Assembly (NCBI RefSeq): GCF_902832885.1
Contig: NZ_CADFDK010000011.1
Location: 62,001-126,000 of the forward strand
Length of the DNA: 64,000 nt
Direction of reading: 5' to 3'
From: Burkholderia seminalis DSM 23518
GTDB taxonomy: Bacteria > Pseudomonadota > Gammaproteobacteria > Burkholderiales > Burkholderiaceae
Shown here piece by piece: positions 1 through 64,000 of the stretch. How positions within the stretch are numbered: the stretch's first letter is position 1; each line of letters starts with the position of its first letter. Below the pieces are notes generated by a model. That model was not told where the DNA came from. It worked only from the letters and a program-made list of their open reading frames with translations, and ran no database searches. A program made the position numbers and the translations under genes.

Positions 1-1
1 G

Positions 2-187
2 CTGTGCGAGCAGCCGCTCGACGAGCGGCAGGCCGACCAGCTGCAGCAGGCGACGCTCAAGGGCTGGGTGCTCGGCGGCGAGCATTACCGCGAGTGGGCG
101 GCGCGTACCGCGAACCGGCGCGTGTCGCCGTTGCCGCGCGGACGCCCCAGAAAGGTGCGTGAGAACACGCCGCCGATCCAGCAGTAA
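2..187 (+). CDS. C-terminal fragment of a REP-associated tyrosine transposase (Y1/IS200-like), 5' end outside window
   Basis: Sixty-one residues are readable in frame up to a TAA at 185-187; the start lies outside the window. The tail has the form GWVLGGEHYREW followed by a basic end with PLPRGRPRK. I recognise this as the C-terminus usual in RayT-type Y1 transposases, which are single-copy domesticated relatives of IS200/IS605 enzymes that process REP palindromes. The catalytic HUH motif and tyrosine would be upstream and cannot be seen. A strong hairpin follows the stop directly. The family call rests only on the tail, so it is moderate. Confidence 0.5.
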   Translation: MCEQPLDERQADQLQQATLKGWVLGGEHYREWAARTANRRVSPLPRGRPRKVRENTPPIQQ

Positions 188-205
188 TGCCGGAAAGGCG
201 GGCCG

Positions 206-235
206 GAAGCGGCGCTGCGGGCGCCGCTTCTTTTT
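206..235 (+). terminator. Intrinsic terminator after the transposase fragment
   Basis: A perfect 10-bp stem (206-215 with 221-230) has a 5-base loop and is followed by five T. It sits 18 bases after the transposase stop. A REP-like palindrome next to a RayT gene is the alternative reading, but the T run favours a terminator. Confidence 0.75.
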
Positions 236-315
236 GCACCAAAACGATACGTCCCCAATAAAACAGCACCAGATCGATGCGTCTGATTAATTGGGGTTCG
301 ATCAAGCGGTTTTTG

Positions 316-345
316 TTGCTATTTCCTTGATTCGTCGCGTATATT
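316..345 (+). promoter_or_regulatory. Putative sigma-70 promoter for gltBD
   Basis: TTGCTA at 316-321 and TATATT at 340-345 are separated by 18 bases in an AT-rich patch about 130 bases before the gltB start. This is the best match in the 188-475 gap. It is a sequence-only prediction. Confidence 0.45.
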
Positions 346-475
346 CCGAATTCCGGTGGCCCGGGCGAAGCCTGCCCAACCACTGTCGGCCGCGCCGTCT
401 CCCGTCGGGAGCGGGATCGGCGGCAACAAGAAAACGGTTCAACGGCCTCCAGGCCCCCTTTACGACGGTGTCCCC

Positions 476-5179
<4,704 letters not shown>

Positions 5180-5264
5180 GCGACGAACGACATAGCGAAT
5201 GCCGCGCGCGCGTGATTGCCGCGCGCGGCTCCCCCACCCGATACACCGAACAGAAGAGCACCTT

Positions 5265-6731
5265 ATGGGCAAGGCAACCGGTTTTCTGGAGTTCGAACGC
5301 CGCCACGAGGCGTACGAAGCACCGCTCACGCGCGTGAAGCACTACAAGGAATTCGTCGCGGCACTGACCGACGCGGACGCGAAGGTCCAGGGCGCGCGCT
5401 GCATGGATTGCGGCATCCCGTTCTGCAACAACGGCTGCCCGGTCAACAACATCATTCCGGACTTCAACGATCTCGTTTACCGCCAGGACTGGCAGCAGGC
5501 GATCGAAGTCCTGCACTCGACCAACAACTTCCCGGAATTCACGGGCCGCATCTGCCCGGCGCCGTGCGAGGCGGCGTGCACGCTCGGGATCAACAACGAC
5601 CCGGTCGGCATCAAGTCGATCGAGCACGCGATCATCGACAAGGCCTGGGCGGAAGGCTGGGTGAAGCCGCAGCCGGCCGAGCACAAGACCGGCAAGAAGG
5701 TCGCGGTCGTCGGTTCGGGCCCCGCGGGCCTCGCCGCCGCGCAGCAGCTCGCGCGCGCGGGCCACGACGTGACGGTGTTCGAGAAGAACGACCGCGTCGG
5801 CGGCCTGCTGCGTTACGGGATTCCCGACTTCAAGCTCGAGAAGTGGCTGATCGACCGCCGCATGCGCCAGATGGAAGCGGAAGGCGTGACGTTCCGCACC
5901 AGCGTGTTCATCGGCAAGGATCCGCTGCCCGAGTCGATCGGCAGTCTCGCGAAGGAAACGATTTCACCGGACACGCTGAAGGAAGAATTCGACGCGGTCG
6001 TGATCGCGGGCGGTTCGGAAACGCCGCGCGACCTGCCGGTGCCGGGCCGCGAGCTCGCGGGCGTCCATTTCGCGATGGACTTCCTGCCGCAGCAGAACCG
6101 CGTGAATGCCGGCGACAAGCTCGTCGACCAGCTGCTCGCGAAGGGCAAGCACGTGATCGTGATCGGCGGCGGCGATACGGGTTCGGACTGCGTCGGCACG
6201 TCGAACCGTCACGGCGCGAAGCAGGTCACGCAGTTCGAGCTGCTGCCGCAGCCGCCGGAAGAGGAAAACAAGCCGCTCGTGTGGCCGTACTGGCCGATCA
6301 AGCTGCGCACGTCGTCATCGCACGAGGAAGGTTGCGAGCGCGATTGGGCGGTCGCGACGAAGCGTCTCGAAGGCAAGAACGGCAAGGTCGAGAAGCTGAT
6401 CGCGGTGCGCGTCGAGTGGAAGGACGGCAAGATGCAGGAAGTGCCGGGCTCCGAATTCGAGATGAAGGCCGACCTCGTGCTGCTCGCGATGGGCTTCACG
6501 CAGCCGGCGGCGCCGGTGCTCGACGCGTTCGGCGTCGCGAAGGATGCGCGCGGCAATGCGCGTGCGGCGACCGAAGGCGATCGCTCGTACTACACGTCGG
6601 TCGACAAGGTGTTCGCGGCGGGCGACATGCGCCGCGGCCAGTCGCTCGTGGTGTGGGCGATCCGCGAAGGCCGCCAGTGCGCACGCTCGGTCGATGCGTA
6701 CCTGATGGGACATTCGGAACTGCCGCGCTGA
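5265..6731 (+). CDS. gltD: Glutamate synthase (NADPH) small subunit
   Basis: GltD is the flavoprotein that takes electrons from NADPH and passes them to GltB. The product is 488 residues. The N-terminal domain has the cysteine clusters for two 4Fe-4S centres ([13 protein letters not shown] and CPAPCEAAC). An FAD-binding [10 protein letters not shown] motif starts near residue 146, and an NADPH-binding GGGDTGSD motif lies further on. The ATG at 5265 gives the normal N-terminus MGKATGF; the in-frame upstream extension from 5199 is not family-like. A strong terminator follows 28 bases after the stop, ending the gltBD unit. Confidence 0.97.
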
Positions 6732-6758
6732 GCTGGATCGCGCGGGTTTCGACGGAAG

Positions 6759-6789
6759 CCGGGCGTCCGAAAGGGCGCCCGGTTTTTTT
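6759..6789 (+). terminator. Intrinsic terminator of gltBD
   Basis: A 10-bp stem (6759-6768 with 6773-6782, one G-T pair) with a GAAA loop is followed by seven T. Confidence 0.9.
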
Positions 6790-7037
6790 ATGGCTGGCGC
6801 CTGCCGGGGCGCGCCGGTTTCGCGTGCGCGGCGACGCCGTCCGATCGGGTTGCCGTGCCCGCCGGTACGCATCATTTTCGCGAAGCATCGCCTAACCTGA
6901 TGACATCCAGGCGCGATTTCCCGATATCTCAAATCCTTTCGTTTTGTAATATTCCTTGAAAACTGTCATATCATGTCGCCCCTCGGGCCGCGTTCGCGGC
7001 CGACGCACCTGACTGACCCTATTTACAAGGAAACCGG

Positions 7038-8531
7038 ATGGAAGCACTCCTGCAAGCGCTGATCGACGCCGTCAACGGCGTGTTGTGGAATTACGTGCTG
7101 ATCGCGCTGCTGCTCGGCGCCGGCGCGTGGTTCACGCTGCGGTTCCGGATGATCCAGCTGAAGGCGCTGCTCCTCAGCATGAAACTGGTCGGCAGCAAGG
7201 GCGAGCCGGGCAGTATCTCGTCGTTCCAGGCGTTCGCGACGGGGCTCGCGAGCCGCGTCGGCACCGGCAACATCGCCGGCGTCGCGGTCGCGCTGACGGT
7301 CGGCGGCCCGGGCGCGATCTTCTGGATGTGGATGACCGCGCTCGTCGGGATGTCGTCCGCGTTCGTCGAGGCGACGCTCGCGCAGATCTTCAAGGTGTCG
7401 CATCCGGACGGCAGCTTCCGCGGCGGCCCCGCGTACTACATCCAGACGGGCCTGCGTTCGCGCGGCTTCGGCGTGCTGTTCTCGCTGTCGCTGATCCTCG
7501 CGTTCGGTTTCGTGTTCAACGCGGTGCAGGCCAACGCGATCGCCGACGCATTTCATACGTCGTTCGGCTGGAGCCGCGAGACGGTCGGCCTCGGCCTCGT
7601 GCTGCTGTCCGCACCGATCATCTTCGGGGGGATCCGCCGCATCGCGACGGTCGCGCAGGTGATCGTGCCGCTGATGGCGATCGGCTACCTCGCGCTCGCG
7701 GTCTACGCGGTCGCGACGCACATCGCGCTGGTGCCGGACGTGATCGTGCTGATCGTGAAGAGCGCGTTCGGCCTCGAGCAGGCAGCGGGCGGCCTGACCG
7801 GCTATGCGGTGAGCCAGGCGATCGCGATCGGCGTGAAGCGCGGGCTGTTCTCGAACGAGGCGGGGATGGGCAGCGCGCCGAACGCGGCCGCGACCGCGAG
7901 CACGCGGCACCCGGTCACGCAGGGGCTGATCCAGATGCTCGGCGTGTTCGTCGACACGATCGTGATCTGCAGCGCGACCGCGTTCGTGATCCTGCTGTCG
8001 GGCCAGTACGAACTCGGCACCGGAATGGAAGGCGCGGCGCTCACGCAGCGCGCGATCTCGAGCCACGTCGGCGACTGGGGCGGCATCTACATGGCCGTCG
8101 CGATCTTCTTTCTCGCGTTCTCGTCGGTGATCGGCAACTACGCGTATGCGGAAGGCAACGTCGAATTCATCACGAAGCGGCGCGGCGTGCTGCCGCTGTT
8201 CCGCGTCGCGGTGCTCGCGATGGTGATGTTCGGCAGCGTCGGGCAACTGCCGCTCGTCTGGGCGATGGCCGATACGAGCATGGGGCTGATGGCGATCATC
8301 AACCTGATCGCCATCATCGCGCTCGGCAAGTACGCGCACGCCGCGTGGGCCGACTATCGCCGCCAGCGCGCGGCGGGCATCGCCGATCCGGTGTTCACGC
8401 GCAACACGATCCCCGAACTCGCGCGCGTGCTGCCGGCCGACGTGTGGGGCGATCACGGGCCGCTGCCGCAGCGTCCGGCGGCGTCGGCCGACGCGGCCAG
8501 CGCGCCGCGCGGCGCGGTACGCGGGTCATGA
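7038..8531 (+). CDS. Alanine/glycine:cation symporter family protein (AGCS)
   Basis: This is a 497-residue inner-membrane transporter of the AGCS family, which imports alanine or glycine with Na+ or H+. It has about 10-11 hydrophobic segments. Family hallmarks are visible, including the GLASRVGTGNIAGVA stretch near residue 70 and the SNEAGMGSAPNAAA motif near residue 272. The start at 7038 has an AAGGAAA ribosome site 6 bases upstream. The gene overlaps thpR by four bases (ATGA), so the two are translationally coupled although their functions are unrelated. Which amino acid it carries cannot be read from the sequence. Confidence 0.92.
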   Translation: MEALLQALIDAVNGVLWNYVLIALLLGAGAWFTLRFRMIQLKALLLSMKLVGSKGEPGSISSFQAFATGLASRVGTGNIAGVAVALTVGGPGAIFWMWMTALVGMSSAFVEATLAQIFKVSHPDGSFRGGPAYYIQTGLRSRGFGVLFSLSLILAFGFVFNAVQANAIADAFHTSFGWSRETVGLGLVLLSAPIIFGGIRRIATVAQVIVPLMAIGYLALAVYAVATHIALVPDVIVLIVKSAFGLEQAAGGLTGYAVSQAIAIGVKRGLFSNEAGMGSAPNAAATASTRHPVTQGLIQMLGVFVDTIVICSATAFVILLSGQYELGTGMEGAALTQRAISSHVGDWGGIYMAVAIFFLAFSSVIGNYAYAEGNVEFITKRRGVLPLFRVAVLAMVMFGSVGQLPLVWAMADTSMGLMAIINLIAIIALGKYAHAAWADYRRQRAAGIADPVFTRNTIPELARVLPADVWGDHGPLPQRPAASADAASAPRGAVRGS

Positions 8532-9094
8532 ACGGCGACCGGCTCCGTGCGTTCGTCGCGCTGATGCCCGATGCGGCGTCGCGCGACGCGCTGCACGCGT
8601 TGCCGGTCACCCGTGGCGCGCGACGCACGCTGCCCGCGCAACTGCACGTGACGCTCGCATTCATCGGCGCGATCGAGCGCGAACGGTGCGACGCGCTGGC
8701 CGCGCACCTGCCCGCGCTCGCGGCGGCCCATGCGCTGCCGCCGCTGCCGGTCGAGCGGATCGCGTGGTGGCCGAGCCTGCCGCGCGCGCGGCTGATCGTC
8801 GCGGAACTCGCGGCCGATCCCGCGTGCGTCGCGCTGAATGCCGGGTTGTCGGCGGTGCTGCGCGAACTCGGCGTGCTGGCCGACCGGCGGCCGTTCCGCC
8901 CGCACGTGACGCTCGCGCGGCTGCCGCATGACGCGGTCGGCCAGCCCGCGCACGGCGGCGCGCCGGGGCGACAGGTCGTGCTGCGTGTCGACGCGCTGAC
9001 GCTGTTCGAAAGCCGGCTGTCGCATGAAGGCGTGTCGCATCGGCCGATCGCGTCGGCGCCGGTTGCGTGCGCGGATGGTCACGCCGCGCGCTGA
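8528..9094 (+). CDS. thpR: RNA 2',3'-cyclic phosphodiesterase (2H family)
   Basis: ThpR (formerly LigT) belongs to the 2H phosphoesterases and hydrolyses 2',3'-cyclic phosphate ends of RNA to 2'-phosphomonoesters. The 188-residue product has the two HxTx signatures of the family, HVTLAF at residues 40-45 and HVTLAR near residue 129, which form the symmetric active site. The length is normal. The start overlaps the stop of the upstream transporter (ATGA), which fixes the start codon. The next gene is convergent and no clear terminator hairpin separates them. Confidence 0.9.
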   Translation: MNGDRLRAFVALMPDAASRDALHALPVTRGARRTLPAQLHVTLAFIGAIERERCDALAAHLPALAAAHALPPLPVERIAWWPSLPRARLIVAELAADPACVALNAGLSAVLRELGVLADRRPFRPHVTLARLPHDAVGQPAHGGAPGRQVVLRVDALTLFESRLSHEGVSHRPIASAPVACADGHAAR

Positions 9095-9203
9095 GCGGTT
9101 TCCGCGATGCGGGGCGAAGGCCGGCCATCATCGACAGCTTGCCGGACAAACCGTCTGGACCCGATGGGGCGACGCCGCCGCCCGACGTCCGGCCTGCTGC
9201 GTT

Positions 9204-10487
9204 CTAACGTCGGTAGCGCGCGAGCGTCAGGCCGGACAGATCGATCTCCGGCTCGTGTCCGGTGACGAGGTCCGCCAGCACCTTCCCCGAACCCATCGAC
9301 ATCGCCCAGCCCGTCGAGCCGTGGCCGACGTTGAGCCAGAGCCCGTCGATCCCGCTGGCGCCCAGCAGCGGAGGCCCGTCGGGCGTCATCGGCCGGCGGC
9401 CGACCCAGAAGCGCGCCGAGGCCCGATCGGCGGCCGCCGGAAACCAGTCGTCGAGCACCTTCATCAGCGTATCGAGCGCCTGCTGACGCAGCGCCGCGCG
9501 CCGGTTGCCGAGTTCCGCGGTGCCCGCGACGCGCAGCGTCGGGCCGAAGCGCGTGATCGCCGTCTTCAGTGATTCGTCCATCAGCGCGGCGCACGGCGCT
9601 TTTTCCTCGTCGACGACTTCGAGCGTGGCGGAATAGCCTTTCACCGGATACAGCGGCACGTCGATTCCATGCGGCCGCAGCAGGCCGGCGCTGTCGACGC
9701 CAAGCGCGACGACGATCGCGTCGGCGGCGAGCATCGCATCGCGTGGCGTGGCATCGCCCGCGGCGCGCGAATCGACCCGCACGCCGCGCACCTTGCCGCC
9801 CGCGACGTCGAGCGCGCGGATCTCGGTGCGAAAGCGGAACGTCACGCCGTTCGCCTCGCACAGCGCCCGCAGTTCGCGCGTGAAGCGGGCGCAGTCGCCG
9901 GCTTCGTCGTCGGGCAGGTAGATGCCGCCGACAGGCGCCTGTCGCGCCCAGCGCAGGCCCGGCTCGATCGCCGTGCAGCCGGCCGCGTCGAGTTCGCGAA
10001 ACGCGATGCCGGCGTCGCGCAGCACCTTCAGCGCGGGCTGCACCATCTCGACGTCGAACGCGCCGCGCAGCAGTTGCAGGTAGCCGCGGCTCGCGCCGTA
10101 GTCGAACGGATAACGCTCGCGAAACGCATGCAGGCATGCGCGGCTGTAATACGCGACGCGCTGCATCCGCTGCTTGTTCACGCGGAACCGTTCGAACTCG
10201 CATTCGCGCAGCCAGCGCGCGATCCAGCGCCACTGCGCGGCATCGAGCGTCGGCCGGAAGATCAGCGGCGACGCGGGCTTGAACAGGTACTTGAGGATCT
10301 TGCCGGGCATCCCGGGCGCGGCCCACGGCGTCACGTAGCCGGGCGCGATCACGCCCGCGTTGCCGAGGCTCGTCGCTCGCGCGACGTCGGCCTCGCGTTC
10401 GATCACGGTGACGTCGCAGCCTGCTTCGCGCAGGTGCCAGGCGGTGGTGACGCCGATCACGCCGGCGCCCAGAACGATCACGTGCAT
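9204..10487 (-). CDS. D-amino acid dehydrogenase (DadA-type FAD oxidoreductase)
   Basis: The product is 427 residues, the usual length for the DadA small subunit, which deaminates D-amino acids such as D-alanine to keto acids and feeds electrons to the respiratory chain. The N-terminus has the FAD-binding dinucleotide motif GAGVIGVTTAWHL (residues 8-20) followed by an acidic residue. The DAO fold ends with a conserved NVGHGSTGWAMSMGSGK segment. No dadX racemase or Lrp-type regulator adjoins it, so this may be a paralogue of the main DadA; I leave the symbol open. It lies 25 bases beyond the stop of the upstream MFS gene on the same strand and is probably co-transcribed with it. Confidence 0.85.
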   Translation of the reverse strand: MHVIVLGAGVIGVTTAWHLREAGCDVTVIEREADVARATSLGNAGVIAPGYVTPWAAPGMPGKILKYLFKPASPLIFRPTLDAAQWRWIARWLRECEFERFRVNKQRMQRVAYYSRACLHAFRERYPFDYGASRGYLQLLRGAFDVEMVQPALKVLRDAGIAFRELDAAGCTAIEPGLRWARQAPVGGIYLPDDEAGDCARFTRELRALCEANGVTFRFRTEIRALDVAGGKVRGVRVDSRAAGDATPRDAMLAADAIVVALGVDSAGLLRPHGIDVPLYPVKGYSATLEVVDEEKAPCAALMDESLKTAITRFGPTLRVAGTAELGNRRAALRQQALDTLMKVLDDWFPAAADRASARFWVGRRPMTPDGPPLLGASGIDGLWLNVGHGSTGWAMSMGSGKVLADLVTGHEPEIDLSGLTLARYRR

Positions 10488-10512
10488 GCGGTTTCCTGGG
10501 CGAAGCAGTTGA

Positions 10513-11775
10513 TCACGACGCGACGGCCGGATCGTCGACGAGCGACTTGCCGCGCGTTTCCGGCAGCACGAGCGCGGCGACGATCACGAGCAGGTAGCCG
10601 CCGCCCGCCACGAGGCCGATCGCCTTCACGAGCGACATCGACTGCGACAGCGCGCCGACGAGGATCGGGAAGAACGAGCCGAGCCCGCGGCCAAGGTTGT
10701 AGCAGAAGCCCTGGCCCGAGCCGCGGATCGCGCCCGGATACAGTTCCGACAGGTACGCGCCGACGCCCGCGAAAATCCCCTGCACGACGATGCCGAGCGG
10801 GAAGCCGAGCAGCAGCATCGCGGTATCGGTGATCGGCAGCATCGTGTATGCCATGCCGAGCGAGAACGAGCCGATCGCGAACAGGATGAACGACGCGCGG
10901 CGGCCGAGCCGGTCGGACAGGATCGCGCCGACCACGTAGCCGACGAACGAGCCGACGATCAGCACGACCAGATAGCCGCTCGTGTTGAACACCGACAGGT
11001 GGCGGACGGTTTTCAGGTAGGTGGGCAGCCACGTCGTGATCGCGTAGTAGCCGCCGAGCATGCCGGTGCACAGCGCGCTGCCGAACAGCGTCGCGCGCAG
11101 GTGCGGCGGCGAGAAGATCTCGAGGAAGTGGCCCGACACGCGGCCCTCGTCGCGCGCGCGGCGCGTGGCCGTGTAGATGTCGGGATCGTTGACGTTGCGG
11201 CGGATGTACAGGATCCACAGCGCGGGCGCGATGCCGATCCAGAAGCACGCGCGCCACGCGAGCTGCTCGGGCAGCAGCGCGAAGAATGCCCAGTAGAGGA
11301 TCGCGGCCGCGCCCCAGCCGAACGACCAGCTGCTCTGCACGGTGCCGACGGCCTTTGCGCGATGCTCGGGCGAGCGGATCGTCTCGGCCATCATGATCGT
11401 CACGACCGACCATTCGCCGCCGAAGCCGAAGCCCTGCAGCGTGCGGGTGGCGAGCAGCTGCCAGAACGAATGCGTGAACCCGGACAGGCACGTGAACAGC
11501 GCGAACGTCGCGATCGTCCACTGCAGCACGCGCACGCGGCCATAGCGGTCGGCGAGGATGCCGGCGACCCAGCCGCCGATCGCCGACGAGATCAGCGAAC
11601 TCGTCGCGATCATCCCCGCCTCGCTCTTCGACATGCCCCAGGTCGCGATCAGCGTCGGAATCAGGAACGAATAGATCATGAAGTCGAACGCATCGACCGC
11701 GTAGCCGCCGAAGCCGGCGTACAGCGTCCGGCGCTCGCGCGTCGACAGTTCGTTGAACCACTGGAATGCCTGCAT
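10513..11775 (-). CDS. MFS transporter (SHS/AAHS-like, 12 TM)
   Basis: This is a 420-residue major facilitator with about 12 predicted membrane spans and the MFS loop signature ADRYGRVRV between helices 2 and 3, repeated as SDRLGRRAS in the second half. The FGFGGEWSV segment near residue 120 is typical of sialic-acid/organic-acid MFS subfamilies. I chose the ATG at 11775 because a purine-rich GAGAGGGGG site lies just upstream on the minus strand; the longer ORF adds an arginine-rich stretch with no family likeness. Its position directly upstream of a D-amino acid dehydrogenase suggests uptake of the dehydrogenase substrate, but this is inference only. Confidence 0.85.
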   Translation of the reverse strand: MQAFQWFNELSTRERRTLYAGFGGYAVDAFDFMIYSFLIPTLIATWGMSKSEAGMIATSSLISSAIGGWVAGILADRYGRVRVLQWTIATFALFTCLSGFTHSFWQLLATRTLQGFGFGGEWSVVTIMMAETIRSPEHRAKAVGTVQSSWSFGWGAAAILYWAFFALLPEQLAWRACFWIGIAPALWILYIRRNVNDPDIYTATRRARDEGRVSGHFLEIFSPPHLRATLFGSALCTGMLGGYYAITTWLPTYLKTVRHLSVFNTSGYLVVLIVGSFVGYVVGAILSDRLGRRASFILFAIGSFSLGMAYTMLPITDTAMLLLGFPLGIVVQGIFAGVGAYLSELYPGAIRGSGQGFCYNLGRGLGSFFPILVGALSQSMSLVKAIGLVAGGGYLLVIVAALVLPETRGKSLVDDPAVAS

Positions 11776-11898
11776 GCTTGCCGCCCCCTCTCGTCTTGTC
11801 TCGCGCTGCCGCGTGGCGGTTATTTTACGGGCGCGGCCCCGCGCGCCAAAAAGGCGGGGACGGGTTCGTGCGGGCAAGGAGGGGGAGGGAAGGACGCG

Positions 11899-12663
11899 TC
11901 AGAGCGTCAGGCCGCCGTCGACGTGAATGACCTGGCCGGTGATCTGCCGCGCCGCATCGGACAACAGGAATGCGATCAGCGCGGCGACATCGTCGGGTTC
12001 GGCGATCCGGCCGAGCGGTGTCGCCTGTTCGGCCTGCGCCCACGCGGCGGCGTTGCCGGCGCTCGGGCCGTGGTCCTTGCGCGTGAAGCCCGGCGCGACG
12101 GCGTTCACGGTGATGCCGCGCGCGGCGAATTCGGCGGCCGCCGAGCGCACGAGCGATTCGAGCGCGGCTTTCGCGGCGGCGGTCGCCGCGAACGGCGCAT
12201 CGGCGCGGTAACGGTGCGCGACGAACGAGCTGACCGCGACGATGCGCGGGGCGACCGACGCTTCGAGCAGCGGCCGCGCGCGGCCCGCGAGCGCCGAGAA
12301 CGCGCCGGGCATCGCCGTGAAGGCGCACGCGAGCGTGTCCGCGGAAAGATCGGAAAAGGATTGCCGCGCGGCGAAGCCGGCGTTCGCGACGAGCTGGTCG
12401 AGCCCGCCGAAGCGCGTGGCGGTGGTATCGACGAGCGCGGCGGCAAGACCCGGTTCGCCGAGATCGCCGGTCAGCGTGATGCATTCGGCGCCGGCCGTCG
12501 TGCACGCACGGGCGACTTCGGCGAGCCGCGCCCGCGCGGAATCGTCCGCGCCGCGCGCATGCAGCGCCAGCGCGATGCCGGGCGCCGCGAGCCGTCGTGC
12601 GAGCGCCGCGCCGATCCCCGCGCCTGCGCCGGTGATCAGCGCGATGCGCGCGCGTGCGCTCAC
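11899..12663 (-). CDS. SDR family oxidoreductase-like protein lacking the catalytic tyrosine
   Basis: This 254-residue protein has a short-chain dehydrogenase/reductase fold. The nucleotide site TGAGAGIG is at residues 11-18, an NAG motif follows, and the C-terminus ends in the common HVDGGLTL. In the active-site helix the lysine is present (Lys165), but the position four residues before it, normally the catalytic tyrosine, is Thr161 (FAATAAAK). Ser145/Ser146 are present. It may be a non-canonical reductase or a binding protein. The start is a GTG at 12661-12663 that overlaps the stop of the upstream ABC transporter (GTGA), so it is translationally coupled to that gene. Confidence 0.85.
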   Translation of the reverse strand: MSARARIALITGAGAGIGAALARRLAAPGIALALHARGADDSARARLAEVARACTTAGAECITLTGDLGEPGLAAALVDTTATRFGGLDQLVANAGFAARQSFSDLSADTLACAFTAMPGAFSALAGRARPLLEASVAPRIVAVSSFVAHRYRADAPFAATAAAKAALESLVRSAAAEFAARGITVNAVAPGFTRKDHGPSAGNAAAWAQAEQATPLGRIAEPDDVAALIAFLLSDAARQITGQVIHVDGGLTL

Positions 12664-14429
12664 GCGGCGACCTTGTCGCCGGCGTTCGCGCGTTCGACGT
12701 TGATCGTGCCGACGTGGAACGCGGCCAGCGACTCGCGGTGCGCGATGCTGACGATCGCGGCCTTCGGCAGCCGTTCGGCGAACAGGTGATACAGGCGTGC
12801 CTCGTTGTCGGCGTCGAGCGCGCTGGTGGCTTCGTCGAGGAACAGGAAGTCGGGCTTGTGCAGCAGCACGCGCGCGCCGGCAAGACGCTGCTGCTCGCCG
12901 GGCGACAGCACGCGCGTCCAGTGCGCGGTCTCGTCTAGGCGCTCGACGTAATCCTCGAGGCGGCACGCGCGCAGCGCGTCGCGGCAGGCTTCGTCGCTGA
13001 ACGTGTCGGGTGTCGCCGGATAGGTGAGCGCGGCCTTCAGCGTGCCGATCGGCAGGTAGCTCGTCTGCGGCACGAACATCATCCGCGCGCCGACCGGCGC
13101 ATCGATCGCACCGTCGCCGAACGGCCACAGGCCCGCGAGCGCGCGCATGAACGTGCTCTTGCCGGAACCCGACTTGCCGATCACGAGCCAGCGCGAGCCC
13201 GGCTCGATCGTCACGTTGCCGATGTCGGCGAGCGCGTTGCCGTTCGGCAGCGCGAGCTTCAGCGCCGACGTCGACAGCTTCGCGTCGTCGATGTAGTGCA
13301 GGTTGATGCCGCCGTGCTCGGTCGCGGGCGACAGGCTTTCCTTCAGGTGCGACGTGCCCATCACGCGCTTGAATTCGCGCAGACGGTTGACGGTGGCGCG
13401 CCATTCGACAAGGGTCGAGTAGCTGTTGATGAACCACGAGAACGAATCGCTGACGGTGCCGAACGCGGACGAGATCTGCATCAGCACGCCGAACGAGAAC
13501 GCGCCCGCGAAATAGCGCGGCGCGGCGACGACGAGCGGGAAGATGATCGCGATCTGCCCGTAGAAGCTCAGCACGAACGTGAGCCGCTTCGTGTACTTCA
13601 TCACGCGCCACCAGTTGTCGCGGATGCGCATGAAGAGGCCCTGCGCGTTGGCCGCCTCGGTCTTCTCGCCGTCGTAGAACGCGATCTGCTCGGCGTTCTC
13701 GCGCACGCGGATCAGCCCGAAGCGGAAATCGGCCTCGACGCGCTGCTGCTGGTAGTTGATCGACACCAACGGATGGCCGACCTTCTGGATGATCAGCGAG
13801 CCGATCACCGCGTACAGCGCGGCCGCCCACACCATGTAGCCGGGAATCGAGATCGGCGTCGCGCCGAGCGTGAACGTCAGCGCACCGGCGAGCGACCACA
13901 GGATCGTGATGAACGACACGAGCGTGACGACCGTCGACAGCAGGTCGAGCGACAGCGCGAGCGTCGTGGTCGCGAACGACTGGAGGTCGTCGGTGATCCG
14001 CTGGTCGGGGTTGTCCGCGAGGCGGTCGCGTTCGATCCGGTAGAACGCGCGATCGCCGAGCCACTGGCCGAGGAAGCGGTCGGTGAGCCACTGGCGCCAG
14101 CGGAAGCCGAGCAGCTGCCGCAGGTAGCGGCCGTACACCGCGAGGATGATGAACGCGAACGCGAGCGCGGAGAACTGCATCAGCAGATTCGGGAAGTCGT
14201 GGACGTCCTTCGACTGCAGCGCGTTGTAGAACTCGGCGTTCCACTTGTTCAGCCGGACGTTGATCCAGACCACGCAGAGGTTGATCGCGATGATCGTGAC
14301 CAGCAGGCCCCACGCGATTTTCCATTCGGACGATACCCAGTAGGGCTTGATGAGGCTCCATGCGGATACCGGGCGCTCGTCCTGCGGCGCGTCGGAGGCG
14401 GAGCGGACGGGATCGATCGATTGGGTCAT
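12660..14429 (-). CDS. ABC transporter, fused permease and ATPase (SbmA/BacA-like, YddA type)
   Basis: This 589-residue half-transporter has an N-terminal SbmA/BacA-type membrane domain (residues about 25-370, roughly six spans) and a C-terminal ATPase. The ATPase shows Walker A GKSGSGKS, a signature LSPGEQQR and Walker B FLFLDEATSALD. Homologues such as YddA and the Mycobacterium BacA type move peptides, vitamin B12 or lipids; the substrate here is unknown. The start ATG at 14429 is the only one upstream of the family N-terminus. It is the first gene of a minus-strand pair with the SDR gene and diverges from the thiamin operon. Confidence 0.9.
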   Translation of the reverse strand: MTQSIDPVRSASDAPQDERPVSAWSLIKPYWVSSEWKIAWGLLVTIIAINLCVVWINVRLNKWNAEFYNALQSKDVHDFPNLLMQFSALAFAFIILAVYGRYLRQLLGFRWRQWLTDRFLGQWLGDRAFYRIERDRLADNPDQRITDDLQSFATTTLALSLDLLSTVVTLVSFITILWSLAGALTFTLGATPISIPGYMVWAAALYAVIGSLIIQKVGHPLVSINYQQQRVEADFRFGLIRVRENAEQIAFYDGEKTEAANAQGLFMRIRDNWWRVMKYTKRLTFVLSFYGQIAIIFPLVVAAPRYFAGAFSFGVLMQISSAFGTVSDSFSWFINSYSTLVEWRATVNRLREFKRVMGTSHLKESLSPATEHGGINLHYIDDAKLSTSALKLALPNGNALADIGNVTIEPGSRWLVIGKSGSGKSTFMRALAGLWPFGDGAIDAPVGARMMFVPQTSYLPIGTLKAALTYPATPDTFSDEACRDALRACRLEDYVERLDETAHWTRVLSPGEQQRLAGARVLLHKPDFLFLDEATSALDADNEARLYHLFAERLPKAAIVSIAHRESLAAFHVGTINVERANAGDKVAA

Positions 14430-14708
14430 GTGCTTCCTGATGAGTAGCCGGCGCGCGGGCCGGGCGAAGCCGGGCGCGCGCCGCGATACGGCATGCCGGG
14501 GCGCGGCGCCGACGGACGGCGGGCGCAGCGATGGTCGCCCGCGCGTCTTAAACGGCGCTTAAGGGCCGGCGGTGACGCGGCAACCGGCCGCTCGCGCGGC
14601 CGGCCTGCGGGCATTGTGCCAGAGCGGCGCGGGCCGACGGCGAATTTGCCCCACGGGGACAGTTTGCGGCGCTTTCGGCTTTTATGGTCTAATGGCCGAC
14701 GACGAAAC
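14430..14708. promoter_or_regulatory. Divergent intergenic region between the ABC exporter and the thi operon
   Basis: This 279-base GC-rich gap separates the minus-strand exporter from the TPP riboswitch. It must hold the promoters for both directions. I see no clear consensus pair; TTTATGGTCTAAT just before 14695 is a possible -10 region for the thi transcript. Confidence 0.4.
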
Positions 14709-14808
14709 AGGGGTGCTTCGTGGCGCGGCCGGCGGATGTTCCGGGCGGCGCGGCGAGGCTGAGAAAAACCCTTTGCACCCGATCCGGGTAATACCGGCGA
14801 GGGAAGTT
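14709..14808 (+). ncRNA. TPP riboswitch (THI element)
   Basis: The conserved blocks of the thiamin pyrophosphate aptamer are present in order: GGGGTGC at 14710-14716, CTGAGA at 14759-14764, ACCCTTTGCACCCGATC at 14768-14784, and GGGTAATACCGGCGAGGGAA at 14786-14805. The insert between GGGGTGC and CTGAGA is GC-rich and can form the variable P3 arm. It lies about 240 bases before thiO and presumably shuts down thiOSGE when TPP is plentiful, either through a downstream terminator or by masking a ribosome site; the mechanism cannot be decided from sequence. Confidence 0.95.
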
Positions 14809-14928
14809 TCTGATCCCGCCGGGCCGCGCTGGCCGCCATCCCATATGGTCAGCGCCCGAGTCCCGCCCGGCCGGCCTTTGCTGCCGGTTTCGTCCTTTTG
14901 GGTACGCGCATTGCGCGTTACGGAAGGA

Positions 14929-15051
14929 ATGATGACCGCACAATCTTCAGTCTTTTGCTTGATTCCCGCCCCGATGCCGCACGCGTTCGCATGGGGCGGC
15001 GCGCGCGCGTCGACGCTCGTCGTGCGTATTCGCGCGGAGGGCGCGCGATGA
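14929..15051 (+). CDS. Possible small ORF translationally coupled to thiO
   Basis: A 40-codon ORF starts at ATG 14929 with a good GGAAGGA site (14922-14928 region) and its TGA overlaps the thiO ATG (ATGA, 15048-15051). The predicted peptide (MMTAQSSVFCLIPAPMPHAF then a basic tail) matches no family I know. It could be a leader that makes thiO translation depend on ribosome arrival after the riboswitch. It could also be chance, since GC-rich DNA is rich in open frames. Confidence 0.35.
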   Translation: MMTAQSSVFCLIPAPMPHAFAWGGARASTLVVRIRAEGAR

Positions 15052-16184
15052 ACGTCCAGGATGCACGGCCCGATTTCGCGGTGCTCGGCGGCGGCCTCGT
15101 CGGCCGCCTGATCGCGTGGCGGCTCGCGGGCGACGGGCATCGCGTCGCGCTGTACGAGCGCGGCGGCCCGGACGGCGAGCAGTCGGCTGCCTGGATCGCG
15201 GCCGCGATGCTCGCGCCGCTCGCGGAAGCGGCGAGCGCGGAACGGCTGATCACCGAGCTCGGCGCCGCGTCGCTCGAACGCTGGCCGCAATGGCTCGCGG
15301 AACTGCCCGAACCCGTTTTTTTCCAGCATCACGGCACGCTCGTCGTCTGGCACCACGCGGACCGCGCGGAGGCGCCGCTGTTCGAGCGGCGGGTGCGCGC
15401 GAACGCGCCGGCCGACCTGCTCGACGGCGGTTTCGTGACGCTCGCCGGCGCGCAGGTCGATGCGGCCGAGCCCACGCTCGCGGGCCGTTTCGCCCGCGGC
15501 CTGCTGCTGCCGCGCGAAGGGCAGCTCGACAATCGCCAGGCGCTGCGCGCGCTGGCGGCGGGCCTCGCCGAACGCGGCGTCGATCTCCGCTGGCACGTCG
15601 CGATCGACGATGCCAACCTGCCCGCCGCGCATTTCACGATCGATTGCCGCGGGCTCGGCGCGAAATCCGCGCTGCCCGCGCTGCGCGGCATCCGCGGCGA
15701 AGTCGCGCGCGTGCATGCGCCCGGCATCGGGCTCACGCGGCCCGTGCGGCTGCTGCATCCGCGCTACCCGCTGTACATCGCGCCGAAGCAGGACGATCTC
15801 TATGTGATCGGCGCGACCGAGGTGGAGGGCGAGGACATGTCGCCCGTCAGCGTGCGCTCCGCGCTCGAACTGCTGAGCGCGGCGTTCTCCGTGCATCCGG
15901 CGTTCGGCGAGGCACGCATTCTCGAACTCAACGCGCAGTGCCGGCCGACGCTGCCCGATCACCGCCCGGCGGTGATCTGGGACGGCGCATCGACACTCGC
16001 CGTCAACGGCCTGTACCGGCACGGCTTCATGATCGCGCCGGAAGTCGCGCAGGCAGCCGTCGCGTGCGCGCAAGCCGCGCTCGGCGGCGCGCTGGGCGAT
16101 GCCGACGCGTTCGCCGCGTGGCGCGACGCCGCGCGTTGGCCGACGCTCCTTCATCACCGCAGCGACGCGCGCCAGCCGGCCTGA
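15048..16184 (+). CDS. thiO: Glycine oxidase ThiO (FAD-dependent)
   Basis: ThiO oxidises glycine to dehydroglycine (iminoglycine), the two-carbon unit that ThiG joins into the thiazole ring of thiamin. The 378-residue DAO-fold protein has the FAD motif VLGGGLVGRLIAWRL near residues 10-24 and the late HRPAVIWDG and GLYRHGFMIAP segments typical of ThiO. The ATG at 15048 was preferred because the extension upstream is arginine-rich shadow sequence. It is the first pathway gene after the TPP riboswitch and is followed 32 bases later by thiS. Confidence 0.93.
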   Translation: MNVQDARPDFAVLGGGLVGRLIAWRLAGDGHRVALYERGGPDGEQSAAWIAAAMLAPLAEAASAERLITELGAASLERWPQWLAELPEPVFFQHHGTLVVWHHADRAEAPLFERRVRANAPADLLDGGFVTLAGAQVDAAEPTLAGRFARGLLLPREGQLDNRQALRALAAGLAERGVDLRWHVAIDDANLPAAHFTIDCRGLGAKSALPALRGIRGEVARVHAPGIGLTRPVRLLHPRYPLYIAPKQDDLYVIGATEVEGEDMSPVSVRSALELLSAAFSVHPAFGEARILELNAQCRPTLPDHRPAVIWDGASTLAVNGLYRHGFMIAPEVAQAAVACAQAALGGALGDADAFAAWRDAARWPTLLHHRSDARQPA

Positions 16185-16216
16185 CGCGCGCCGCCGACCG
16201 AATCCGACCGAGCCTC

Positions 16217-16414
16217 ATGGATATCCAGATCAACCAACAGACGCTGACGCTGCCCGACGGCGCGACGGTGGCCGACGCGCTCGCCGCGTACGGCGCGCGG
16301 CCGCCGTACGCGGTCGCGCTGAACGGCAATTTCGTCGCGCGCACGCAGCATGCGGCGCGCGCGCTCGCGGCGGGCGACAAGCTCGACGTCGTGCACCCCG
16401 TCGCGGGCGGCTGA
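16217..16414 (+). CDS. thiS: Sulfur carrier protein ThiS
   Basis: ThiS is a 65-residue ubiquitin-like carrier. Its C-terminal Gly-Gly (VHPVAGG) is adenylated by ThiF and converted to the thiocarboxylate that gives sulfur to the thiazole. Size, the MDIQINQQ start and the diglycine tail all fit. It lies between thiO and thiG in the same orientation. A ThiF-type activating enzyme is not in this window. Confidence 0.95.
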   Translation: MDIQINQQTLTLPDGATVADALAAYGARPPYAVALNGNFVARTQHAARALAAGDKLDVVHPVAGG

Positions 16415-16452
16415 GCGCCGCCGGTTCGTCCCCGCTCTTCCAGGAAAACGAC

Positions 16453-17268
16453 ATGACGTCCCTCACCTCCGCCGACGCGCTGACGCTGTACGGCGAAACC
16501 TTCGCAAGCCGCGTGCTGCTCGGCACGTCGCGTTATCCGTCGCTGCAGTCGCTGTCCGATTCGATCGACGCGTCGCGTCCCGGGATGGTGACGGTCGCGC
16601 TGCGCCGCCAGATGACGGGCGGCACCGCAGAAGCCGGCTTCTTCGACCTGCTCAAGCGCCACGCGGTGCCGCTGCTGCCGAACACGGCCGGCTGCCAGAC
16701 CGTCGCCGAGGCCGTGACGACCGCGCACATGGCGCGCGAGGTGTTCGGCACCGACTGGATCAAGCTCGAGCTGATCGGCGACGACTACACGCTGCAGCCC
16801 GATCCGGTCGGGTTGATCGAGGCCGCCGCGCAACTGGTCAAGGACGGCTTCAAGGTGCTGCCGTACTGCACCGAGGATCTCGTGATCGGCCGGCGCCTGC
16901 TCGACGTCGGCTGCGAGGCGCTGATGCCGTGGGGCGCGCCGATCGGCACGGGCAAGGGCATCGTGAACCCGTACGGCCTGCGCGTGCTGCGCGAGCGGCT
17001 GCCGGACGTGCCGCTGATCGTCGATGCGGGGCTCGGCGTACCGTCGCACGCGTGCCAGGTGATGGAGTGGGGCTTCGACGGCGTGCTGCTGAACACGGCC
17101 GTGTCGCAGGCCACGCACCCGGAGATCATGGCGCGCGCGTTCGCGCAGGGCGTCGAGGCGGGGCGCGCCGCGTACCTGGCCGGGCCGATGGACGCACGCG
17201 AGACCGCGCACGCGAGCACGCCGGTCGTCGGGATGCCGTTCTGGCACCAGGACGGGGGCGGCGCATGA
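16453..17268 (+). CDS. thiG: Thiazole synthase
   Basis: ThiG builds the thiazole phosphate from 1-deoxyxylulose 5-phosphate, dehydroglycine and ThiS-thiocarboxylate. The 271-residue TIM-barrel protein shows the early SRVLLGTSRYPS segment, the VTVALRRQ strand with the reactive region, and the PLIVDAGLGVPSHA and GVLLNTAVS phosphate-binding loops. Its TGA overlaps the thiE ATG (ATGA), which indicates coupling. Confidence 0.96.
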   Translation: MTSLTSADALTLYGETFASRVLLGTSRYPSLQSLSDSIDASRPGMVTVALRRQMTGGTAEAGFFDLLKRHAVPLLPNTAGCQTVAEAVTTAHMAREVFGTDWIKLELIGDDYTLQPDPVGLIEAAAQLVKDGFKVLPYCTEDLVIGRRLLDVGCEALMPWGAPIGTGKGIVNPYGLRVLRERLPDVPLIVDAGLGVPSHACQVMEWGFDGVLLNTAVSQATHPEIMARAFAQGVEAGRAAYLAGPMDARETAHASTPVVGMPFWHQDGGGA

Positions 17269-18389
17269 GCGCGCGCTTCGCCGACGCATTCTGGCCGCCG
17301 GCCGACGAGCTGGCCGAAGCGGCCGAACGGATTCGCGCCCGCCTCGGCGACTGGCCGGACGGCGCGGCGCCGTGGCGGCTCTGCGTGGCGGCGCCCGACG
17401 TGCCGTCCGACGGCGACGTGCTGATCGTGTCCGCCGGCGACCGCGCCGCGCAGGCGCGCGCGTCGGCCGCGTCGCGGCCGGCCTCGCCGGAGGCGGTCGC
17501 GATCGAATTCGACGAGCAGGGTGCGGTGCTGCATGCGGCGGGCGCGCGTTACGCGCTCGAAGCCGCGCATCCGCTCGCGGACGACTGGATCGCGGCGCTC
17601 GCCGCCTTCCTCGATTGCGGCTTCGCGCCGGTCGACGCGCTGGTGCTCGCGCTGGCGTGGCAAGACGGCGACGAGACGCGTGCCGCCGACGCGTGGCCGG
17701 TCGATGCCGCGCGGTTTCCGCGTGTCGCCGGGCTGCCGCCCGCGCCGGAGCCGGCATTCGCGCCGTGCCCCGCGCAACTCGGCCTCTATCCGGTCGTGCC
17801 GGACGCGGCGTGGGTCGAGCGCGTGCTCGAGGGCGGTGCGCGGACCGTGCAACTGCGCGTGAAAGGCGCGACGCCGGACGCGCTGCGCCGCGAAATCGCG
17901 CGTGCGGTCGCGGCGGGGCGTCGTTATCCCGATGCGCGCGTGTTCATCAACGATCACTGGCAGATCGCGGTAGATGAAGGCGCGTACGGCGTTCATCTGG
18001 GTCAGGAGGACCTCGAAACGGCCGATCTGGCCGCGATCGCGCGCGCGGGCCTGCGGCTCGGACTTTCGAGCCACAGTTATTACGAGATGTTGCGAGCGTT
18101 GCACGCGCGCCCGAGCTACCTCGCGCTCGGCCCCGTCTACGCGACCGCCACGAAGGCCGTCGCCGCGCCGCCCCAGGGCCTCGCGCGGATTGCCCGCTAC
18201 GCGCGCTTCGCCAGCGCGCGGGCGCCGCTCGTCGCGATCGGCGGGGTGGGGCTCGACACGCTGCCGGCCGTGCTGGCGACGGGCGTCGGCAGCGTCGCGG
18301 TGGTCAGCGCGGTCACGGGCGCCGCCGATTATCGGACGGCGCTTATTGCGCTGCAGCAATGTTTTCCCGGACAATTTGACAATCATTGA
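17265..18389 (+). CDS. thiE: Thiamine-phosphate synthase with a long N-terminal extension
   Basis: ThiE couples hydroxymethylpyrimidine pyrophosphate with thiazole phosphate to give thiamin phosphate. The C-terminal half (about residues 165-374) is a normal ThiE barrel: GLYPVVPD, a VQLRVKG strand, FINDHWQIA, GVHLGQEDL, LGLSSHSYYE and LALGPVYATATKA. The preceding 165 residues are extra compared with the usual 210-residue enzyme. Their alanine-rich helical pattern vaguely resembles the end of a ThiD-type kinase, without a recognisable ATP site. The ATGA overlap with thiG supports this start, so the extension is translated. Terminal gene of the thi operon. Confidence 0.92.
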   Translation: MSARFADAFWPPADELAEAAERIRARLGDWPDGAAPWRLCVAAPDVPSDGDVLIVSAGDRAAQARASAASRPASPEAVAIEFDEQGAVLHAAGARYALEAAHPLADDWIAALAAFLDCGFAPVDALVLALAWQDGDETRAADAWPVDAARFPRVAGLPPAPEPAFAPCPAQLGLYPVVPDAAWVERVLEGGARTVQLRVKGATPDALRREIARAVAAGRRYPDARVFINDHWQIAVDEGAYGVHLGQEDLETADLAAIARAGLRLGLSSHSYYEMLRALHARPSYLALGPVYATATKAVAAPPQGLARIARYARFASARAPLVAIGGVGLDTLPAVLATGVGSVAVVSAVTGAADYRTALIALQQCFPGQFDNH

Positions 18390-18411
18390 CCGCCGGGCCC
18401 GGAACGGCGTC

Positions 18412-18441
18412 ACGACATCATTCCAATGCAGGCCCTATAAT
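18412..18441 (+). promoter_or_regulatory. Putative sigma-70 promoter for the mla operon
   Basis: A consensus TATAAT at 18436-18441 is preceded by ACGACA (18412-18417) at 18-base spacing, 32 bases before the mlaF start. The same CCCTATAATYC string precedes the YadG-like gene. Confidence 0.55.
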
Positions 18442-18473
18442 TCGGCGTTCTGCGTAAAAGGACTGTCAGCTCC

Positions 18474-19295
18474 GTGAGCCCCACTCCTACCGAGACCCTG
18501 CTGGAACTTCGCGACGTCGACTTTGGCTACGGCGACCGCCTCGTCCTGTCCAACCTGAACCTGCGCTTCGGGCGCGGGCAGGTCGTCGCGGTCATGGGCG
18601 GCTCGGGTTGCGGCAAGACCACCGTGCTGCGCCTGATCGGCGGCCTCGTGCGCGCGCGCCGCGGCCAGGTGCTGTTCGACGGCGCCGACGTCGGCGCGCA
18701 AACGCGCGACGGCCTGTACGCGCTGCGCCGCAAGATGGGCATGCTGTTCCAGTTCGGCGCGTTGTTTACCGACATGTCGGTGTTCGAGAACGTCGCGTTC
18801 GCGCTGCGCGAGCATACCGACCTGCCCGAAGACCTGATCCGCGACCTCGTGCTGATGAAGCTCAACGCGGTCGGCCTGCGCGGCGCGCGCGACCTGATGC
18901 CGTCCGAGGTGTCGGGCGGGATGGCGCGCCGGATCGCGCTCGCCCGCGCGATCGCGCTCGATCCGCAGCTCATCATGTACGACGAGCCGTTCGCCGGCCT
19001 CGACCCGATCTCGCTCGGCATCACCGCGAACCTGATCCGCACGCTGAACCAGGCGCTCGGCGCGACCTCGATCCTCGTCACGCACGACGTGCCGGAATCG
19101 TTCGCGATCGCCGACTACGTGTACTTTCTGGCCAACGGCGGCGTGCTCGCGCAGGGCACACCCGACGAGCTGCGCGCGTCGACCGATCCGAGCGTGCGGC
19201 AGTTCATCGACGGCGCGCCGGACGGCCCGTTCAAATTTCATTACACGAGCCCGCCGCTTGCAGCGGATTTCGGGCTCGGCGGAGGGCGCGCATGA
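18474..19295 (+). CDS. mlaF: Mla phospholipid transport ATP-binding protein
   Basis: MlaF is the ATPase of the MlaFEDB complex, which moves phospholipids between the inner membrane and the periplasmic carrier MlaC and so keeps the outer membrane asymmetric. The 273-residue protein has Walker A GGSGCGKTT, the signature VSGGMARR and Walker B LIMYDEPFAGLD. It starts with GTG at 18474, with AAAAGGA upstream. The stop overlaps the mlaE start (ATGA). It is the first gene of an mlaF-E-D-A-C-B operon. Confidence 0.95.
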   Translation: MSPTPTETLLELRDVDFGYGDRLVLSNLNLRFGRGQVVAVMGGSGCGKTTVLRLIGGLVRARRGQVLFDGADVGAQTRDGLYALRRKMGMLFQFGALFTDMSVFENVAFALREHTDLPEDLIRDLVLMKLNAVGLRGARDLMPSEVSGGMARRIALARAIALDPQLIMYDEPFAGLDPISLGITANLIRTLNQALGATSILVTHDVPESFAIADYVYFLANGGVLAQGTPDELRASTDPSVRQFIDGAPDGPFKFHYTSPPLAADFGLGGGRA

Positions 19296-20059
19296 TCAGC
19301 GCGATCGGACGTTACGTCATCGGCGGCCTCGAGCGCGCGGGCTACGGCACGCGGCTGTTCGCACGCCTCGTGCTGCAATTCTTCCCGCTGCTGCGCCGGC
19401 CGCGGCTGGTCACGAAGCAGATCCACTTCCTCGGCAACTATTCGTTCGTGATCATTGCCGTGTCGGGGCTGTTCGTCGGCTTCGTGCTCGGCCTGCAGGG
19501 CTATTACACGCTGAACCGCTACGGGTCCGAGCAGGCGCTCGGCCTGCTGGTCGCGCTGTCGCTCGTGCGCGAGCTCGGCCCGGTCGTCACCGCGCTGCTG
19601 TTCGCGGGCCGCGCGGGCACGTCGCTCACGGCCGAGATCGGCCTGATGAAGGCCGGCGAGCAGCTCACCGCGCTCGAAATGATGGCGGTGGACCCGATCA
19701 AGACGGTGATCGCGCCGCGCATGTGGGCGGGCATCATCGCGATGCCGCTGCTCGCGGCGATCTTCAACGCGGTCGGTGTGCTCGGCGGCTACTTCGTCGG
19801 CGTCGTGCTGATCGGCGTCGATCCGGGCGCGTTCTGGTCGCAGATGCAGGGCGGGGTCCAGGTCTGGGCCGACGTCGGCAACGGCGTGCTGAAGAGCATC
19901 GTGTTCGGGTTCGCCGTGACCTTCATTGCGCTGTATCAGGGGTATGAAGCGAAGCCCACGCCCGAAGGCGTGTCGCGCGCGACCACCAAGACGGTCGTGT
20001 TCGCGTCGCTCGCCGTACTCGGCCTCGATTTCCTGCTGACCGCGCTGATGTTCAGCTAA
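19292..20059 (+). CDS. mlaE: Mla phospholipid transport permease
   Basis: MlaE is the inner-membrane permease of the MlaFEDB complex. The 255-residue protein has the MlaE/YrbE fold with about five to six hydrophobic segments and the family motif RELGPVVTALLFAGRAGTS near residue 90. Its start is fixed by the four-base overlap with mlaF. mlaD follows after 24 bases. Confidence 0.95.
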   Translation: MISAIGRYVIGGLERAGYGTRLFARLVLQFFPLLRRPRLVTKQIHFLGNYSFVIIAVSGLFVGFVLGLQGYYTLNRYGSEQALGLLVALSLVRELGPVVTALLFAGRAGTSLTAEIGLMKAGEQLTALEMMAVDPIKTVIAPRMWAGIIAMPLLAAIFNAVGVLGGYFVGVVLIGVDPGAFWSQMQGGVQVWADVGNGVLKSIVFGFAVTFIALYQGYEAKPTPEGVSRATTKTVVFASLAVLGLDFLLTALMFS

Positions 20060-20083
20060 GCCTCAGTCAAGCCAAATTTTGGG

Positions 20084-20641
20084 ATGACGATGAAAAAGAC
20101 TGCTCTCGACTTCTGGGTCGGCCTGTTCGTGGTGGTGGGCTTCCTTGCGGTGCTGTTCCTGGCGCTGAAGGTCGGCAACATGAGCTCGCTGTCGTTTCAG
20201 CCGACCTACTCGGTCCGGATGAAATTCGACAATATCGGCGGGCTGAAGCCGCGCGCGGCCGTGAAGAGTGCCGGCGTCGTGGTCGGCCGCGTGAAGTCGA
20301 TCGGCTTCGACACGAACACGTACCAGGCGCTGGTGACGATCGACATCGACGGCCAGTACCCGTTCCCGAAGGATTCGTCGGCGAAGATCCTGACGTCGGG
20401 CCTGCTCGGCGAGCAATACATCGGCCTCGATCCGGGCGGCGACACGGAAATGCTGAAGTCGGGCGATACGATCTCGATGACGCAGTCGGCGATCGTGCTC
20501 GAGAACCTGATCGGCCAGTTCCTGTACAGCAAGGCCGCCGATGCGGGCGGTGCGAAGCCGGCAGCCGGCGCGGCGGCTCCGGTGGCGGTGCCGGCGTCGG
20601 CGTCGGCGGTGTCCGCCGCGTCCGGTTCGGCGGCCCAATAA
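20084..20641 (+). CDS. mlaD: Mla substrate-binding MCE protein
   Basis: MlaD is anchored in the inner membrane and forms the hexameric MCE ring that hands lipid to MlaC. The 185-residue protein has one N-terminal membrane span (about residues 10-30) and one MCE domain (YSVRMKFDNIGGL, LTSGLLGEQYIGL). The last 35 residues are an alanine-rich tail of low complexity. ATG at 20090 is an equally possible start two codons later. Confidence 0.94.
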   Translation: MTMKKTALDFWVGLFVVVGFLAVLFLALKVGNMSSLSFQPTYSVRMKFDNIGGLKPRAAVKSAGVVVGRVKSIGFDTNTYQALVTIDIDGQYPFPKDSSAKILTSGLLGEQYIGLDPGGDTEMLKSGDTISMTQSAIVLENLIGQFLYSKAADAGGAKPAAGAAAPVAVPASASAVSAASGSAAQ

Positions 20642-20666
20642 CCACACGAGAGAATAGAAGAGGGTA

Positions 20667-21629
20667 ATGACCATGCAGACGATCCGCATCAGGCACGCCG
20701 CGCTGGCGATAGCGGCAGCCGCCGCGTTGAGCGGCTGCGCGACCGTGCAGACGCCGACCAAGGGCGATCCGCTCGAAGGCTTCAACCGGACGATGTACAA
20801 GTTCAACGACACGGTCGACACCTACGCGCTGAAACCGGTCGCGAAGGGCTACCAGTACGTGGTGCCGCAGCCGGTGCGCGACAGCGTGACGAACTTCTTC
20901 TCGAACATCGGCGACGTCTACATCGCGGCGAACAACATCGTGCAGCTGCGGATCGCGGACGGCGTCGGCGACATCATGCGCGTCGTGATCAACACGGTGT
21001 TCGGCGTCGGCGGCCTGTTCGACGTCGCGACGATCGCGAAGCTGCCGAAGCACACGGCCGATTTCGGGATCACGATGGGCCGCTACGGCATGCCGTCGGG
21101 CCCGTACCTCGTGCTGCCGCTGCTCGGCCCGAGCACGCTGCGCGACACGGCCGGCCTCGGCGTCGACTACGTCGGCAATCCGCTCACCTACGTGAAGCCG
21201 GACGGCCTGAGCTGGGGCCTGTTCGGCGTCAACCTCGTCAACACGCGTGCGAACCTGCTCGGCGCGGGCGACGTGCTGGATGCCGCGGCGCTCGACAAGT
21301 ATTCGTTCGTGCGCAACGCGTACCTGCAGCGCCGCCAGATGCTGATCAGCAACGCGCGCGGCGAGGCCGCCGCGACGTCGAGCAACGACGCGCTGCCGAA
21401 GTACGATCTGCCGGACGACGGCGCGGCACCGGCGGCGGCCGGTACGGCGGGCGCGGCAGCGGTGAGCGGCGCGACCGCGCCGGCGGGGGCATCGGGCGCG
21501 GCGGTTGCCGCGCCGGCCTCGGGCACGGCCGAAGGACCGAATCCGGCCAGCGAAACGAACGTGCCGGCGATGCAGGTGGCGCCGCCGTCGCCGGGCGGGT
21601 TCCGCTTCCCGAGCATCCGGCTGCACTGA
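20667..21629 (+). CDS. mlaA: Outer-membrane lipoprotein MlaA (VacJ)
   Basis: MlaA removes mislocalised phospholipids from the outer leaflet of the outer membrane and passes them to MlaC. The 320-residue protein has a lipoprotein signal with lipobox LSGC (Cys at about residue 24) and the VacJ core (DPLEGFNRTMYKFND, PLLGPSTLRDT). The C-terminal 85 residues are Ala/Gly/Pro-rich and probably disordered. mlaA sits inside the mla operon here, while in Escherichia coli it is unlinked. Confidence 0.94.
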   Translation: MTMQTIRIRHAALAIAAAAALSGCATVQTPTKGDPLEGFNRTMYKFNDTVDTYALKPVAKGYQYVVPQPVRDSVTNFFSNIGDVYIAANNIVQLRIADGVGDIMRVVINTVFGVGGLFDVATIAKLPKHTADFGITMGRYGMPSGPYLVLPLLGPSTLRDTAGLGVDYVGNPLTYVKPDGLSWGLFGVNLVNTRANLLGAGDVLDAAALDKYSFVRNAYLQRRQMLISNARGEAAATSSNDALPKYDLPDDGAAPAAAGTAGAAAVSGATAPAGASGAAVAAPASGTAEGPNPASETNVPAMQVAPPSPGGFRFPSIRLH

Positions 21630-21725
21630 CGGATTTACATTCGTTACAGCCGGAAACGATTCAGTCGGTAGCGTGCGCGAACTTGCGCGTAAGCTACCTG
21701 CTCCAACCTTCGCATCGACTCATTC

Positions 21726-22370
21726 ATGCAGGTCACTATGATGAAAAAACTGTTCCTGATCCCCGTATTCGCGGCGCTGTTCTCGTTCGGCAGCGCGGCT
21801 CACGCGCAAGTCGACCAGTCGAACCCGCAGTCGCTGATCAAGACGGCGACGCAGCAGGTGCTCGACGAAGTCAAGCAGCAGACGATCAAGCAGGGCGACA
21901 CCAACCGCATCATCTCGATCGTCAACAAGGACATCCTGCCGTACACCGATTTCCGCCGCACCACGCAGCTCGCGATGGGCCGCAACTGGCGCACGGCAAC
22001 GGCCGAGCAGCAGCAGCAGGTTCAGGAGCAGTTCAAGCTGCTGCTGATCCGCACGTACTCGGGCGCGCTGGCGCAGCTGAAGCCGGACCAGCAGATCCAG
22101 TACCCGCCGTTCCGCGCCGATCCGGCCGATACCGATGTCGTGGTCAAGACGGTCGCGATGAACAACGGCCAGCCGGTCCAGATCGATTACCGCCTGTACA
22201 AGTCGGCGAACGGCTGGAAGGTGTATGACCTGAACGTGCTCGGCGCGTGGCTGATCCAGACGTACCAGCAGCAGTTCAACGAAAAGATCCAGCAAAGCGG
22301 CGTGGACGGCCTGATCCAGTTCCTGACGCAGCGCAACCAGCAACTTGCCGCCGGCAAGCAAGCGTCGTGA
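21726..22370 (+). CDS. mlaC: Periplasmic phospholipid-binding protein MlaC
   Basis: MlaC shuttles phospholipids across the periplasm between MlaA and MlaFEDB. The 214-residue protein has a signal peptide (KKLFLIPVFAALFSFGSAAHA, cleavage after AHA) and the Tol-tolerance/MlaC domain with GRNWRTAT and VYDLNVLGAWLIQTYQQQF. ATG at 21741 (MKKLF) is a plausible alternative start that gives a shorter signal. The stop overlaps the GTG of mlaB. Confidence 0.93.
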   Translation: MQVTMMKKLFLIPVFAALFSFGSAAHAQVDQSNPQSLIKTATQQVLDEVKQQTIKQGDTNRIISIVNKDILPYTDFRRTTQLAMGRNWRTATAEQQQQVQEQFKLLLIRTYSGALAQLKPDQQIQYPPFRADPADTDVVVKTVAMNNGQPVQIDYRLYKSANGWKVYDLNVLGAWLIQTYQQQFNEKIQQSGVDGLIQFLTQRNQQLAAGKQAS

Positions 22371-22642
22371 GCGGCTTCGAAGCCGGCTCCTCGCTGACCG
22401 TCGCGAGCGCGAAGTCCGCGCTCGCGGACGGTCTTGCGCGCATCGGCGCGGGCGCCACCGCCGTCGATTGCGCGGCGCTGACGCAGTTCGACTCGTCCGC
22501 GCTCGCCGTGCTGCTCGCATGGCAACGTGCCGCCATGTCGCGCGGCGCGACCCTCGACATCCTCAATCTCCCGCCGAAGCTCGCCAGCCTCGCGCGCGCC
22601 TACGGCGTCGACGCGCTCATCGACGGCACCGGGCGACATTGA
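22367..22642 (+). CDS. mlaB: STAS-domain protein MlaB
   Basis: MlaB is the cytoplasmic STAS subunit that binds and activates MlaF. The 91-residue protein has a STAS pattern: a DCAALTQFDSSALAVLL strand-turn-helix around residues 30-47. It starts with GTG at 22367, overlapping the mlaC stop (GTGA). It is the last gene of the mla operon. Confidence 0.85.
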   Translation: MSGFEAGSSLTVASAKSALADGLARIGAGATAVDCAALTQFDSSALAVLLAWQRAAMSRGATLDILNLPPKLASLARAYGVDALIDGTGRH

Positions 22643-22732
22643 CCCTGTCCGACCGGAGCCTGCCGCGCCAGCTGGCGCGCGCACGCGTCAGGCCGCGCGC
22701 CTCCGGCGCCGGCTCCCCCAGCCGGTTTGCCC

Positions 22733-22738
22733 TATAAT
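22733..22738 (+). promoter_or_regulatory. Consensus -10 element upstream of the YadG-like gene
   Basis: TATAAT at 22733-22738, in the context CCCTATAATC, lies about 95 bases before the ABC ATPase start. No good -35 match is seen at the expected distance. Confidence 0.4.
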
Positions 22739-22834
22739 CAAGCGTTTTGCGGGGCAGCCAATCGGCGTCCGGCCCCCATTTTCTTTCGCAGCAAGCACAG
22801 AATAGGCGTCGCGGCCCTGGCGTCGCGCACAGTC

Positions 22835-23761
22835 ATGTCAGCCATAGAAATCCGTCACGTCAAGAAGCGCTACAAGTCGCTTCAGGCGCTCAAGGGCGTC
22901 AGCCTGTCGGTCGAGGAAGGCGAGTTTTTCGGTCTGCTCGGCCCCAACGGCGCAGGCAAGACCACGCTCATCAGTATCCTCGCCGGGCTCGCCCGGGCCG
23001 ACGAAGGCAGTATCTCGGTGCGCGGCCACGACGTCGTCAAGGACTTCCGCGGTGCGCGCCGCGCGCTGGGTGTCGTCCCGCAGGAACTCGTCTTCGACCC
23101 GTTCTTCACCGTCCGCGAGACGCTGCGGATCCAGTCCGGCTATTTCGGGCTGCGCCGCAACGACGACTGGATCGACGAAGTGATGGCCAATCTCGACCTC
23201 ACCGAGAAGGCCGACGCGAACATGCGCGCGCTGTCGGGCGGGATGAAGCGCCGCGTGCTCGTCGCGCAGGCGCTCGTGCACCGGCCGCCCGTGATCGTGC
23301 TCGACGAGCCGACCGCCGGCGTCGACGTCGAATTGCGCCAGACGCTGTGGAAATTCATCTCGCGCCTGAACCGCGAGGGTCACACGATCGTGCTGACCAC
23401 CCATTACCTCGAGGAAGCCGAGTCGCTGTGCGACCGCATCGCGATGCTGCGCCGTGGCGAGGTGGTCGCGCTCGACCGCACCGACGCGCTGCTGCGCCGC
23501 TTCGCGGGGCTGCAGCTCTATCTGCGGCTCGCGACGGGCGCGCTGCCGGCCGAGCTGCGCGGGCTGGAGACCGACCCCGCCGCGCGCGCGCCGGGCGAGC
23601 ACCTGCTGCGTCTCACGAGCTACGACGATGTCGAACGCATTCTCGCGCAATGCCGCGCGGCAGGCTGCACGTTCGACGAGATCGAGGTCCGCAAGGCCGA
23701 CCTCGAGGATGTGTTCGTCCAGGTGATGAACGGGGCCGAGGTGATCGAGGGTCTGGCATGA
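22835..23761 (+). CDS. ABC transporter ATP-binding protein (YadG-like)
   Basis: This 308-residue ABC ATPase has Walker A GPNGAGKTT (about residue 38), the signature LSGGMKRR and Walker B VIVLDEPTAGVD. The ABC-2 pairing with the next gene and its length match the YadG/YadH exporters of unknown substrate. The ATG at 22835 matches the family N-terminus; the upstream extension is shadow sequence. The stop overlaps the permease start (ATGA). Confidence 0.9.
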   Translation: MSAIEIRHVKKRYKSLQALKGVSLSVEEGEFFGLLGPNGAGKTTLISILAGLARADEGSISVRGHDVVKDFRGARRALGVVPQELVFDPFFTVRETLRIQSGYFGLRRNDDWIDEVMANLDLTEKADANMRALSGGMKRRVLVAQALVHRPPVIVLDEPTAGVDVELRQTLWKFISRLNREGHTIVLTTHYLEEAESLCDRIAMLRRGEVVALDRTDALLRRFAGLQLYLRLATGALPAELRGLETDPAARAPGEHLLRLTSYDDVERILAQCRAAGCTFDEIEVRKADLEDVFVQVMNGAEVIEGLA

Positions 23762-24588
23762 ATCAACAATCCCCGCGCGAACTGCGTTCGCTGCCGGCCG
23801 AAGGGGCGCTGGGCACGGCCCGGCGCGTGCCGGGCAGCGGCTTCCGGACGCTGTTCTACAAGGAACTGCTGCGTTTCTGGAAAGTGTCGTTCCAGACGGT
23901 GCTCGCGCCGATCGTCACGGCGCTGCTGTACCTGACGATCTTCGGTCATGCGCTGTCGGGCCGCGTCGAGGTGTATCCGGGCGTCGAGTACGTGAGCTTT
24001 CTCGTGCCGGGCCTCGTGATGATGAGCGTGTTGCAGAACGCGTTCGCGAACAGCTCGTCGTCGCTGATCCAGTCGAAGATCACCGGCAACCTCGTGTTCA
24101 TGCTGCTGCCGCCGCTGTCGTACCGCGACATCTTCGGCGCGTACGTGCTCGCGTCGGTCGTGCGCGGGCTCGCGGTCGGCACCGGCGTGTTCGTCGTGAC
24201 GATCTGGTTTATCCCGATGCATTTCGCGGCGCCGCTGTTCATCATTGCGTTCGCGCTGCTCGGCTCGGCGATCCTCGGCACGCTCGGCCTGATCGCCGGG
24301 ATCTGGGCCGAGAAGTTCGACCAGCTCGCCGCGTTCCAGAACTTCCTGATCATGCCGCTGACGTTCCTGTCGGGCGTGTTCTATTCGACGCACTCGCTGC
24401 CGCCCGTGTGGCGCGAGATCTCGCGTCTCAATCCGTTTTTCTACATGATCGACGGCTTTCGTTTCGGGTTCTTCGGCGCGTCCGACATCAACCCGTTCGC
24501 GAGCCTCGCGATCGTTACCGGTTTCCTCGTGCTGCTCGCGCTGATCGCGATGCGGCTGCTCGCGACCGGCTACAAACTGCGTCATTGA
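23758..24588 (+). CDS. ABC-2 type transporter permease (YadH-like)
   Basis: This 276-residue membrane protein has six hydrophobic segments of the ABC-2 family, including SFLVPGLVMMSVLQNAF and the FLSGVFYSTHSLP loop near the C-terminus. It is translationally coupled to the ATPase before it. The substrate is unknown. Its place between mla and the bolA-murA pair suggests an envelope role, by context only. Confidence 0.9.
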   Translation: MNQQSPRELRSLPAEGALGTARRVPGSGFRTLFYKELLRFWKVSFQTVLAPIVTALLYLTIFGHALSGRVEVYPGVEYVSFLVPGLVMMSVLQNAFANSSSSLIQSKITGNLVFMLLPPLSYRDIFGAYVLASVVRGLAVGTGVFVVTIWFIPMHFAAPLFIIAFALLGSAILGTLGLIAGIWAEKFDQLAAFQNFLIMPLTFLSGVFYSTHSLPPVWREISRLNPFFYMIDGFRFGFFGASDINPFASLAIVTGFLVLLALIAMRLLATGYKLRH

Positions 24589-24644
24589 TATCGACAGGCT
24601 GCGGCCGCCTCCCGGGGCGCCGCCGCCGACAGGAGCCTTACACC

Positions 24645-24884
24645 ATGTTGCCGACTCCCGAACAGGTCAAGCAATACATCGCCGGCGGTCTCGCCTGCAC
24701 GCATCTGGAAGTCGAAGGCGACGGCCAGCATTTCTTCGCGACGATCGTGTCGGCGGCCTTCGAGGGCAAGCGGCCGATCCAGCGGCACCAGCTCGTCTAT
24801 GCGGCGCTCGGCGATCGCATGAAGCAGGAAATCCACGCGCTCAGCATGAAGACGCTGACGCCCGCCGAATGGCAGAACGCATAA
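24645..24884 (+). CDS. ibaG: BolA family protein (IbaG-like)
   Basis: The 79-residue protein has the class II KH-like BolA fold, with the region around AFEGKRPIQRHQLVYAAL that carries the conserved histidine used for [2Fe-2S] cluster binding with monothiol glutaredoxins. It lies 14 bases upstream of murA, the arrangement typical of ibaG in proteobacteria. An AGGAG site precedes the ATG at 24645. Confidence 0.88.
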   Translation: MLPTPEQVKQYIAGGLACTHLEVEGDGQHFFATIVSAAFEGKRPIQRHQLVYAALGDRMKQEIHALSMKTLTPAEWQNA

Positions 24885-24898
24885 CCGGAAATCACTGA

Positions 24899-26248
24899 GT
24901 GCAAGTCACCGTCAACGAGCGCGACGCCGTCAAGAGCGTCGCCACGGCACACCCGGCCGCCAACGGGGAATCGCAGGGACAGGGGATGGACAAGCTCGTG
25001 ATCGAAGGCGGTAACCGTCTGTCCGGCGAGATCGTCGTGTCGGGCGCGAAGAACGCCGCACTGCCGATCCTGTGCGCGGGGCTGCTCACCGCCGATCCGG
25101 TCGATCTCGACAACGTGCCGAACCTGAAGGACGTGCGCACCACGCTGAAGGTGCTGAACCAGATGGGCGTGAAGAGCGAGACCGACGGCTGCCGCGTGCA
25201 GCTCGACGCGTCGCGCGTCGACAACCTCGTCGCGCCGTACGAGCTCGTGAAGACGATGCGCGCGTCGATCCTCGTGCTCGGCCCGCTGCTCGCGCGCTTC
25301 GGCGAGGCGAAGGTGTCGCTGCCGGGGGGCTGCGCGATCGGCGCGCGTCCGGTCGACCAGCACATCAAGGGGCTGCAGGCGATGGGCGCCGAGATCAGCA
25401 TCGAGCACGGCTTCATCGAAGCGCGCGCGAAGCGCCTGAAGGGCGCGCGCATCGTGACCGACATGATCACGGTGACGGGCACGGAAAACCTGCTGATGGC
25501 CGCGACGCTGGCAGACGGCGAGACGGTGATCGAAAACGCCGCGCGCGAGCCGGAAGTGAGCGATCTCGCCCACCTGCTGGTCGCGATGGGCGCGAAGATC
25601 GACGGTATCGGCACCGATCGCCTCGTGATCCAGGGCGTCGAGCGGCTGCACGGCGCGCGCCATTCGGTGATCCCCGACCGCATCGAGGCCGGCACGTTCC
25701 TGTGCGCGGTCGCGGCGGCCGGCGGCGACGTGATGCTGACGGGCGTGCGCCCGCACATTCTCGACGCGGTGATCGACAAGCTGCGCGAAGCCGGCGTGTC
25801 GATCGAGGAAGGCGACAGCTGGCTGCGCGTGAAGATGGACCGCCGCCCGTCGGCCGTGACGATCCGCACGTCGGAATACCCGGCGTTCCCGACCGACATG
25901 CAGGCGCAGTTCATGGCCCTCAATACGGTCGCGACGGGCACCGCGCAGGTCGTCGAAACCATTTTCGAGAACCGCTTCATGCACGTGCAGGAGCTGAACC
26001 GGCTCGGCGCGAACATCACGATCGACGGCAATACCGCGCTCGTGACGGGCGTCGAGAAGCTGTCCGGCGCGAACGTGATGGCGACCGACCTGCGTGCGTC
26101 GGCGAGCCTCGTGATCGCCGGGCTGCGCGCCGACGGGGAAACGCTCGTCGACCGGATCTATCACCTGGACCGCGGCTACGACCGCATGGAAGCCAAACTG
26201 ACCGCCGTCGGCGCGAACGTGCGCCGCCTTTCCGGGAGCCAAGCATGA
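24899..26248 (+). CDS. murA: UDP-N-acetylglucosamine 1-carboxyvinyltransferase
   Basis: MurA transfers enolpyruvate from PEP to UDP-GlcNAc, the first committed step of peptidoglycan synthesis and the fosfomycin target. From the GTG at 24899 the product is 449 residues; the ATG at 24986 would give 420 residues, closer to E. coli MurA. The catalytic cysteine is present in GGCAIGARP (Cys145 from the GTG start), so fosfomycin sensitivity of the enzyme is expected. The stop overlaps the hisG start (ATGA). Confidence 0.95.
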
Positions 26249-26898
26249 CCGCGCCGCTGACCCTCGCCCTGTCGAAGGGCCGGATTTTCGAGGAAACCCT
26301 GCCGTTGCTCGCCGCGGCCGGCGTGCAGGTGACCGAGGATCCGGAAACGTCGCGCAAGCTGATCCTGCCGACGACGAACCCGGACCTGCGCGTGATCATC
26401 GTGCGCGCGAGCGACGTGCCGACCTACGTCGAATACGGCGCGGCCGATTTCGGCGTGGCCGGCAAGGACGTGCTGGTCGAGCACGGCGGCTCGGGCCTGT
26501 ACCAGCCGATCGATCTGAACATCGCGCGCTGCCGGATGTCGGTGGCGGTGTCGGCCGGCTTCGATTACGCGAGCGCCGTGCGCCAGGGCGCACGCCTGCG
26601 CGTCGCGACGAAGTACGTCGAAACGGCGCGCGAACACTTCGCCGCGAAGGGCGTGCACGTCGACCTGATCAAGCTGTACGGCTCGATGGAGCTCGCGCCG
26701 CTGGTCGGGCTGGCCGACGCGATCGTCGACCTCGTCAGCTCGGGCGGCACGCTGAAGGCGAACAATCTGGTCGAGGTCGAGGAGATCATGGCGATCTCGT
26801 CGCGCCTCGTCGTGAACCAGGCCGCGCTGAAGTTGAAGCGCGCGGCGCTCAAGCCGATCCTCGACGCGTTCGAACGCGCGTCGCAGAATGGCGGTTGA
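26245..26898 (+). CDS. hisG: ATP phosphoribosyltransferase, short form
   Basis: HisG catalyses the first step of histidine synthesis, joining PRPP and ATP. The 217-residue product is the short form, which lacks the C-terminal regulatory domain and in other bacteria needs HisZ for activity and feedback control. No hisZ lies in this window, so it must be elsewhere. The motifs LALSKGRI and [15 protein letters not shown] (PRPP loop) are visible. The start overlaps the murA stop. Confidence 0.95.
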
Positions 26899-26922
26899 GC
26901 GCATCACCGTAACGGAACTCCC

Positions 26923-28239
26923 ATGTCCATCACCATCCGCAAGCTCGATTCGACGAACGAAGGCTTCGGCGCCGCGCTGCGCGCGTTGCTCGCGTTCGAG
27001 GCAAGCGAAGACGAAGCGATCGAGCAATCGGTCGCGAAGATCCTCGCCGACGTGAAGTCGCGCGGCGACGCCGCGGTGCTCGAGTACACGAACCGCTTCG
27101 ACCGGCTGAGCGCGAACAGCGTCGCCGCGCTCGAACTGCCGCAGGACGCGCTGCAGACGGCGCTCGACGGTCTCGCGCCGAAGGCGCGCGCGGCGCTGGA
27201 AGCGGCCGCGGCGCGTGTGCGCGCGTACCACGAGAAGCAGAAGATCGAGTGCGGCACGCATAGCTGGCAGTACACGGAAAGCGACGGCACGGTGCTCGGC
27301 CAGAAGGTCACGCCGCTCGACCGCGTCGGCCTGTACGTGCCGGGCGGCAAGGCCGCGTATCCGTCGTCGGTGCTGATGAACGCGATTCCCGCGCGCGTCG
27401 CGGGCGTCGGCGAGATCGTGATGGTCGTGCCGACGCCGGACGGCGTGAAGAACGACCTCGTGCTCGCCGCGGCGCTGCTCGGCGGCGTCGACCGCGTGTT
27501 CACGATCGGCGGCGCGCAGGCGGTCGGCGCGCTCGCGTACGGCACGGCGACGGTGCCGGCCGTCGACAAGATCTGCGGCCCCGGCAATGCGTACGTCGCG
27601 TCGGCGAAGCGCCGCGTGTTCGGCACGGTCGGTATCGACATGATCGCCGGGCCATCGGAAATCCTCGTGCTGTGCGACGGCACGACCGATCCGAACTGGG
27701 TCGCGATGGACCTGTTCTCGCAGGCCGAGCACGACGAGCTCGCGCAGTCGATCCTGCTGTGCCCGGACGGCGCGTTCCTCGACCGTGTCGAGAAGGCGAT
27801 CGACGAGCTGCTGCCGTCGATGCCGCGCCGGGACGTGATCCGCGCATCGCTCGAAGGGCGCGGCGCGCTGATCAAGGTGCGCGACATGGCCGAAGCGTGC
27901 CGGATCGCGAACGACATCGCGCCCGAGCACCTCGAAATCTCGGCACTGGAACCGCAACAATGGGGCCAGCAGATCCGCCACGCAGGCGCGATCTTCCTCG
28001 GCCGCTACACGAGCGAAAGCCTCGGCGACTACTGCGCGGGGCCGAACCACGTGCTGCCGACGTCGCGCACCGCGCGTTTCTCGTCGCCGCTCGGCGTGTA
28101 CGACTTCATCAAGCGTTCGAGCCTGATCGAGGTCAGCGCGGAAGGCGCGCAGACCCTCGGCGAGATCGCCTCCGAGCTCGCGTACGGCGAAGGGCTGCAG
28201 GCGCACGCGAAGAGCGCCGAGTTCCGGATGAAGGGCTGA
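26923..28239 (+). CDS. hisD: Histidinol dehydrogenase
   Basis: HisD performs the last two oxidations from histidinol to histidine, using NAD+ and Zn2+. The 438-residue protein contains [14 protein letters not shown], the CGPGNAYVA segment and [14 protein letters not shown], which carries the zinc and catalytic glutamate and histidine residues. It lies 24 bases after hisG. Confidence 0.96.
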
Positions 28240-28386
28240 CCACGCACCACGCGGGGCCGAGCCGGGGCGGGCGCCGATGCGCCGGCGCCGGCCGCACCGC
28301 GGAGCGCGGCTGGAGACCAGTGCAGGGCGGCAGCCGCCGCCTTGCCGACCATTTGATGCCGGCGCGACGCACGCCGGCTTGAGACC

Positions 28387-29460
28387 ATGACGACGCCACA
28401 AGACATCATCCGCCGCGACGTGCTCGCGATGACGAGCTATCCGGTGCCCGACGCGAGCGGGTTCGTGAAGCTCGACGCGATGGAGAATCCGTATCCGCTG
28501 CCCGAACCGCTGGCGGCGGCGCTCGGCGAGCGTCTCGCGCAGGTCGCGCTGAACCGCTACCCGGCGCCGCGCCCGGCCGCGCTGCTCGACAAGCTGCGCC
28601 ACGCGATGGGCGTGCCGGCCGGTTGCGACGTGCTGCTCGGCAACGGTTCCGACGAAATCATCAGCATGATCTCGGTCGCGTGCGCGCAGCCGGGCGCGAA
28701 GGTGCTCGCGCCGGTGCCGGGTTTCGTGATGTACGAGCTGTCGGCGAAGCTCGCGCAGCTCGAATTCGTCGGCGTGCCGCTGCAGGCCGACCTGACGCTC
28801 GACGTCGACGCGATGCTCGCGGCGATCGCCGGGCACCGGCCCGCGATCGTCTATCTCGCGTACCCGAACAACCCGACCGGCACGCTGTACGACGATGCCG
28901 ACGTCGAACGGATCATTGCCGCCGCGCGGCACAGCCTGATCGTGATCGACGAGGCGTACCAGCCGTTCGCCGAGCGCTCGTGGCTGCCGCGCGCCGCCGA
29001 ATTCGACAACGTCGTCGTGATGCGCACGGTGTCGAAGCTCGGTCTCGCGGGCATCCGCCTCGGCTATCTCGTCGGGCGGCACGCGTGGCTGACCGAATTC
29101 GACAAGGTGCGCCCGCCGTACAACATCAACGTGCTGACCCAGGCGACCGCCGATTTCCTGCTCGACCACCTCGACGTGCTCGATGCGCAGGCGGCCGAAC
29201 TGCGCGCGGAACGCACGCGTCTCGCGCAGGCCGTGGCCGCGCTGCCGGGCACGACGGTGTTCCCGAGCGCCGGCAATTTCCTGCTGGTGCGCGTGCCGGA
29301 CGCGGCCGCCGTGTTCGATGCGCTGCTCACCGAACGGGTGCTGGTCAAAAACGTGAGTAAAATGCATCCATTGCTGGCCGAATGCGTGCGGCTGACCGTC
29401 GGTTCTCCCGACGAAAACGCCCGCCTGCTGGCCGCCTTGAAACTCGCGCTGCCCGGTTGA
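28387..29460 (+). CDS. hisC: Histidinol-phosphate aminotransferase
   Basis: HisC transfers an amino group from glutamate to imidazole acetol phosphate using PLP. The 357-residue class I/II aminotransferase has the Schiff-base Lys217 in [13 protein letters not shown] and the [13 protein letters not shown] segment. A 147-base GC-rich gap separates it from hisD, in which I see no clear hairpin with a T run. Confidence 0.96.
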
Positions 29461-29525
29461 GCCCAGGGCGCGGCGGCGCGCGACGATCAATCCCCATTTA
29501 CCTCAGACTCAATCAAGGAATTGCC

Positions 29526-30113
29526 ATGCGTGTGGCGGAAGTCGTTCGCAATACCAGCGAAACGCAGATCCGTGTGAAGCTCGATCTCGACGGCACCGGC
29601 CAGCAGAAGCTGGCCACCGGCGTGCCGTTTCTCGACCATATGCTCGACCAGATCGCGCGGCATGGTCTGGTCGATCTCGAGGTCGAAGCGCATGGCGACA
29701 CGCATATCGACGACCACCACACGGTCGAGGATGTCGGCATCACGCTCGGTCAGGCCGTCGCGAAGGCGATCGGCGACCGGAAGGGCATCCGCCGCTACGG
29801 CCATTCGTACGTGCCGCTCGACGAGGCGCTGTCGCGCGTCGTGATCGACTTCTCCGGCCGGCCGGGCCTCGAATTCCACGTGCCGTTCACGCGTGCGCGG
29901 ATCGGCACGTTCGACGTCGACCTGTCGATCGAGTTCTTCCGCGGTTTCGTGAACCACGCGGGCGTCACGCTGCACATCGACAACCTGCGCGGGATCAACG
30001 CGCACCATCAGCTCGAGACGGTGTTCAAGGCCTTCGGCCGTGCGCTGCGCGCGGCGGTGGAGCTCGACGAGCGTGCGGCGGGGCAGATTCCGTCGACGAA
30101 AGGCAGCCTCTGA
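29526..30113 (+). CDS. hisB: Imidazoleglycerol-phosphate dehydratase
   Basis: This is the monofunctional dehydratase form of HisB (195 residues), without the phosphatase domain found in E. coli HisB. Metal ligands are visible in [25 protein letters not shown] and the late NAHHQLET. A separate histidinol-phosphate phosphatase is therefore required and is not in the window. Confidence 0.96.
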
Positions 30114-30175
30114 TCGTCCGGATGGGCGGACGCTAAGGACAACCTCACGGCTTCGGCGCGCGGCGCCGGCTTGCG

Positions 30176-30796
30176 ATGGATCTGCTCAAATCGTTCATTT
30201 CGCTGCTGGCGCTGATCAACCCGGTCGGCGCGGTGCCGTTCTTCCTGAGCCTGACGGCGCAGCAGACGGACGGCGAGCGGCGTCGCACGATCCGGATCGC
30301 ATCGGTGTCGGTATTCTGCGTGATGACGGTGACCGCGCTGCTCGGGCAGCAGATCATCAACTTCTTCGGCATTTCGGTCGGGTCGCTCGAAGTGGGCGGC
30401 GGGATCATCATGCTGCTGATGGCGATCAACATGCTGAACGCGCAGATCGGCAACACGCGATCGACGCCGGAAGAGCGCCACGAAGCCGAGCTGAAGGACA
30501 ACATCGCGGTCGTGCCGCTGGCGATTCCGCTGCTCACGGGCCCCGGCTCGATCAGCACGGTGATCATCTATGCGGCGAACGCGCATCACTGGTATGAACA
30601 GGCCGGGCTGGTCGCGATCGGCGCGGCCCTGGCTTTTCTGTGTTTCGTCGCGATGCGGCTCGCCGAGCCGATCGCGAACTGGATCGGCCGCACGGGCATC
30701 AACATCGCCACGCGGCTGATGGGTCTGATGCTGTCGGCGCTGGCGGTGGAATTCATCGTCAATGGACTGAGGGCGCTACTGCCTGCACTGAGATGA
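30176..30796 (+). CDS. marC: MarC family membrane protein
   Basis: The 206-residue protein has six hydrophobic segments and the MarC/UPF0056 pattern ([30 protein letters not shown]). The function of the family is not established. It sits inside the his operon between hisB and hisH, with its TGA overlapping the hisH ATG, so it is translationally linked to histidine genes. Confidence 0.92.
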
Positions 30797-31434
30797 AAAC
30801 TTCGATTGCGATTGTGGATTATGGGATGGGCAACCTGCGCTCGGTCGCGCAGGCGCTCAAGAAGGCCGAACCGGCCGCCGACGTGGCGATCGTCGACACG
30901 CCGGCCGCGATTCGCGCGGCCGACCGCGTCGTGCTGCCCGGCCAGGGCGCGATGCCCGACTGCATGCGCTGCCTCGGCGAATCGGGCCTGCAGGAGGCCG
31001 TGATCGAGGCGTCGCGCACGAAGCCGCTGCTCGGCGTGTGCGTCGGCGAGCAGATGTTGTTCGACTGGAGCGCGGAAGGCGACACGAAGGGCCTCGGCCT
31101 GTTGCCCGGCAAGGTCGTGCGCTTTGAGCTCGACGGCCGCGTGCAGGACGACGGCTCGCGCTTCAAGGTGCCGCAGATGGGCTGGAACCGCGTGCGCCAG
31201 TCGCAGCCGCACCCGCTGTGGGACGGCGTGCCCGACGACGCGTATTTCTACTTCGTGCACAGCTACTACGTGACGCCGGACAACCCGGCACATACGGTCG
31301 GCGAAACGGCATATGGTGCGCCGTTTACGTCCGCGGTCGCGCGGGACAACCTCTTCGCGACCCAATTCCACCCGGAGAAAAGCGCGGAGGTCGGGTTGCG
31401 TCTGTACCGCAACTTCGTACACTGGAAACCGTGA
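30793..31434 (+). CDS. hisH: Imidazole glycerol phosphate synthase, glutaminase subunit
   Basis: HisH makes ammonia from glutamine for HisF. The 213-residue class I glutamine amidotransferase has the nucleophile in GVCVGEQML (Cys at about residue 85) and the His-x-Glu pair in QFHPEKS near the C-terminus. Its start is fixed by the ATGA overlap with marC. Confidence 0.96.
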
Positions 31435-31597
31435 ACGTGGTGCGCGAACCACAGTCGACGGGCCGCGGAGGCCCGTCTTGCGGGGCTCGCGCGCCTAGGC
31501 GCCGAAAGAGTTGTACTAAACTAGCGAGACGGCGCGGTACCGGATTGGCCGGTACGCGCCGGATTCTTTTCTTCTTCCACGACGACACCCGATTGCT

Positions 31598-32353
31598 ATG
31601 TTGCTGATTCCGGCCATCGATCTAAAAGACGGTCAGTGTGTGCGCCTCAAACAGGGCGACATGGACCAGGCCACGATTTTTTCCGAGGACCCGGCGGCGA
31701 TGGCCCGCAAGTGGGTCGATCTCGGCGCCCGGCGGCTCCATCTGGTCGACCTGAACGGCGCATTCGCCGGCAAGCCGAAGAATCTCGAGGCGATCGAAGC
31801 GATCCTCGACGAAGTCGGCGAAGAAATCCCCGTCCAGCTCGGCGGCGGCATCCGCAGCCTCGAGACGATCGAGAAGTATCTCGACGCGGGCCTGTCCTAC
31901 GTGATCATCGGCACGGCGGCCGTGAAGAACCCGGGCTTCCTGCAGGACGCGTGCACCGCGTTCTCCGGCAGCATCATCGTCGGGCTCGACGCGAAGGACG
32001 GCAAGGTCGCGACCGACGGCTGGAGCAAGCTGACCGGCCACGAAGTGGTCGATCTCGCGAAGAAGTTCGAGGACTACGGCGTCGAATCGATCGTCTATAC
32101 CGACATCGGGCGCGACGGAATGCTGCAGGGCATCAACATCGAGGCGACCGTGAAGCTCGCGCAGGCGGTCGGCATTCCGGTGATCGCCAGCGGCGGCCTG
32201 TCGAACCTCACGGACATCGAGAACCTGTGCGAAGTGGAAGAGCACGGCGTCGAAGGCGTGATCTGCGGCCGCGCGATCTACTCCGGCGATCTCGATTTCG
32301 CGGCCGCGCAAAGGCGCGCGGACGAACTGAACGGCGAACTCGACAACGCGTAA
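31598..32353 (+). CDS. hisA: ProFAR isomerase
   Basis: HisA isomerises the aminoaldose ProFAR to PRFAR. The 251-residue half-barrel-repeat protein has the catalytic aspartates in [10 protein letters not shown] (Asp8) and in [10 protein letters not shown]. The 163-base gap before it is the largest within the hisH-hisE block and could carry an internal promoter. Confidence 0.96.
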
Positions 32354-32457
32354 CGCGGTTTCCCGTTCGCCGGGGCCGCCCGCAGGCGGCCCCGACCGGA
32401 AGTCTCGTGCGAGGCTTCCGCAACCGGCCGTCCCAGCGCGGCATTTGGCGCAACATC

Positions 32458-33231
32458 ATGGCTCTAGCTAAACGCATCATCCCCTGCCTGGACGTGACTG
32501 CCGGGCGTGTCGTCAAGGGCGTCAACTTCGTCGAGCTGCGCGATGCCGGCGATCCCGTCGAAATCGCCCGCCGCTACGACGACCAGGGCGCCGACGAACT
32601 GACGTTCCTCGACATCACCGCGACGTCCGACCAGCGCGACCTGATCCTGCCGATCATCGAAGCCGTCGCGTCGCAGGTCTTCATTCCGCTGACCGTCGGC
32701 GGCGGCGTGCGCGCGGTCGAGGACGTGCGGCGTCTGCTGAACGCGGGCGCGGACAAGGTCAGCATGAATTCGTCGGCGGTCGCGAACCCGCAGCTCGTGC
32801 GCGATGCGGCCGACAAGTACGGCTCGCAGTGCATCGTCGTCGCGATCGACGCGAAGCGCGTGTCGGCCGACGGCGAGACGCCGCGCTGGGAAGTCTTCAC
32901 GCACGGCGGCCGCAAGAACACGGGCCTCGACGCGATCGAATGGGCGCGCAAGATGGCCGAGCTCGGCGCGGGCGAGATCCTGCTCACGAGCATGGACCGC
33001 GACGGCACCAAGTCGGGCTTCGACCTCGCGCTCACGCGCGGCGTGTCGGACGCGGTGCCGGTGCCGGTGATCGCATCGGGCGGCGTCGGTTCGCTGCAGC
33101 ATCTGGCAGACGGCATCAAGGACGGCCGCGCCGACGCGGTGCTGGCCGCGAGCATCTTCCACTACGGCGAGCACACGGTCGGCGAGGCGAAGCGCTTCAT
33201 GGCCGACCAGGGCATCCCGGTGAGGCTGTAA
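32458..33231 (+). CDS. hisF: Imidazole glycerol phosphate synthase, cyclase subunit
   Basis: HisF closes the imidazole ring using ammonia channelled from HisH. The 257-residue TIM barrel has the catalytic aspartates in [15 protein letters not shown] (Asp12) and [13 protein letters not shown]. Its stop codon overlaps the first base of hisI (TAATG). Confidence 0.97.
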
Positions 33232-33647
33232 TGAATACGGAAACGAAATCCCTGCCCGCGTGGCTCGACAAGGTCCGCTGGGACGACAACGGCCTCGTGC
33301 CGGTGATCGCGCAGGAAGCAGCGACGAACGACGTGCTGATGTTCGCGTGGATGAACCGCGAGGCACTGGCGAAGACGATCGAGACGCAGCGCGCGGTCTA
33401 CTATTCGCGCTCGCGCAAGCGGTTGTGGTTCAAGGGCGAGGAGTCGGGCCACGTGCAGCACGTGCACGAGGTGCGGCTCGACTGCGACGAGGACGTCGTG
33501 CTGCTGAAGGTCGAGCAGGTATCGGGCATCGCGTGCCACACCGGCCGGCATTCGTGCTTTTTCCAGAAATTCGAGGGCACCGTCGACCACGGCGACTGGG
33601 TCGCGGTCGAACCGGTGCTGAAAGATCCCGAACACATCTACAAATGA
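33231..33647 (+). CDS. hisI: Phosphoribosyl-AMP cyclohydrolase
   Basis: HisI opens the adenine ring of PR-AMP. This is the monofunctional 138-residue form, separate from HisE. The metal-binding pattern is visible as [11 protein letters not shown] and [11 protein letters not shown]. It overlaps hisE by four bases (ATGA). Confidence 0.96.
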
Positions 33648-34009
33648 CGCAATCGACCGAAGACACGCTGCTGCGCCTCGCGGCCGTGATCGATAGCCGC
33701 AAGGGCGGCGACCCCGATCAATCGTACGTATCGCGCCTGTTCCACAAGGGCGACGACGCGGTGCTGAAGAAGATCGGCGAAGAGGCGACGGAAGTCGTGC
33801 TGGCCGCGAAGGACGTGCGCCAGGGCGGCGCGCCGAGCGCGCTCGTCGGCGAGGTGGCCGACCTGTGGTTCCACTGCCTCGTGATGCTGTCGCACTTCGA
33901 GCTGAGCCCGGCCGACGTGATCGCCGAACTCGAGCGCCGCGAGGGGCTGTCGGGCATCGAGGAAAAGGCGCTGCGCAAGCGCCGCGAGCGCGAGGAAAAC
34001 GGCGGCTGA
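33644..34009 (+). CDS. hisE: Phosphoribosyl-ATP diphosphatase
   Basis: HisE removes pyrophosphate from PR-ATP. The 121-residue all-alpha MazG-like protein has the metal site in [15 protein letters not shown] and [12 protein letters not shown]. It is the last histidine gene of the block; transcription can continue into the next genes because no terminator is seen before 36711. Confidence 0.95.
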
Positions 34010-34080
34010 TGCGCATCGTCCCGCCGCGGTGGCAGCAGTGCGGTAAGCTGTAAGAATTGTCATCTTACGGGGGTAGCATC

Positions 34081-34473
34081 ATGAACGATACGTCGAACCA
34101 GTTTCCGACGCCCGCGGTGCCGGGGGCGGCGGATGCCGAGCGCCTGAACGGGCTGCGCACGCTGACTCACGTGCTCTACGGTCTTTATGCATTTCACTGG
34201 CTGACGGGCGGCGTCACGGGCATCATCGCGATCATCATCAACTACGTGAAGCGCGGGGACGTGGCCGGCACGCCGTATGCCGACCATTTCGAGTGGCAGA
34301 TCCGCACGTTCTGGCGCGCGCTGATCGCGTACGTCATCGGGTTCGCGCTGGCATTCGTCGTGGTCGGATTCGCAGTGATGTTTGTCACGTGGATTTGGAC
34401 GCTGTACCGTATCATCAAGGGTTGGCTGTACCTGAACGACAACAAGACGCTCGATCCGCAGGCGTGGTTCTGA
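34081..34473 (+). CDS. Small membrane protein of unknown function (DUF4870-like)
   Basis: This 130-residue protein has three hydrophobic segments (about residues 20-38, 45-60 and 80-115) and an aromatic-rich end (TLYRIIKGWLYLNDNK) like that of DUF4870-type proteins. The ATG at 34081 has a GGGGGT site upstream; a TTG eight codons earlier is less likely. Its conserved place between hisE and a HIT gene gives no function. Confidence 0.8.
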   Translation: MNDTSNQFPTPAVPGAADAERLNGLRTLTHVLYGLYAFHWLTGGVTGIIAIIINYVKRGDVAGTPYADHFEWQIRTFWRALIAYVIGFALAFVVVGFAVMFVTWIWTLYRIIKGWLYLNDNKTLDPQAWF

Positions 34474-34504
34474 CCGGCGCGCGCGGGCGTTTCGCAGGAG
34501 CAAC

Positions 34505-34870
34505 ATGAGTCACGATCCGAATTGCCTGTTCTGCAAGATCGCGGCAGGCGAGATCCCGAGCACGAAGGTGCACGAGGACGACGAATTCGTCGCGTTCCGC
34601 GACATCCGCCCGGCGGCCGAGACGCACGTGCTCGTGATTCCGCGCCGGCACCTGCCGACGCTGTCGGCGGCGAGCGCGGACGATGTGCCGATGCTCGGCC
34701 GACTGATGCTGCTCGTCGCGCGCCTTGCCGACCAGCTCGGCGTCGCGTACACGGGCGGCGAGACCGGTTTTCGCACGGTGATCAATACGGGCCCGGGCGG
34801 CGGGCAGGAGGTCTACCACCTGCACGCGCATATCCTGGCCGGTCCGCGCCCCTGGCAGCGGATGGGTTGA
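34505..34870 (+). CDS. HIT family purine nucleotide-binding hydrolase (HinT-like)
   Basis: This 121-residue protein has the histidine-triad motif HLHAHIL near residue 104 and a CxxC pair at residues 7-10 (CLFCK) like other HinT proteins, which hydrolyse adenosine phosphoramidates. An AGGAG site lies 5 bases before the ATG. Confidence 0.93.
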   Translation: MSHDPNCLFCKIAAGEIPSTKVHEDDEFVAFRDIRPAAETHVLVIPRRHLPTLSAASADDVPMLGRLMLLVARLADQLGVAYTGGETGFRTVINTGPGGGQEVYHLHAHILAGPRPWQRMG

Positions 34871-34963
34871 CGGCGCGGGGCGTTTCCCCGCATCGATAGT
34901 CGAAGCCGGCGCGTCGCCGGCGATTTGCGCCGCCCGGCGGCGTGGTTGAGGAGAGGTTTCATC

Positions 34964-35194
34964 ATGGGTGGATTGAGCATTTGGCACTGGCTGATCGTGC
35001 TGCTGATCGTCGCGCTGGTTTTCGGTACGAAGAAGCTGCGCAACATCGGCAACGATCTCGGCAGCGCCGTGAAGGGTTTCAAGGACGGCATGAAGGAAGG
35101 CGAAACGCCGGCCGACGCGCAGCAGCTGCCGCGCTCCGGCTCGGTCGACGTCAACGCGAAGGAAACGACGCGTTCCGATTCGAACAAGGCGTAA
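34964..35194 (+). CDS. tatA: Sec-independent (Tat) translocase subunit TatA
   Basis: TatA forms the pore of the twin-arginine pathway. The 76-residue protein has a short N-terminal membrane span ([16 protein letters not shown]), the hinge with FGTKKLR and an amphipathic helix ([16 protein letters not shown]). GAGGAGAGG precedes the ATG at 34964. The petA Rieske protein in this window is a known type of Tat substrate. Confidence 0.95.
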
Positions 35195-35220
35195 CGCCGG
35201 CCCGCTGACAGGCATTCGCG

Positions 35221-35751
35221 ATGCTGGATCTCGGTCTTTCGAAGATGGCGCTGATCGGCGTCGTCGCGCTCGTGGTGCTCGGCCCCGAGCGCCTGCCGCG
35301 CGTCGCGCGTACGGCAGGCGCGCTGTTCGGTCGTGCGCAGCGGTACATCAACGACGTGAAGGCCGAGGTCTCGCGCGAAATCGAACTCGACGCGTTGCGG
35401 ACGATGAAGACCGATTTCGAATCGGCCGCGCGCAATGTCGAGACGACGATTCACGACAACCTGCGCGAGCACGAGAAGGAACTCAACGACACGTGGCATT
35501 CCGCGGTCGGCGGTCTTGACGAAGCGTCGGGCGCCGCCGGGTCCTACGGTTCCGACGCGCCTGCTGCGCCGTCGTGGCGCGGCAGTCCGGCCGCGCTCGC
35601 GACGAAGCGCCGCAACTGGCGCGTGAAGCAGGCGGCGACGCCTGTCTGGTACAAGCGCGCGACCACCCGCCGCACGCACGTGCAGTCGGGCGCCGCGCGT
35701 GTCGCGCGCCACCAGCCGGCCAGCCTGCGCCGGCCGACGCGCTTCTTCTGA
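35221..35751 (+). CDS. tatB: Sec-independent (Tat) translocase subunit TatB
   Basis: TatB works with TatC in recognising twin-arginine signals. The 176-residue protein has an N-terminal span (MALIGVVALVVLGPERLPRV, with the conserved Glu and Gly-Pro) and a long amphipathic helix. The C-terminal 60 residues are basic and likely disordered. Confidence 0.94.
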   Translation: MLDLGLSKMALIGVVALVVLGPERLPRVARTAGALFGRAQRYINDVKAEVSREIELDALRTMKTDFESAARNVETTIHDNLREHEKELNDTWHSAVGGLDEASGAAGSYGSDAPAAPSWRGSPAALATKRRNWRVKQAATPVWYKRATTRRTHVQSGAARVARHQPASLRRPTRFF

Positions 35752-35792
35752 GCCGAGCGCATGCTCGCTCGTCAATCCTACCGAGGGCCGGT

Positions 35793-36581
35793 GTGAGCGA
35801 CCCCCAGCAGAACCCGGGCGACGCCCCGGAAGAAACCTTCATTTCCCATCTCGTCGAGCTTCGCGACCGCATCATTCGCGCGGGGCTGGCCGTGATCGTC
35901 GTGTTCCTCGGGCTCGTCTACTGGGCGCCCGACATCTTCCGGCTGCTCGCGCGGCCGCTGATGGAGAATCTGCCGAAGGACGGCAAGATGATCGTCACCG
36001 ACGTCACCGGCTCGTTCTTCGTGCCGATGAAGGTCACGATGCTCGTCGCGCTCGTGATCGCGCTGCCGGTCGTGCTGTACCAGATCTGGGCGTTCGTCGC
36101 GCCGGGGCTGTACCAGCACGAGAAGAAACTCGTCACGCCGCTCGTCGGCAGCAGCTACGTGCTGTTCCTGTGCGGGATGGCATTCGCGTACTTCCTCGTG
36201 TTCCCGACGATCTTCCGCGTGATGGCGCACTACAACGCGCCGCTCGGGGCCGAGATGACGACCGACATCGACAACTACCTGAGCTTCGTGCTCGGGATGT
36301 TCATCGCGTTCGGGGTCACGTTCGAGGTGCCGATCGTCGTCGTGCTGCTCGTCCGGATGGGCGTGCTGACGGTGAAGAAACTGAAGGAAATCCGCCCGTA
36401 CGTGATCGTCGGCGCGTTCGTCGTCGCGGCGGTCGTCACGCCGCCGGACGTGTTCTCGCAACTGATGCTCGCGCTGCCGCTGATCGTGCTGTATGAAGCC
36501 GGGATCCTGGCCGCGCGGTTCTTCGTGCCGAAGAAGCCGGCCGAAGAGGGCGAGGCGGGGAACGGCGAAGCCGCGGGCTGA
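35793..36581 (+). CDS. tatC: Sec-independent (Tat) translocase subunit TatC
   Basis: TatC is the six-span receptor for twin-arginine signals. The 262-residue protein shows FISHLVELRDRI at the N-terminus and six membrane segments, with the family's periplasmic loop YQIWAFVAPGLYQHEK. It starts with GTG at 35793. It is the last gene of the run that begins at mlaF and ends at the hairpin at 36711. Confidence 0.95.
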   Translation: MSDPQQNPGDAPEETFISHLVELRDRIIRAGLAVIVVFLGLVYWAPDIFRLLARPLMENLPKDGKMIVTDVTGSFFVPMKVTMLVALVIALPVVLYQIWAFVAPGLYQHEKKLVTPLVGSSYVLFLCGMAFAYFLVFPTIFRVMAHYNAPLGAEMTTDIDNYLSFVLGMFIAFGVTFEVPIVVVLLVRMGVLTVKKLKEIRPYVIVGAFVVAAVVTPPDVFSQLMLALPLIVLYEAGILAARFFVPKKPAEEGEAGNGEAAG

Positions 36582-36710
36582 CGGCGGCGCACCGGGCGGC
36601 GGGCCGGCTCTTCCGGTCAGCTCGAACGGTGCGGCGATGCCGTGGCCGAGCCGGCAAGCGTGTGGCATTGCCCCCTTCCCGGGCAATACGGATCGGTCGA
36701 AGCAAAGCAA

Positions 36711-36738
36711 AAGGGCAGCCAACCGGCTGCCCTTTTTC
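36711..36738. terminator. Bidirectional terminator between tatC and the DegS-like gene
   Basis: A 10-bp stem (36711-36720 with 36725-36734) with an AACC loop has A residues before it and T residues after it. It can stop both the plus-strand tat transcript and the converging protease transcript. Confidence 0.85.
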
Positions 36739-36791
36739 ATTTCCACCGACGACAACGGGCGCGTGATCTCGCGCGACCCGCCTGCCCAACC

Positions 36792-37997
36792 TCATTCGGT
36801 ATCGCTGTCCTGCTCGTCGAGCGTCTGCTTCGGCGGCGGCGGGCGCTTGCCGATCACGACGCTCACGTCGAACTCCTTGCCCTTGCGCACGACGTGCACC
36901 TTGGTCGGCGTGCCGGGCTTGATCTGCGCGACGACGTTCAGCAGCTTGGTCGTGTCCGTGATGTCCTCGCCGTTGACCGTGACCAGGATATCGCCCGGCT
37001 TGATGCCGGCCTTGTCGGCCGGGCCGCCCTGCAGCACGCCGGCGACGATCGCGCCCGATTTCTGCTGGAGCCCGAACGACTCGGCGATCTCCGGCGTGAC
37101 GTCCTGCGGTTCGACGCCGATCCAGCCGCGCGTGACCGAGCCCGTCGTGATGATGCTCTCGAGCACCGTGCGCGCGGTCGACACCGGAATCGCGAAGCCG
37201 ATGCCGAGCGAGCCGCCCGAACGCGAGTAGATCGCCGTGTTGATGCCAAGCAGGTTGCCGTTCACGTCGACCAGCGCACCGCCCGAGTTGCCGGGGTTGA
37301 TCGGTGCGTCGGTCTGGATGAAGTTCTCGAACGTGTTGATGCCGAGGTGATTGCGGCCGAGCGCGCTGATGATCCCCATCGTGACCGTCTGGCCGACGCC
37401 GAACGGGTTGCCGATCGCGAGCACGACATCGCCGACGCGCGACTGGTCGGAGCGGCCGAGCGTGATCGTCGGCAGGTTCGTCACGTTGATCTTCAGCACG
37501 GCCAGATCGGTCTCGGGATCGCTGCCGATCACCTTCGCGGTGGCCGTGCGGCCGTCGGCGAGCGCGACTTCGATCTGGTCGGCGCCGTCCACGACGTGCT
37601 GGTTCGTTAGAATGTAACCTTCCGGGCTCACGATAACGCCCGAGCCGAGGTTGGCTGCCGGTTCGTCCTGCTGCTTGCGGGCGTTGCGGTCGCCGAAGAA
37701 GTAGCGGAACAGCGGATCTTTCGCGCGCGGGTCGGGCGGCAGCGAGCCGTCCTTGCTGGAGAACACGTTGACGACGGCCGGCATCGCCTTCTGCGCGGCT
37801 TCCGCGTACGACGTGGTCGCCGGCGCGCCGCCGATGCCGGGCGCGACCTCCCGCAGCGCAACGATCGGCGTGGCGAGCTGCTTGCCGAGCTGTCCTTGCC
37901 GTTGCAGCCATTGCGGCTTGAGCGTCACGACGATGAACATCAGCGCGAGCAGCACGGTAACCGCCTGCGCGAAGAACAGCCAGAAGCGTCTAAGCAT
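36792..37997 (-). CDS. Trypsin-like periplasmic serine protease, DegS-like (membrane anchor, one PDZ domain)
   Basis: This 401-residue HtrA-family protein begins with a non-cleaved hydrophobic anchor (residues 5-25) and has a protease domain with His (LTNQHVVDG), Asp ([10 protein letters not shown]) and Ser ([11 protein letters not shown]). A single C-terminal PDZ domain follows ([13 protein letters not shown]). One PDZ plus an anchor is the DegS layout, which cleaves anti-sigma factors in the envelope stress response; this role here is inferred. Only 21 bases separate its start from the divergent Nif3-like gene. Confidence 0.9.
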
Positions 37998-38018
37998 CTG
38001 AATGGATTAGAGGTTTAT

Positions 38019-38765
38019 ATGGATCAGATCGAACTTGAATTGTACTTGAACAATACCCTCGAAACCGCGCGCTTCAAGGACTATTGCCCGAACGGCCTCC
38101 AGGTCGAGGGGCGCCGCAAGGTCGAGAAGATCGCCACCGGCGTGACGGCGTCGGTCGCGTTCCTCGAGGCCGCGCTCGAATGGGGGGCGGATGCCGTGCT
38201 CGTCCATCACGGTTATTTCTGGCGCAACGAGGCGCCGCAGATCACGGGCCGCAAGTACCAGCGCCTGAAGCTGCTGCTCGCGAACGACCTGAACCTGTTC
38301 GCGTTCCACCTGCCGCTCGACGCGCATCCCGAATTCGGCAACAACGCGCAGCTCGGCGCGAAGCTCGGGCTGATCGGCGAGCAGCGTTTCGGCGAAGGCA
38401 ACCTCGGCTGGATGGCGACGCTGCCGATGCCCGTCACGCTCGAGCACTTCGTCGCGAAGGTCGAGAACACGCTCGGCCGCACGCCGCTCGTGCTCGGTGA
38501 CCCGGAGATGCAGCTGCGCCGTATCGCGTGGTGCACCGGCGCCGCGCAAAGCTATTTCGACGCGGCGATCGATGCCGGCGCGGACGTGTACCTGACCGGC
38601 GAGGTGTCCGAATACGTGACGCACACGGCTGCCGAGAGCGGCGTCGCGTTCGTTGCGGCGGGGCACCATGCGACCGAACGTTACGGAATCCAGGCGCTGG
38701 GCGCCCACTTGTCCGAAGAATTCGATATCGAGCACCTTTTTATCGATATTCACAATCCGGTCTGA
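38019..38765 (+). CDS. Nif3-like dinuclear metal centre hexameric protein (YbgI family)
   Basis: This 248-residue protein shows the DUF34/Nif3 metal ligands: [19 protein letters not shown], a late [15 protein letters not shown] cyclohydrolase-like or metal chaperone roles have been proposed for the family, but none is settled. It is divergent from the DegS-like gene, and the pet operon follows. Confidence 0.92.
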
Positions 38766-38983
38766 GCGACGAATTTGCGGCGGTGCATCGAAATTTCGCA
38801 ATGTAGCGAATGCTTAAAAGTGAAATGATTTAATCGCTCCGATAGTGGGGGATAACCCTTAACTATCAAACACTTCGAAGGGATTTTCATCTCCGGGCCT
38901 TGTAAATGGCGACTCCATTCGAGCAAACTAGCGGCGGAATGGAAAGTCGTGACGGAAAATCCAACTCAGAAGTGGGGCGTGTG
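38766..38983 (+). promoter_or_regulatory. Promoter region of the petABC operon
   Basis: This 218-base stretch is clearly more AT-rich than its surroundings (for example TGCTTAAAAGTGAAATGATTTA around 38810-38832) and holds the inverted repeat GTGGGGGATAACCCTTAAC. I see no unambiguous -35/-10 pair. It includes an alternative in-frame ATG at 38906. Confidence 0.45.
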
Positions 38984-39604
38984 ATGCGAGACAAGGAAGA
39001 GAAACGCGTCGACAGCGGCCGCCGTACCTGGCTGATTGCGACATCCGTAGCAGGTGGCGTGGGAGGCGTAGCCACCGTCATACCTTTCGCGGCGTCGCTT
39101 GCGCCGTCCGCGAAAGCGAAAGCGGCCGGTGCCCCGGTCGAGGTTGATATCAGCGGCCTGAAGCCTGGCGAAATGGTCACCGTGCCGTGGCGCGGCAAGC
39201 CCGTCTGGATCCTGAATCGCACCGATTCGATGCTGGCCGACGTGGTCAAGGCCGACAAGGAAGTCGCGGATCCGACCACGAAATCCCCGTATTCGATGCC
39301 GTTGCCCGCGTATTGCGCCAACGAATATCGCTCGCGGGCCGATCGCAAGAACATTCTCGTCGTGATGGCCGTGTGTACGCACCTCGGCTGCACGCCTAGC
39401 CAACGCTTCACGCCGGGTCCGCAGCCGAACCTGCCGGACGACTGGCCGGGCGGTTTCCTGTGCCCGTGCCACGGTTCGACCTACGACCTCGCCGGCCGTG
39501 TGTTCAAGAACAAGCCGGCGCCTCAGAATCTCGACATCCCGCCCTACATGTTCACGTCGGCGACGACCCTCGTGATTGGCAAGGACGAGAAAGGAGAAGC
39601 GTGA
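38984..39604 (+). CDS. petA: Ubiquinol-cytochrome c reductase iron-sulfur (Rieske) subunit
   Basis: PetA carries the Rieske [2Fe-2S] cluster of complex III. The 206-residue protein has a Tat-type N-terminus (GRRTWLIA, twin arginine) running into its membrane anchor, and the cluster motifs CTHLGC and CPCHGS. ATG at 38984 has a GGGG site upstream and gives the usual length; ATG at 38906 would add 26 polar residues. The stop overlaps petB. Confidence 0.94.
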   Translation: MRDKEEKRVDSGRRTWLIATSVAGGVGGVATVIPFAASLAPSAKAKAAGAPVEVDISGLKPGEMVTVPWRGKPVWILNRTDSMLADVVKADKEVADPTTKSPYSMPLPAYCANEYRSRADRKNILVVMAVCTHLGCTPSQRFTPGPQPNLPDDWPGGFLCPCHGSTYDLAGRVFKNKPAPQNLDIPPYMFTSATTLVIGKDEKGEA

Positions 39605-40986
39605 TGGCCGCCGACAACAAAGAAGTCTCCACGACAGGTCTCACCGGCTGGATCGATCAGCGCTTCCCGCTCACGTCCACCTGGAAGAAGCACGTTTCCG
39701 AGTACTACGCGCCGAAGAACTTCAACTTCTGGTACTTCTTCGGCTCCCTCGCGCTGCTGGTGCTCGTCAACCAGATCGTCACGGGCATCTTCCTGACGAT
39801 GAACTACAAGCCCGACTCGATGCTCGCGTTCGCGTCGGTCGAGTACATCATGCGCGAGGTGCCGTGGGGCTGGCTGATCCGCTACATGCACTCGACCGGT
39901 GCATCGATGTTCTTCGTGGTCGTCTACCTGCACATGTTCCGCGGGCTGCTGTACGGGTCGTACCGCAAGCCGCGCGAGCTCGTGTGGATCTTCGGCTGCG
40001 CGATCTTCCTGTGCCTGATGGCCGAGGCGTTCTTCGGCTACCTGCTGCCGTGGGGCCAGATGTCGTTCTGGGGTGCGCAGGTGATCGTGAACCTGTTCTC
40101 GGCGATCCCGTTCGTCGGCCCGGACCTGTCGCTGTGGATTCGCGGCGACTACGTCGTGTCCGACGTCACGCTGAACCGTTTCTTCGCGTTCCACGTGATC
40201 GCGATTCCGCTCGTGCTGGTCGGTCTCGTGATCGCGCACCTCGTCGCACTGCACGAAGTGGGGTCGAATAACCCGGACGGCATCGAGATCAAGGCGAAGA
40301 AGGACGAGAACGGCATCCCGCTCGACGGCATCCCGTTCCATCCCTACTACTCGGTGCACGATTTCCTCGGCGTGTGCGTGTTCCTGATGATCTTCGCGCT
40401 GATCGTGTTCTTCTCGCCGGAGATGGGCGGCTACTTCCTCGAGGCGAACAACTTCGTCCCCGCGAACCCGCTGCAGACGCCGCCCGAGATCGCACCGGTC
40501 TGGTACTTCACCGCGTTCTACGCGATGCTGCGCGCGACCACCGACCCGTTCAAGATCGTGCTGATGATCGTGATCGCGCTGCTCGGCGTGCTCGCGCTGA
40601 TCCGCGCGCGCGGCAAGTGGAAGGCCGGCCTGCCAGTGCTGGCCGCGGCGATCGTCGTGTTCATGTACCTGACGGAGTCGAAGTTCTGGGGCGTCGTCGT
40701 GATGGGCTCGGCGGTGATCACGTTGTTCTTCCTGCCGTGGCTGGATCGCAGCCCGGTGAAGTCGATCCGCTACCGGCCGCTGTTCCACAAGGTGTTCCTC
40801 GGGATCTTCGTCGCGGCGTTCCTGACCCTCGCGTTCCTCGGCACGCGGCCGCCATCGCCGGCTGCGACGCTGATCGCGCAGGCCTGCGCGCTGATCTACT
40901 TCGCGTTCTTCCTCGGCATGCCCGTCTGGACGCCGCTTGGCACGTTCAAGCAGCCGCCGGAGCGGGTGCGCTTCAAGCCCCATTAA
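39604..40986 (+). CDS. petB: Ubiquinol-cytochrome c reductase cytochrome b subunit
   Basis: PetB is the eight-span cytochrome b with two haems. The 460-residue protein has paired haem histidines in helices II and IV (HSTGAS, FHVIAIP with HLVALHE) and the Qo-site PEW-like segment read here as PEIAPVWYFTAFYAMLR. The start overlaps the petA stop. petC follows 21 bases later. Confidence 0.96.
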   Translation: MAADNKEVSTTGLTGWIDQRFPLTSTWKKHVSEYYAPKNFNFWYFFGSLALLVLVNQIVTGIFLTMNYKPDSMLAFASVEYIMREVPWGWLIRYMHSTGASMFFVVVYLHMFRGLLYGSYRKPRELVWIFGCAIFLCLMAEAFFGYLLPWGQMSFWGAQVIVNLFSAIPFVGPDLSLWIRGDYVVSDVTLNRFFAFHVIAIPLVLVGLVIAHLVALHEVGSNNPDGIEIKAKKDENGIPLDGIPFHPYYSVHDFLGVCVFLMIFALIVFFSPEMGGYFLEANNFVPANPLQTPPEIAPVWYFTAFYAMLRATTDPFKIVLMIVIALLGVLALIRARGKWKAGLPVLAAAIVVFMYLTESKFWGVVVMGSAVITLFFLPWLDRSPVKSIRYRPLFHKVFLGIFVAAFLTLAFLGTRPPSPAATLIAQACALIYFAFFLGMPVWTPLGTFKQPPERVRFKPH

Positions 40987-41007
40987 CGTGAGCGAGGAGA
41001 GAACGAC

Positions 41008-41766
41008 ATGAAGAAACTGCTTTCGACACTCGCGCTGATCGGGGCGACCGCGTGCGCGCTGCTGGCGGCGCCGGCCGTGCGGGCGGAAGGTAATTTTCCG
41101 CTCGACCGGGCGCCCGATAACACGGAAAATCTCGTTTCGCTTCAGCACGGCGCGCAATTGTTTGTAAACTATTGCCTGAACTGCCACAGCGCGAACCTGA
41201 TGCGCTACAACCGTCTGACGGATCTGGGCATATCCCAGAAGGAGATCGAAAAGAATCTCCTGTTCACGACCGACAAGGTCGGCAACACGATGTCCGTCGC
41301 GATGCGGCCCGAAGACGCGAAGAACTGGCTCGGCACCACGCCGCCCGACCTGTCGGTCGAGGAGCGCGCGCGCGGCCGCGACTGGCTGTATACATATCTG
41401 CGGAGTTTCTACCGCGACGATACGCGGCCGACCGGCTGGAACAACGCGGTGTTCGAGAACGTCGGCATGCCCCATGTGTTGTGGCAGCTGCAGGGGCAGC
41501 GCATTGCCAAATTCGAAGACAAGACGGACGAGGAGACGGGCGAGAAGGTCCACACGCTCGTCGGCTTCCAGCAGGTCACGCCGGGCACGCTGTCGTCGCC
41601 CGACTATGATGCTGCGGTGGCCGACCTGGTGGCCTATATGACATGGATGTCCGAGCCGGCCCAGCAGACCCGCAAACGCCTCGGCGTGTGGGTGCTGATC
41701 TTTCTCGGTGTCCTGACTTTCCTGGCCTGGCGGCTCAATGCCGCGTACTGGAAAGATATCAAGTAA
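41008..41766 (+). CDS. petC: Ubiquinol-cytochrome c reductase cytochrome c1 subunit
   Basis: The 252-residue precursor has a signal peptide ending near AVRAEG, a c-type haem motif CLNCH near residue 55, a distal Met in the MSVAMRPED region and a C-terminal membrane anchor. It accepts electrons from the Rieske centre and passes them to soluble cytochrome c. It is the last gene of petABC. Confidence 0.95.
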   Translation: MKKLLSTLALIGATACALLAAPAVRAEGNFPLDRAPDNTENLVSLQHGAQLFVNYCLNCHSANLMRYNRLTDLGISQKEIEKNLLFTTDKVGNTMSVAMRPEDAKNWLGTTPPDLSVEERARGRDWLYTYLRSFYRDDTRPTGWNNAVFENVGMPHVLWQLQGQRIAKFEDKTDEETGEKVHTLVGFQQVTPGTLSSPDYDAAVADLVAYMTWMSEPAQQTRKRLGVWVLIFLGVLTFLAWRLNAAYWKDIK

Positions 41767-41783
41767 ACACGCCTGACCGGCGT

Positions 41784-41846
41784 GGGGCCGGCGCAAGGCG
41801 GAACCCGTGAAAGGGGTTGCGCCGCGTGCCGGCCCTCGGCTTTTTT
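41784..41846 (+). terminator. Long hairpin between petC and sspA
   Basis: A GGGCCGGCGC arm (41785-41794 region) pairs with GCGTGCCGGCCC (around 41824-41835), enclosing a second small stem, and a T6 run follows at 41841-41846. It probably terminates petABC, with partial read-through to sspA possible. Confidence 0.65.
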
Positions 41847-41860
41847 GAGGAAACGCAAAT

Positions 41861-42472
41861 ATGATGGTTCTGTATTCCGGCACAACTTGCCCGTTCTCCC
41901 AGCGTTGCCGGCTGGTGCTGTTCGAGAAGGGCATGGACTTCGAAATCCGCGACGTCGACCTGTTCAACAAGCCGGAAGACATTTCGGTGATGAACCCGTA
42001 CGGTCAGGTGCCGATCCTGGTCGAGCGCGACCTGATCCTGTACGAATCGAACATCATCAACGAGTACATCGACGAGCGCTTCCCGCATCCGCAGCTGATG
42101 CCGGCCGACCCGGTGCAGCGCGCCCGTGCGCGCCTGTTCCTGCTCAACTTCGAGAAGGAACTGTTCGTCCACGTCAGCACGCTCGAGAACGAGAAGGGCA
42201 AGGCGGCGGAGAAGAACCACGAGAAGGCACGCCTCGCGATCCGCGATCGCCTGACGCAGCTCGCGCCGATCTTCGTGAAGAACAAGTACATGCTCGGCGA
42301 AGAGTTCTCGATGCTCGACGTCGCGATCGCTCCGCTGCTGTGGCGCCTGGATCACTACGGCATCGAGCTGTCGAAGAACGCCGCGCCGCTGATGAAGTAC
42401 GCCGAACGGATCTTCAGCCGTCCGGCCTACATCGAGGCACTGACGCCGTCCGAAAAGGTCATGCGTCGTTGA
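41861..42472 (+). CDS. sspA: Stringent starvation protein A
   Basis: SspA is a GST-fold protein that binds RNA polymerase and affects stress and virulence genes; it lacks glutathione transferase activity in E. coli. The 203-residue protein has a thioredoxin-like N-terminal domain (SGTTCPFSQRCRLVL, then PYGQVPILVE) and a helical C-terminal domain. A GAGGAAA site precedes the ATG. sspB follows 71 bases later. Confidence 0.93.
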   Translation: MMVLYSGTTCPFSQRCRLVLFEKGMDFEIRDVDLFNKPEDISVMNPYGQVPILVERDLILYESNIINEYIDERFPHPQLMPADPVQRARARLFLLNFEKELFVHVSTLENEKGKAAEKNHEKARLAIRDRLTQLAPIFVKNKYMLGEEFSMLDVAIAPLLWRLDHYGIELSKNAAPLMKYAERIFSRPAYIEALTPSEKVMRR

Positions 42473-42543
42473 TGTTGCAATGAAGGAATGACGGAGCGGG
42501 CGGCGCGGCGTGCCGCGTGCCTGCTCCGGGTTCGAGGATCGTG

Positions 42544-43065
42544 ATGCAAGAGATTTCAACGAAGCCTTATCTGCTGCGCGCGTTGTACGAGTGGTGCACC
42601 GATAACGGTTACACGCCGCATATCGCGGTGAGGGTCGACAACTCGACGCGCGTGCCGCGTCAGTTCGTGCGTGACGGCGAGATCGTGCTCAACATCAGCT
42701 TCGAGGCGACGAGCCAGTTGCAGATGGGCAACGAGTGGATCGAGTTCACGGCCCGGTTCTCCGGGAAGGCGCACAAGATCGAGATTCCGGTGGCCAACGT
42801 GCTCGCGATCTATGCGCGCGAGAACGGGCAGGGCATGGCGTTCCAGGTCGATGCGGTTGCGGGCGAGGGCGCGGATTCGGGTACGTTCGACGATGACGCC
42901 GCGCAAGCGGAAGACGGGCAGCGTGACGAGCCTGCGTCGACGTTGACGCCGGTCGCCGACAGCGGCGCGAACGAGGAGCCGTCCGAAGGCGCCGACGAAC
43001 CGCCGAAAACCGACGGCGACGGCACGAAAGGCGGCAGCAGACCTCGCCTCAAGATCGTGAAATGA
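42544..43065 (+). CDS. sspB: ClpXP adaptor SspB
   Basis: SspB binds ssrA-tagged proteins and delivers them to ClpXP. The 173-residue protein has the folded substrate-binding domain (about residues 1-105, RALYEWCTDNGYTPHI), an acidic disordered linker and the ClpX-docking tail PRLKIVK at the C-terminus. The ATG at 42544 was chosen because it gives the normal MQEISTKPYL start. Confidence 0.94.
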   Translation: MQEISTKPYLLRALYEWCTDNGYTPHIAVRVDNSTRVPRQFVRDGEIVLNISFEATSQLQMGNEWIEFTARFSGKAHKIEIPVANVLAIYARENGQGMAFQVDAVAGEGADSGTFDDDAAQAEDGQRDEPASTLTPVADSGANEEPSEGADEPPKTDGDGTKGGSRPRLKIVK

Positions 43066-43084
43066 GGTAGAATCTCGCGCTTAC

Positions 43085-43160
<76 letters not shown>

Positions 43161-43170
43161 TATTGAACGA

Positions 43171-43204
43171 AGGGCCGGGAGATTGATTCTCCCGGCCCTT
43201 TGTC
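43171..43204 (+). terminator. Terminator after tRNA-Thr
   Basis: A perfect 12-bp stem (43171-43182 with 43188-43199) has a 5-base loop and is followed by TTGTCTTTT. Confidence 0.85.
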
Positions 43205-43291
43205 TTTTCTGCGGCCGTCTTTCTGGCCGACGGGGTGTCGCGTGCGCGGTGCCGCGACAAGGGGACTGTCCTTTCGACATCAATCTGCCGC

Positions 43292-44026
43292 TCACATCTG
43301 CCTGAACAATCCCGCATACGCACGACTGACGGGCAGCATCTCCCGCTGCCCGTGCACGCGAATCCGCAACCGTCCCAGCAGATCGCGCTCGATACGATCG
43401 ATCGCCGCGTACGCGACGATCACACCGCGATGCACTTGCGCGAACCGCGCCGGATCGAGCCGCTGCATCAGGTCCTTCAACGGCGTGCGGATCACGAGCC
43501 GTTCGCTGGCCGTGACGATTTCCGTGTATTTTTCCGACGCCTGGAAATACAGCACATCGTCGATCGAAACGAGCCGCGTCGCATCCTTCACGCCCACGGT
43601 CAGCCAGCGGATCGGCGCGGCATCCCGCGATTGCACCGCTTGAGCCAACGCTTCGGGATGCCCGACAGCCGGCTCGCCGCGCTGAAGCTTCGCGATACAG
43701 CGCAGCAGCCGCTCGTCCGTCACCGGCTTCAGCAAGTAGTCGACCGCTGAGCGATCGAACGCGTCGACTGCATATTCGTCGTAAGCCGTGACAAACACGA
43801 CATGTATGTCCGGCGCCAGCGCAGCCAGCTTCAATCCGTCGATGCCGGGCATCCGGATGTCGAGGAACGCGATGTCCGGGCGCGGCGACGCATTCAGTGC
43901 GGCCAGTGTTTCGATACCGTTGCGCGGCATCGCAACGATCTCCAGTTCAGGCCAGAGCTGCCGCAGTCGTTGCGCGAGCGAAGCGGACAGGTTCGGTTCG
44001 TCGTCGGCGATGAGGGCGGTCGGCAT
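43292..44026 (-). CDS. LytTR-family response regulator
   Basis: The 244-residue protein has a receiver domain with the phospho-acceptor aspartate in IAFLDIRMPG (about residue 55) and a C-terminal LytTR DNA-binding domain (VSIDDVLYFQASEKY, VHRGVIVAYAAID). It lies one base after the stop of the sensor kinase gene, so the two form an operon and a two-component system of the LytS/LytR or YehU/YehT kind. Targets and signal are unknown. Confidence 0.92.
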   Translation of the reverse strand: MPTALIADDEPNLSASLAQRLRQLWPELEIVAMPRNGIETLAALNASPRPDIAFLDIRMPGIDGLKLAALAPDIHVVFVTAYDEYAVDAFDRSAVDYLLKPVTDERLLRCIAKLQRGEPAVGHPEALAQAVQSRDAAPIRWLTVGVKDATRLVSIDDVLYFQASEKYTEIVTASERLVIRTPLKDLMQRLDPARFAQVHRGVIVAYAAIDRIERDLLGRLRIRVHGQREMLPVSRAYAGLFRQM

Positions 44027-44027
44027 G

Positions 44028-45110
44028 TCAGTCGATCGGAGTCAGCAGGGTGGCGGTGACGCCATGTGCGGCACTCGCGTTCGTTTCGACGGTGACGCTG
44101 CCGCGCTCGCCATGCAGCGTCCGGATACGTGCAGCGACGTTGGCGAGCCCGACACCGCCGTACAGGCCAGAGCCGCCCTTGCCGAGGCCGACGCCCGTGT
44201 CGATCACGTTCAGTTCGAGCTTGTCGCCCCGCGTCCGGCCGCGAACGACAATCCCGCCGCCGTCGATCGACGGCTCGATCCCGTGCAGCAGCGCATTCTC
44301 GACGAGCGGTTGCAGCAGCAGCGGCGAGAACGGCAGCGCGTGCAATTCCTCCGGAACTTCGATCGCATATGACAGCCGCTCGCCGAGCCGGATCGAGGCG
44401 ATCTTCAGCAACGCGTCGACGAGATCGAGTTCGTCGCCGAGCGTCGACGTCGCATCGCGCGTGCGGCGCAGGCTCGCACGCAGGTAGCGGTTCAGGTGGT
44501 CCAGCATCGTCGATGCGCGGGACGGGTCGCGTTCGATCAGGCTCTGCACGTTCGCGAGCGTATTGAACAGGAAGTGCGGCTCGATCTGCGCCTGCAGCAG
44601 CGCGAGGCGTGCGGCTGTCTCGGCCTGGCGCGCTTCGGCGGCTTCGCGTCGCTCGGTTTCGAGCGTCGCGCGCATGCGAAGCGACTGAAGGAACAGCGAC
44701 ACGCACACGAACAGCACGGCCGACACCAGGAACGACGGCCCGTAGTTGTCCCACGTTCCGATGCGGGCGTGCCCGAATACGTGCGGCACGTTCCCGCGAA
44801 TGATGGTCGCGGCGATCTCGAACCCGGCGAACACGCTGACCGGTGCGATCACGATGGCCTTCAGCACGAGCCCCGGCTTGCGCGGCAGCAGCCGATTCGC
44901 GGCGCGGCTGAGCAACAGCGCGCAGAAACCGATCGTGTTGGCGACGACGAGGTAGGGCAGCAGCGGTTCGCCGACATGGACGACCCAGAACCCCAGGCCG
45001 ACGACCGAATTGAAGCACGTGAACGCGAGCAGCGCGGCCGGATTGCGCAGCCGCCGCGGTGCGGCGCCGGCAGGCGGCGGTATCGGTGAAGGATCGGACG
45101 TGGCTCGCAT
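44028..45110 (-). CDS. LytS/YehU-type sensor histidine kinase
   Basis: This 360-residue kinase has four hydrophobic segments in the first 165 residues, no large periplasmic domain, a short coiled coil, the His_kinase box QIEPHFLFNTLANVQSL and an HATPase domain (VENALLHGIEP, DTGVGLGKGG). I chose the ATG at 45110; the longer ORF would add 86 arginine-rich residues. It pairs with the LytTR regulator just downstream. Confidence 0.9.
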   Translation of the reverse strand: MRATSDPSPIPPPAGAAPRRLRNPAALLAFTCFNSVVGLGFWVVHVGEPLLPYLVVANTIGFCALLLSRAANRLLPRKPGLVLKAIVIAPVSVFAGFEIAATIIRGNVPHVFGHARIGTWDNYGPSFLVSAVLFVCVSLFLQSLRMRATLETERREAAEARQAETAARLALLQAQIEPHFLFNTLANVQSLIERDPSRASTMLDHLNRYLRASLRRTRDATSTLGDELDLVDALLKIASIRLGERLSYAIEVPEELHALPFSPLLLQPLVENALLHGIEPSIDGGGIVVRGRTRGDKLELNVIDTGVGLGKGGSGLYGGVGLANVAARIRTLHGERGSVTVETNASAAHGVTATLLTPID

Positions 45111-45441
45111 GGTGTCGGGGGAGCGTGGCGCGCGATGCGCGTATGCCGTGACTTTAGCGTCACGCGGGCCGACTGCGTGAATGTTGCGACGAACGGCGCG
45201 CGGCTTCGACGACGTGCGTCGGCGGCCGACGGCTGGCCGGCTATCGCCACGAGTGTCGCGGAGCGTCGCCCGGAGGGATAGCGGATGGCGCCGGCTCCGC
45301 GCCGAGGGGGCCTCACCGGACGACCATCGCCACGACGCGCAACTCGTCCGCGGATTCCGGCCGCCCATCGCAAGCCGCGCCGCGCGCCGAGGCTGCGCGG
45401 TACGGTGTCGGCGTGTCCATTCCGATCAGGCGACTTCGACC
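45111..45441. promoter_or_regulatory. Divergent gap between the sensor kinase and a membrane protein
   Basis: This 331-base gap holds no gene that I can support. It must contain the promoters of the minus-strand kinase and of the plus-strand gene at 45442. A near-palindromic ACGGTGTCGGCGTGTCC stretch is near 45402, of unknown meaning. Confidence 0.4.
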
Positions 45442-45984
45442 ATGTCCGCGCTCCTTCATCTGAAGCCTTACGTGTACGTGATGTTCTGCGTGCTGCTTTA
45501 CATCGGCATCAAGCGCTGTTTCCCGCGCGAGGTGCCGGCGATGCGACCGCTGATTTCTCCCGTCGTATTCGGGATGCTCGGCATCGTCAGCCTGAACGGT
45601 CTGTTTCCGCACGCCGGTGTCGATGCGAACGCGATTGCGCTGGCGGCCGTGCTGGGCGGCGCGTCGCTGGGCTGGCTGCACGCGAGCCGGTGGCGCCTCG
45701 AATACCGCTCGATGCCGTCGGGCCTGCGCGTGCGCCTGCCCGGCGACGCAAGCCTGCTCGTCACGCTGATGGTGACCTTCGTCGCGGAAACCTGCATGCA
45801 TTATGCAGTGGCCGTGCGGGCGCCATGGGCGGCGACGAGCGGCTTCGAGATGCTGTCGTTCGCCGTCTGGGGCGTGCTCGTCGGAATGACGCTTGGGCGT
45901 GCGCTGAACGTGGTCGTGCGCTGCATGCGCCATGCGAGCGGATCGGAGCGCGGCGGCTACCCGTATTCAGTCGATTCGCGATGA
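45442..45984 (+). CDS. Conserved membrane protein of unknown function (DUF6622-like)
   Basis: The 180-residue protein has five hydrophobic segments and resembles small integral membrane proteins grouped as DUF6622; the assignment is from memory of the pattern and is tentative. I took the ATG at 45442 because the preceding 87 residues of the open frame are arginine-rich shadow sequence. There is no obvious functional link to its neighbours. Confidence 0.65.
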   Translation: MSALLHLKPYVYVMFCVLLYIGIKRCFPREVPAMRPLISPVVFGMLGIVSLNGLFPHAGVDANAIALAAVLGGASLGWLHASRWRLEYRSMPSGLRVRLPGDASLLVTLMVTFVAETCMHYAVAVRAPWAATSGFEMLSFAVWGVLVGMTLGRALNVVVRCMRHASGSERGGYPYSVDSR

Positions 45985-46301
45985 CGGGCGCGAGCTTGAT
46001 GCAGTTCGTCGTCAACTGGATCCGCATCGAAACGCCGGCGGCGCGTAATGCGGACTGTTTCGCTCCCGCTTTGCTGTCACGGCCGCGTCACGATACGCCC
46101 ATAAGGTTGCACGTTTTCATCGCCGCGACCTCGCCCGACGGAGCCGTGCGCAACCCGCCCCGCGGCGACGTGCCCGCCTCGCAGGCCGGGCAACCGGGAT
46201 CTCGCTCCGGCAGCCTGGCGGCCGCGCATTACACCCTTCCATTCGCAAACACGATCGACGCCGGTTCGAACCGGATCGCGGCCGGTCAGGAGACAAGCAC
46301 C
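45985..46301 (+). other. Gap with no supported gene
   Basis: In these 317 bases I find no convincing gene, tRNA or strong hairpin. The last 20 bases carry an AGGAGA ribosome site for the small ORF at 46302. Confidence 0.4.
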
Positions 46302-46505
46302 ATGCTGAGTCCGCACGAATTCTCGATGCTGTTGCGCATTGCGCGTGCGCCGGACAGCGTCGATCAATCGAATCCGGCCTTTGCCGTGCTGGTCGAGAAG
46401 CGTCTGGTCGACGATACGCAGGCGCGCATGAGCGCCGTGGCGGCGCGTCCGGCGCTGACGCCGATCGGCCAGATGTTGCTGGCGCGCTTCGACGAAGCGG
46501 CTTGA
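46302..46505 (+). CDS. Small hypothetical protein (67 aa)
   Basis: An ATG at 46302 preceded by AGGAGA opens a 67-codon ORF (MLSPHEFSMLLRIA start). The pattern is of a short helical protein with no membrane span or signal, and no family is recognised. The good ribosome site and the terminator just downstream support it as a real gene. Confidence 0.6.
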   Translation: MLSPHEFSMLLRIARAPDSVDQSNPAFAVLVEKRLVDDTQARMSAVAARPALTPIGQMLLARFDEAA

Positions 46506-46511
46506 GGGGAG

Positions 46512-46546
46512 GCGTCACGCGTTCATCGAAATGAACGGCGTGACGC
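46512..46546. terminator. Bidirectional hairpin between convergent genes
   Basis: A 15-bp stem (46512-46526 with 46531-46546, one bulged G) with a CGAA loop lies exactly between the two converging stop codons. It lacks a T run on the plus side, so it may act as a transcript-end stabiliser. Confidence 0.6.
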
Positions 46547-46564
46547 ATTGAAACGCCGGGCCGC

Positions 46565-47365
46565 TTATTGCGCGACCGGCACCGTTACATCGCTGCCGAA
46601 CCAGTGCATCGAGATCTTCTTCAACGTGCCGTCCTTGTGCAGCGAATCGAGCGCGTCGTTGATCGCCTTCTCGAACTTCGGATTGCCCTTGCGGAACGGG
46701 ATCGCCATTTCCTGCTTGCCGCCGTTCAGCACCGCCCCCGCGCGCAGCGGCAGGTTGGACGTCTTGATCATGTACGGCAGCATCAGCCGATCGTCGAGCG
46801 TTGCCTCGATCCGGCCCGCGGCGAGGTCACGCAGTTTCTCCGGCGCGCCCGGATACGTCTGCACCTCGATACCCGGCACGGTGCGCGCCATCTGGTCGTA
46901 GTTGGTGCCGAGCGTCACGCCCAGCTTCTTGCCCTTGAAGTCGTCGAGCGACTTGAAGTTGCGCGTGTCGTCCTTGCGCTGGATCAGCTGCGCGGCCGAG
47001 TACGTGTACGGCTGGCTGAAGTCGAGCGCTTCCTTGCGTTGCGGCGTGATCGTGACCTGGTTGACGATCACGTCGAACTTGCCGGCCTGCAGGCCGGCGA
47101 TGATGCCGCTCCATTCGGTCGGGACGAACTGCGTCTTCACGCCGAGCTTGCCGGCGACCGCGTTCGCGACGTCGACGTCGAAACCCTCGAGCTGGCCTGA
47201 CGTGCCGCGCGAATTGAACGGCGGGTACGTGCCTTCGAGGCCGACGCGCAGCACGCCGGCTTTCTTCACGGAATCGAGCAGGTCTTCCGCGTGTGCGGCG
47301 ACGGCCGTGAAGCCGAGGGCCGACGCGAGCAGCAGGCCCGACAGCAGGAACTTCGAACGTTTCAT
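46565..47365 (-). CDS. Amino-acid ABC transporter substrate-binding protein (FliY/HisJ family)
   Basis: The 266-residue precursor has a signal peptide (ending AVAAHAED) and a type II periplasmic binding fold: VLRVGLEGTYPPFN, GFDVDVANAVAGKLG and NQVTITPQRKEALDFSQPY. Close relatives bind cystine or polar amino acids. A GGAGAT site precedes the ATG at 47365. No permease or ATPase gene adjoins it, so it is an orphan binding protein here. Confidence 0.9.
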   Translation of the reverse strand: MKRSKFLLSGLLLASALGFTAVAAHAEDLLDSVKKAGVLRVGLEGTYPPFNSRGTSGQLEGFDVDVANAVAGKLGVKTQFVPTEWSGIIAGLQAGKFDVIVNQVTITPQRKEALDFSQPYTYSAAQLIQRKDDTRNFKSLDDFKGKKLGVTLGTNYDQMARTVPGIEVQTYPGAPEKLRDLAAGRIEATLDDRLMLPYMIKTSNLPLRAGAVLNGGKQEMAIPFRKGNPKFEKAINDALDSLHKDGTLKKISMHWFGSDVTVPVAQ

Positions 47366-47692
47366 CGCAGATCTCCAGTGTTCAGTGTCGTGTAGGGAGC
47401 GCCGGGTATCGGTTGGACCCGGATGAGGCCGGAATACGGGCACGTAGACACTACTCGCAACCGCGCCGCGCCGGAAGTCGAATTGGCCCTGATTGCAATC
47501 GATTTCACCTGGCGGCGAGGGCGGAACGGTTCGGCGGGCGGCAGCGCAGGCGAAGCGCGGACCGATTGGATGCCGTGTCTTCAAATCCGGCCGGTTTACG
47601 AAGATGCCAGTAAATTGTCTGTAAAATCGCGCGAGCGAAGTCCAGTGCTCGCGCCATCCGAGGGCGCGTCAAAAGAAGAAAAGGCCGTAGCC
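47366..47692. promoter_or_regulatory. Divergent gap between the binding-protein gene and vgrG
   Basis: These 327 bases hold no supported gene. AT-rich strings near 47611-47629 (TAAATTGTCTGTAAAAT) may be the vgrG promoter. The frame of vgrG is open through most of the gap, but the codon pattern is unlike VgrG. Confidence 0.4.
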
Positions 47693-50600
47693 ATGAACAT
47701 GCAGAACACGATCGCCGCGTTGCGTGGCGGGTTGCTTCAGCAGGACCGGTTGCTGAAGCTCGATACGCCCTTGGGGGGCAACGTCCTGACCGTGCAGCGG
47801 GCAGTCGGCCGCTCGCGCATCGGGCGTGCGTACGAGTTCACGCTCGACGTGCTGTCGACCGATAGCGATCTGGAACTTAAAAAGCTGATCGCGCAGCCCG
47901 TCACGCTGTGGATCGAGCAAGGCGACCGCAGCTATCGGCCGATCAACGGATACGTGCATACCGCGCGCCGGCTGGGCGCCGACGGCGGGCTCACGACCTA
48001 TCAGCTCACGTTCGCCGATTTCACCCATTTCCTGAAGTTCCGTCGCGACCAGCGGCTCTGGAACGACACGACCGTCGACCAGATCATCAGCGACGTGCTG
48101 AACCAGCATCCGCAGGCCAAGGGCCATTTCCGCTTCGCGCTGTCGAAGCCGGTGCCGAATCGCTCGTACACGCGCCAGCACGACACCGACTGGCATTTCG
48201 TGCATCGGCTGATGGAGGACGAGGGGCTCTTCTGCGCATGGCAGCAGGCCGACGACGGCAAGTCGCACACGCTCGTGATCACCGACAATCTGCAGGCGTT
48301 TGCGCCGCTGTCACCGAAGACGGTGAGCTTCTATCGCGGCGGTGCGGCAAGCGGGGCCGACGCGTTCACGCAATGGTCGGGCACGCGCACGCTGCAGAGC
48401 GTCACGCGGTCGACGCGCACGTTCGACTACAAGAATCCCGCGCAACCGTCGAATCCGAAAGGTACGTCGCTGCCGACGATGGCCGGCCAGGGTGAACTGC
48501 CGGACCAGCTCGAGGTGTACGAGTACACGGGCGCTTACACGTATCTGGACCAGACGCGCGGCGACCATCTGACGAAGGTACGGATGGAGGAGTGGGAATC
48601 GCAGGCGAAGCGCTTCCACGGTGCGGGCGGCGTGCGCGCGATCGACGCCGGCCGGCGCTTCACGCTGGCCGAGCATCCCGAGCACGATCGCGATTCCGCC
48701 GATCAGCGCGAATTCGCCGCGATCGAGGTCGCGTGGTGGATCGAGAACAACCTGCCCGTTGCGAGCGACAGCGCGGACTTCCCGTACAGCCTGCGCGAGG
48801 CATTGATCCAGGCACAGGACGGTTACGGCGCCGATCCTGCGTTGCGTGTCCCGCACGACGACGGATCGACGGGCTTCTATCTGGTCGAGGTCGAGGCGCA
48901 GCGCGTGAGCGTGCCGTATCGCAGCCCGTTCGAGCACAAGAAGCCGGAGATGCACCTCGAAACGGCGATCGTCGTTGGGCCGCAGGGCGAGGAGGTCTAT
49001 ACCGACGAACTGAACCGGATCCGTGTGCAGTTCGTATGGGACCGGTTGAATCCGGCCAACGAGAACGCGTCGTGCTGGGTGCGCGTCGTGCAGTCCGATA
49101 CGGGCGGCGGCTACGGCGGCGTGCACGTGCCGCGTATCGGCGAGGAAGTGCTGATCGATTACGTGGGCGGCGACTGCGACCGGCCGCTGGCCGTCGGGCG
49201 CGTGTACAACGGCGCGAACCAGCCGCAGTGGCACAGCGACGGGATCCTCTCCGGCTACCGGTCGAAGGAGTATTCGGGCGGCGGCTACAACCAGCTCGTG
49301 ATGGACGACGCGACCGGGCAGAACCGCGTGCAGTTGATGAGCAGCAGCGCGAACAGCCTGCTGCACCTCGGCTACCTCATCGACCAGAACGGCAATTCGC
49401 GCGGGTCGTATCTCGGCAGCGGGTTCGACTTGCGCTCGGATGCGTACGGCGCGGTGCGGGCGAGCCAGGGCCTTTACGTGACGACGCACCCGAAGGCGCC
49501 GAACAGCCAGCCGCTCGACGTGAAGGAAGCGCAGCAGCAGCTCGTGACGGGTGAAAGCCTCGTCGAAGCGATGTCGGGTGTGAGCGAGCAGCATCAGGCG
49601 GAAAGCCTGAAGGAAGCGCACGACACGATGCGCGCGTTCACCGACGCGACGCAGGACAGCAAGTCGGGCAGCGCGTCCGGCGGGCGCACGGCCGGTGGCG
49701 GCACCGGAAGCGCGAATGCGTTCAAGGAGCCGGTGATGCTGTTCGGCAGCCCGTCGGGAATCGGGATGTCGACGCAGCAGTCGGTGCATGTGGTCGCGAA
49801 CGATCACGTGAACGTGGCGAGCGGGCGGAGCGTGCATGTCGCGGCGGGCAAGTCGCTGATCGGGAGCATCGGGCAGAAGCTGAGCCTGTTCGTACAGAAC
49901 GCGGGGATGAAGCTGTTCGCGGGCAAGGGCAAGGTGGAGATCCAGGCGCAGTCGGACAACATCGAGGTGACCGCGCAGAAGGCGGTGAAGGTCGTGTCGG
50001 CGACTGACCGGATCGAGATCGCGGCCGATCAGGGGATTCTGCTGACGAGCGGCGGCGGGTATATCCGCATTCAAGGCGGGAACATCGAGATTCATACGCC
50101 GGGTGCGGTCGATGTGAAGGGTGCGTCGCATACGTTCGCGGGGCCGGCGAGCATGGGGTATCCGTTGCCGAGTCCACGGCCGGATCAGCCGGGGCAGCTG
50201 GAGCTGTTTCACAAGTACGTGAACGGCGAGGCGGTGAAGGGCGGGCTGTTCACGGTGAAAGACGTGAACGGTGCGGTGCTGAAGAAGGGGGCGCTCGACA
50301 ACAGCGGCTACACGGTCGTGAGCGGGCTGCCGCCGGGTGCGGTACGTGTCGAGTTCGGGAAGGATCCGCGCGAGTCGGATCAGCCGGCGAACTATTTCAA
50401 ACAGGCGAAATGGCCAGCGGAGCCGGTCGAGCCGTCGCCGGAGGCGGCCCAGTCAGCAGCAACGGGACAGCTTGCCAGCCAGTTGCAAGGGATGGCCCCT
50501 GCTGCTGCGACGGCAGCCATGGGGCTCGTGAGCGGTGGCGGTGCAGGTGCAGCGCTGGGCGGACTGGCGAGTTCCGCGTTGCCGGCTGCGGCGGGCGCGC

Positions 50601-50872
50601 TGGGTGGGGCAGGTGCAGTCTCCGCGCTGCAGACGGCGTCGAGCCTGGGCAGCGCCGCTAAGCAGGTGGCCGGGATGGTGCAGGCGGCACGGCAAGGCGG
50701 ACTCGCGGCGCTGGCCGCGCCGGCGGCGAATGCGGCGTCCGGGGCGTTGCAAGGCGCATTGCCGGGCGTCGCCGGTATCGCGGGCAAGGGCGCCACGACC
50801 GTCGCCTCGGCCGCGGGCGCGACGGGCATGAAGCTGCCGACGAGCGGGTTTGGCGGACCGCTGAAATCCTGA
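47693..50872 (+). CDS. vgrG: Type VI secretion spike protein VgrG with C-terminal extension
   Basis: VgrG trimers form the puncturing tip of the T6SS. The 1059-residue protein has the gp27/gp5-like base (about residues 1-560, including VYNGANQPQWHSDGILSGY) and a DUF2345-type beta-helix needle to about residue 830. A TTR/SpaA-like fold follows (residues about 835-910, GGLFTVKDVNGAVLKKGAL), and then about 140 Ala/Gly-rich residues. The ATG at 47693 matches the family start. The Rhs gene begins 53 bases later, so this VgrG presumably carries the Rhs effector. No DUF4123 or DUF1795 adaptor gene lies between them. Confidence 0.93.
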   Translation: MNMQNTIAALRGGLLQQDRLLKLDTPLGGNVLTVQRAVGRSRIGRAYEFTLDVLSTDSDLELKKLIAQPVTLWIEQGDRSYRPINGYVHTARRLGADGGLTTYQLTFADFTHFLKFRRDQRLWNDTTVDQIISDVLNQHPQAKGHFRFALSKPVPNRSYTRQHDTDWHFVHRLMEDEGLFCAWQQADDGKSHTLVITDNLQAFAPLSPKTVSFYRGGAASGADAFTQWSGTRTLQSVTRSTRTFDYKNPAQPSNPKGTSLPTMAGQGELPDQLEVYEYTGAYTYLDQTRGDHLTKVRMEEWESQAKRFHGAGGVRAIDAGRRFTLAEHPEHDRDSADQREFAAIEVAWWIENNLPVASDSADFPYSLREALIQAQDGYGADPALRVPHDDGSTGFYLVEVEAQRVSVPYRSPFEHKKPEMHLETAIVVGPQGEEVYTDELNRIRVQFVWDRLNPANENASCWVRVVQSDTGGGYGGVHVPRIGEEVLIDYVGGDCDRPLAVGRVYNGANQPQWHSDGILSGYRSKEYSGGGYNQLVMDDATGQNRVQLMSSSANSLLHLGYLIDQNGNSRGSYLGSGFDLRSDAYGAVRASQGLYVTTHPKAPNSQPLDVKEAQQQLVTGESLVEAMSGVSEQHQAESLKEAHDTMRAFTDATQDSKSGSASGGRTAGGGTGSANAFKEPVMLFGSPSGIGMSTQQSVHVVANDHVNVASGRSVHVAAGKSLIGSIGQKLSLFVQNAGMKLFAGKGKVEIQAQSDNIEVTAQKAVKVVSATDRIEIAADQGILLTSGGGYIRIQGGNIEIHTPGAVDVKGASHTFAGPASMGYPLPSPRPDQPGQLELFHKYVNGEAVKGGLFTVKDVNGAVLKKGALDNSGYTVVSGLPPGAVRVEFGKDPRESDQPANYFKQAKWPAEPVEPSPEAAQSAATGQLASQLQGMAPAAATAAMGLVSGGGAGAALGGLASSALPAAAGALGGAGAVSALQTASSLGSAAKQVAGMVQAARQGGLAALAAPAANAASGALQGALPGVAGIAGKGATTVASAAGATGMKLPTSGFGGPLKS

Positions 50873-50925
50873 GAGCGCGGCGGCTCGTCGGCCGCCCGAA
50901 TATAACGAACTGAACGAAGAACGAC

Positions 50926-53900
50926 ATGGCACAACAACTTCCGCCGGGCGCTGAGAAGGAACAGGCCGTTACCTGGCTCAGCGATGTTTCTCCGAAGGAT
51001 GTCGCCGCGGTCGGCAACCGCTTCGATGCGTGGTTGCGCAAGATCAGCGGCAACCACATCACGTTCGAGGACGTGAAGACTTTTGCCGGTGCGGTACCGA
51101 TCATCGGCAACATCATGGCAATGGTCGACGCGCTGGGCGATATTGCCGAGATCATCGAGAAGCGCGGCGGCCAGGTGCTCGACTACATGAGCCTTGCGAT
51201 CAACCTGCTTGGCATCATCCCGGTTCCGCCGACGCTTGCGCCTTTCCGGATGTCGGCGCGCCCGCTGCTTGCGCTCGTTCGCCACGAATTGCTGATGACG
51301 CGCAACAACCTCGGCGCGGCGATCATCTCCGTGCTGGTCACGCATATCAACGCGACTTGCGCGACCGAGATCGAGGACTTTCTCAACAAGCTGAAAGCCG
51401 GTCTCGTCGAACTGCTCAACGGATGCGCATCGACGTGCCAGGAGCTCATGCTCGCGCTGGCGACCGGCATGGACAAGGCGCTGCACGGGCAACTCTTCGA
51501 CGCCAACGCGAATCTGAAGCGGCAGCAGGAGCTCGCAAAGAAGATGGCGGACGAGCGGCCGTGGTACAGCCCGAGCCGTGTCGGCGACGGCATCCAGTTT
51601 GCGTACGAGGGGACCAAGGCGCTGGGAAAGAAGGTTGTCAACAAGACGGCGGGCACGGTGGCGAAGCTCGCGCCGGATGCGTGGCTCGAGCCGTTTCGCG
51701 GCACGGTGACGTTCCTTCGGACCGAAGCGCCGAAGATCGCGGCGTCGATTCGTTCGCTTGCCGGCAGCGAAGAAGGCAAGATGATGTGGCTGGTCTTGCA
51801 GCTGATCGAGGCCGTCGGGCGCGTCAAGGCACGCGCGAAGCTTCATGAGCAGAGTACGGACGTCAAGGCGAACGGGAAGAGCCAGGCGAAGAAGACGCGG
51901 GAGCAGGAAGGGCTGGAGAAAGTCGACGGACAAGCGCCGGTCGAAGGGGCGGGGAGGAGCACGTGCAAGGCGTGCGGGCTCGGGGCATCGGAGGCATCAA
52001 TCGATTTCGCGTTCGGCGACGAAACGTTCTCCCACGTGGATTTCGACCTGCCGGGCGCCATGCCGCTCGTTTGGGAGCGTACTTATCGTTCTCGTCTGTC
52101 GGCTTATGACAATGGCGAGCTAGGTGCGCGATGGATCACGCCCTATACGACGCGCATCGACATCAAGAACGGTCAGTGGATCTATCGCGATGCGGAAGGG
52201 CGCAGCATCGAGTATCCGGCACTCGCGGCCGGCGCGGTGCACGATGATCTGTCGGAGAACCTGACGCTGTCGCGGCTCGACGATACATGGGTGACGATTG
52301 CGTACGGCCATGCCGTGCTGCATGTGTACGAGCGCCGCGGTGACGTGTTCCGTCTCGCGATGCAGAAGGACCGTGCCGGCAACACGATCACGCTGGACTA
52401 CGATGCGCTCGATCGCCTGGCGCGTCTGATCGATTCGAGCGGCAATGTGCTCGCGTTCGAGCACGATCGGCATGGCCGGATCGTGCAGATCGAACACGTG
52501 CTCAAGGATGGTGTTCGTCGCACGCTGGCGAGCTACGAATACGATGCCGACGGCGATCTCGTGCGCGCGGTCGATCGCCACGGCAATGCGCGGACGTATC
52601 AGTATCGCCGTCACCTTGTGACGCGCTATACCGATCGCACGGGCCGCGGGATGACGCTCGAATGGGATGGCGCGGATGCCGAGGACAACACAAACGCGAA
52701 GTGCATTCGTGAATATGCCGACGACGGCAGTCTCGATCTCCGGCTCGCGTGGAATCCGAACATCCGTCTGACCTACGTGACCGATGCGCTCGGACAGATG
52801 ACGCGGTACTACTTCAACATCCACGGTTACGTGTATCGGATCGTGTATCCGGACGGTAACCAGGAGTGGTTCCGGCGCGATGCTCATCACAATCTGGTAC
52901 TGCACATCCGGCAGGATGGCAGCATCGAACGGCGCGAATACGACGCGCGCGGCAATCTGGTTCAGCACGAACGGGCGGACGGCAGCGTCGTCGAGATGGC
53001 GTACGACGAGAAGGATCAGATGATCCGGCTCGTCGACCCGAACGGGCACGTGTGGCAACGCAAGTACGACGATGCGGGCAACCTCGTCGAGGAAATCGAT
53101 CCGCTCGAACACTCGACGAAGTACGAATACAACGACAAGGGCTTGCCGACGCAAATCATCGATGCGAAGGGCGGTTCGAAGACGCTCGAGTACAACGACG
53201 CGGGGCAGGTCACAAGCTATACGGACTGCTCCGGAAAGAAGACGGAGTGGCGCTATGACGATATCGGGCGCGTGATCGAGACAAAGGACGCGGCCGGTGG
53301 CGTGGTGGCCTATCGGTACGGCCCGAACGGGCAACCGACCGAAGTTCGCTCGCCTGCTGGCGTCGAACAGATCCAATACGATGCTGAAGGCCGCTTGCTC
53401 CGTCACACGGATCAGCTCAATCGTTCGACGCGATATGGCTACGACGCGGTCGGCCGCATTGCCAGCCGCGCCGATGCGCTCGGGCAGACGGTTGCGTATC
53501 GCTATGACCGCCTCGGGCGCCTGACCGCGTTGACCGATGCCAACTTTGCGACGTATCAGTTCCACTACGATCCGGCAGGGCGGCTGATCGAGGAAATCGG
53601 CTTCGACGGCAAGTCCACGCGTTATCAGTACGACAGCGAGAGCGGCAGTCTCGTTGCGATCGACGAAGCGGGTTGCGTGACGTCGATCGACGTCGATGTG
53701 AACGGTCGGCTGCTGAAGCGCGTCGCGGGGGAAAGCGAAGAGCGGTTTGCCTACGATCGGAGCGGCAAGTTGATCGATGCGGTGAATCGATACGGCCGCG
53801 TGCAGTTCTTCTTCGATCCGGTCGGCAATCTCGTGCGCGAACATCATGCGTACGACCTGTTCGGCGAACGACGCAGTTACGTATGGCATCACGAGTACGA

Positions 53901-55536
53901 CGAACTCGGCAATCGGCGGCGTACCGTTCGGCCGGACGGCCATGCGGTCGACTGGCTGATGTATGGGTCCGGGCATGTGCACGGGATGCTGCTCGATGGC
54001 GAGGAGCGTGTGCAGTTCGAGCGCGATGACTTGCATCGCGAGACGGTGCGTGTGCTGTCGAGCAAGGTCGGCCAGCGCACGCACTACGATCCGGCTGGAC
54101 GCGTGTTGCAGCAGACGATTCAGCGATCGACGTCGCCCGCGCCGCTTGCCGAGCGGCGGTATCGCTATGACGTGGTGGGGCAGTTGTCGCGAATCGAGGA
54201 CAGCCGCAAGGGCGGGACCGACTATCGATACGATCCGGTCGGACGGTTGATCGAGGCGATCAGTCCCATCGCGAAGGAACGGTTTGCGTTCGATCCGGCG
54301 AGCAACATCATCGATCCGGTGCGGACTGCGGACATGTCTGCGTCGCGTCCGAGTCCGGTGCGGCCGGAAAGCACGTTGCCGGTTGAGGTGCCAAAGGTGC
54401 TTGGTAACCTGCTGAAGGCGTATGCAGGCATGCACTTCGAGTACGACGCGCGCGGGAATCTGGTGCGCAAGCGCACGCCGGCGGGTGAGCAGGAATACGA
54501 GTGGGATGAATTCAATCGCTTGCTGTCCGCACGGGTTGCCGAGACGTCGCGGCAGAGTCAGGCGCGGTATTTCTATGACCCGTTCGGTCGGCGTATTGCG
54601 AAGGAGGTGAACGGCGAGCGGACGGTGTTCGGGTGGGATGGTGACACGCTGGCGTATGAGAGTGACGGCGAGCGCGGCACGCACTATCTGTACGAGCCGG
54701 GAACGTTCGTGCCGCTGGCGCAGTATGTTGCGGGGCCGGTTGAGGGGATCGTGACACCGGAGTGGGAGAGTACCGACCGCTATGTGCCAGAGGAAGATCC
54801 GCTGCAGAAGGTGCCGGAGCGTCGAGGCGATGCGGCGGTGTTCTATTACCACTGTGATCAGATCGGTACGCCGCAGTTGTTGACGGATGCTGATGGAGAC
54901 GTCGTGTGGGAGGCGTCATATAAGGCGTGGGGGGAAGCGCGGGAAGTGATCGCGCGGGTGTCGAAGGCGGCGGGGATCGTGGCGAGGAATCCGCTGCGGT
55001 TTCAGGGGCAGCAGGACGATGAAGAGACGGGGCTGCATTACAACCGGTATCGGTACTACGATCCAGAAGTAGGACGGTTCATTAGCAAAGATCCAATTGG
55101 ACTTGCGGGTGGGCTGAATGCTGTCCAGTACGCGCCTAACCCCATCGGTTGGGTTGATCCGTTGGGGCTCAGATGCGATAGTCCAGCAGAAAAACTTCGT
55201 CGGAAGCTTTCAGCGCTTGAAGGAGCACAGGCGACTGCTGATCGAACGCGTGCGCTGCCAGACGGACGTATCCGGTACTACGATAAAGAAGCGTTAGCCA
55301 GAACTGCCGGGCCGACGAGAGGACGATCACACGTCACCGAATGGAATCCTGCTACTGGTCAAGTCCGCAGTTGGGAAGAGACGTACGACCATTCTGGAGC
55401 AGTGAATCGCGTTCATCCTAAGATGAATGATGGCGAGGTTCTGGATTTACCACACTACCCGCCGACCAAGGCAGATATAGATCAAGGGAAGGCGACGCCG
55501 GGCGGCAGAGCAATTAATTGTCCATGTAGGTGCTGA
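50926..55536 (+). CDS. Rhs polymorphic toxin, probable T6SS effector
   Basis: This 1536-residue protein starts with a variable N-terminal region (residues 1-350) that has two hydrophobic stretches around residues 45-110. Then come CKACGLG and the Rhs beta-cage with many YD repeats, and the core boundary [10 protein letters not shown] (Asp1389) to DPLGL (residues 1411-1415). After that is a variable tip of about 121 residues, the predicted toxin, ending NCPCRC. I do not recognise the toxin family; its pattern VTEWNPATGQVRSWEE...NRVHPKM...HYPP looks conserved. GC content drops from about 55050 onward, so the tip was probably exchanged. The stop overlaps the next start by one base. Confidence 0.92.
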   Translation: MAQQLPPGAEKEQAVTWLSDVSPKDVAAVGNRFDAWLRKISGNHITFEDVKTFAGAVPIIGNIMAMVDALGDIAEIIEKRGGQVLDYMSLAINLLGIIPVPPTLAPFRMSARPLLALVRHELLMTRNNLGAAIISVLVTHINATCATEIEDFLNKLKAGLVELLNGCASTCQELMLALATGMDKALHGQLFDANANLKRQQELAKKMADERPWYSPSRVGDGIQFAYEGTKALGKKVVNKTAGTVAKLAPDAWLEPFRGTVTFLRTEAPKIAASIRSLAGSEEGKMMWLVLQLIEAVGRVKARAKLHEQSTDVKANGKSQAKKTREQEGLEKVDGQAPVEGAGRSTCKACGLGASEASIDFAFGDETFSHVDFDLPGAMPLVWERTYRSRLSAYDNGELGARWITPYTTRIDIKNGQWIYRDAEGRSIEYPALAAGAVHDDLSENLTLSRLDDTWVTIAYGHAVLHVYERRGDVFRLAMQKDRAGNTITLDYDALDRLARLIDSSGNVLAFEHDRHGRIVQIEHVLKDGVRRTLASYEYDADGDLVRAVDRHGNARTYQYRRHLVTRYTDRTGRGMTLEWDGADAEDNTNAKCIREYADDGSLDLRLAWNPNIRLTYVTDALGQMTRYYFNIHGYVYRIVYPDGNQEWFRRDAHHNLVLHIRQDGSIERREYDARGNLVQHERADGSVVEMAYDEKDQMIRLVDPNGHVWQRKYDDAGNLVEEIDPLEHSTKYEYNDKGLPTQIIDAKGGSKTLEYNDAGQVTSYTDCSGKKTEWRYDDIGRVIETKDAAGGVVAYRYGPNGQPTEVRSPAGVEQIQYDAEGRLLRHTDQLNRSTRYGYDAVGRIASRADALGQTVAYRYDRLGRLTALTDANFATYQFHYDPAGRLIEEIGFDGKSTRYQYDSESGSLVAIDEAGCVTSIDVDVNGRLLKRVAGESEERFAYDRSGKLIDAVNRYGRVQFFFDPVGNLVREHHAYDLFGERRSYVWHHEYDELGNRRRTVRPDGHAVDWLMYGSGHVHGMLLDGEERVQFERDDLHRETVRVLSSKVGQRTHYDPAGRVLQQTIQRSTSPAPLAERRYRYDVVGQLSRIEDSRKGGTDYRYDPVGRLIEAISPIAKERFAFDPASNIIDPVRTADMSASRPSPVRPESTLPVEVPKVLGNLLKAYAGMHFEYDARGNLVRKRTPAGEQEYEWDEFNRLLSARVAETSRQSQARYFYDPFGRRIAKEVNGERTVFGWDGDTLAYESDGERGTHYLYEPGTFVPLAQYVAGPVEGIVTPEWESTDRYVPEEDPLQKVPERRGDAAVFYYHCDQIGTPQLLTDADGDVVWEASYKAWGEAREVIARVSKAAGIVARNPLRFQGQQDDEETGLHYNRYRYYDPEVGRFISKDPIGLAGGLNAVQYAPNPIGWVDPLGLRCDSPAEKLRRKLSALEGAQATADRTRALPDGRIRYYDKEALARTAGPTRGRSHVTEWNPATGQVRSWEETYDHSGAVNRVHPKMNDGEVLDLPHYPPTKADIDQGKATPGGRAINCPCRC

Positions 55537-55790
55537 TGATGAATCAACGCGATGAAAAACTGAACTTGGTCACGGAAATAATGGAGTTCATCGAAACACA
55601 ACCCTATGCCCCGGAAACATGTGCTCGATATGTTTATCTCAAGTCGCTTGATGCTAGGGCATATCGCTATGGTGATAAGAGGCTCGACACGCTGCTCGAC
55701 ACGATTGGTGGGATGAGTGCTGGAGAGGAGTTCGTCTATTCAAAGACTGAGCTTCTAGAAATGTTGAAGGCGTACTTGTCAGAAGCGTAG
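55536..55790 (+). CDS. Candidate immunity protein for the Rhs toxin
   Basis: An 84-residue acidic protein starts at ATG 55536, whose A is the last base of the Rhs stop (TGATG). A GTG at 55530 and an ATG at 55539 are alternatives. It has lower GC than the Rhs body, matching the toxin tip. The family is not recognised. Position and coupling are the only grounds for calling it the cognate immunity protein. Confidence 0.7.
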   Translation: MMNQRDEKLNLVTEIMEFIETQPYAPETCARYVYLKSLDARAYRYGDKRLDTLLDTIGGMSAGEEFVYSKTELLEMLKAYLSEA

Positions 55791-55796
55791 TAACGA

Positions 55797-55816
55797 AAGG
55801 CCGCTCGAGCGGCTCC
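55797..55816 (+). terminator. Degraded hairpin after the first immunity gene
   Basis: The palindrome GCCGCTCGAGCGGC, flanked by AAG and TCCTGG, follows the immunity stop by a few bases. It looks like a decayed relative of the AAGGGCCGC-loop-GCGGCCCTT hairpins at 56998 and 58724. Confidence 0.5.
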
Positions 55817-55851
55817 TGGTATATATGTGATTGTCGAGGTCGGGGGAGATG

Positions 55852-55959
55852 GAAATCAGGTACGACGGGATCGACCATTTGATCGAGCAAACGGGGGGCG
55901 ACGGCAAGATGGTGCGCTATGAATACGACGAGGTGGGTTTACGGATCGCGTCACCTTGA
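55852..55959 (+). pseudogene. Orphan Rhs YD-repeat fragment
   Basis: Thirty-five codons read as Rhs core (RYDGIDHLIEQTGG, VRYEYDEVGLRIAS) and end in TGA. No start codon or flanking core is present. It is a leftover of an earlier Rhs gene, upstream of cassette A. The 136 bases to the next fragment also hint at Rhs sequence (CDYDAGG) in a broken frame. Confidence 0.7.
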
Positions 55960-56095
55960 GGAAATTACTCAACACCCCGCAGCCAAAGGCGCACCGGCAC
56001 CTAGCGAGTGGCGCAATGCGACTACGACGCGGGTGGTGTTCTGCTCCCAAGCAATGTGCTTCTCGATTGGGAGAGTGAAGGAGCGCGACTTATAG

Positions 56096-56587
56096 ACGGG
56101 GCTCGCCTATAACCGACACAGATACTACGATCCGAGTTCGGGGCGCTTCGTGTCCAAGGACCCGATCGGTCTCGCTGGCGGCAACAACCTCTATCAATAC
56201 GCGCCCAATCCGACTGGCTGGATCGACCCGCTGGGGCCGGCTCGATGCCCTTGTGATCCGTGCTCGAAGTATGATGTTGGTACGTACGACGATCTCAAGA
56301 AGCGTTCAGCTTCTGGCGACGGCCTCGATATTCACCACGCGATGCAAAAACACCCAGCCGCCCAGGTTGTTGCTGGCTACGATCCAAAGACTGGCCCGGC
56401 CATAGCTGTTCCTGCTGGTGAACATGAATAAATTCCGACACGTAAGGGCGCGTATACGGAAACGGCGAGAGATTTGCTAGCTAGCGACATCAGAGATCTG
56501 AGACAACACACTGGCGCTTCTAACAAGTGCTTGCAACGGCTCATTGCGCTCAACAAGGAAATGTACCCAAAGGCTTTTAAGAAATAG
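56096..56587 (+). pseudogene. Orphan Rhs C-terminal cassette A: core tail plus toxin broken by one nonsense codon
   Basis: The frame begins in Rhs core ([40 protein letters not shown]) and continues into a toxin tip with [21 protein letters not shown] at 56429-56431 interrupts it, but the same frame reads on without gaps for 51 more codons (IPTRKGAYTETARDLLASD ... MYPKAFKK) to a TAG at 56585. The DIHHxMQKHP...ARDLLA pattern is one I recall from Rhs-linked nuclease-like tips; the exact family is uncertain. A single base change would restore the toxin. Confidence 0.8.
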
Positions 56588-56612
56588 TATTCACGTAAAA
56601 AGGACTTCAGTC

Positions 56613-56966
56613 ACGAATACAGAGGAATTCGTTGCTGCGATCCGGACGCATGTACAGGAGCAGGCGACAAGTGATCTTGTGAGAACTTTTACTGCCCCTC
56701 CGGGGCGGCGGCCTCGTGATCTGCTGATCAAGGTTTCGGAGTAGCGGGCTCGTTTACCGAGCGATGAACAACGGCTACTCGACGAAGCGATAGCAGAATC
56801 GGTTCGCGTTGCATTATTTGGTCTCTTTGCTGTAATCGACGGGTCGAGGGTCGTTGACGAAAATGTGGATCGGTTCATTATTACTGCTGTAGGCCACGAC
56901 GGAGTTCGAACAGAGCTTAATGAAGATACCGCAGTCGACCTTCACAGTGAGTTTGCGCCTGATTGA
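56613..56966 (+). pseudogene. Decayed immunity gene of cassette A
   Basis: A frame starting near 56613 (TNTEEFVAAIRTHVQEQ) has an in-frame TAG at 56742-56744 and then reads on for 73 codons (RARLPSDEQRLLDEAIAES ... DLHSEFAPD) to TGA 56964-56966. An AAAAGGA site at about 56597 lies at the right distance from the place where the start would be, but no ATG, GTG or TTG is there, so the start also seems lost. It follows the broken toxin directly, as an immunity gene would. Family not recognised. Confidence 0.65.
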
Positions 56967-56997
56967 CGAGAGCCTTCGAAGGGAGCAGTAAAAGAAC

Positions 56998-57025
56998 AAG
57001 GGCCGCGTAAGCGGCCCTTGTTGTT
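56998..57025 (+). terminator. Cassette-end terminator, copy 1
   Basis: AAGGGCCGC (56998-57006), loop GTAA and GCGGCCCTT (57011-57019) are followed by GTTGTTT. It has the same stem as the hairpin at 58724. Confidence 0.8.
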
Positions 57026-57037
57026 TCTGGTCGCTGA

Positions 57038-57403
57038 TGTCCGGAAATAGACCAACGCGCGGTTACTCGTTTCTCCCCTGATAATGCGAGTTCACGCGCT
57101 GCGGCTCGAGCCTTTGGATGTGCTAGCGATGACGCAGGGCACCCGATTGCGCGCAACCTTGGCGGTCTTGGTGGCGTTAAGGAAGTCTTTCCTCAGGATC
57201 CTAGTACGAATCGAGGGGCGTTCAACCGCTTTGAAAGCCAGATTGCGGACCACGTGGCTAGTGGCGACAATGTAATCGTTCGAGTTGTACCACAGTATGG
57301 ATCTGGCTCAACCAGACCTGATTCAATTCTCTATCAAGCTAGGATAAATGGTGTTACGCACTCGCGGACGTTTGCGAATCCTTGTCCATGCAAATGCCCA
57401 TGA
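57038..57403 (+). pseudogene. Orphan cassette B: nuclease toxin tip without Rhs core
   Basis: An uninterrupted frame of 121 codons with no start reads as the end of a DNA/RNA non-specific endonuclease-like toxin: DDAGHPIARNLGG, then VFPQDPSTNRGAFNRFE, then VIVRVVPQYGSGSTRPD, ending FANPCPCKCP. The D-GH active-site region of the Endonuclease_NS_2 type is intact. Unlike the other cassettes, the Rhs core part is missing. The TGA overlaps an ATG at 57400, a remnant of toxin-immunity coupling. Confidence 0.75.
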
Positions 57404-57414
57404 CTGGAGATGAA

Positions 57415-57843
57415 ATGACGCCCACTGAACGATTGACGACCTTTATAGCGGATATGCTGCGTTGGGAGATAGCGCTTGAGGCGAAGCGACGAGCCCTGAG
57501 AGGCAACCAGGACTCATCGGTGCGTGAGCAAATGTTGACCGATGCTAGAGAAGCGCTAAACCAGATTTTTATGGAGCATCTCAGTGCCGAGGCGCTTGCT
57601 ACGAAGGCGCAAAGTCGCCTCGACTTGTTGCCTTCTGGTCGTCCGCCAGAGTTTGAGCAGCAAGTGCTGGATGATACAGAGAGCAAAGTCGGTAAGACGA
57701 TCTACATCGAGACGTTCAATGAAAGAGGACTCGCTCAGCGTCTCCGTTACGCGCTCGTAATGGAGCACGGTGAGCCGAAAATTGACGCCGTCTACGATTG
57801 GCGTCGGAGTACGGGTAAATGGGACAAGCAGGATTCCATCTAG
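57415..57843 (+). CDS. Orphan immunity protein of cassette B (NTF2-fold-like)
   Basis: The 142-residue protein starts at ATG 57415 with GGAGA four bases upstream; in-frame ATGs at 57394 and 57400 overlap the toxin end. The C-terminal half (ERGLAQRLRYALVMEHGEPK, IDAVYDWRR) resembles NTF2-fold immunity proteins, which often protect against endonuclease tips. The frame is intact, so it may still give protection although its toxin is silent. Confidence 0.75.
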   Translation: MTPTERLTTFIADMLRWEIALEAKRRALRGNQDSSVREQMLTDAREALNQIFMEHLSAEALATKAQSRLDLLPSGRPPEFEQQVLDDTESKVGKTIYIETFNERGLAQRLRYALVMEHGEPKIDAVYDWRRSTGKWDKQDSI

Positions 57844-57948
57844 AGTGAGTCACCGCGCCACATGGTGCGGGTGAAGCAAGGGCGGTTATCAGCAAAGCGG
57901 CTCGCAATGTAGGAATCAGGAATCCACTGCGCTTCGCGGACCAATTGA

Positions 57949-58446
57949 GATGCTGAAACGGGGTCGCTCCAGCTGCACTATAACCGGCATCGGTACTACG
58001 ACCCGAGCAGCGGCCGCTTCATCTCGAAAGACCCGATCGACCTCGACGGTGGCTTCAACGTCTATCAATATGCGCCCAACCCGACCGGCTGGATCGATCC
58101 GTTAGGGCTTTCGAAGCAATGTCCTAAATGCTTGCCTAGCTGCAACGATTACGCGTCTCAGGGGCCGAAAGATTCAACTGAGATGGCCCCAAAGCATATC
58201 AACCAAAATTCGGTAACGTTCTCTACGCCCACAACACAAGGCCACATTGATCTGCAAGGGGCATCGCATTTCGATAAGGCCACGGGAACAGATATTCCGA
58301 CACCTCATGTTCAGACTCGTACAATTAACGTTGGGCCAAACGGCCAAGTGACGACGTCGAAAAAGACAGAGGTTACAAGGGCTGCGACTAAACAAGACGT
58401 TCGTGTTGCAAGGGAACTGGCGAGACGAAAGGGGCTGTGCAAATGA
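57949..58446 (+). pseudogene. Orphan Rhs C-terminal cassette C: core tail plus Ntox24-like toxin
   Basis: An open frame of 165 codons reads Rhs core ([39 protein letters not shown]) and continues into a tip with [25 protein letters not shown] and [18 protein letters not shown]. The GxxHFD...PTPHV pattern resembles the polymorphic toxin type 24 group; this is a recollection, not a search. Core sequence (RNPLRFADQ) continues upstream at about 57914 in another frame, so the join is frameshifted. There is no start codon of its own. The tip is intact. Confidence 0.78.
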
Positions 58447-58718
58447 GTGATCTGATTGATGCTTTGCAAAACTGGTATACCTCCCAATGCGACGATGTTT
58501 GGGAGCACTCTTATGGCGTCGAGATTACCAATATTGACAACCCGGGCTGGAGGGTCAAGGTAAGCGGTGCGTCAGGGAGGAAGCCTGTCGATATGAATGT
58601 AGAGCGCGATGAAGAAAATTGGATCACGGTGAAGGCAACCGAAACGGAATTCGTCGGGTACGGTGGTCCTGGTAATCTGAATGAACTACTGGCGCTCGTT
58701 GTCGATTGGTTGCGATAA
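58443..58718 (+). CDS. Orphan immunity protein of cassette C (Imm53 family)
   Basis: The 91-residue protein has the Imm53 pattern: [19 protein letters not shown], then [13 protein letters not shown]. It overlaps the toxin stop by four bases (ATGA), which supports toxin-immunity pairing. The frame is intact. It is followed by the second cassette-end terminator. Confidence 0.85.
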
Positions 58719-58723
58719 GTACG

Positions 58724-58750
58724 AAGGGCCGCGAGAGCGGCCCTTGTTGG
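58724..58750 (+). terminator. Cassette-end terminator, copy 2
   Basis: AAGGGCCGC (58724-58732), loop GAGA and GCGGCCCTT (58737-58745) are followed by GTTGG. The stem is identical to copy 1 at 56998. Confidence 0.8.
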
Positions 58751-58773
58751 TGCGATGAGTTGAAGCTCGCCGT

Positions 58774-58890
58774 TCAGGTGGCGGTAATGGTGAGCTTGCC
58801 GTGTTGGACGTGAACGTGGAGCTTCTGTCCGGCGTGGAAACCTGCGTCGTGTGTCAGCCAGCGGCCTGAGATCTTGATAAGGGATTGCGG
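58774..58890 (-). pseudogene. SymE-family toxin remnant (antisense)
   Basis: On the minus strand 38 codons ending at TGA 58774-58776 read IKISGRWLTHDAGFHAGQKL and then VHVQHGKLTITAT. This is the conserved core of SymE-like proteins (SGxWLxxAGFxxGQ). The N-terminal part and start are missing where the Rhs fragment of cassette D begins. SymE-like genes are often found next to Rhs loci in Burkholderia. Confidence 0.7.
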
Positions 58891-58895
58891 CCGAT

Positions 58896-59289
58896 GTGCG
58901 GGGCTTCGCGTCCAAGGAGCGTGAGACGGGGCTTTATTACAACCGGTATCGGTACTGCGATCCGAGTGGTGGGCGCTTCGTGTCGAAAGATCCGATTGGG
59001 TTAGCTGGCGGGGTCAACGTCTATCAATATGCGACGAACCCGGTACAGTGGATTGACCCGCTAGGGCTCACGAAATGCCCTTGCGCCGACGACTGCGAGA
59101 AGATTCGCGCCGACGAAGGTGTCGTGACCGGAAGGCACGGTCACCTGAGAAGGATTGGCGGGCAACAAGACTCACATCATATTTACCAAGATGCCGCCGT
59201 GAATGGTCTGCCAAACTGGGCATTACGGCTGATACGCTGACTCGTGTGCCAAGGAATGGAAATGGTTCAACCAGGAGATGTTAGTGTGA
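58896..59289 (+). pseudogene. Orphan Rhs C-terminal cassette D: core tail plus truncated HNH-like toxin
   Basis: The frame reads core ([41 protein letters not shown]) and a tip with [27 protein letters not shown], then stops at 59238-59240. [10 protein letters not shown] is like the histidine motif of HNH-type Rhs tips, but the remainder seems deleted or shifted. A second frame just downstream (AKEWKWFNQEMLV) ends at TGA 59287-59289 overlapping the GTG of the next gene, which looks like the true toxin end in another frame. Confidence 0.65.
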
Positions 59290-59672
59290 GCAAATGGATT
59301 ACAGATGATATGATTTTGGAGATATCCAAGATATGTGAATGTTTTTCGAAAAATATTTTCGAAAAATTGGTTTCGAATGGAAACTTTGACGCCAAAGAGT
59401 CGGAGGGGATTAAGAGGAATATTTTGGAATATCTGTGCGGGGATGTTCTGGATGAGAATGCGCTAAAAAGAATTGGAGTCCCTGATCGAGGCTACATCGT
59501 TAGTCACGTGAAGTTGTATGAAATTGATCTGGGGGCGCCATCGGGGTCCAGTAAGAGGATGCAACTCGATCTAATAATAGATGGCGTTGAAAGTGACCTT
59601 ACTCTTGTTGCGCATGCATATAAAATGGCTGAAGGGGATAGGATTTTGATTTACGATGCTCTGACTTTGTAG
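59286..59672 (+). CDS. Orphan immunity-like protein of cassette D
   Basis: The 128-residue protein starts at GTG 59286, with AGGAG about 8 bases upstream. It is acidic, of low GC (clearly AT-rich against its surroundings) and intact. No family is recognised. Position after a toxin tip and the GTGA overlap suggest an immunity role. Confidence 0.65.
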   Translation: MSKWITDDMILEISKICECFSKNIFEKLVSNGNFDAKESEGIKRNILEYLCGDVLDENALKRIGVPDRGYIVSHVKLYEIDLGAPSGSSKRMQLDLIIDGVESDLTLVAHAYKMAEGDRILIYDALTL

Positions 59673-60221
59673 GGTCGGTTTGCTGCGGAATGAGAGTGGA
59701 GGTTTTGCGTTTCCGGGTTATTTTTTTCGATGGGGCGTGCAGTCGCTCAGTTGAGGCGAGGTGATGTTGATACGTATCGATTGGCGTGAATTGTATGTTG
59801 ATGAGTAAAAATTTTCGATATTGATGCAAGGTGGGTCACCTTCGCTTCTTTTTTTGGATTGGTTCGGGAAGGGGGCAGATGATTGCGTACGATTTCGATT
59901 CGGACCTGACCGCCATATTATGTCTATTTGGCTAGGGAGTCTGATGAAGAAGATGGTGACTTCGTAGGTGTGGCGATCACGGAAGTCGTAGTATCTTGCC
60001 CAAAGTTCAATCGGCAAAAAGTATAGATGCGGGATGCAGGTTTCAAGTGGTGTTTAGGAGGAACGCGCGGACCGACAGCAACCACCGAGTCCACTGCGCG
60101 CATACGGAATTGGCATAATCACGGCTCGCTGATACGAGCGCCGTGACGCAGGCACTTTCGTGCACCTGCCACATCGCTGCTCCTGCGCATTGACTCCAGT
60201 CCCGTTACCACTGCAATACCC
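59673..60221 (+). other. Low-GC gap with one coding remnant
   Basis: This 549-base stretch is AT-rich for its first 360 bases. From about 59913 to 60026 a short open stretch on the plus strand reads YLARESDEEDGDFVGVAI and ends at TAG; it resembles the tail of an immunity-type protein, but the frame is closed just upstream. I see no intact gene. The last 160 bases return to high GC. Confidence 0.4.
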
Positions 60222-60539
60222 ATGTCGACCACCACCACGACCGAAGTGTCGTTGCAACACATTCTCGAACATCCCGGCGACTTCTCCGGTTGGCTCTGCC
60301 TGCCGCCGACGCCGTGGACGCTCGATACAGAGGGCGCATTCACCGAAGACGCCGACGACCCCGAGACCAATACGCCACCGGCCGTCGCACAGCAGCCCGG
60401 CTGGCGCGTCACGCTGAACAGCGCGACGATCGAAGACATCGTGATCAACGCGCACGATCAGGTCGACGAACCGAGCGTCGCCCAATTGCTCGACGCGTTC
60501 CTTTTCTACGTCGAGAACGACGCATTTATCCTGTTCTGA
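60222..60539 (+). CDS. DUF7716-like protein, probable immunity-island gene
   Basis: The 105-residue protein is acidic, with the pattern GWLCLPPTPWTLDTEGAF and QLLDAFLFYVENDAFI that I associate with DUF7716 proteins found in toxin-immunity loci. It is intact and overlaps the next reading frame by one base (TGATG). No toxin lies next to it. Confidence 0.65.
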   Translation: MSTTTTTEVSLQHILEHPGDFSGWLCLPPTPWTLDTEGAFTEDADDPETNTPPAVAQQPGWRVTLNSATIEDIVINAHDQVDEPSVAQLLDAFLFYVENDAFILF

Positions 60540-60956
60540 TGACACGCCGGCGAATGCGAACGACGACAGTGATCGAGCAAACAACCGTCGGTAACCGTTC
60601 GCACGTGACGGAAGTGACGCGCGACGACCCCGCGCAAGCGATCGCGGCCGTCGAACGACTGAACGGTCGCGATCGCTCGACCATCGCCTTCGACGCGAGC
60701 GATGCGACGGTGATGACGATCGGCGGTGGCCATGACGGCAGATATGTCGTCTTCATCGCACCGGATCGACGCCGCATTGCTGAACCTGACGGCACCCGAA
60801 GCACCTGCAGACGAAATGATCGAACTCGTGGCGGGCGGCCAGCGAGGTAGCTATTCGGCGCGACAGTGCGTCGATCGTGCAACGGCGACGCAGGCGGCAG
60901 CCTATTTCGTATCGACCGGCGGCGCCGATCCGCGGTTATGCTGGCAACCCGGCTGA
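60539..60956 (+). pseudogene. Imm1-family immunity gene broken by a frameshift
   Basis: The first part from ATG 60539 reads VIEQTTVGNRSHVTEVTRDD and MTIGGGHDGRYVVFIAPD. At about 60760 the likeness passes to the next frame, which reads DAALLNLTAPEAPADEMIEL, VAGGQRGSYSARQCVD and DPRLCWQPG to a TGA at 60954-60956. Together these make one Imm1-like protein, so a one-base indel has broken it. Sequencing error is possible. Confidence 0.72.
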
Positions 60957-60978
60957 TTCGCCGCGGGACAGGAAGGAA

Positions 60979-61350
60979 ATGAATATTGCACACGATCCGG
61001 CAGCATTGCGCGCGCAACAGGAAGCGGATTTGCGCACGCTACGGTCTGCACGCCGCCGAGCCCGAAGAGGGGTACCGTCGCGATGTCGACGCTCGGGCGT
61101 ATGCCTGTCTATGGCACGCGCATCGCGCTGTCCGAAGGCGACGACGTCGGCTGGTTTTTCCATTGCGGCGAATACTCGGACGCCGCCGATTTCTATCGGC
61201 CGTTGCGCACCGCGCACCTGTCGACCTACTTGCCTTCGGTCCTGCCCTATCTGCGGCTGCCAGCCGGCGCGCGTTTCATGATCGACGATGCAGGCTATGA
61301 AGATGTCTGGATAGCGTGGCGTATCGGTACGCGATCGAACTTTTTCAGCT
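60979..61350 (+). pseudogene. Imm33-like immunity gene with two frameshifts
   Basis: Three frames in succession give one family-like protein: HDPAALRAQQEADLRT, then RYGLHAAEPEEG, then MSTLGRMPVYGTRIALSEGD with DVGWFFHCGEYSDAADFYRP and AGYEDVWIAW. The last part resembles Imm33/DUF2185 proteins. A shorter start at ATG 61083 would give a truncated version, but that frame runs through the terminator at 61376, so its normal end is also lost. Confidence 0.55.
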
Positions 61351-61375
61351 GTCCAGAGGATGCGGGGCAGAAACG

Positions 61376-61404
61376 AAAAAGGACCGCCCGCGGTCCTTTT
61401 TCCA
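61376..61404. terminator. Bidirectional terminator between the immunity genes and tssL
   Basis: A stem of AAAAAGGACCG with CGGTCCTTTTT around a short CCCG loop lies between the convergent immunity-island and T6SS transcripts. It has A and T runs on both sides. Confidence 0.85.
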
Positions 61405-61435
61405 TGCAGCATCAACGTCGAACGAAGCCCGCCCC

Positions 61436-62218
61436 TCAAGGCAACGAAATCGTCAAATTAGCCGACTCCGGCCCCACCTTGATCACCTGCGAATAAGGCG
61501 CCAACGCCTGCAGCGTCTTGTCCTTGAGATAAGTATTGAGCCCGAGGTACCCGAGCAGCGCCACGAGTGCAAACACCGCCCCGATCGCCCAAACCGGCAC
61601 CTCACGCTTCAACCGATGCGCGATCTGATCCGGCAACGGCCAATGCGGCGCGAACGGCGCCCGCTTGCCTTTCATATGCGCGATCTCATCGCCCAGCCGC
61701 GCGGTGAGGTAAGCGAGCTTCTCCGGCCCTTCGAGCAGATACTTGCCCTGGAACCCGAGCAGCAGACACATATGAAACACCTCGAGCGACTGCAGCCGCG
61801 CCGCGCCCTGCGCACGGCAATCCTCGAGATACTGATAGAACTTCTCGCCCGCGAGCTGCTCGCCGAACAGCACGAGCTGCAGCGGCCGGCGTTCCCAGTC
61901 GGCCCGGATCTTGAACTGCGACGACAGCACCATCTCGTCGATCGCGGCGCAGAACGCGAATTTCGCGCCGTAGACGTCCTCGGCAGCGATATTCAGCTTC
62001 TTCGCACCGCGCTCGAAATCCGACAGGAACTCCTGGATCCGCGTGCTGAACTCGCTCGCGCTGTCCGGTTCCCGCCCGTTCTTGAGCAGGAACAGCATGA
62101 AGAAGCCGTCGTACAGCAAATCGAGCAGCGAACGCGCCTGGAACGCGGAGTCCGTCGACGCCGGGGTATGCATGGGTGCCGGCGCATTGTCGCCGAACAG
62201 GGAAGGCGCGTAGCTCAT
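61436..62218 (-). CDS. tssL: T6SS inner-membrane protein TssL (DotU/IcmH family, short form)
   Basis: TssL is one of the three membrane-complex proteins of the T6SS and contacts TssK in the baseplate. The 260-residue protein has the cytoplasmic hook domain (LLDLLYDGFFMLFLLKNG, ALQ-type CAAIDEMVL, FHMCLLLGFQGKYLL) and a single C-terminal membrane span (about residues 210-230). There is no OmpA-like peptidoglycan domain. The start overlaps the tssK stop (ATGA). Confidence 0.95.
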   Translation of the reverse strand: MSYAPSLFGDNAPAPMHTPASTDSAFQARSLLDLLYDGFFMLFLLKNGREPDSASEFSTRIQEFLSDFERGAKKLNIAAEDVYGAKFAFCAAIDEMVLSSQFKIRADWERRPLQLVLFGEQLAGEKFYQYLEDCRAQGAARLQSLEVFHMCLLLGFQGKYLLEGPEKLAYLTARLGDEIAHMKGKRAPFAPHWPLPDQIAHRLKREVPVWAIGAVFALVALLGYLGLNTYLKDKTLQALAPYSQVIKVGPESANLTISLP

Positions 62219-63561
62219 GATGTGACCGCGATCAGTTCGAATTTCAGGTCATTGATGCCAGTCGGCGCATAGATCATCGCGGACTGGGCCTGCAGCATGC
62301 GCTCGTACAGCGGGCTGCGCGAATCGAGCGCGAAGTAGCACGCGCCCGGCCGCACCGGAATCGCGGGCGGCACCTGCGGCGTGTACGACAGCCGCACGCC
62401 GGGCATCGCCGACAGCACGAGCTTGTCGACGTCGTCGGGCGCGCCGACCTTGAAGCGGGCCGGCACGGCATCGACGAGCTCGACGCTCGGCATGTCCGCG
62501 GACACGGCCAGATAGAACTCGGTCTTGTCGTCGATCTTGCCGGAGTCGAGGCGGCCCAGGTGGAACGACGGACGTACCTCGTCGAGCGTGATCGCGAAAT
62601 AGCGCGTCGAGATCACCGTGTCGAGCAGCTCGCGCAGCATCAGGTCGAGACGCGCAAAGCTCGGTCCCGGATCGTCGTGTCGGTAGACGGGCAGGTCGGC
62701 GAGCGAATAACCCTTCGAGAACGTCATCAACTGGCCCGCGAGGCGCAGCAGTTCCTGGAACAGCCGCTCCGGATGCAGCGCCGCGTGCTGGTGCAGGTGC
62801 GCGAGCGTCGCGAATGCGGCGTTCGCGGTGTGCAGCAGCCAGAACGATGCGATGTCGCCCGAGCGGAACTCGATGATGTTCTTCGACGGCTCGCGGTGGA
62901 AACCGTACAGCGCGTTCACCTTCGCCTGCAGCGCGTCGACGAGCTGGCGCAGCCGCTGGTGCAGGATCGGCGATGCCTCGATCGCGAGGCACGGCGGCAC
63001 GAAGCTGTCGTCGATCTCGAAACCGGAGGTCGCGGTGCGGCGCACGCGGACGAGCGGCACCGACAGCAACTGGTCGCGCGGTTCGCTGTGCGCGATCAGT
63101 TTGACCTGCGTCTTCAGGAACGTGATGTCGGCTTCGGCGGCATCGGTGAAGTTGTCGGCGACGCTCGTCTGCTCGCTGACGAAGCGCGTCATGAAGCCGG
63201 CGGCCGGATCGTCGCTGTAATTGGTGCCGTTCTCGCGCAGCGGGTGCAGCGCGAGATAGAACACGAATTCGTTGATGCCCTCGGGCAGGGTATCCAGCGC
63301 GATCGGTGGCGGCAGGTCGTCGGCCTGCGGCGCGGCATACAGCGCACCGTCCGGAAACACGAGCGCGAGTTCGGCGACCCGCAGCACGTTGCTGCCGAGC
63401 GCGTCGCGATCGATGCGCACCGAGCGCACGCCCCAGTTGTACGGCTGGATCGCCTGGATGGACTCGAACAGGCGCGCCTCGTGGTACGCGTCCTGTCGCT
63501 GAAAGTGTTGAGGCCGGAGGAACAGCCCTTCCCCCCACAGCACCTTGGCCGAATAACTCAT
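62215..63561 (-). CDS. tssK: T6SS baseplate protein TssK
   Basis: TssK is the trimeric baseplate adaptor that docks the T6SS sheath onto TssL/TssM. The 448-residue protein has the family start KVLWGEGLFLRPQHFQRQD and a shell/head layout of normal length, with LRQLVDALQAKVNALYGFHRE in the middle. It lies between tssJ (102 bases upstream, minus strand) and tssL. Confidence 0.95.
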   Translation of the reverse strand: MSYSAKVLWGEGLFLRPQHFQRQDAYHEARLFESIQAIQPYNWGVRSVRIDRDALGSNVLRVAELALVFPDGALYAAPQADDLPPPIALDTLPEGINEFVFYLALHPLRENGTNYSDDPAAGFMTRFVSEQTSVADNFTDAAEADITFLKTQVKLIAHSEPRDQLLSVPLVRVRRTATSGFEIDDSFVPPCLAIEASPILHQRLRQLVDALQAKVNALYGFHREPSKNIIEFRSGDIASFWLLHTANAAFATLAHLHQHAALHPERLFQELLRLAGQLMTFSKGYSLADLPVYRHDDPGPSFARLDLMLRELLDTVISTRYFAITLDEVRPSFHLGRLDSGKIDDKTEFYLAVSADMPSVELVDAVPARFKVGAPDDVDKLVLSAMPGVRLSYTPQVPPAIPVRPGACYFALDSRSPLYERMLQAQSAMIYAPTGINDLKFELIAVTS

Positions 63562-63663
63562 GTCAAATCCGGTTAATGTGGCGTTGCGATGTAATCGATT
63601 TGGTCGTGCCCGAATTAAATCGCCAATTGTTAACTCTTGTTAATTGACATTCGTGCGACATGT

Positions 63664-64000
63664 TTAACCGCAGGACACCGAAGACAGCATATTCAGCGGT
63701 TGTGACGGCGCACCCTGCTGCGGTGCAATGACGGTGCCATCGGTGACCGTCATCGCGCAATTGTGCAGGCCGATGATTATGCCGGATTTCTCCGACTTCA
63801 CCGGATCGAACGTCAGTTTCCATCGCTGGAGTGCGGGATCGCGGAACAGTGCGACGATGCCGAACGCCTGCGCCTCGCGCGAAACCTTCTCGGTCGCCGT
63901 ATAGCGCTGGCCCGGAATCAGCGTGATTTCACGTACGTTCAGCAGGTCGGCGCCGAGTGCGGCCTTTTCCTTGGTCGGATCGGTGAAGGCGTCGAACGGC
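63664..64000 (-). CDS. tssJ: T6SS outer-membrane lipoprotein TssJ, C-terminal part
   Basis: The last 111 codons of a minus-strand gene are visible; the start with the lipoprotein signal lies beyond the window edge. The frame reads DPTKEKAALGADLLNVREIT, LIPGQRYTATEKV and FGIVALFRDPALQRW, the transthyretin-like fold of TssJ, which anchors the membrane complex at the outer membrane through TssM. tssK follows after an AT-rich 102-base gap that may hold an internal promoter. Confidence 0.9.
   Translation of the reverse strand, partial: PFDAFTDPTKEKAALGADLLNVREITLIPGQRYTATEKVSREAQAFGIVALFRDPALQRWKLTFDPVKSEKSGIIIGLHNCAMTVTDGTVIAPQQGAPSQPLNMLSSVSCG

Follow-up and report, generated by a model that had tools for sequence, protein, structure and literature searches.

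Displaced Rhs tip and immunity gene blocks behind a type VI secretion-linked rhs gene in the Burkholderia cepacia group

Behind a complete rhs gene and its immunity gene, a row of four tip/immunity blocks (A to D) stands in a stretch of 64,000 nucleotides (hereafter the window) from a genome within the Burkholderia cepacia group. We consider it very likely that this row is an orphan Rhs-CT/immunity array, and that it arose behind one T6SS-linked rhs gene through successive rounds of C-terminal displacement. The arrangement is of a known kind, present here in unusual detail, and it shows weapons changing warheads by shunting the old one aside. Two things are added over known arrays: the exchanged unit is defined, and one unit with its stub is found before different old tips. 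The locus comprises the following features.

47423..50872, + strand: vgrG, type VI spike protein, 5´ of rhs (Phage_GPD 7.6e-89, T6SS_Vgr 2.4e-33, DUF2345 9.3e-57)
50926..55536, + strand: rhs, full length, core up to 55170, attached tip 55171-55533 (RHS_repeat 7.6e-83, Rhs_assc_core 3.7e-28)
55530..55790, + strand: putative immunity gene of the attached tip, judged by its position (open frame)
55800..55813, no strand: hairpin after the main immunity gene, closing the exchanged unit on the right (identity to locus L022 falls from ~90% to ~40% at 55821)
55852..56095, + strand: decayed core-derived stub, ending in a stop directly left of the A tail (89-90% identity to the stub that follows this immunity gene in L110)
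56096..56587, + strand: block A, core tail and tip, tip frame interrupted (Rhs_assc_core 4.3e-19; tip open for 63 codons versus 115 in genome G052)
56613..56966, + strand: block A immunity gene, frame interrupted (42 + 73 codons versus 116 open in L118 and L119, 3´ of the tip in both)
56995..57022, no strand: hairpin, terminator-like repeat after A (12-pair stem; same form at 58727, 6986 and 14586)
57038..57403, + strand: block B tip without core tail, non-specific nuclease domain (Endonuclea_NS_2 1.4e-11; fused to full Rhs in G006, 79%)
57382..57843, + strand: block B immunity gene, open (Imm-NTF2 1e-07)
57967..58446, + strand: block C, core tail and tip, open, with a frame break left of the tail (Rhs_assc_core 7.1e-19; on a long core in L007, L018 and L111)
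58437..58718, + strand: block C immunity gene, open (Imm53 2.6e-24)
58724..58745, no strand: hairpin, terminator-like repeat after C, of the same form as after A
58777..58893, - strand: SymE-type toxin gene remnant, antisense, between C and D (SymE_toxin 6.1e-10)
58896..59240, + strand: block D, core tail and shortened tip (Rhs_assc_core 1.8e-20; 56 tip codons versus 143 in L005)
59244..59672, + strand: block D immunity-type gene, open (75% identical copy in a short frame in G057; weak DUF7668 match, 0.0077, below cut-off)
61436..62218, - strand: presumed tssL, anchor for the orthologous site, outside the array (93-98% identity in 26 of 29 Burkholderia loci, L005-L033)

The vgrG gene adjoins rhs, and nearby, at a conserved position, lies a gene which we take to be tssL/DotU, named by recognition and not by a family search; this is the layout of a T6SS-delivered Rhs effector locus. 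The complete main rhs stands directly 5´ of the displaced blocks, as expected of an array. The G+C content is 47-54% in the array versus 61-68% in vgrG and the core. Neither Pfam nor the PDB sequences contain a match to the attached tip; its immunity gene travels with it, with amino-acid identities of 93% in L022, 85% in L013 and 91% in L110. Toxin or immunity families were matched by the tip of B and the immunity genes of B and C only, and the activity of the pairs is putative. The C tip has a weak Ntox24 match (0.025, below cut-off), the best match of the A tail with the first tip piece has an E value of 0.89 in the family search that yielded Endonuclea_NS_2 and Imm53 in other blocks, and PDB sequence searches with the attached tip, the C tip and the D immunity gene gave no useful match. 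The earlier note, made from the sequence alone, had assigned to each block a different tip and an immunity-type gene. Four such blocks are present, but the A immunity frame is broken, so that an intact immunity gene is not common to all of them. Block A had also been said to start at 56096; its left flank extends back to about 55852 as the decayed core stub. The symE remnant recurs 3´ of the C immunity gene in L110, L111, L114 and L115. A plasmid search gave 49 matching records, none of which covers 80%, with a coverage of 11-12% among the eight matches listed.

The hairpins were considered as recombination sites of the cassettes. The sequence GGCCGCNNNNGCGGCC occurs four times in the window (0.02 expected), but the copies at 6986 and 14586 lie far from the array; we thus read the hairpin as a general terminator form of the genome, and the idea was rejected.

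A 48-codon Rhs core tail opens A, C and D (TIGR03696 Rhs_assc_core, E values as listed), which agrees with the earlier claim that three of the four blocks begin with the Rhs core end; B has no match to this profile. The tails also pass the proposed alignment with the main gene. They belong to a 148-nt family with four copies in the window, the main one at 55024 and displaced ones at 56093, 57964 and 58923, which are 61%, 65% and 70% identical to it. Core-tail matches are present in 62 of 65 genomes of the genus. The near-identity of displaced and main core that is reported for Enterobacteriaceae is not found here (62-69% for the tails in the window, 54-90% over 45 displaced tails); we treat the low identity as a difference of age or host group and not as a defining feature of such arrays. 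These values also bear on a silent reservoir, in which a stored tip would be joined to the main core by the cell's own recombination, so that the weapon is switched. The C tip is open, and Salmonella is reported, in the available excerpts of the source, to switch in this way by recombining over 522 bp that are 95% identical (PMC3967940). However, the longest exact matches between the main core and the displaced tails are 11 bp (A), 13 bp (C) and 21 bp (D) at 62-69% identity, far below the Salmonella case; the A and D tips are broken and B has no tail. We regard such a reservoir as very improbable.

For each of the four displaced tips, relatives joined to an Rhs core exist in other genomes of the genus (65 genomes). 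The search for the same tips fused to full Rhs, suggested as a check, found C at 87-95% identity, B at 79%, A at 89% in a copy split by an insertion, and D at 92% on a core truncated by the end of a contig and at 54% in a full frame. Long frames carry the C tip in G023, G032 and G037, the B tip in G006 (79%), a D-like tip in G049 (54%), the A tip, there split by the insertion, in G058, and the window's attached tip in G060. Other species carry A-, C- or D-type tips in the attached position at their vgrG-rhs-tssL site. The C tip is joined to the core in L007 and L018, with a core identity of 91-94%, and the D tip in L005 (92%; the last 202 core residues alone are in view, at 85%). L010 has a D-like tip (51%), and in L119 the A tip sits on a core that is less similar (72% in its C-terminal part, 47% in its N-terminal part). 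The window's attached tip is also attached at the tssL site in L022 and loose in two other genomes. The order of tips can be reversed between loci, with tip 18 before tip 4 in L132 and tip 4 before tip 18 in L144.

The outcome that would have spoken against displacement, each tip on its own rhs without swapping, was not found: the attached tip of the site varies by species, and one tip is attached here and loose there. Aligned core tails and tip swapping at one site together bear out the reading as displaced Rhs-CT/immunity blocks. Tandem full rhs genes that eroded in place, without any tip exchange, would be in keeping with the decayed core stub left of A and with long displaced core pieces at the tssL site in L007, L012 and L019. 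Such erosion is at odds with the swapping of tips on one conserved core and with the different tips behind one and the same unit; we regard it as extremely improbable.

Comparison of orthologous genes shows that they differ by a unit which starts ~0.1 kb before the end of the core, runs through tip and immunity gene and includes the hairpin. In all 10 genes with another tip, identity over the final 100 bp of core drops to 60-73%, the value further upstream being 73-97%. L022, with the same tip as the window, has 85% in this segment, and the match continues just past the hairpin. The old tips behind one and the same unit and stub differ between genomes, as in the window and G032, or in L133 and L135. 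Between window A and L110 C the shared unit and stub comprise 640 bp at 89%, with a different tip behind; between L133 and L135 it is 638 bp at 89%, with attached tips of type 19 in both and loose tips 20 versus 21. One stub type is common to seven cassettes with seven different tips. A shared unit and stub before different tips is as expected if units move by core-tail recombination. The 26 upstream-sharing pairs are not independent: a single group of seven contributes 20, and another 4 reflect plain core homology. Nearly all pairs would be expected to differ in their tips in any case; the tails studied come from loci chosen for having matches and are no random sample.

We tried, as a separate signal, a stop at a constant codon position to the left of the displaced tails. 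It is seen in 13 of 43 short-open tails, and its exact pattern occurs 12 times, in 7 of the 65 genomes. One shared stub type accounts for eight of the tails and another for two or three; the resulting approximately four separate origins are within chance by estimate, not by computation. As a separate signal the stop was dropped, and it is kept as evidence of shared stubs.

Import of a ready-made array as a whole from another strain, beside the main gene, is a further explanation. Partial order does occur elsewhere: G032 has the window tip, the stub and then C, and G027 has, besides a nearly identical copy of block C, an array on a different contig in which distant A- and D-type tips occur together (by single-linkage clusters). 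However, two or more of the four blocks are present as close copies in no other of the 65 genomes (G023 has C and a 47% B-like tip), and the block order of the window is absent from all stretches examined, which makes whole import improbable.

We propose the following model of displacement. A unit would enter via homologous recombination in the conserved core end, either as a circle by one crossover or as a linear piece by two. The incoming unit would be placed before the resident tip, and the old tip would be shunted downstream, severed from core, start and delivery. Where the immunity gene of the donor unit is followed by a decayed stub, the displaced tip would obtain a ready-made, stop-carrying left edge. 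Displaced toxins would decay afterwards, and the orphan immunity gene may help for a while against kin still deploying the old tip. Against a homologous crossover stand the raised identity beyond the stub, which spans about 24 nt only, and the 62-69% identity of displaced tails to the main copy; the crossover was thus short, or the tails have diverged since. Neither a circle nor an intermediate form was observed, and similar DNA would be expected from a two-crossover exchange or from illegitimate joining. As B has no core tail, its arrival by core-end recombination is conjectural.

The route by which tips and immunity genes are added without deletion is still argued, in the available excerpts, between circles with homologous crossovers (Jackson et al. 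2009, PMC2935791) and illegitimate recombination (Kirchberger et al. 2017, PMC5361080). Because the core is conserved in many species, core-tail matches are widespread in the genus and there are cases of shared unit and stub, the competing routes predict different, checkable breakpoints. We tentatively suggest, at slightly less than an even chance, that Rhs tips are self-perpetuating units (core end, tip, immunity gene, terminator, decayed stub) whose ends are set by core tails. The incoming stub would silence the displaced tip without later decay, and each displaced tail would be the next landing place. If true, such units would represent a homologous route where illegitimate joining is suspected for effector arrays.

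The claim that the members can be ordered by their decay is not supported. Rank predicts neither tail divergence (rho 0.13, p 0.39) nor the open length upstream of the tail (rho 0.04, p 0.80) for 45 displaced tails in 24 arrays, which are those of 105 distinct tails with an assigned main gene in view and are not independent within one array. "Main" here means any tail with at least 190 open codons upstream, which also admits a few long orphans, e.g. L110_9088. Within the window, in-frame stops interrupt both genes of A, the block closest to the main gene; both genes of C, further out, are open; and D, the outermost, combines a shortened tip with an open immunity-type gene. The site also cautions against dating members of such arrays by their degree of decay.

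It is also conceivable that the row serves as an immunity bank, with expressed orphan immunity genes protecting the cell from kin that use the old tips, as proposed for Vibrio arrays (PMC5361080, in excerpts). The immunity frames of B, C and D are open, their selective maintenance being an unproven possibility, and the pairwise dN/dS of immunity genes between window and relatives is 0.06-0.20 where computable (B excluded). These ratios, however, include time while attached, and in the closest orphan-orphan pair, the C blocks of the window and L114, constraint is not evident (203 codons with 4 nonsynonymous changes and no synonymous one). The A immunity gene is broken, and no promoter is demonstrable in the array, where seven promoter-like sites on both strands together, two of them on the + strand, compare with 3.8 +/- 1.8 expected. 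Such a bank of immunity is possible, and we lean somewhat towards doubt.

Among the listed matches of a literature search, no title on Burkholderia Rhs orphan arrays was found, and such papers may still exist. The closest known counterpart, as far as the available excerpts describe it, is the set of Rhs C-terminal displacement arrays of Jackson et al. 2009 (BMC Genomics 10:584, PMC2935791). There, too, a full rhs is followed by dissociated tips with core remnants, tips of low G+C are attached in some strains and loose in others, and recombination between core pieces is proposed to carry intervening genes along; the circular intermediate proposed there is undemonstrated in that text. Those arrays are from Enterobacteriaceae, whereas ours occupies a Burkholderia T6SS site, and their cores are identical within a locus, in contrast to the 48-codon tails at 62-69% identity here. 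Shared stubs before different tips, documented here, go beyond that account.

The blocks likewise resemble orphan rhs-CT/rhsI and cdiA-CT/cdiI modules, described in the excerpts of Poole et al. 2011 (PMC3150448) and Koskiniemi et al. 2014 (PMC3967940) as toxin fragments, usually without start signals, with a linked immunity gene 3´ of the main locus. The Salmonella orphan shares its 522 bp with the main gene and can be reactivated, whereas the longest exact match in the window is 21 bp. In the T6SS arrays of Vibrio cholerae (Kirchberger et al. 2017, PMC5361080, as excerpted), effectors are successively displaced beside T6SS genes in a similar manner and orphan immunity genes are left. Old effectors are replaced there and the immunity genes kept, whereas in the window tip remains and immunity genes both stay and, unlike in Vibrio cholerae, are joined in three of four blocks to a core tail offering homology for exchange.

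The four blocks A to D behind the main rhs gene (A nearest, D outermost) are, as the earlier note proposed, displaced Rhs tips with their immunity-type genes: relatives of these variable toxin C-termini (tips) are attached to Rhs cores in other genomes, and A-, C- and D-type tips are swapped at the site next to tssL. With tssL 93-98% identical in 26 of 29 Burkholderia loci (L005-L033), the window (G000:C11:62001-126000; 55 contigs, genome size 7.97 Mb) falls within the Burkholderia cepacia group. We take the gene at 61436-62218 to be tssL by recognition. Further features are:

47423-50872, vgrG, left of rhs
50926-55536, full rhs gene, right of vgrG
55530-55790, immunity gene of the main rhs, between rhs and the array
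55024, 56093, 57964 and 58923, four copies of the 148-nt core end (main gene plus three)
55852-56095, decayed core stub, left of A
58777-58893, antisense, SymE-type toxin remnant between C and D (PF08845, 6.1e-10)

The G+C content is 47-54% over the array against 61-68% over vgrG and the core.

Each tip was searched across 65 genomes of the genus, the window's own genome counted, and tips on long Rhs frames, which the earlier note had suggested looking for, were found for C, A, B (79%) and a D-like tip (54%). The C tip occurs in six genomes: G023, G032 and G037 carry it on long frames of 1533-1625 aa, and it sits on short ones in G027, G046, the own genome and, as a second copy, again G032. 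The A tip is present in three (a long frame in G058, short ones in G052 and the own genome) and the B tip in seven: a long frame at 79% in G006, B-type long frames at 47-48% identity in G023 and G003, and short ones in G004, G035 and G036 (31-47%) as well as in the own genome. For the D tip (4/65) a full frame in G049 is 54% identical; the core of a 92% copy in G056 is cut by a contig edge, and G055 holds a 19-residue piece. The tip attached to the window's main rhs (window tip) was found in four: on a long frame in G060 as well as in the own genome, and on a short one in G004 and G032.

At the tssL site of other species, the C tip is attached in L007 and L018 (core identity 91-94%), the window tip in L022 (core 92%), the D tip in L005 (core 85%, for the 202 residues that can be seen), and a D-like tip (51%) in L010 and the A tip in L119 on a more divergent core (C-terminal part 72%, N-terminal part 47%). 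The attached A tip of L119 (G058) is split by an insertion of ~1.2 kb (L119:10106-11359), probably an insertion sequence, with frames of more than 300 codons on both strands. The window tip is loose in L013, behind another attached tip. At least one core tail (the 48-codon end of the Rhs core) lies left of tssL in 16 of the 29 Burkholderia loci. In eight of the other 13 (L008, L009, L011, L023, L024, L026, L028, L032) the 10 kb in view contain neither a long match to vgrG nor a core, a tail or the window tip, L016 has only a D-type immunity gene left of tssL, and the sequences of L017, L025, L031 and L033 end within 4 kb. The first six of the eight retain a short stretch that corresponds to the beginning of the window vgrG frame; with the long vgrG, rhs and array matches absent, the whole island thus seems to be gained and lost.

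The exchanged unit can be outlined by aligning the last 1500 bp of the window main core with 11 main cores at the tssL site. In 100-bp steps the identity is 73-97%, declining somewhat from about -300, until the final 100 bp. There all ten genes that carry another tip have 60-73%, but L022, whose tip is that of the window (95% identical over 360 bp), has 85%. At the right end, identity to L022 drops from ~90% to ~40% at 55821, directly past a hairpin (55800-55813). The left drop and this right edge together define the mobile unit as core end, tip, immunity gene and hairpin. Tips are thus exchanged on a single core at a single site, in units with these edges. The hairpin form that follows immunity genes, GGCCGC-4-GCGGCC, occurs four times in the window against 0.02 expected; because copies lie also at 6986-7001 and 14586-14601, we rejected it as a cassette mark and regard it as a general terminator form.

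We suggest that recombination in core tails puts an incoming unit ahead of the resident tip. The donor might be a circle, with one crossover, as proposed by Jackson and colleagues (PMC2935791), or a linear piece, with two. The displaced tip would then acquire the donor's stub (decayed core-derived sequence left of a displaced tail) with its stops, and would thereby be silenced at once. Long displaced core pieces of 90-94% protein identity lie behind the main gene in L007:6656-7558, L012:7039-8580 and L019:6705-8105 (reverse-complement coordinates); they represent recent displacements and are suitable material for a breakpoint study.

Common stubs before different tips were sought among 105 distinct tails (119 before removal of identical ones), all from loci fetched for having matches, by comparing upstream DNA of the 43 with fewer than 60 open codons upstream. 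Tips differ in all 26 tail pairs having at least 100 nt in common ending at the tail, which is no test since nearly all pairs differ in tip; moreover, a single group of seven cassettes supplies 20 of the pairs, and 4 pairs reflect mere core homology. The weight lies on single cases, not on this ratio. Window A and C of L110 match over 640 bp at 89%, a stretch that takes in the immunity gene of the window tip, and then diverge. Tip type 19 is the attached one in L133 (core running off the contig) and in L135, and the two are 89% identical over 638 bp up to a loose tail, followed by tips 20 and 21. In L132, where the contig edge cuts the core, tip 18 is attached and tip 4 loose; in L144 tip 4 is attached and 18 lies further out. 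The symE remnant stands 3' of the C immunity gene in the window and in four other loci (L110, L111, L114, L115). Where a next tip is in view, it is not the same one: the window has D, and L110 and L111 have types 46 and 47. SymE-related pieces are present also in L139, L145 and L148. In the seven-cassette group the common identity fades soon past the stub, from 0.91 over the 24 nt that open the tail (0.78 among main genes) to 0.72-0.76 thereafter (0.65-0.71).

The blocks are decayed to different degrees. The core-end model TIGR03696 matches A (4.3e-19), C (7.1e-19) and D (1.8e-20), with no match in B. With the stub, block A extends leftward to 55852, beyond the limit given in the earlier note. 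Its tip, following the tail, is open for 63 codons against 115 in the relative G052, and its immunity gene is broken into 42 + 73 codons against 116 open codons in two relatives; intact A copies therefore exist. B is a tip without tail, with a non-specific endonuclease domain (Endonuclea_NS_2, 1.4e-11) and an open immunity frame (Imm-NTF2, 1e-07). The frame of C is interrupted left of its tail; its tip is open (Ntox24 match weak, below cut-off), as is its immunity gene (Imm53, 2.6e-24). D keeps a tail, a 56-codon tip against 143 codons in L005, and an open immunity-type gene with a weak DUF7668 match. Were every unit to enter at the core, the nearest block should be the youngest. Yet A has in-frame stops in both genes and C is open in both, and over 45 displaced tails in 24 arrays rank correlated neither with how closely a tail resembles that of the main gene (rho 0.13, p 0.39) nor with open length upstream (rho 0.04, p 0.80). 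These 45, out of 105 distinct tails, are those with an assigned main gene in view, taken as any tail having at least 190 open codons upstream, which admits a few long orphans; tails within an array are not independent of one another. The idea that the blocks can be ordered by decay was consequently dropped.

The array might be a bank of immunity genes or a graveyard. The immunity frames of B, C and D are open, and pairwise dN/dS of immunity genes between window and relatives is 0.06-0.20 where computable (B is not), a value that includes time spent attached. In the closest orphan-orphan pair, C of the window and L114, constraint is not visible: 4 nonsynonymous and 0 synonymous changes in 203 codons, too few to judge. 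Import of the whole array is unproven, as none of the other genomes among the 65 has two or more of the four tips in close copy. The nearest approach, in another sense, is G027, where one contig carries a C block almost identical to that of the window and another an array that includes distantly related tips of A and D type (single-linkage clusters). In G032 the window tip is followed by the stub and then C. Such partial runs make import of array parts likely. G027 (L131, L140, L142) holds 28 core-tail matches, and L131 starts its contig with seven loose tips in a row, a longer array than that of the window.

Taken together, the locus is well supported as an orphan tip array of an already known kind, to which we add a clear outline of the exchanged unit and common stubs ahead of different tips, making the displacement mechanism testable by strain comparison. 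Reuse of stored tips by the cell itself seems unlikely here: the longest exact matches of tails to the main core are 11, 13 and 21 bp, whereas in Salmonella, according to PMC3967940, orphan and main gene have 522 bp in common at 95%.
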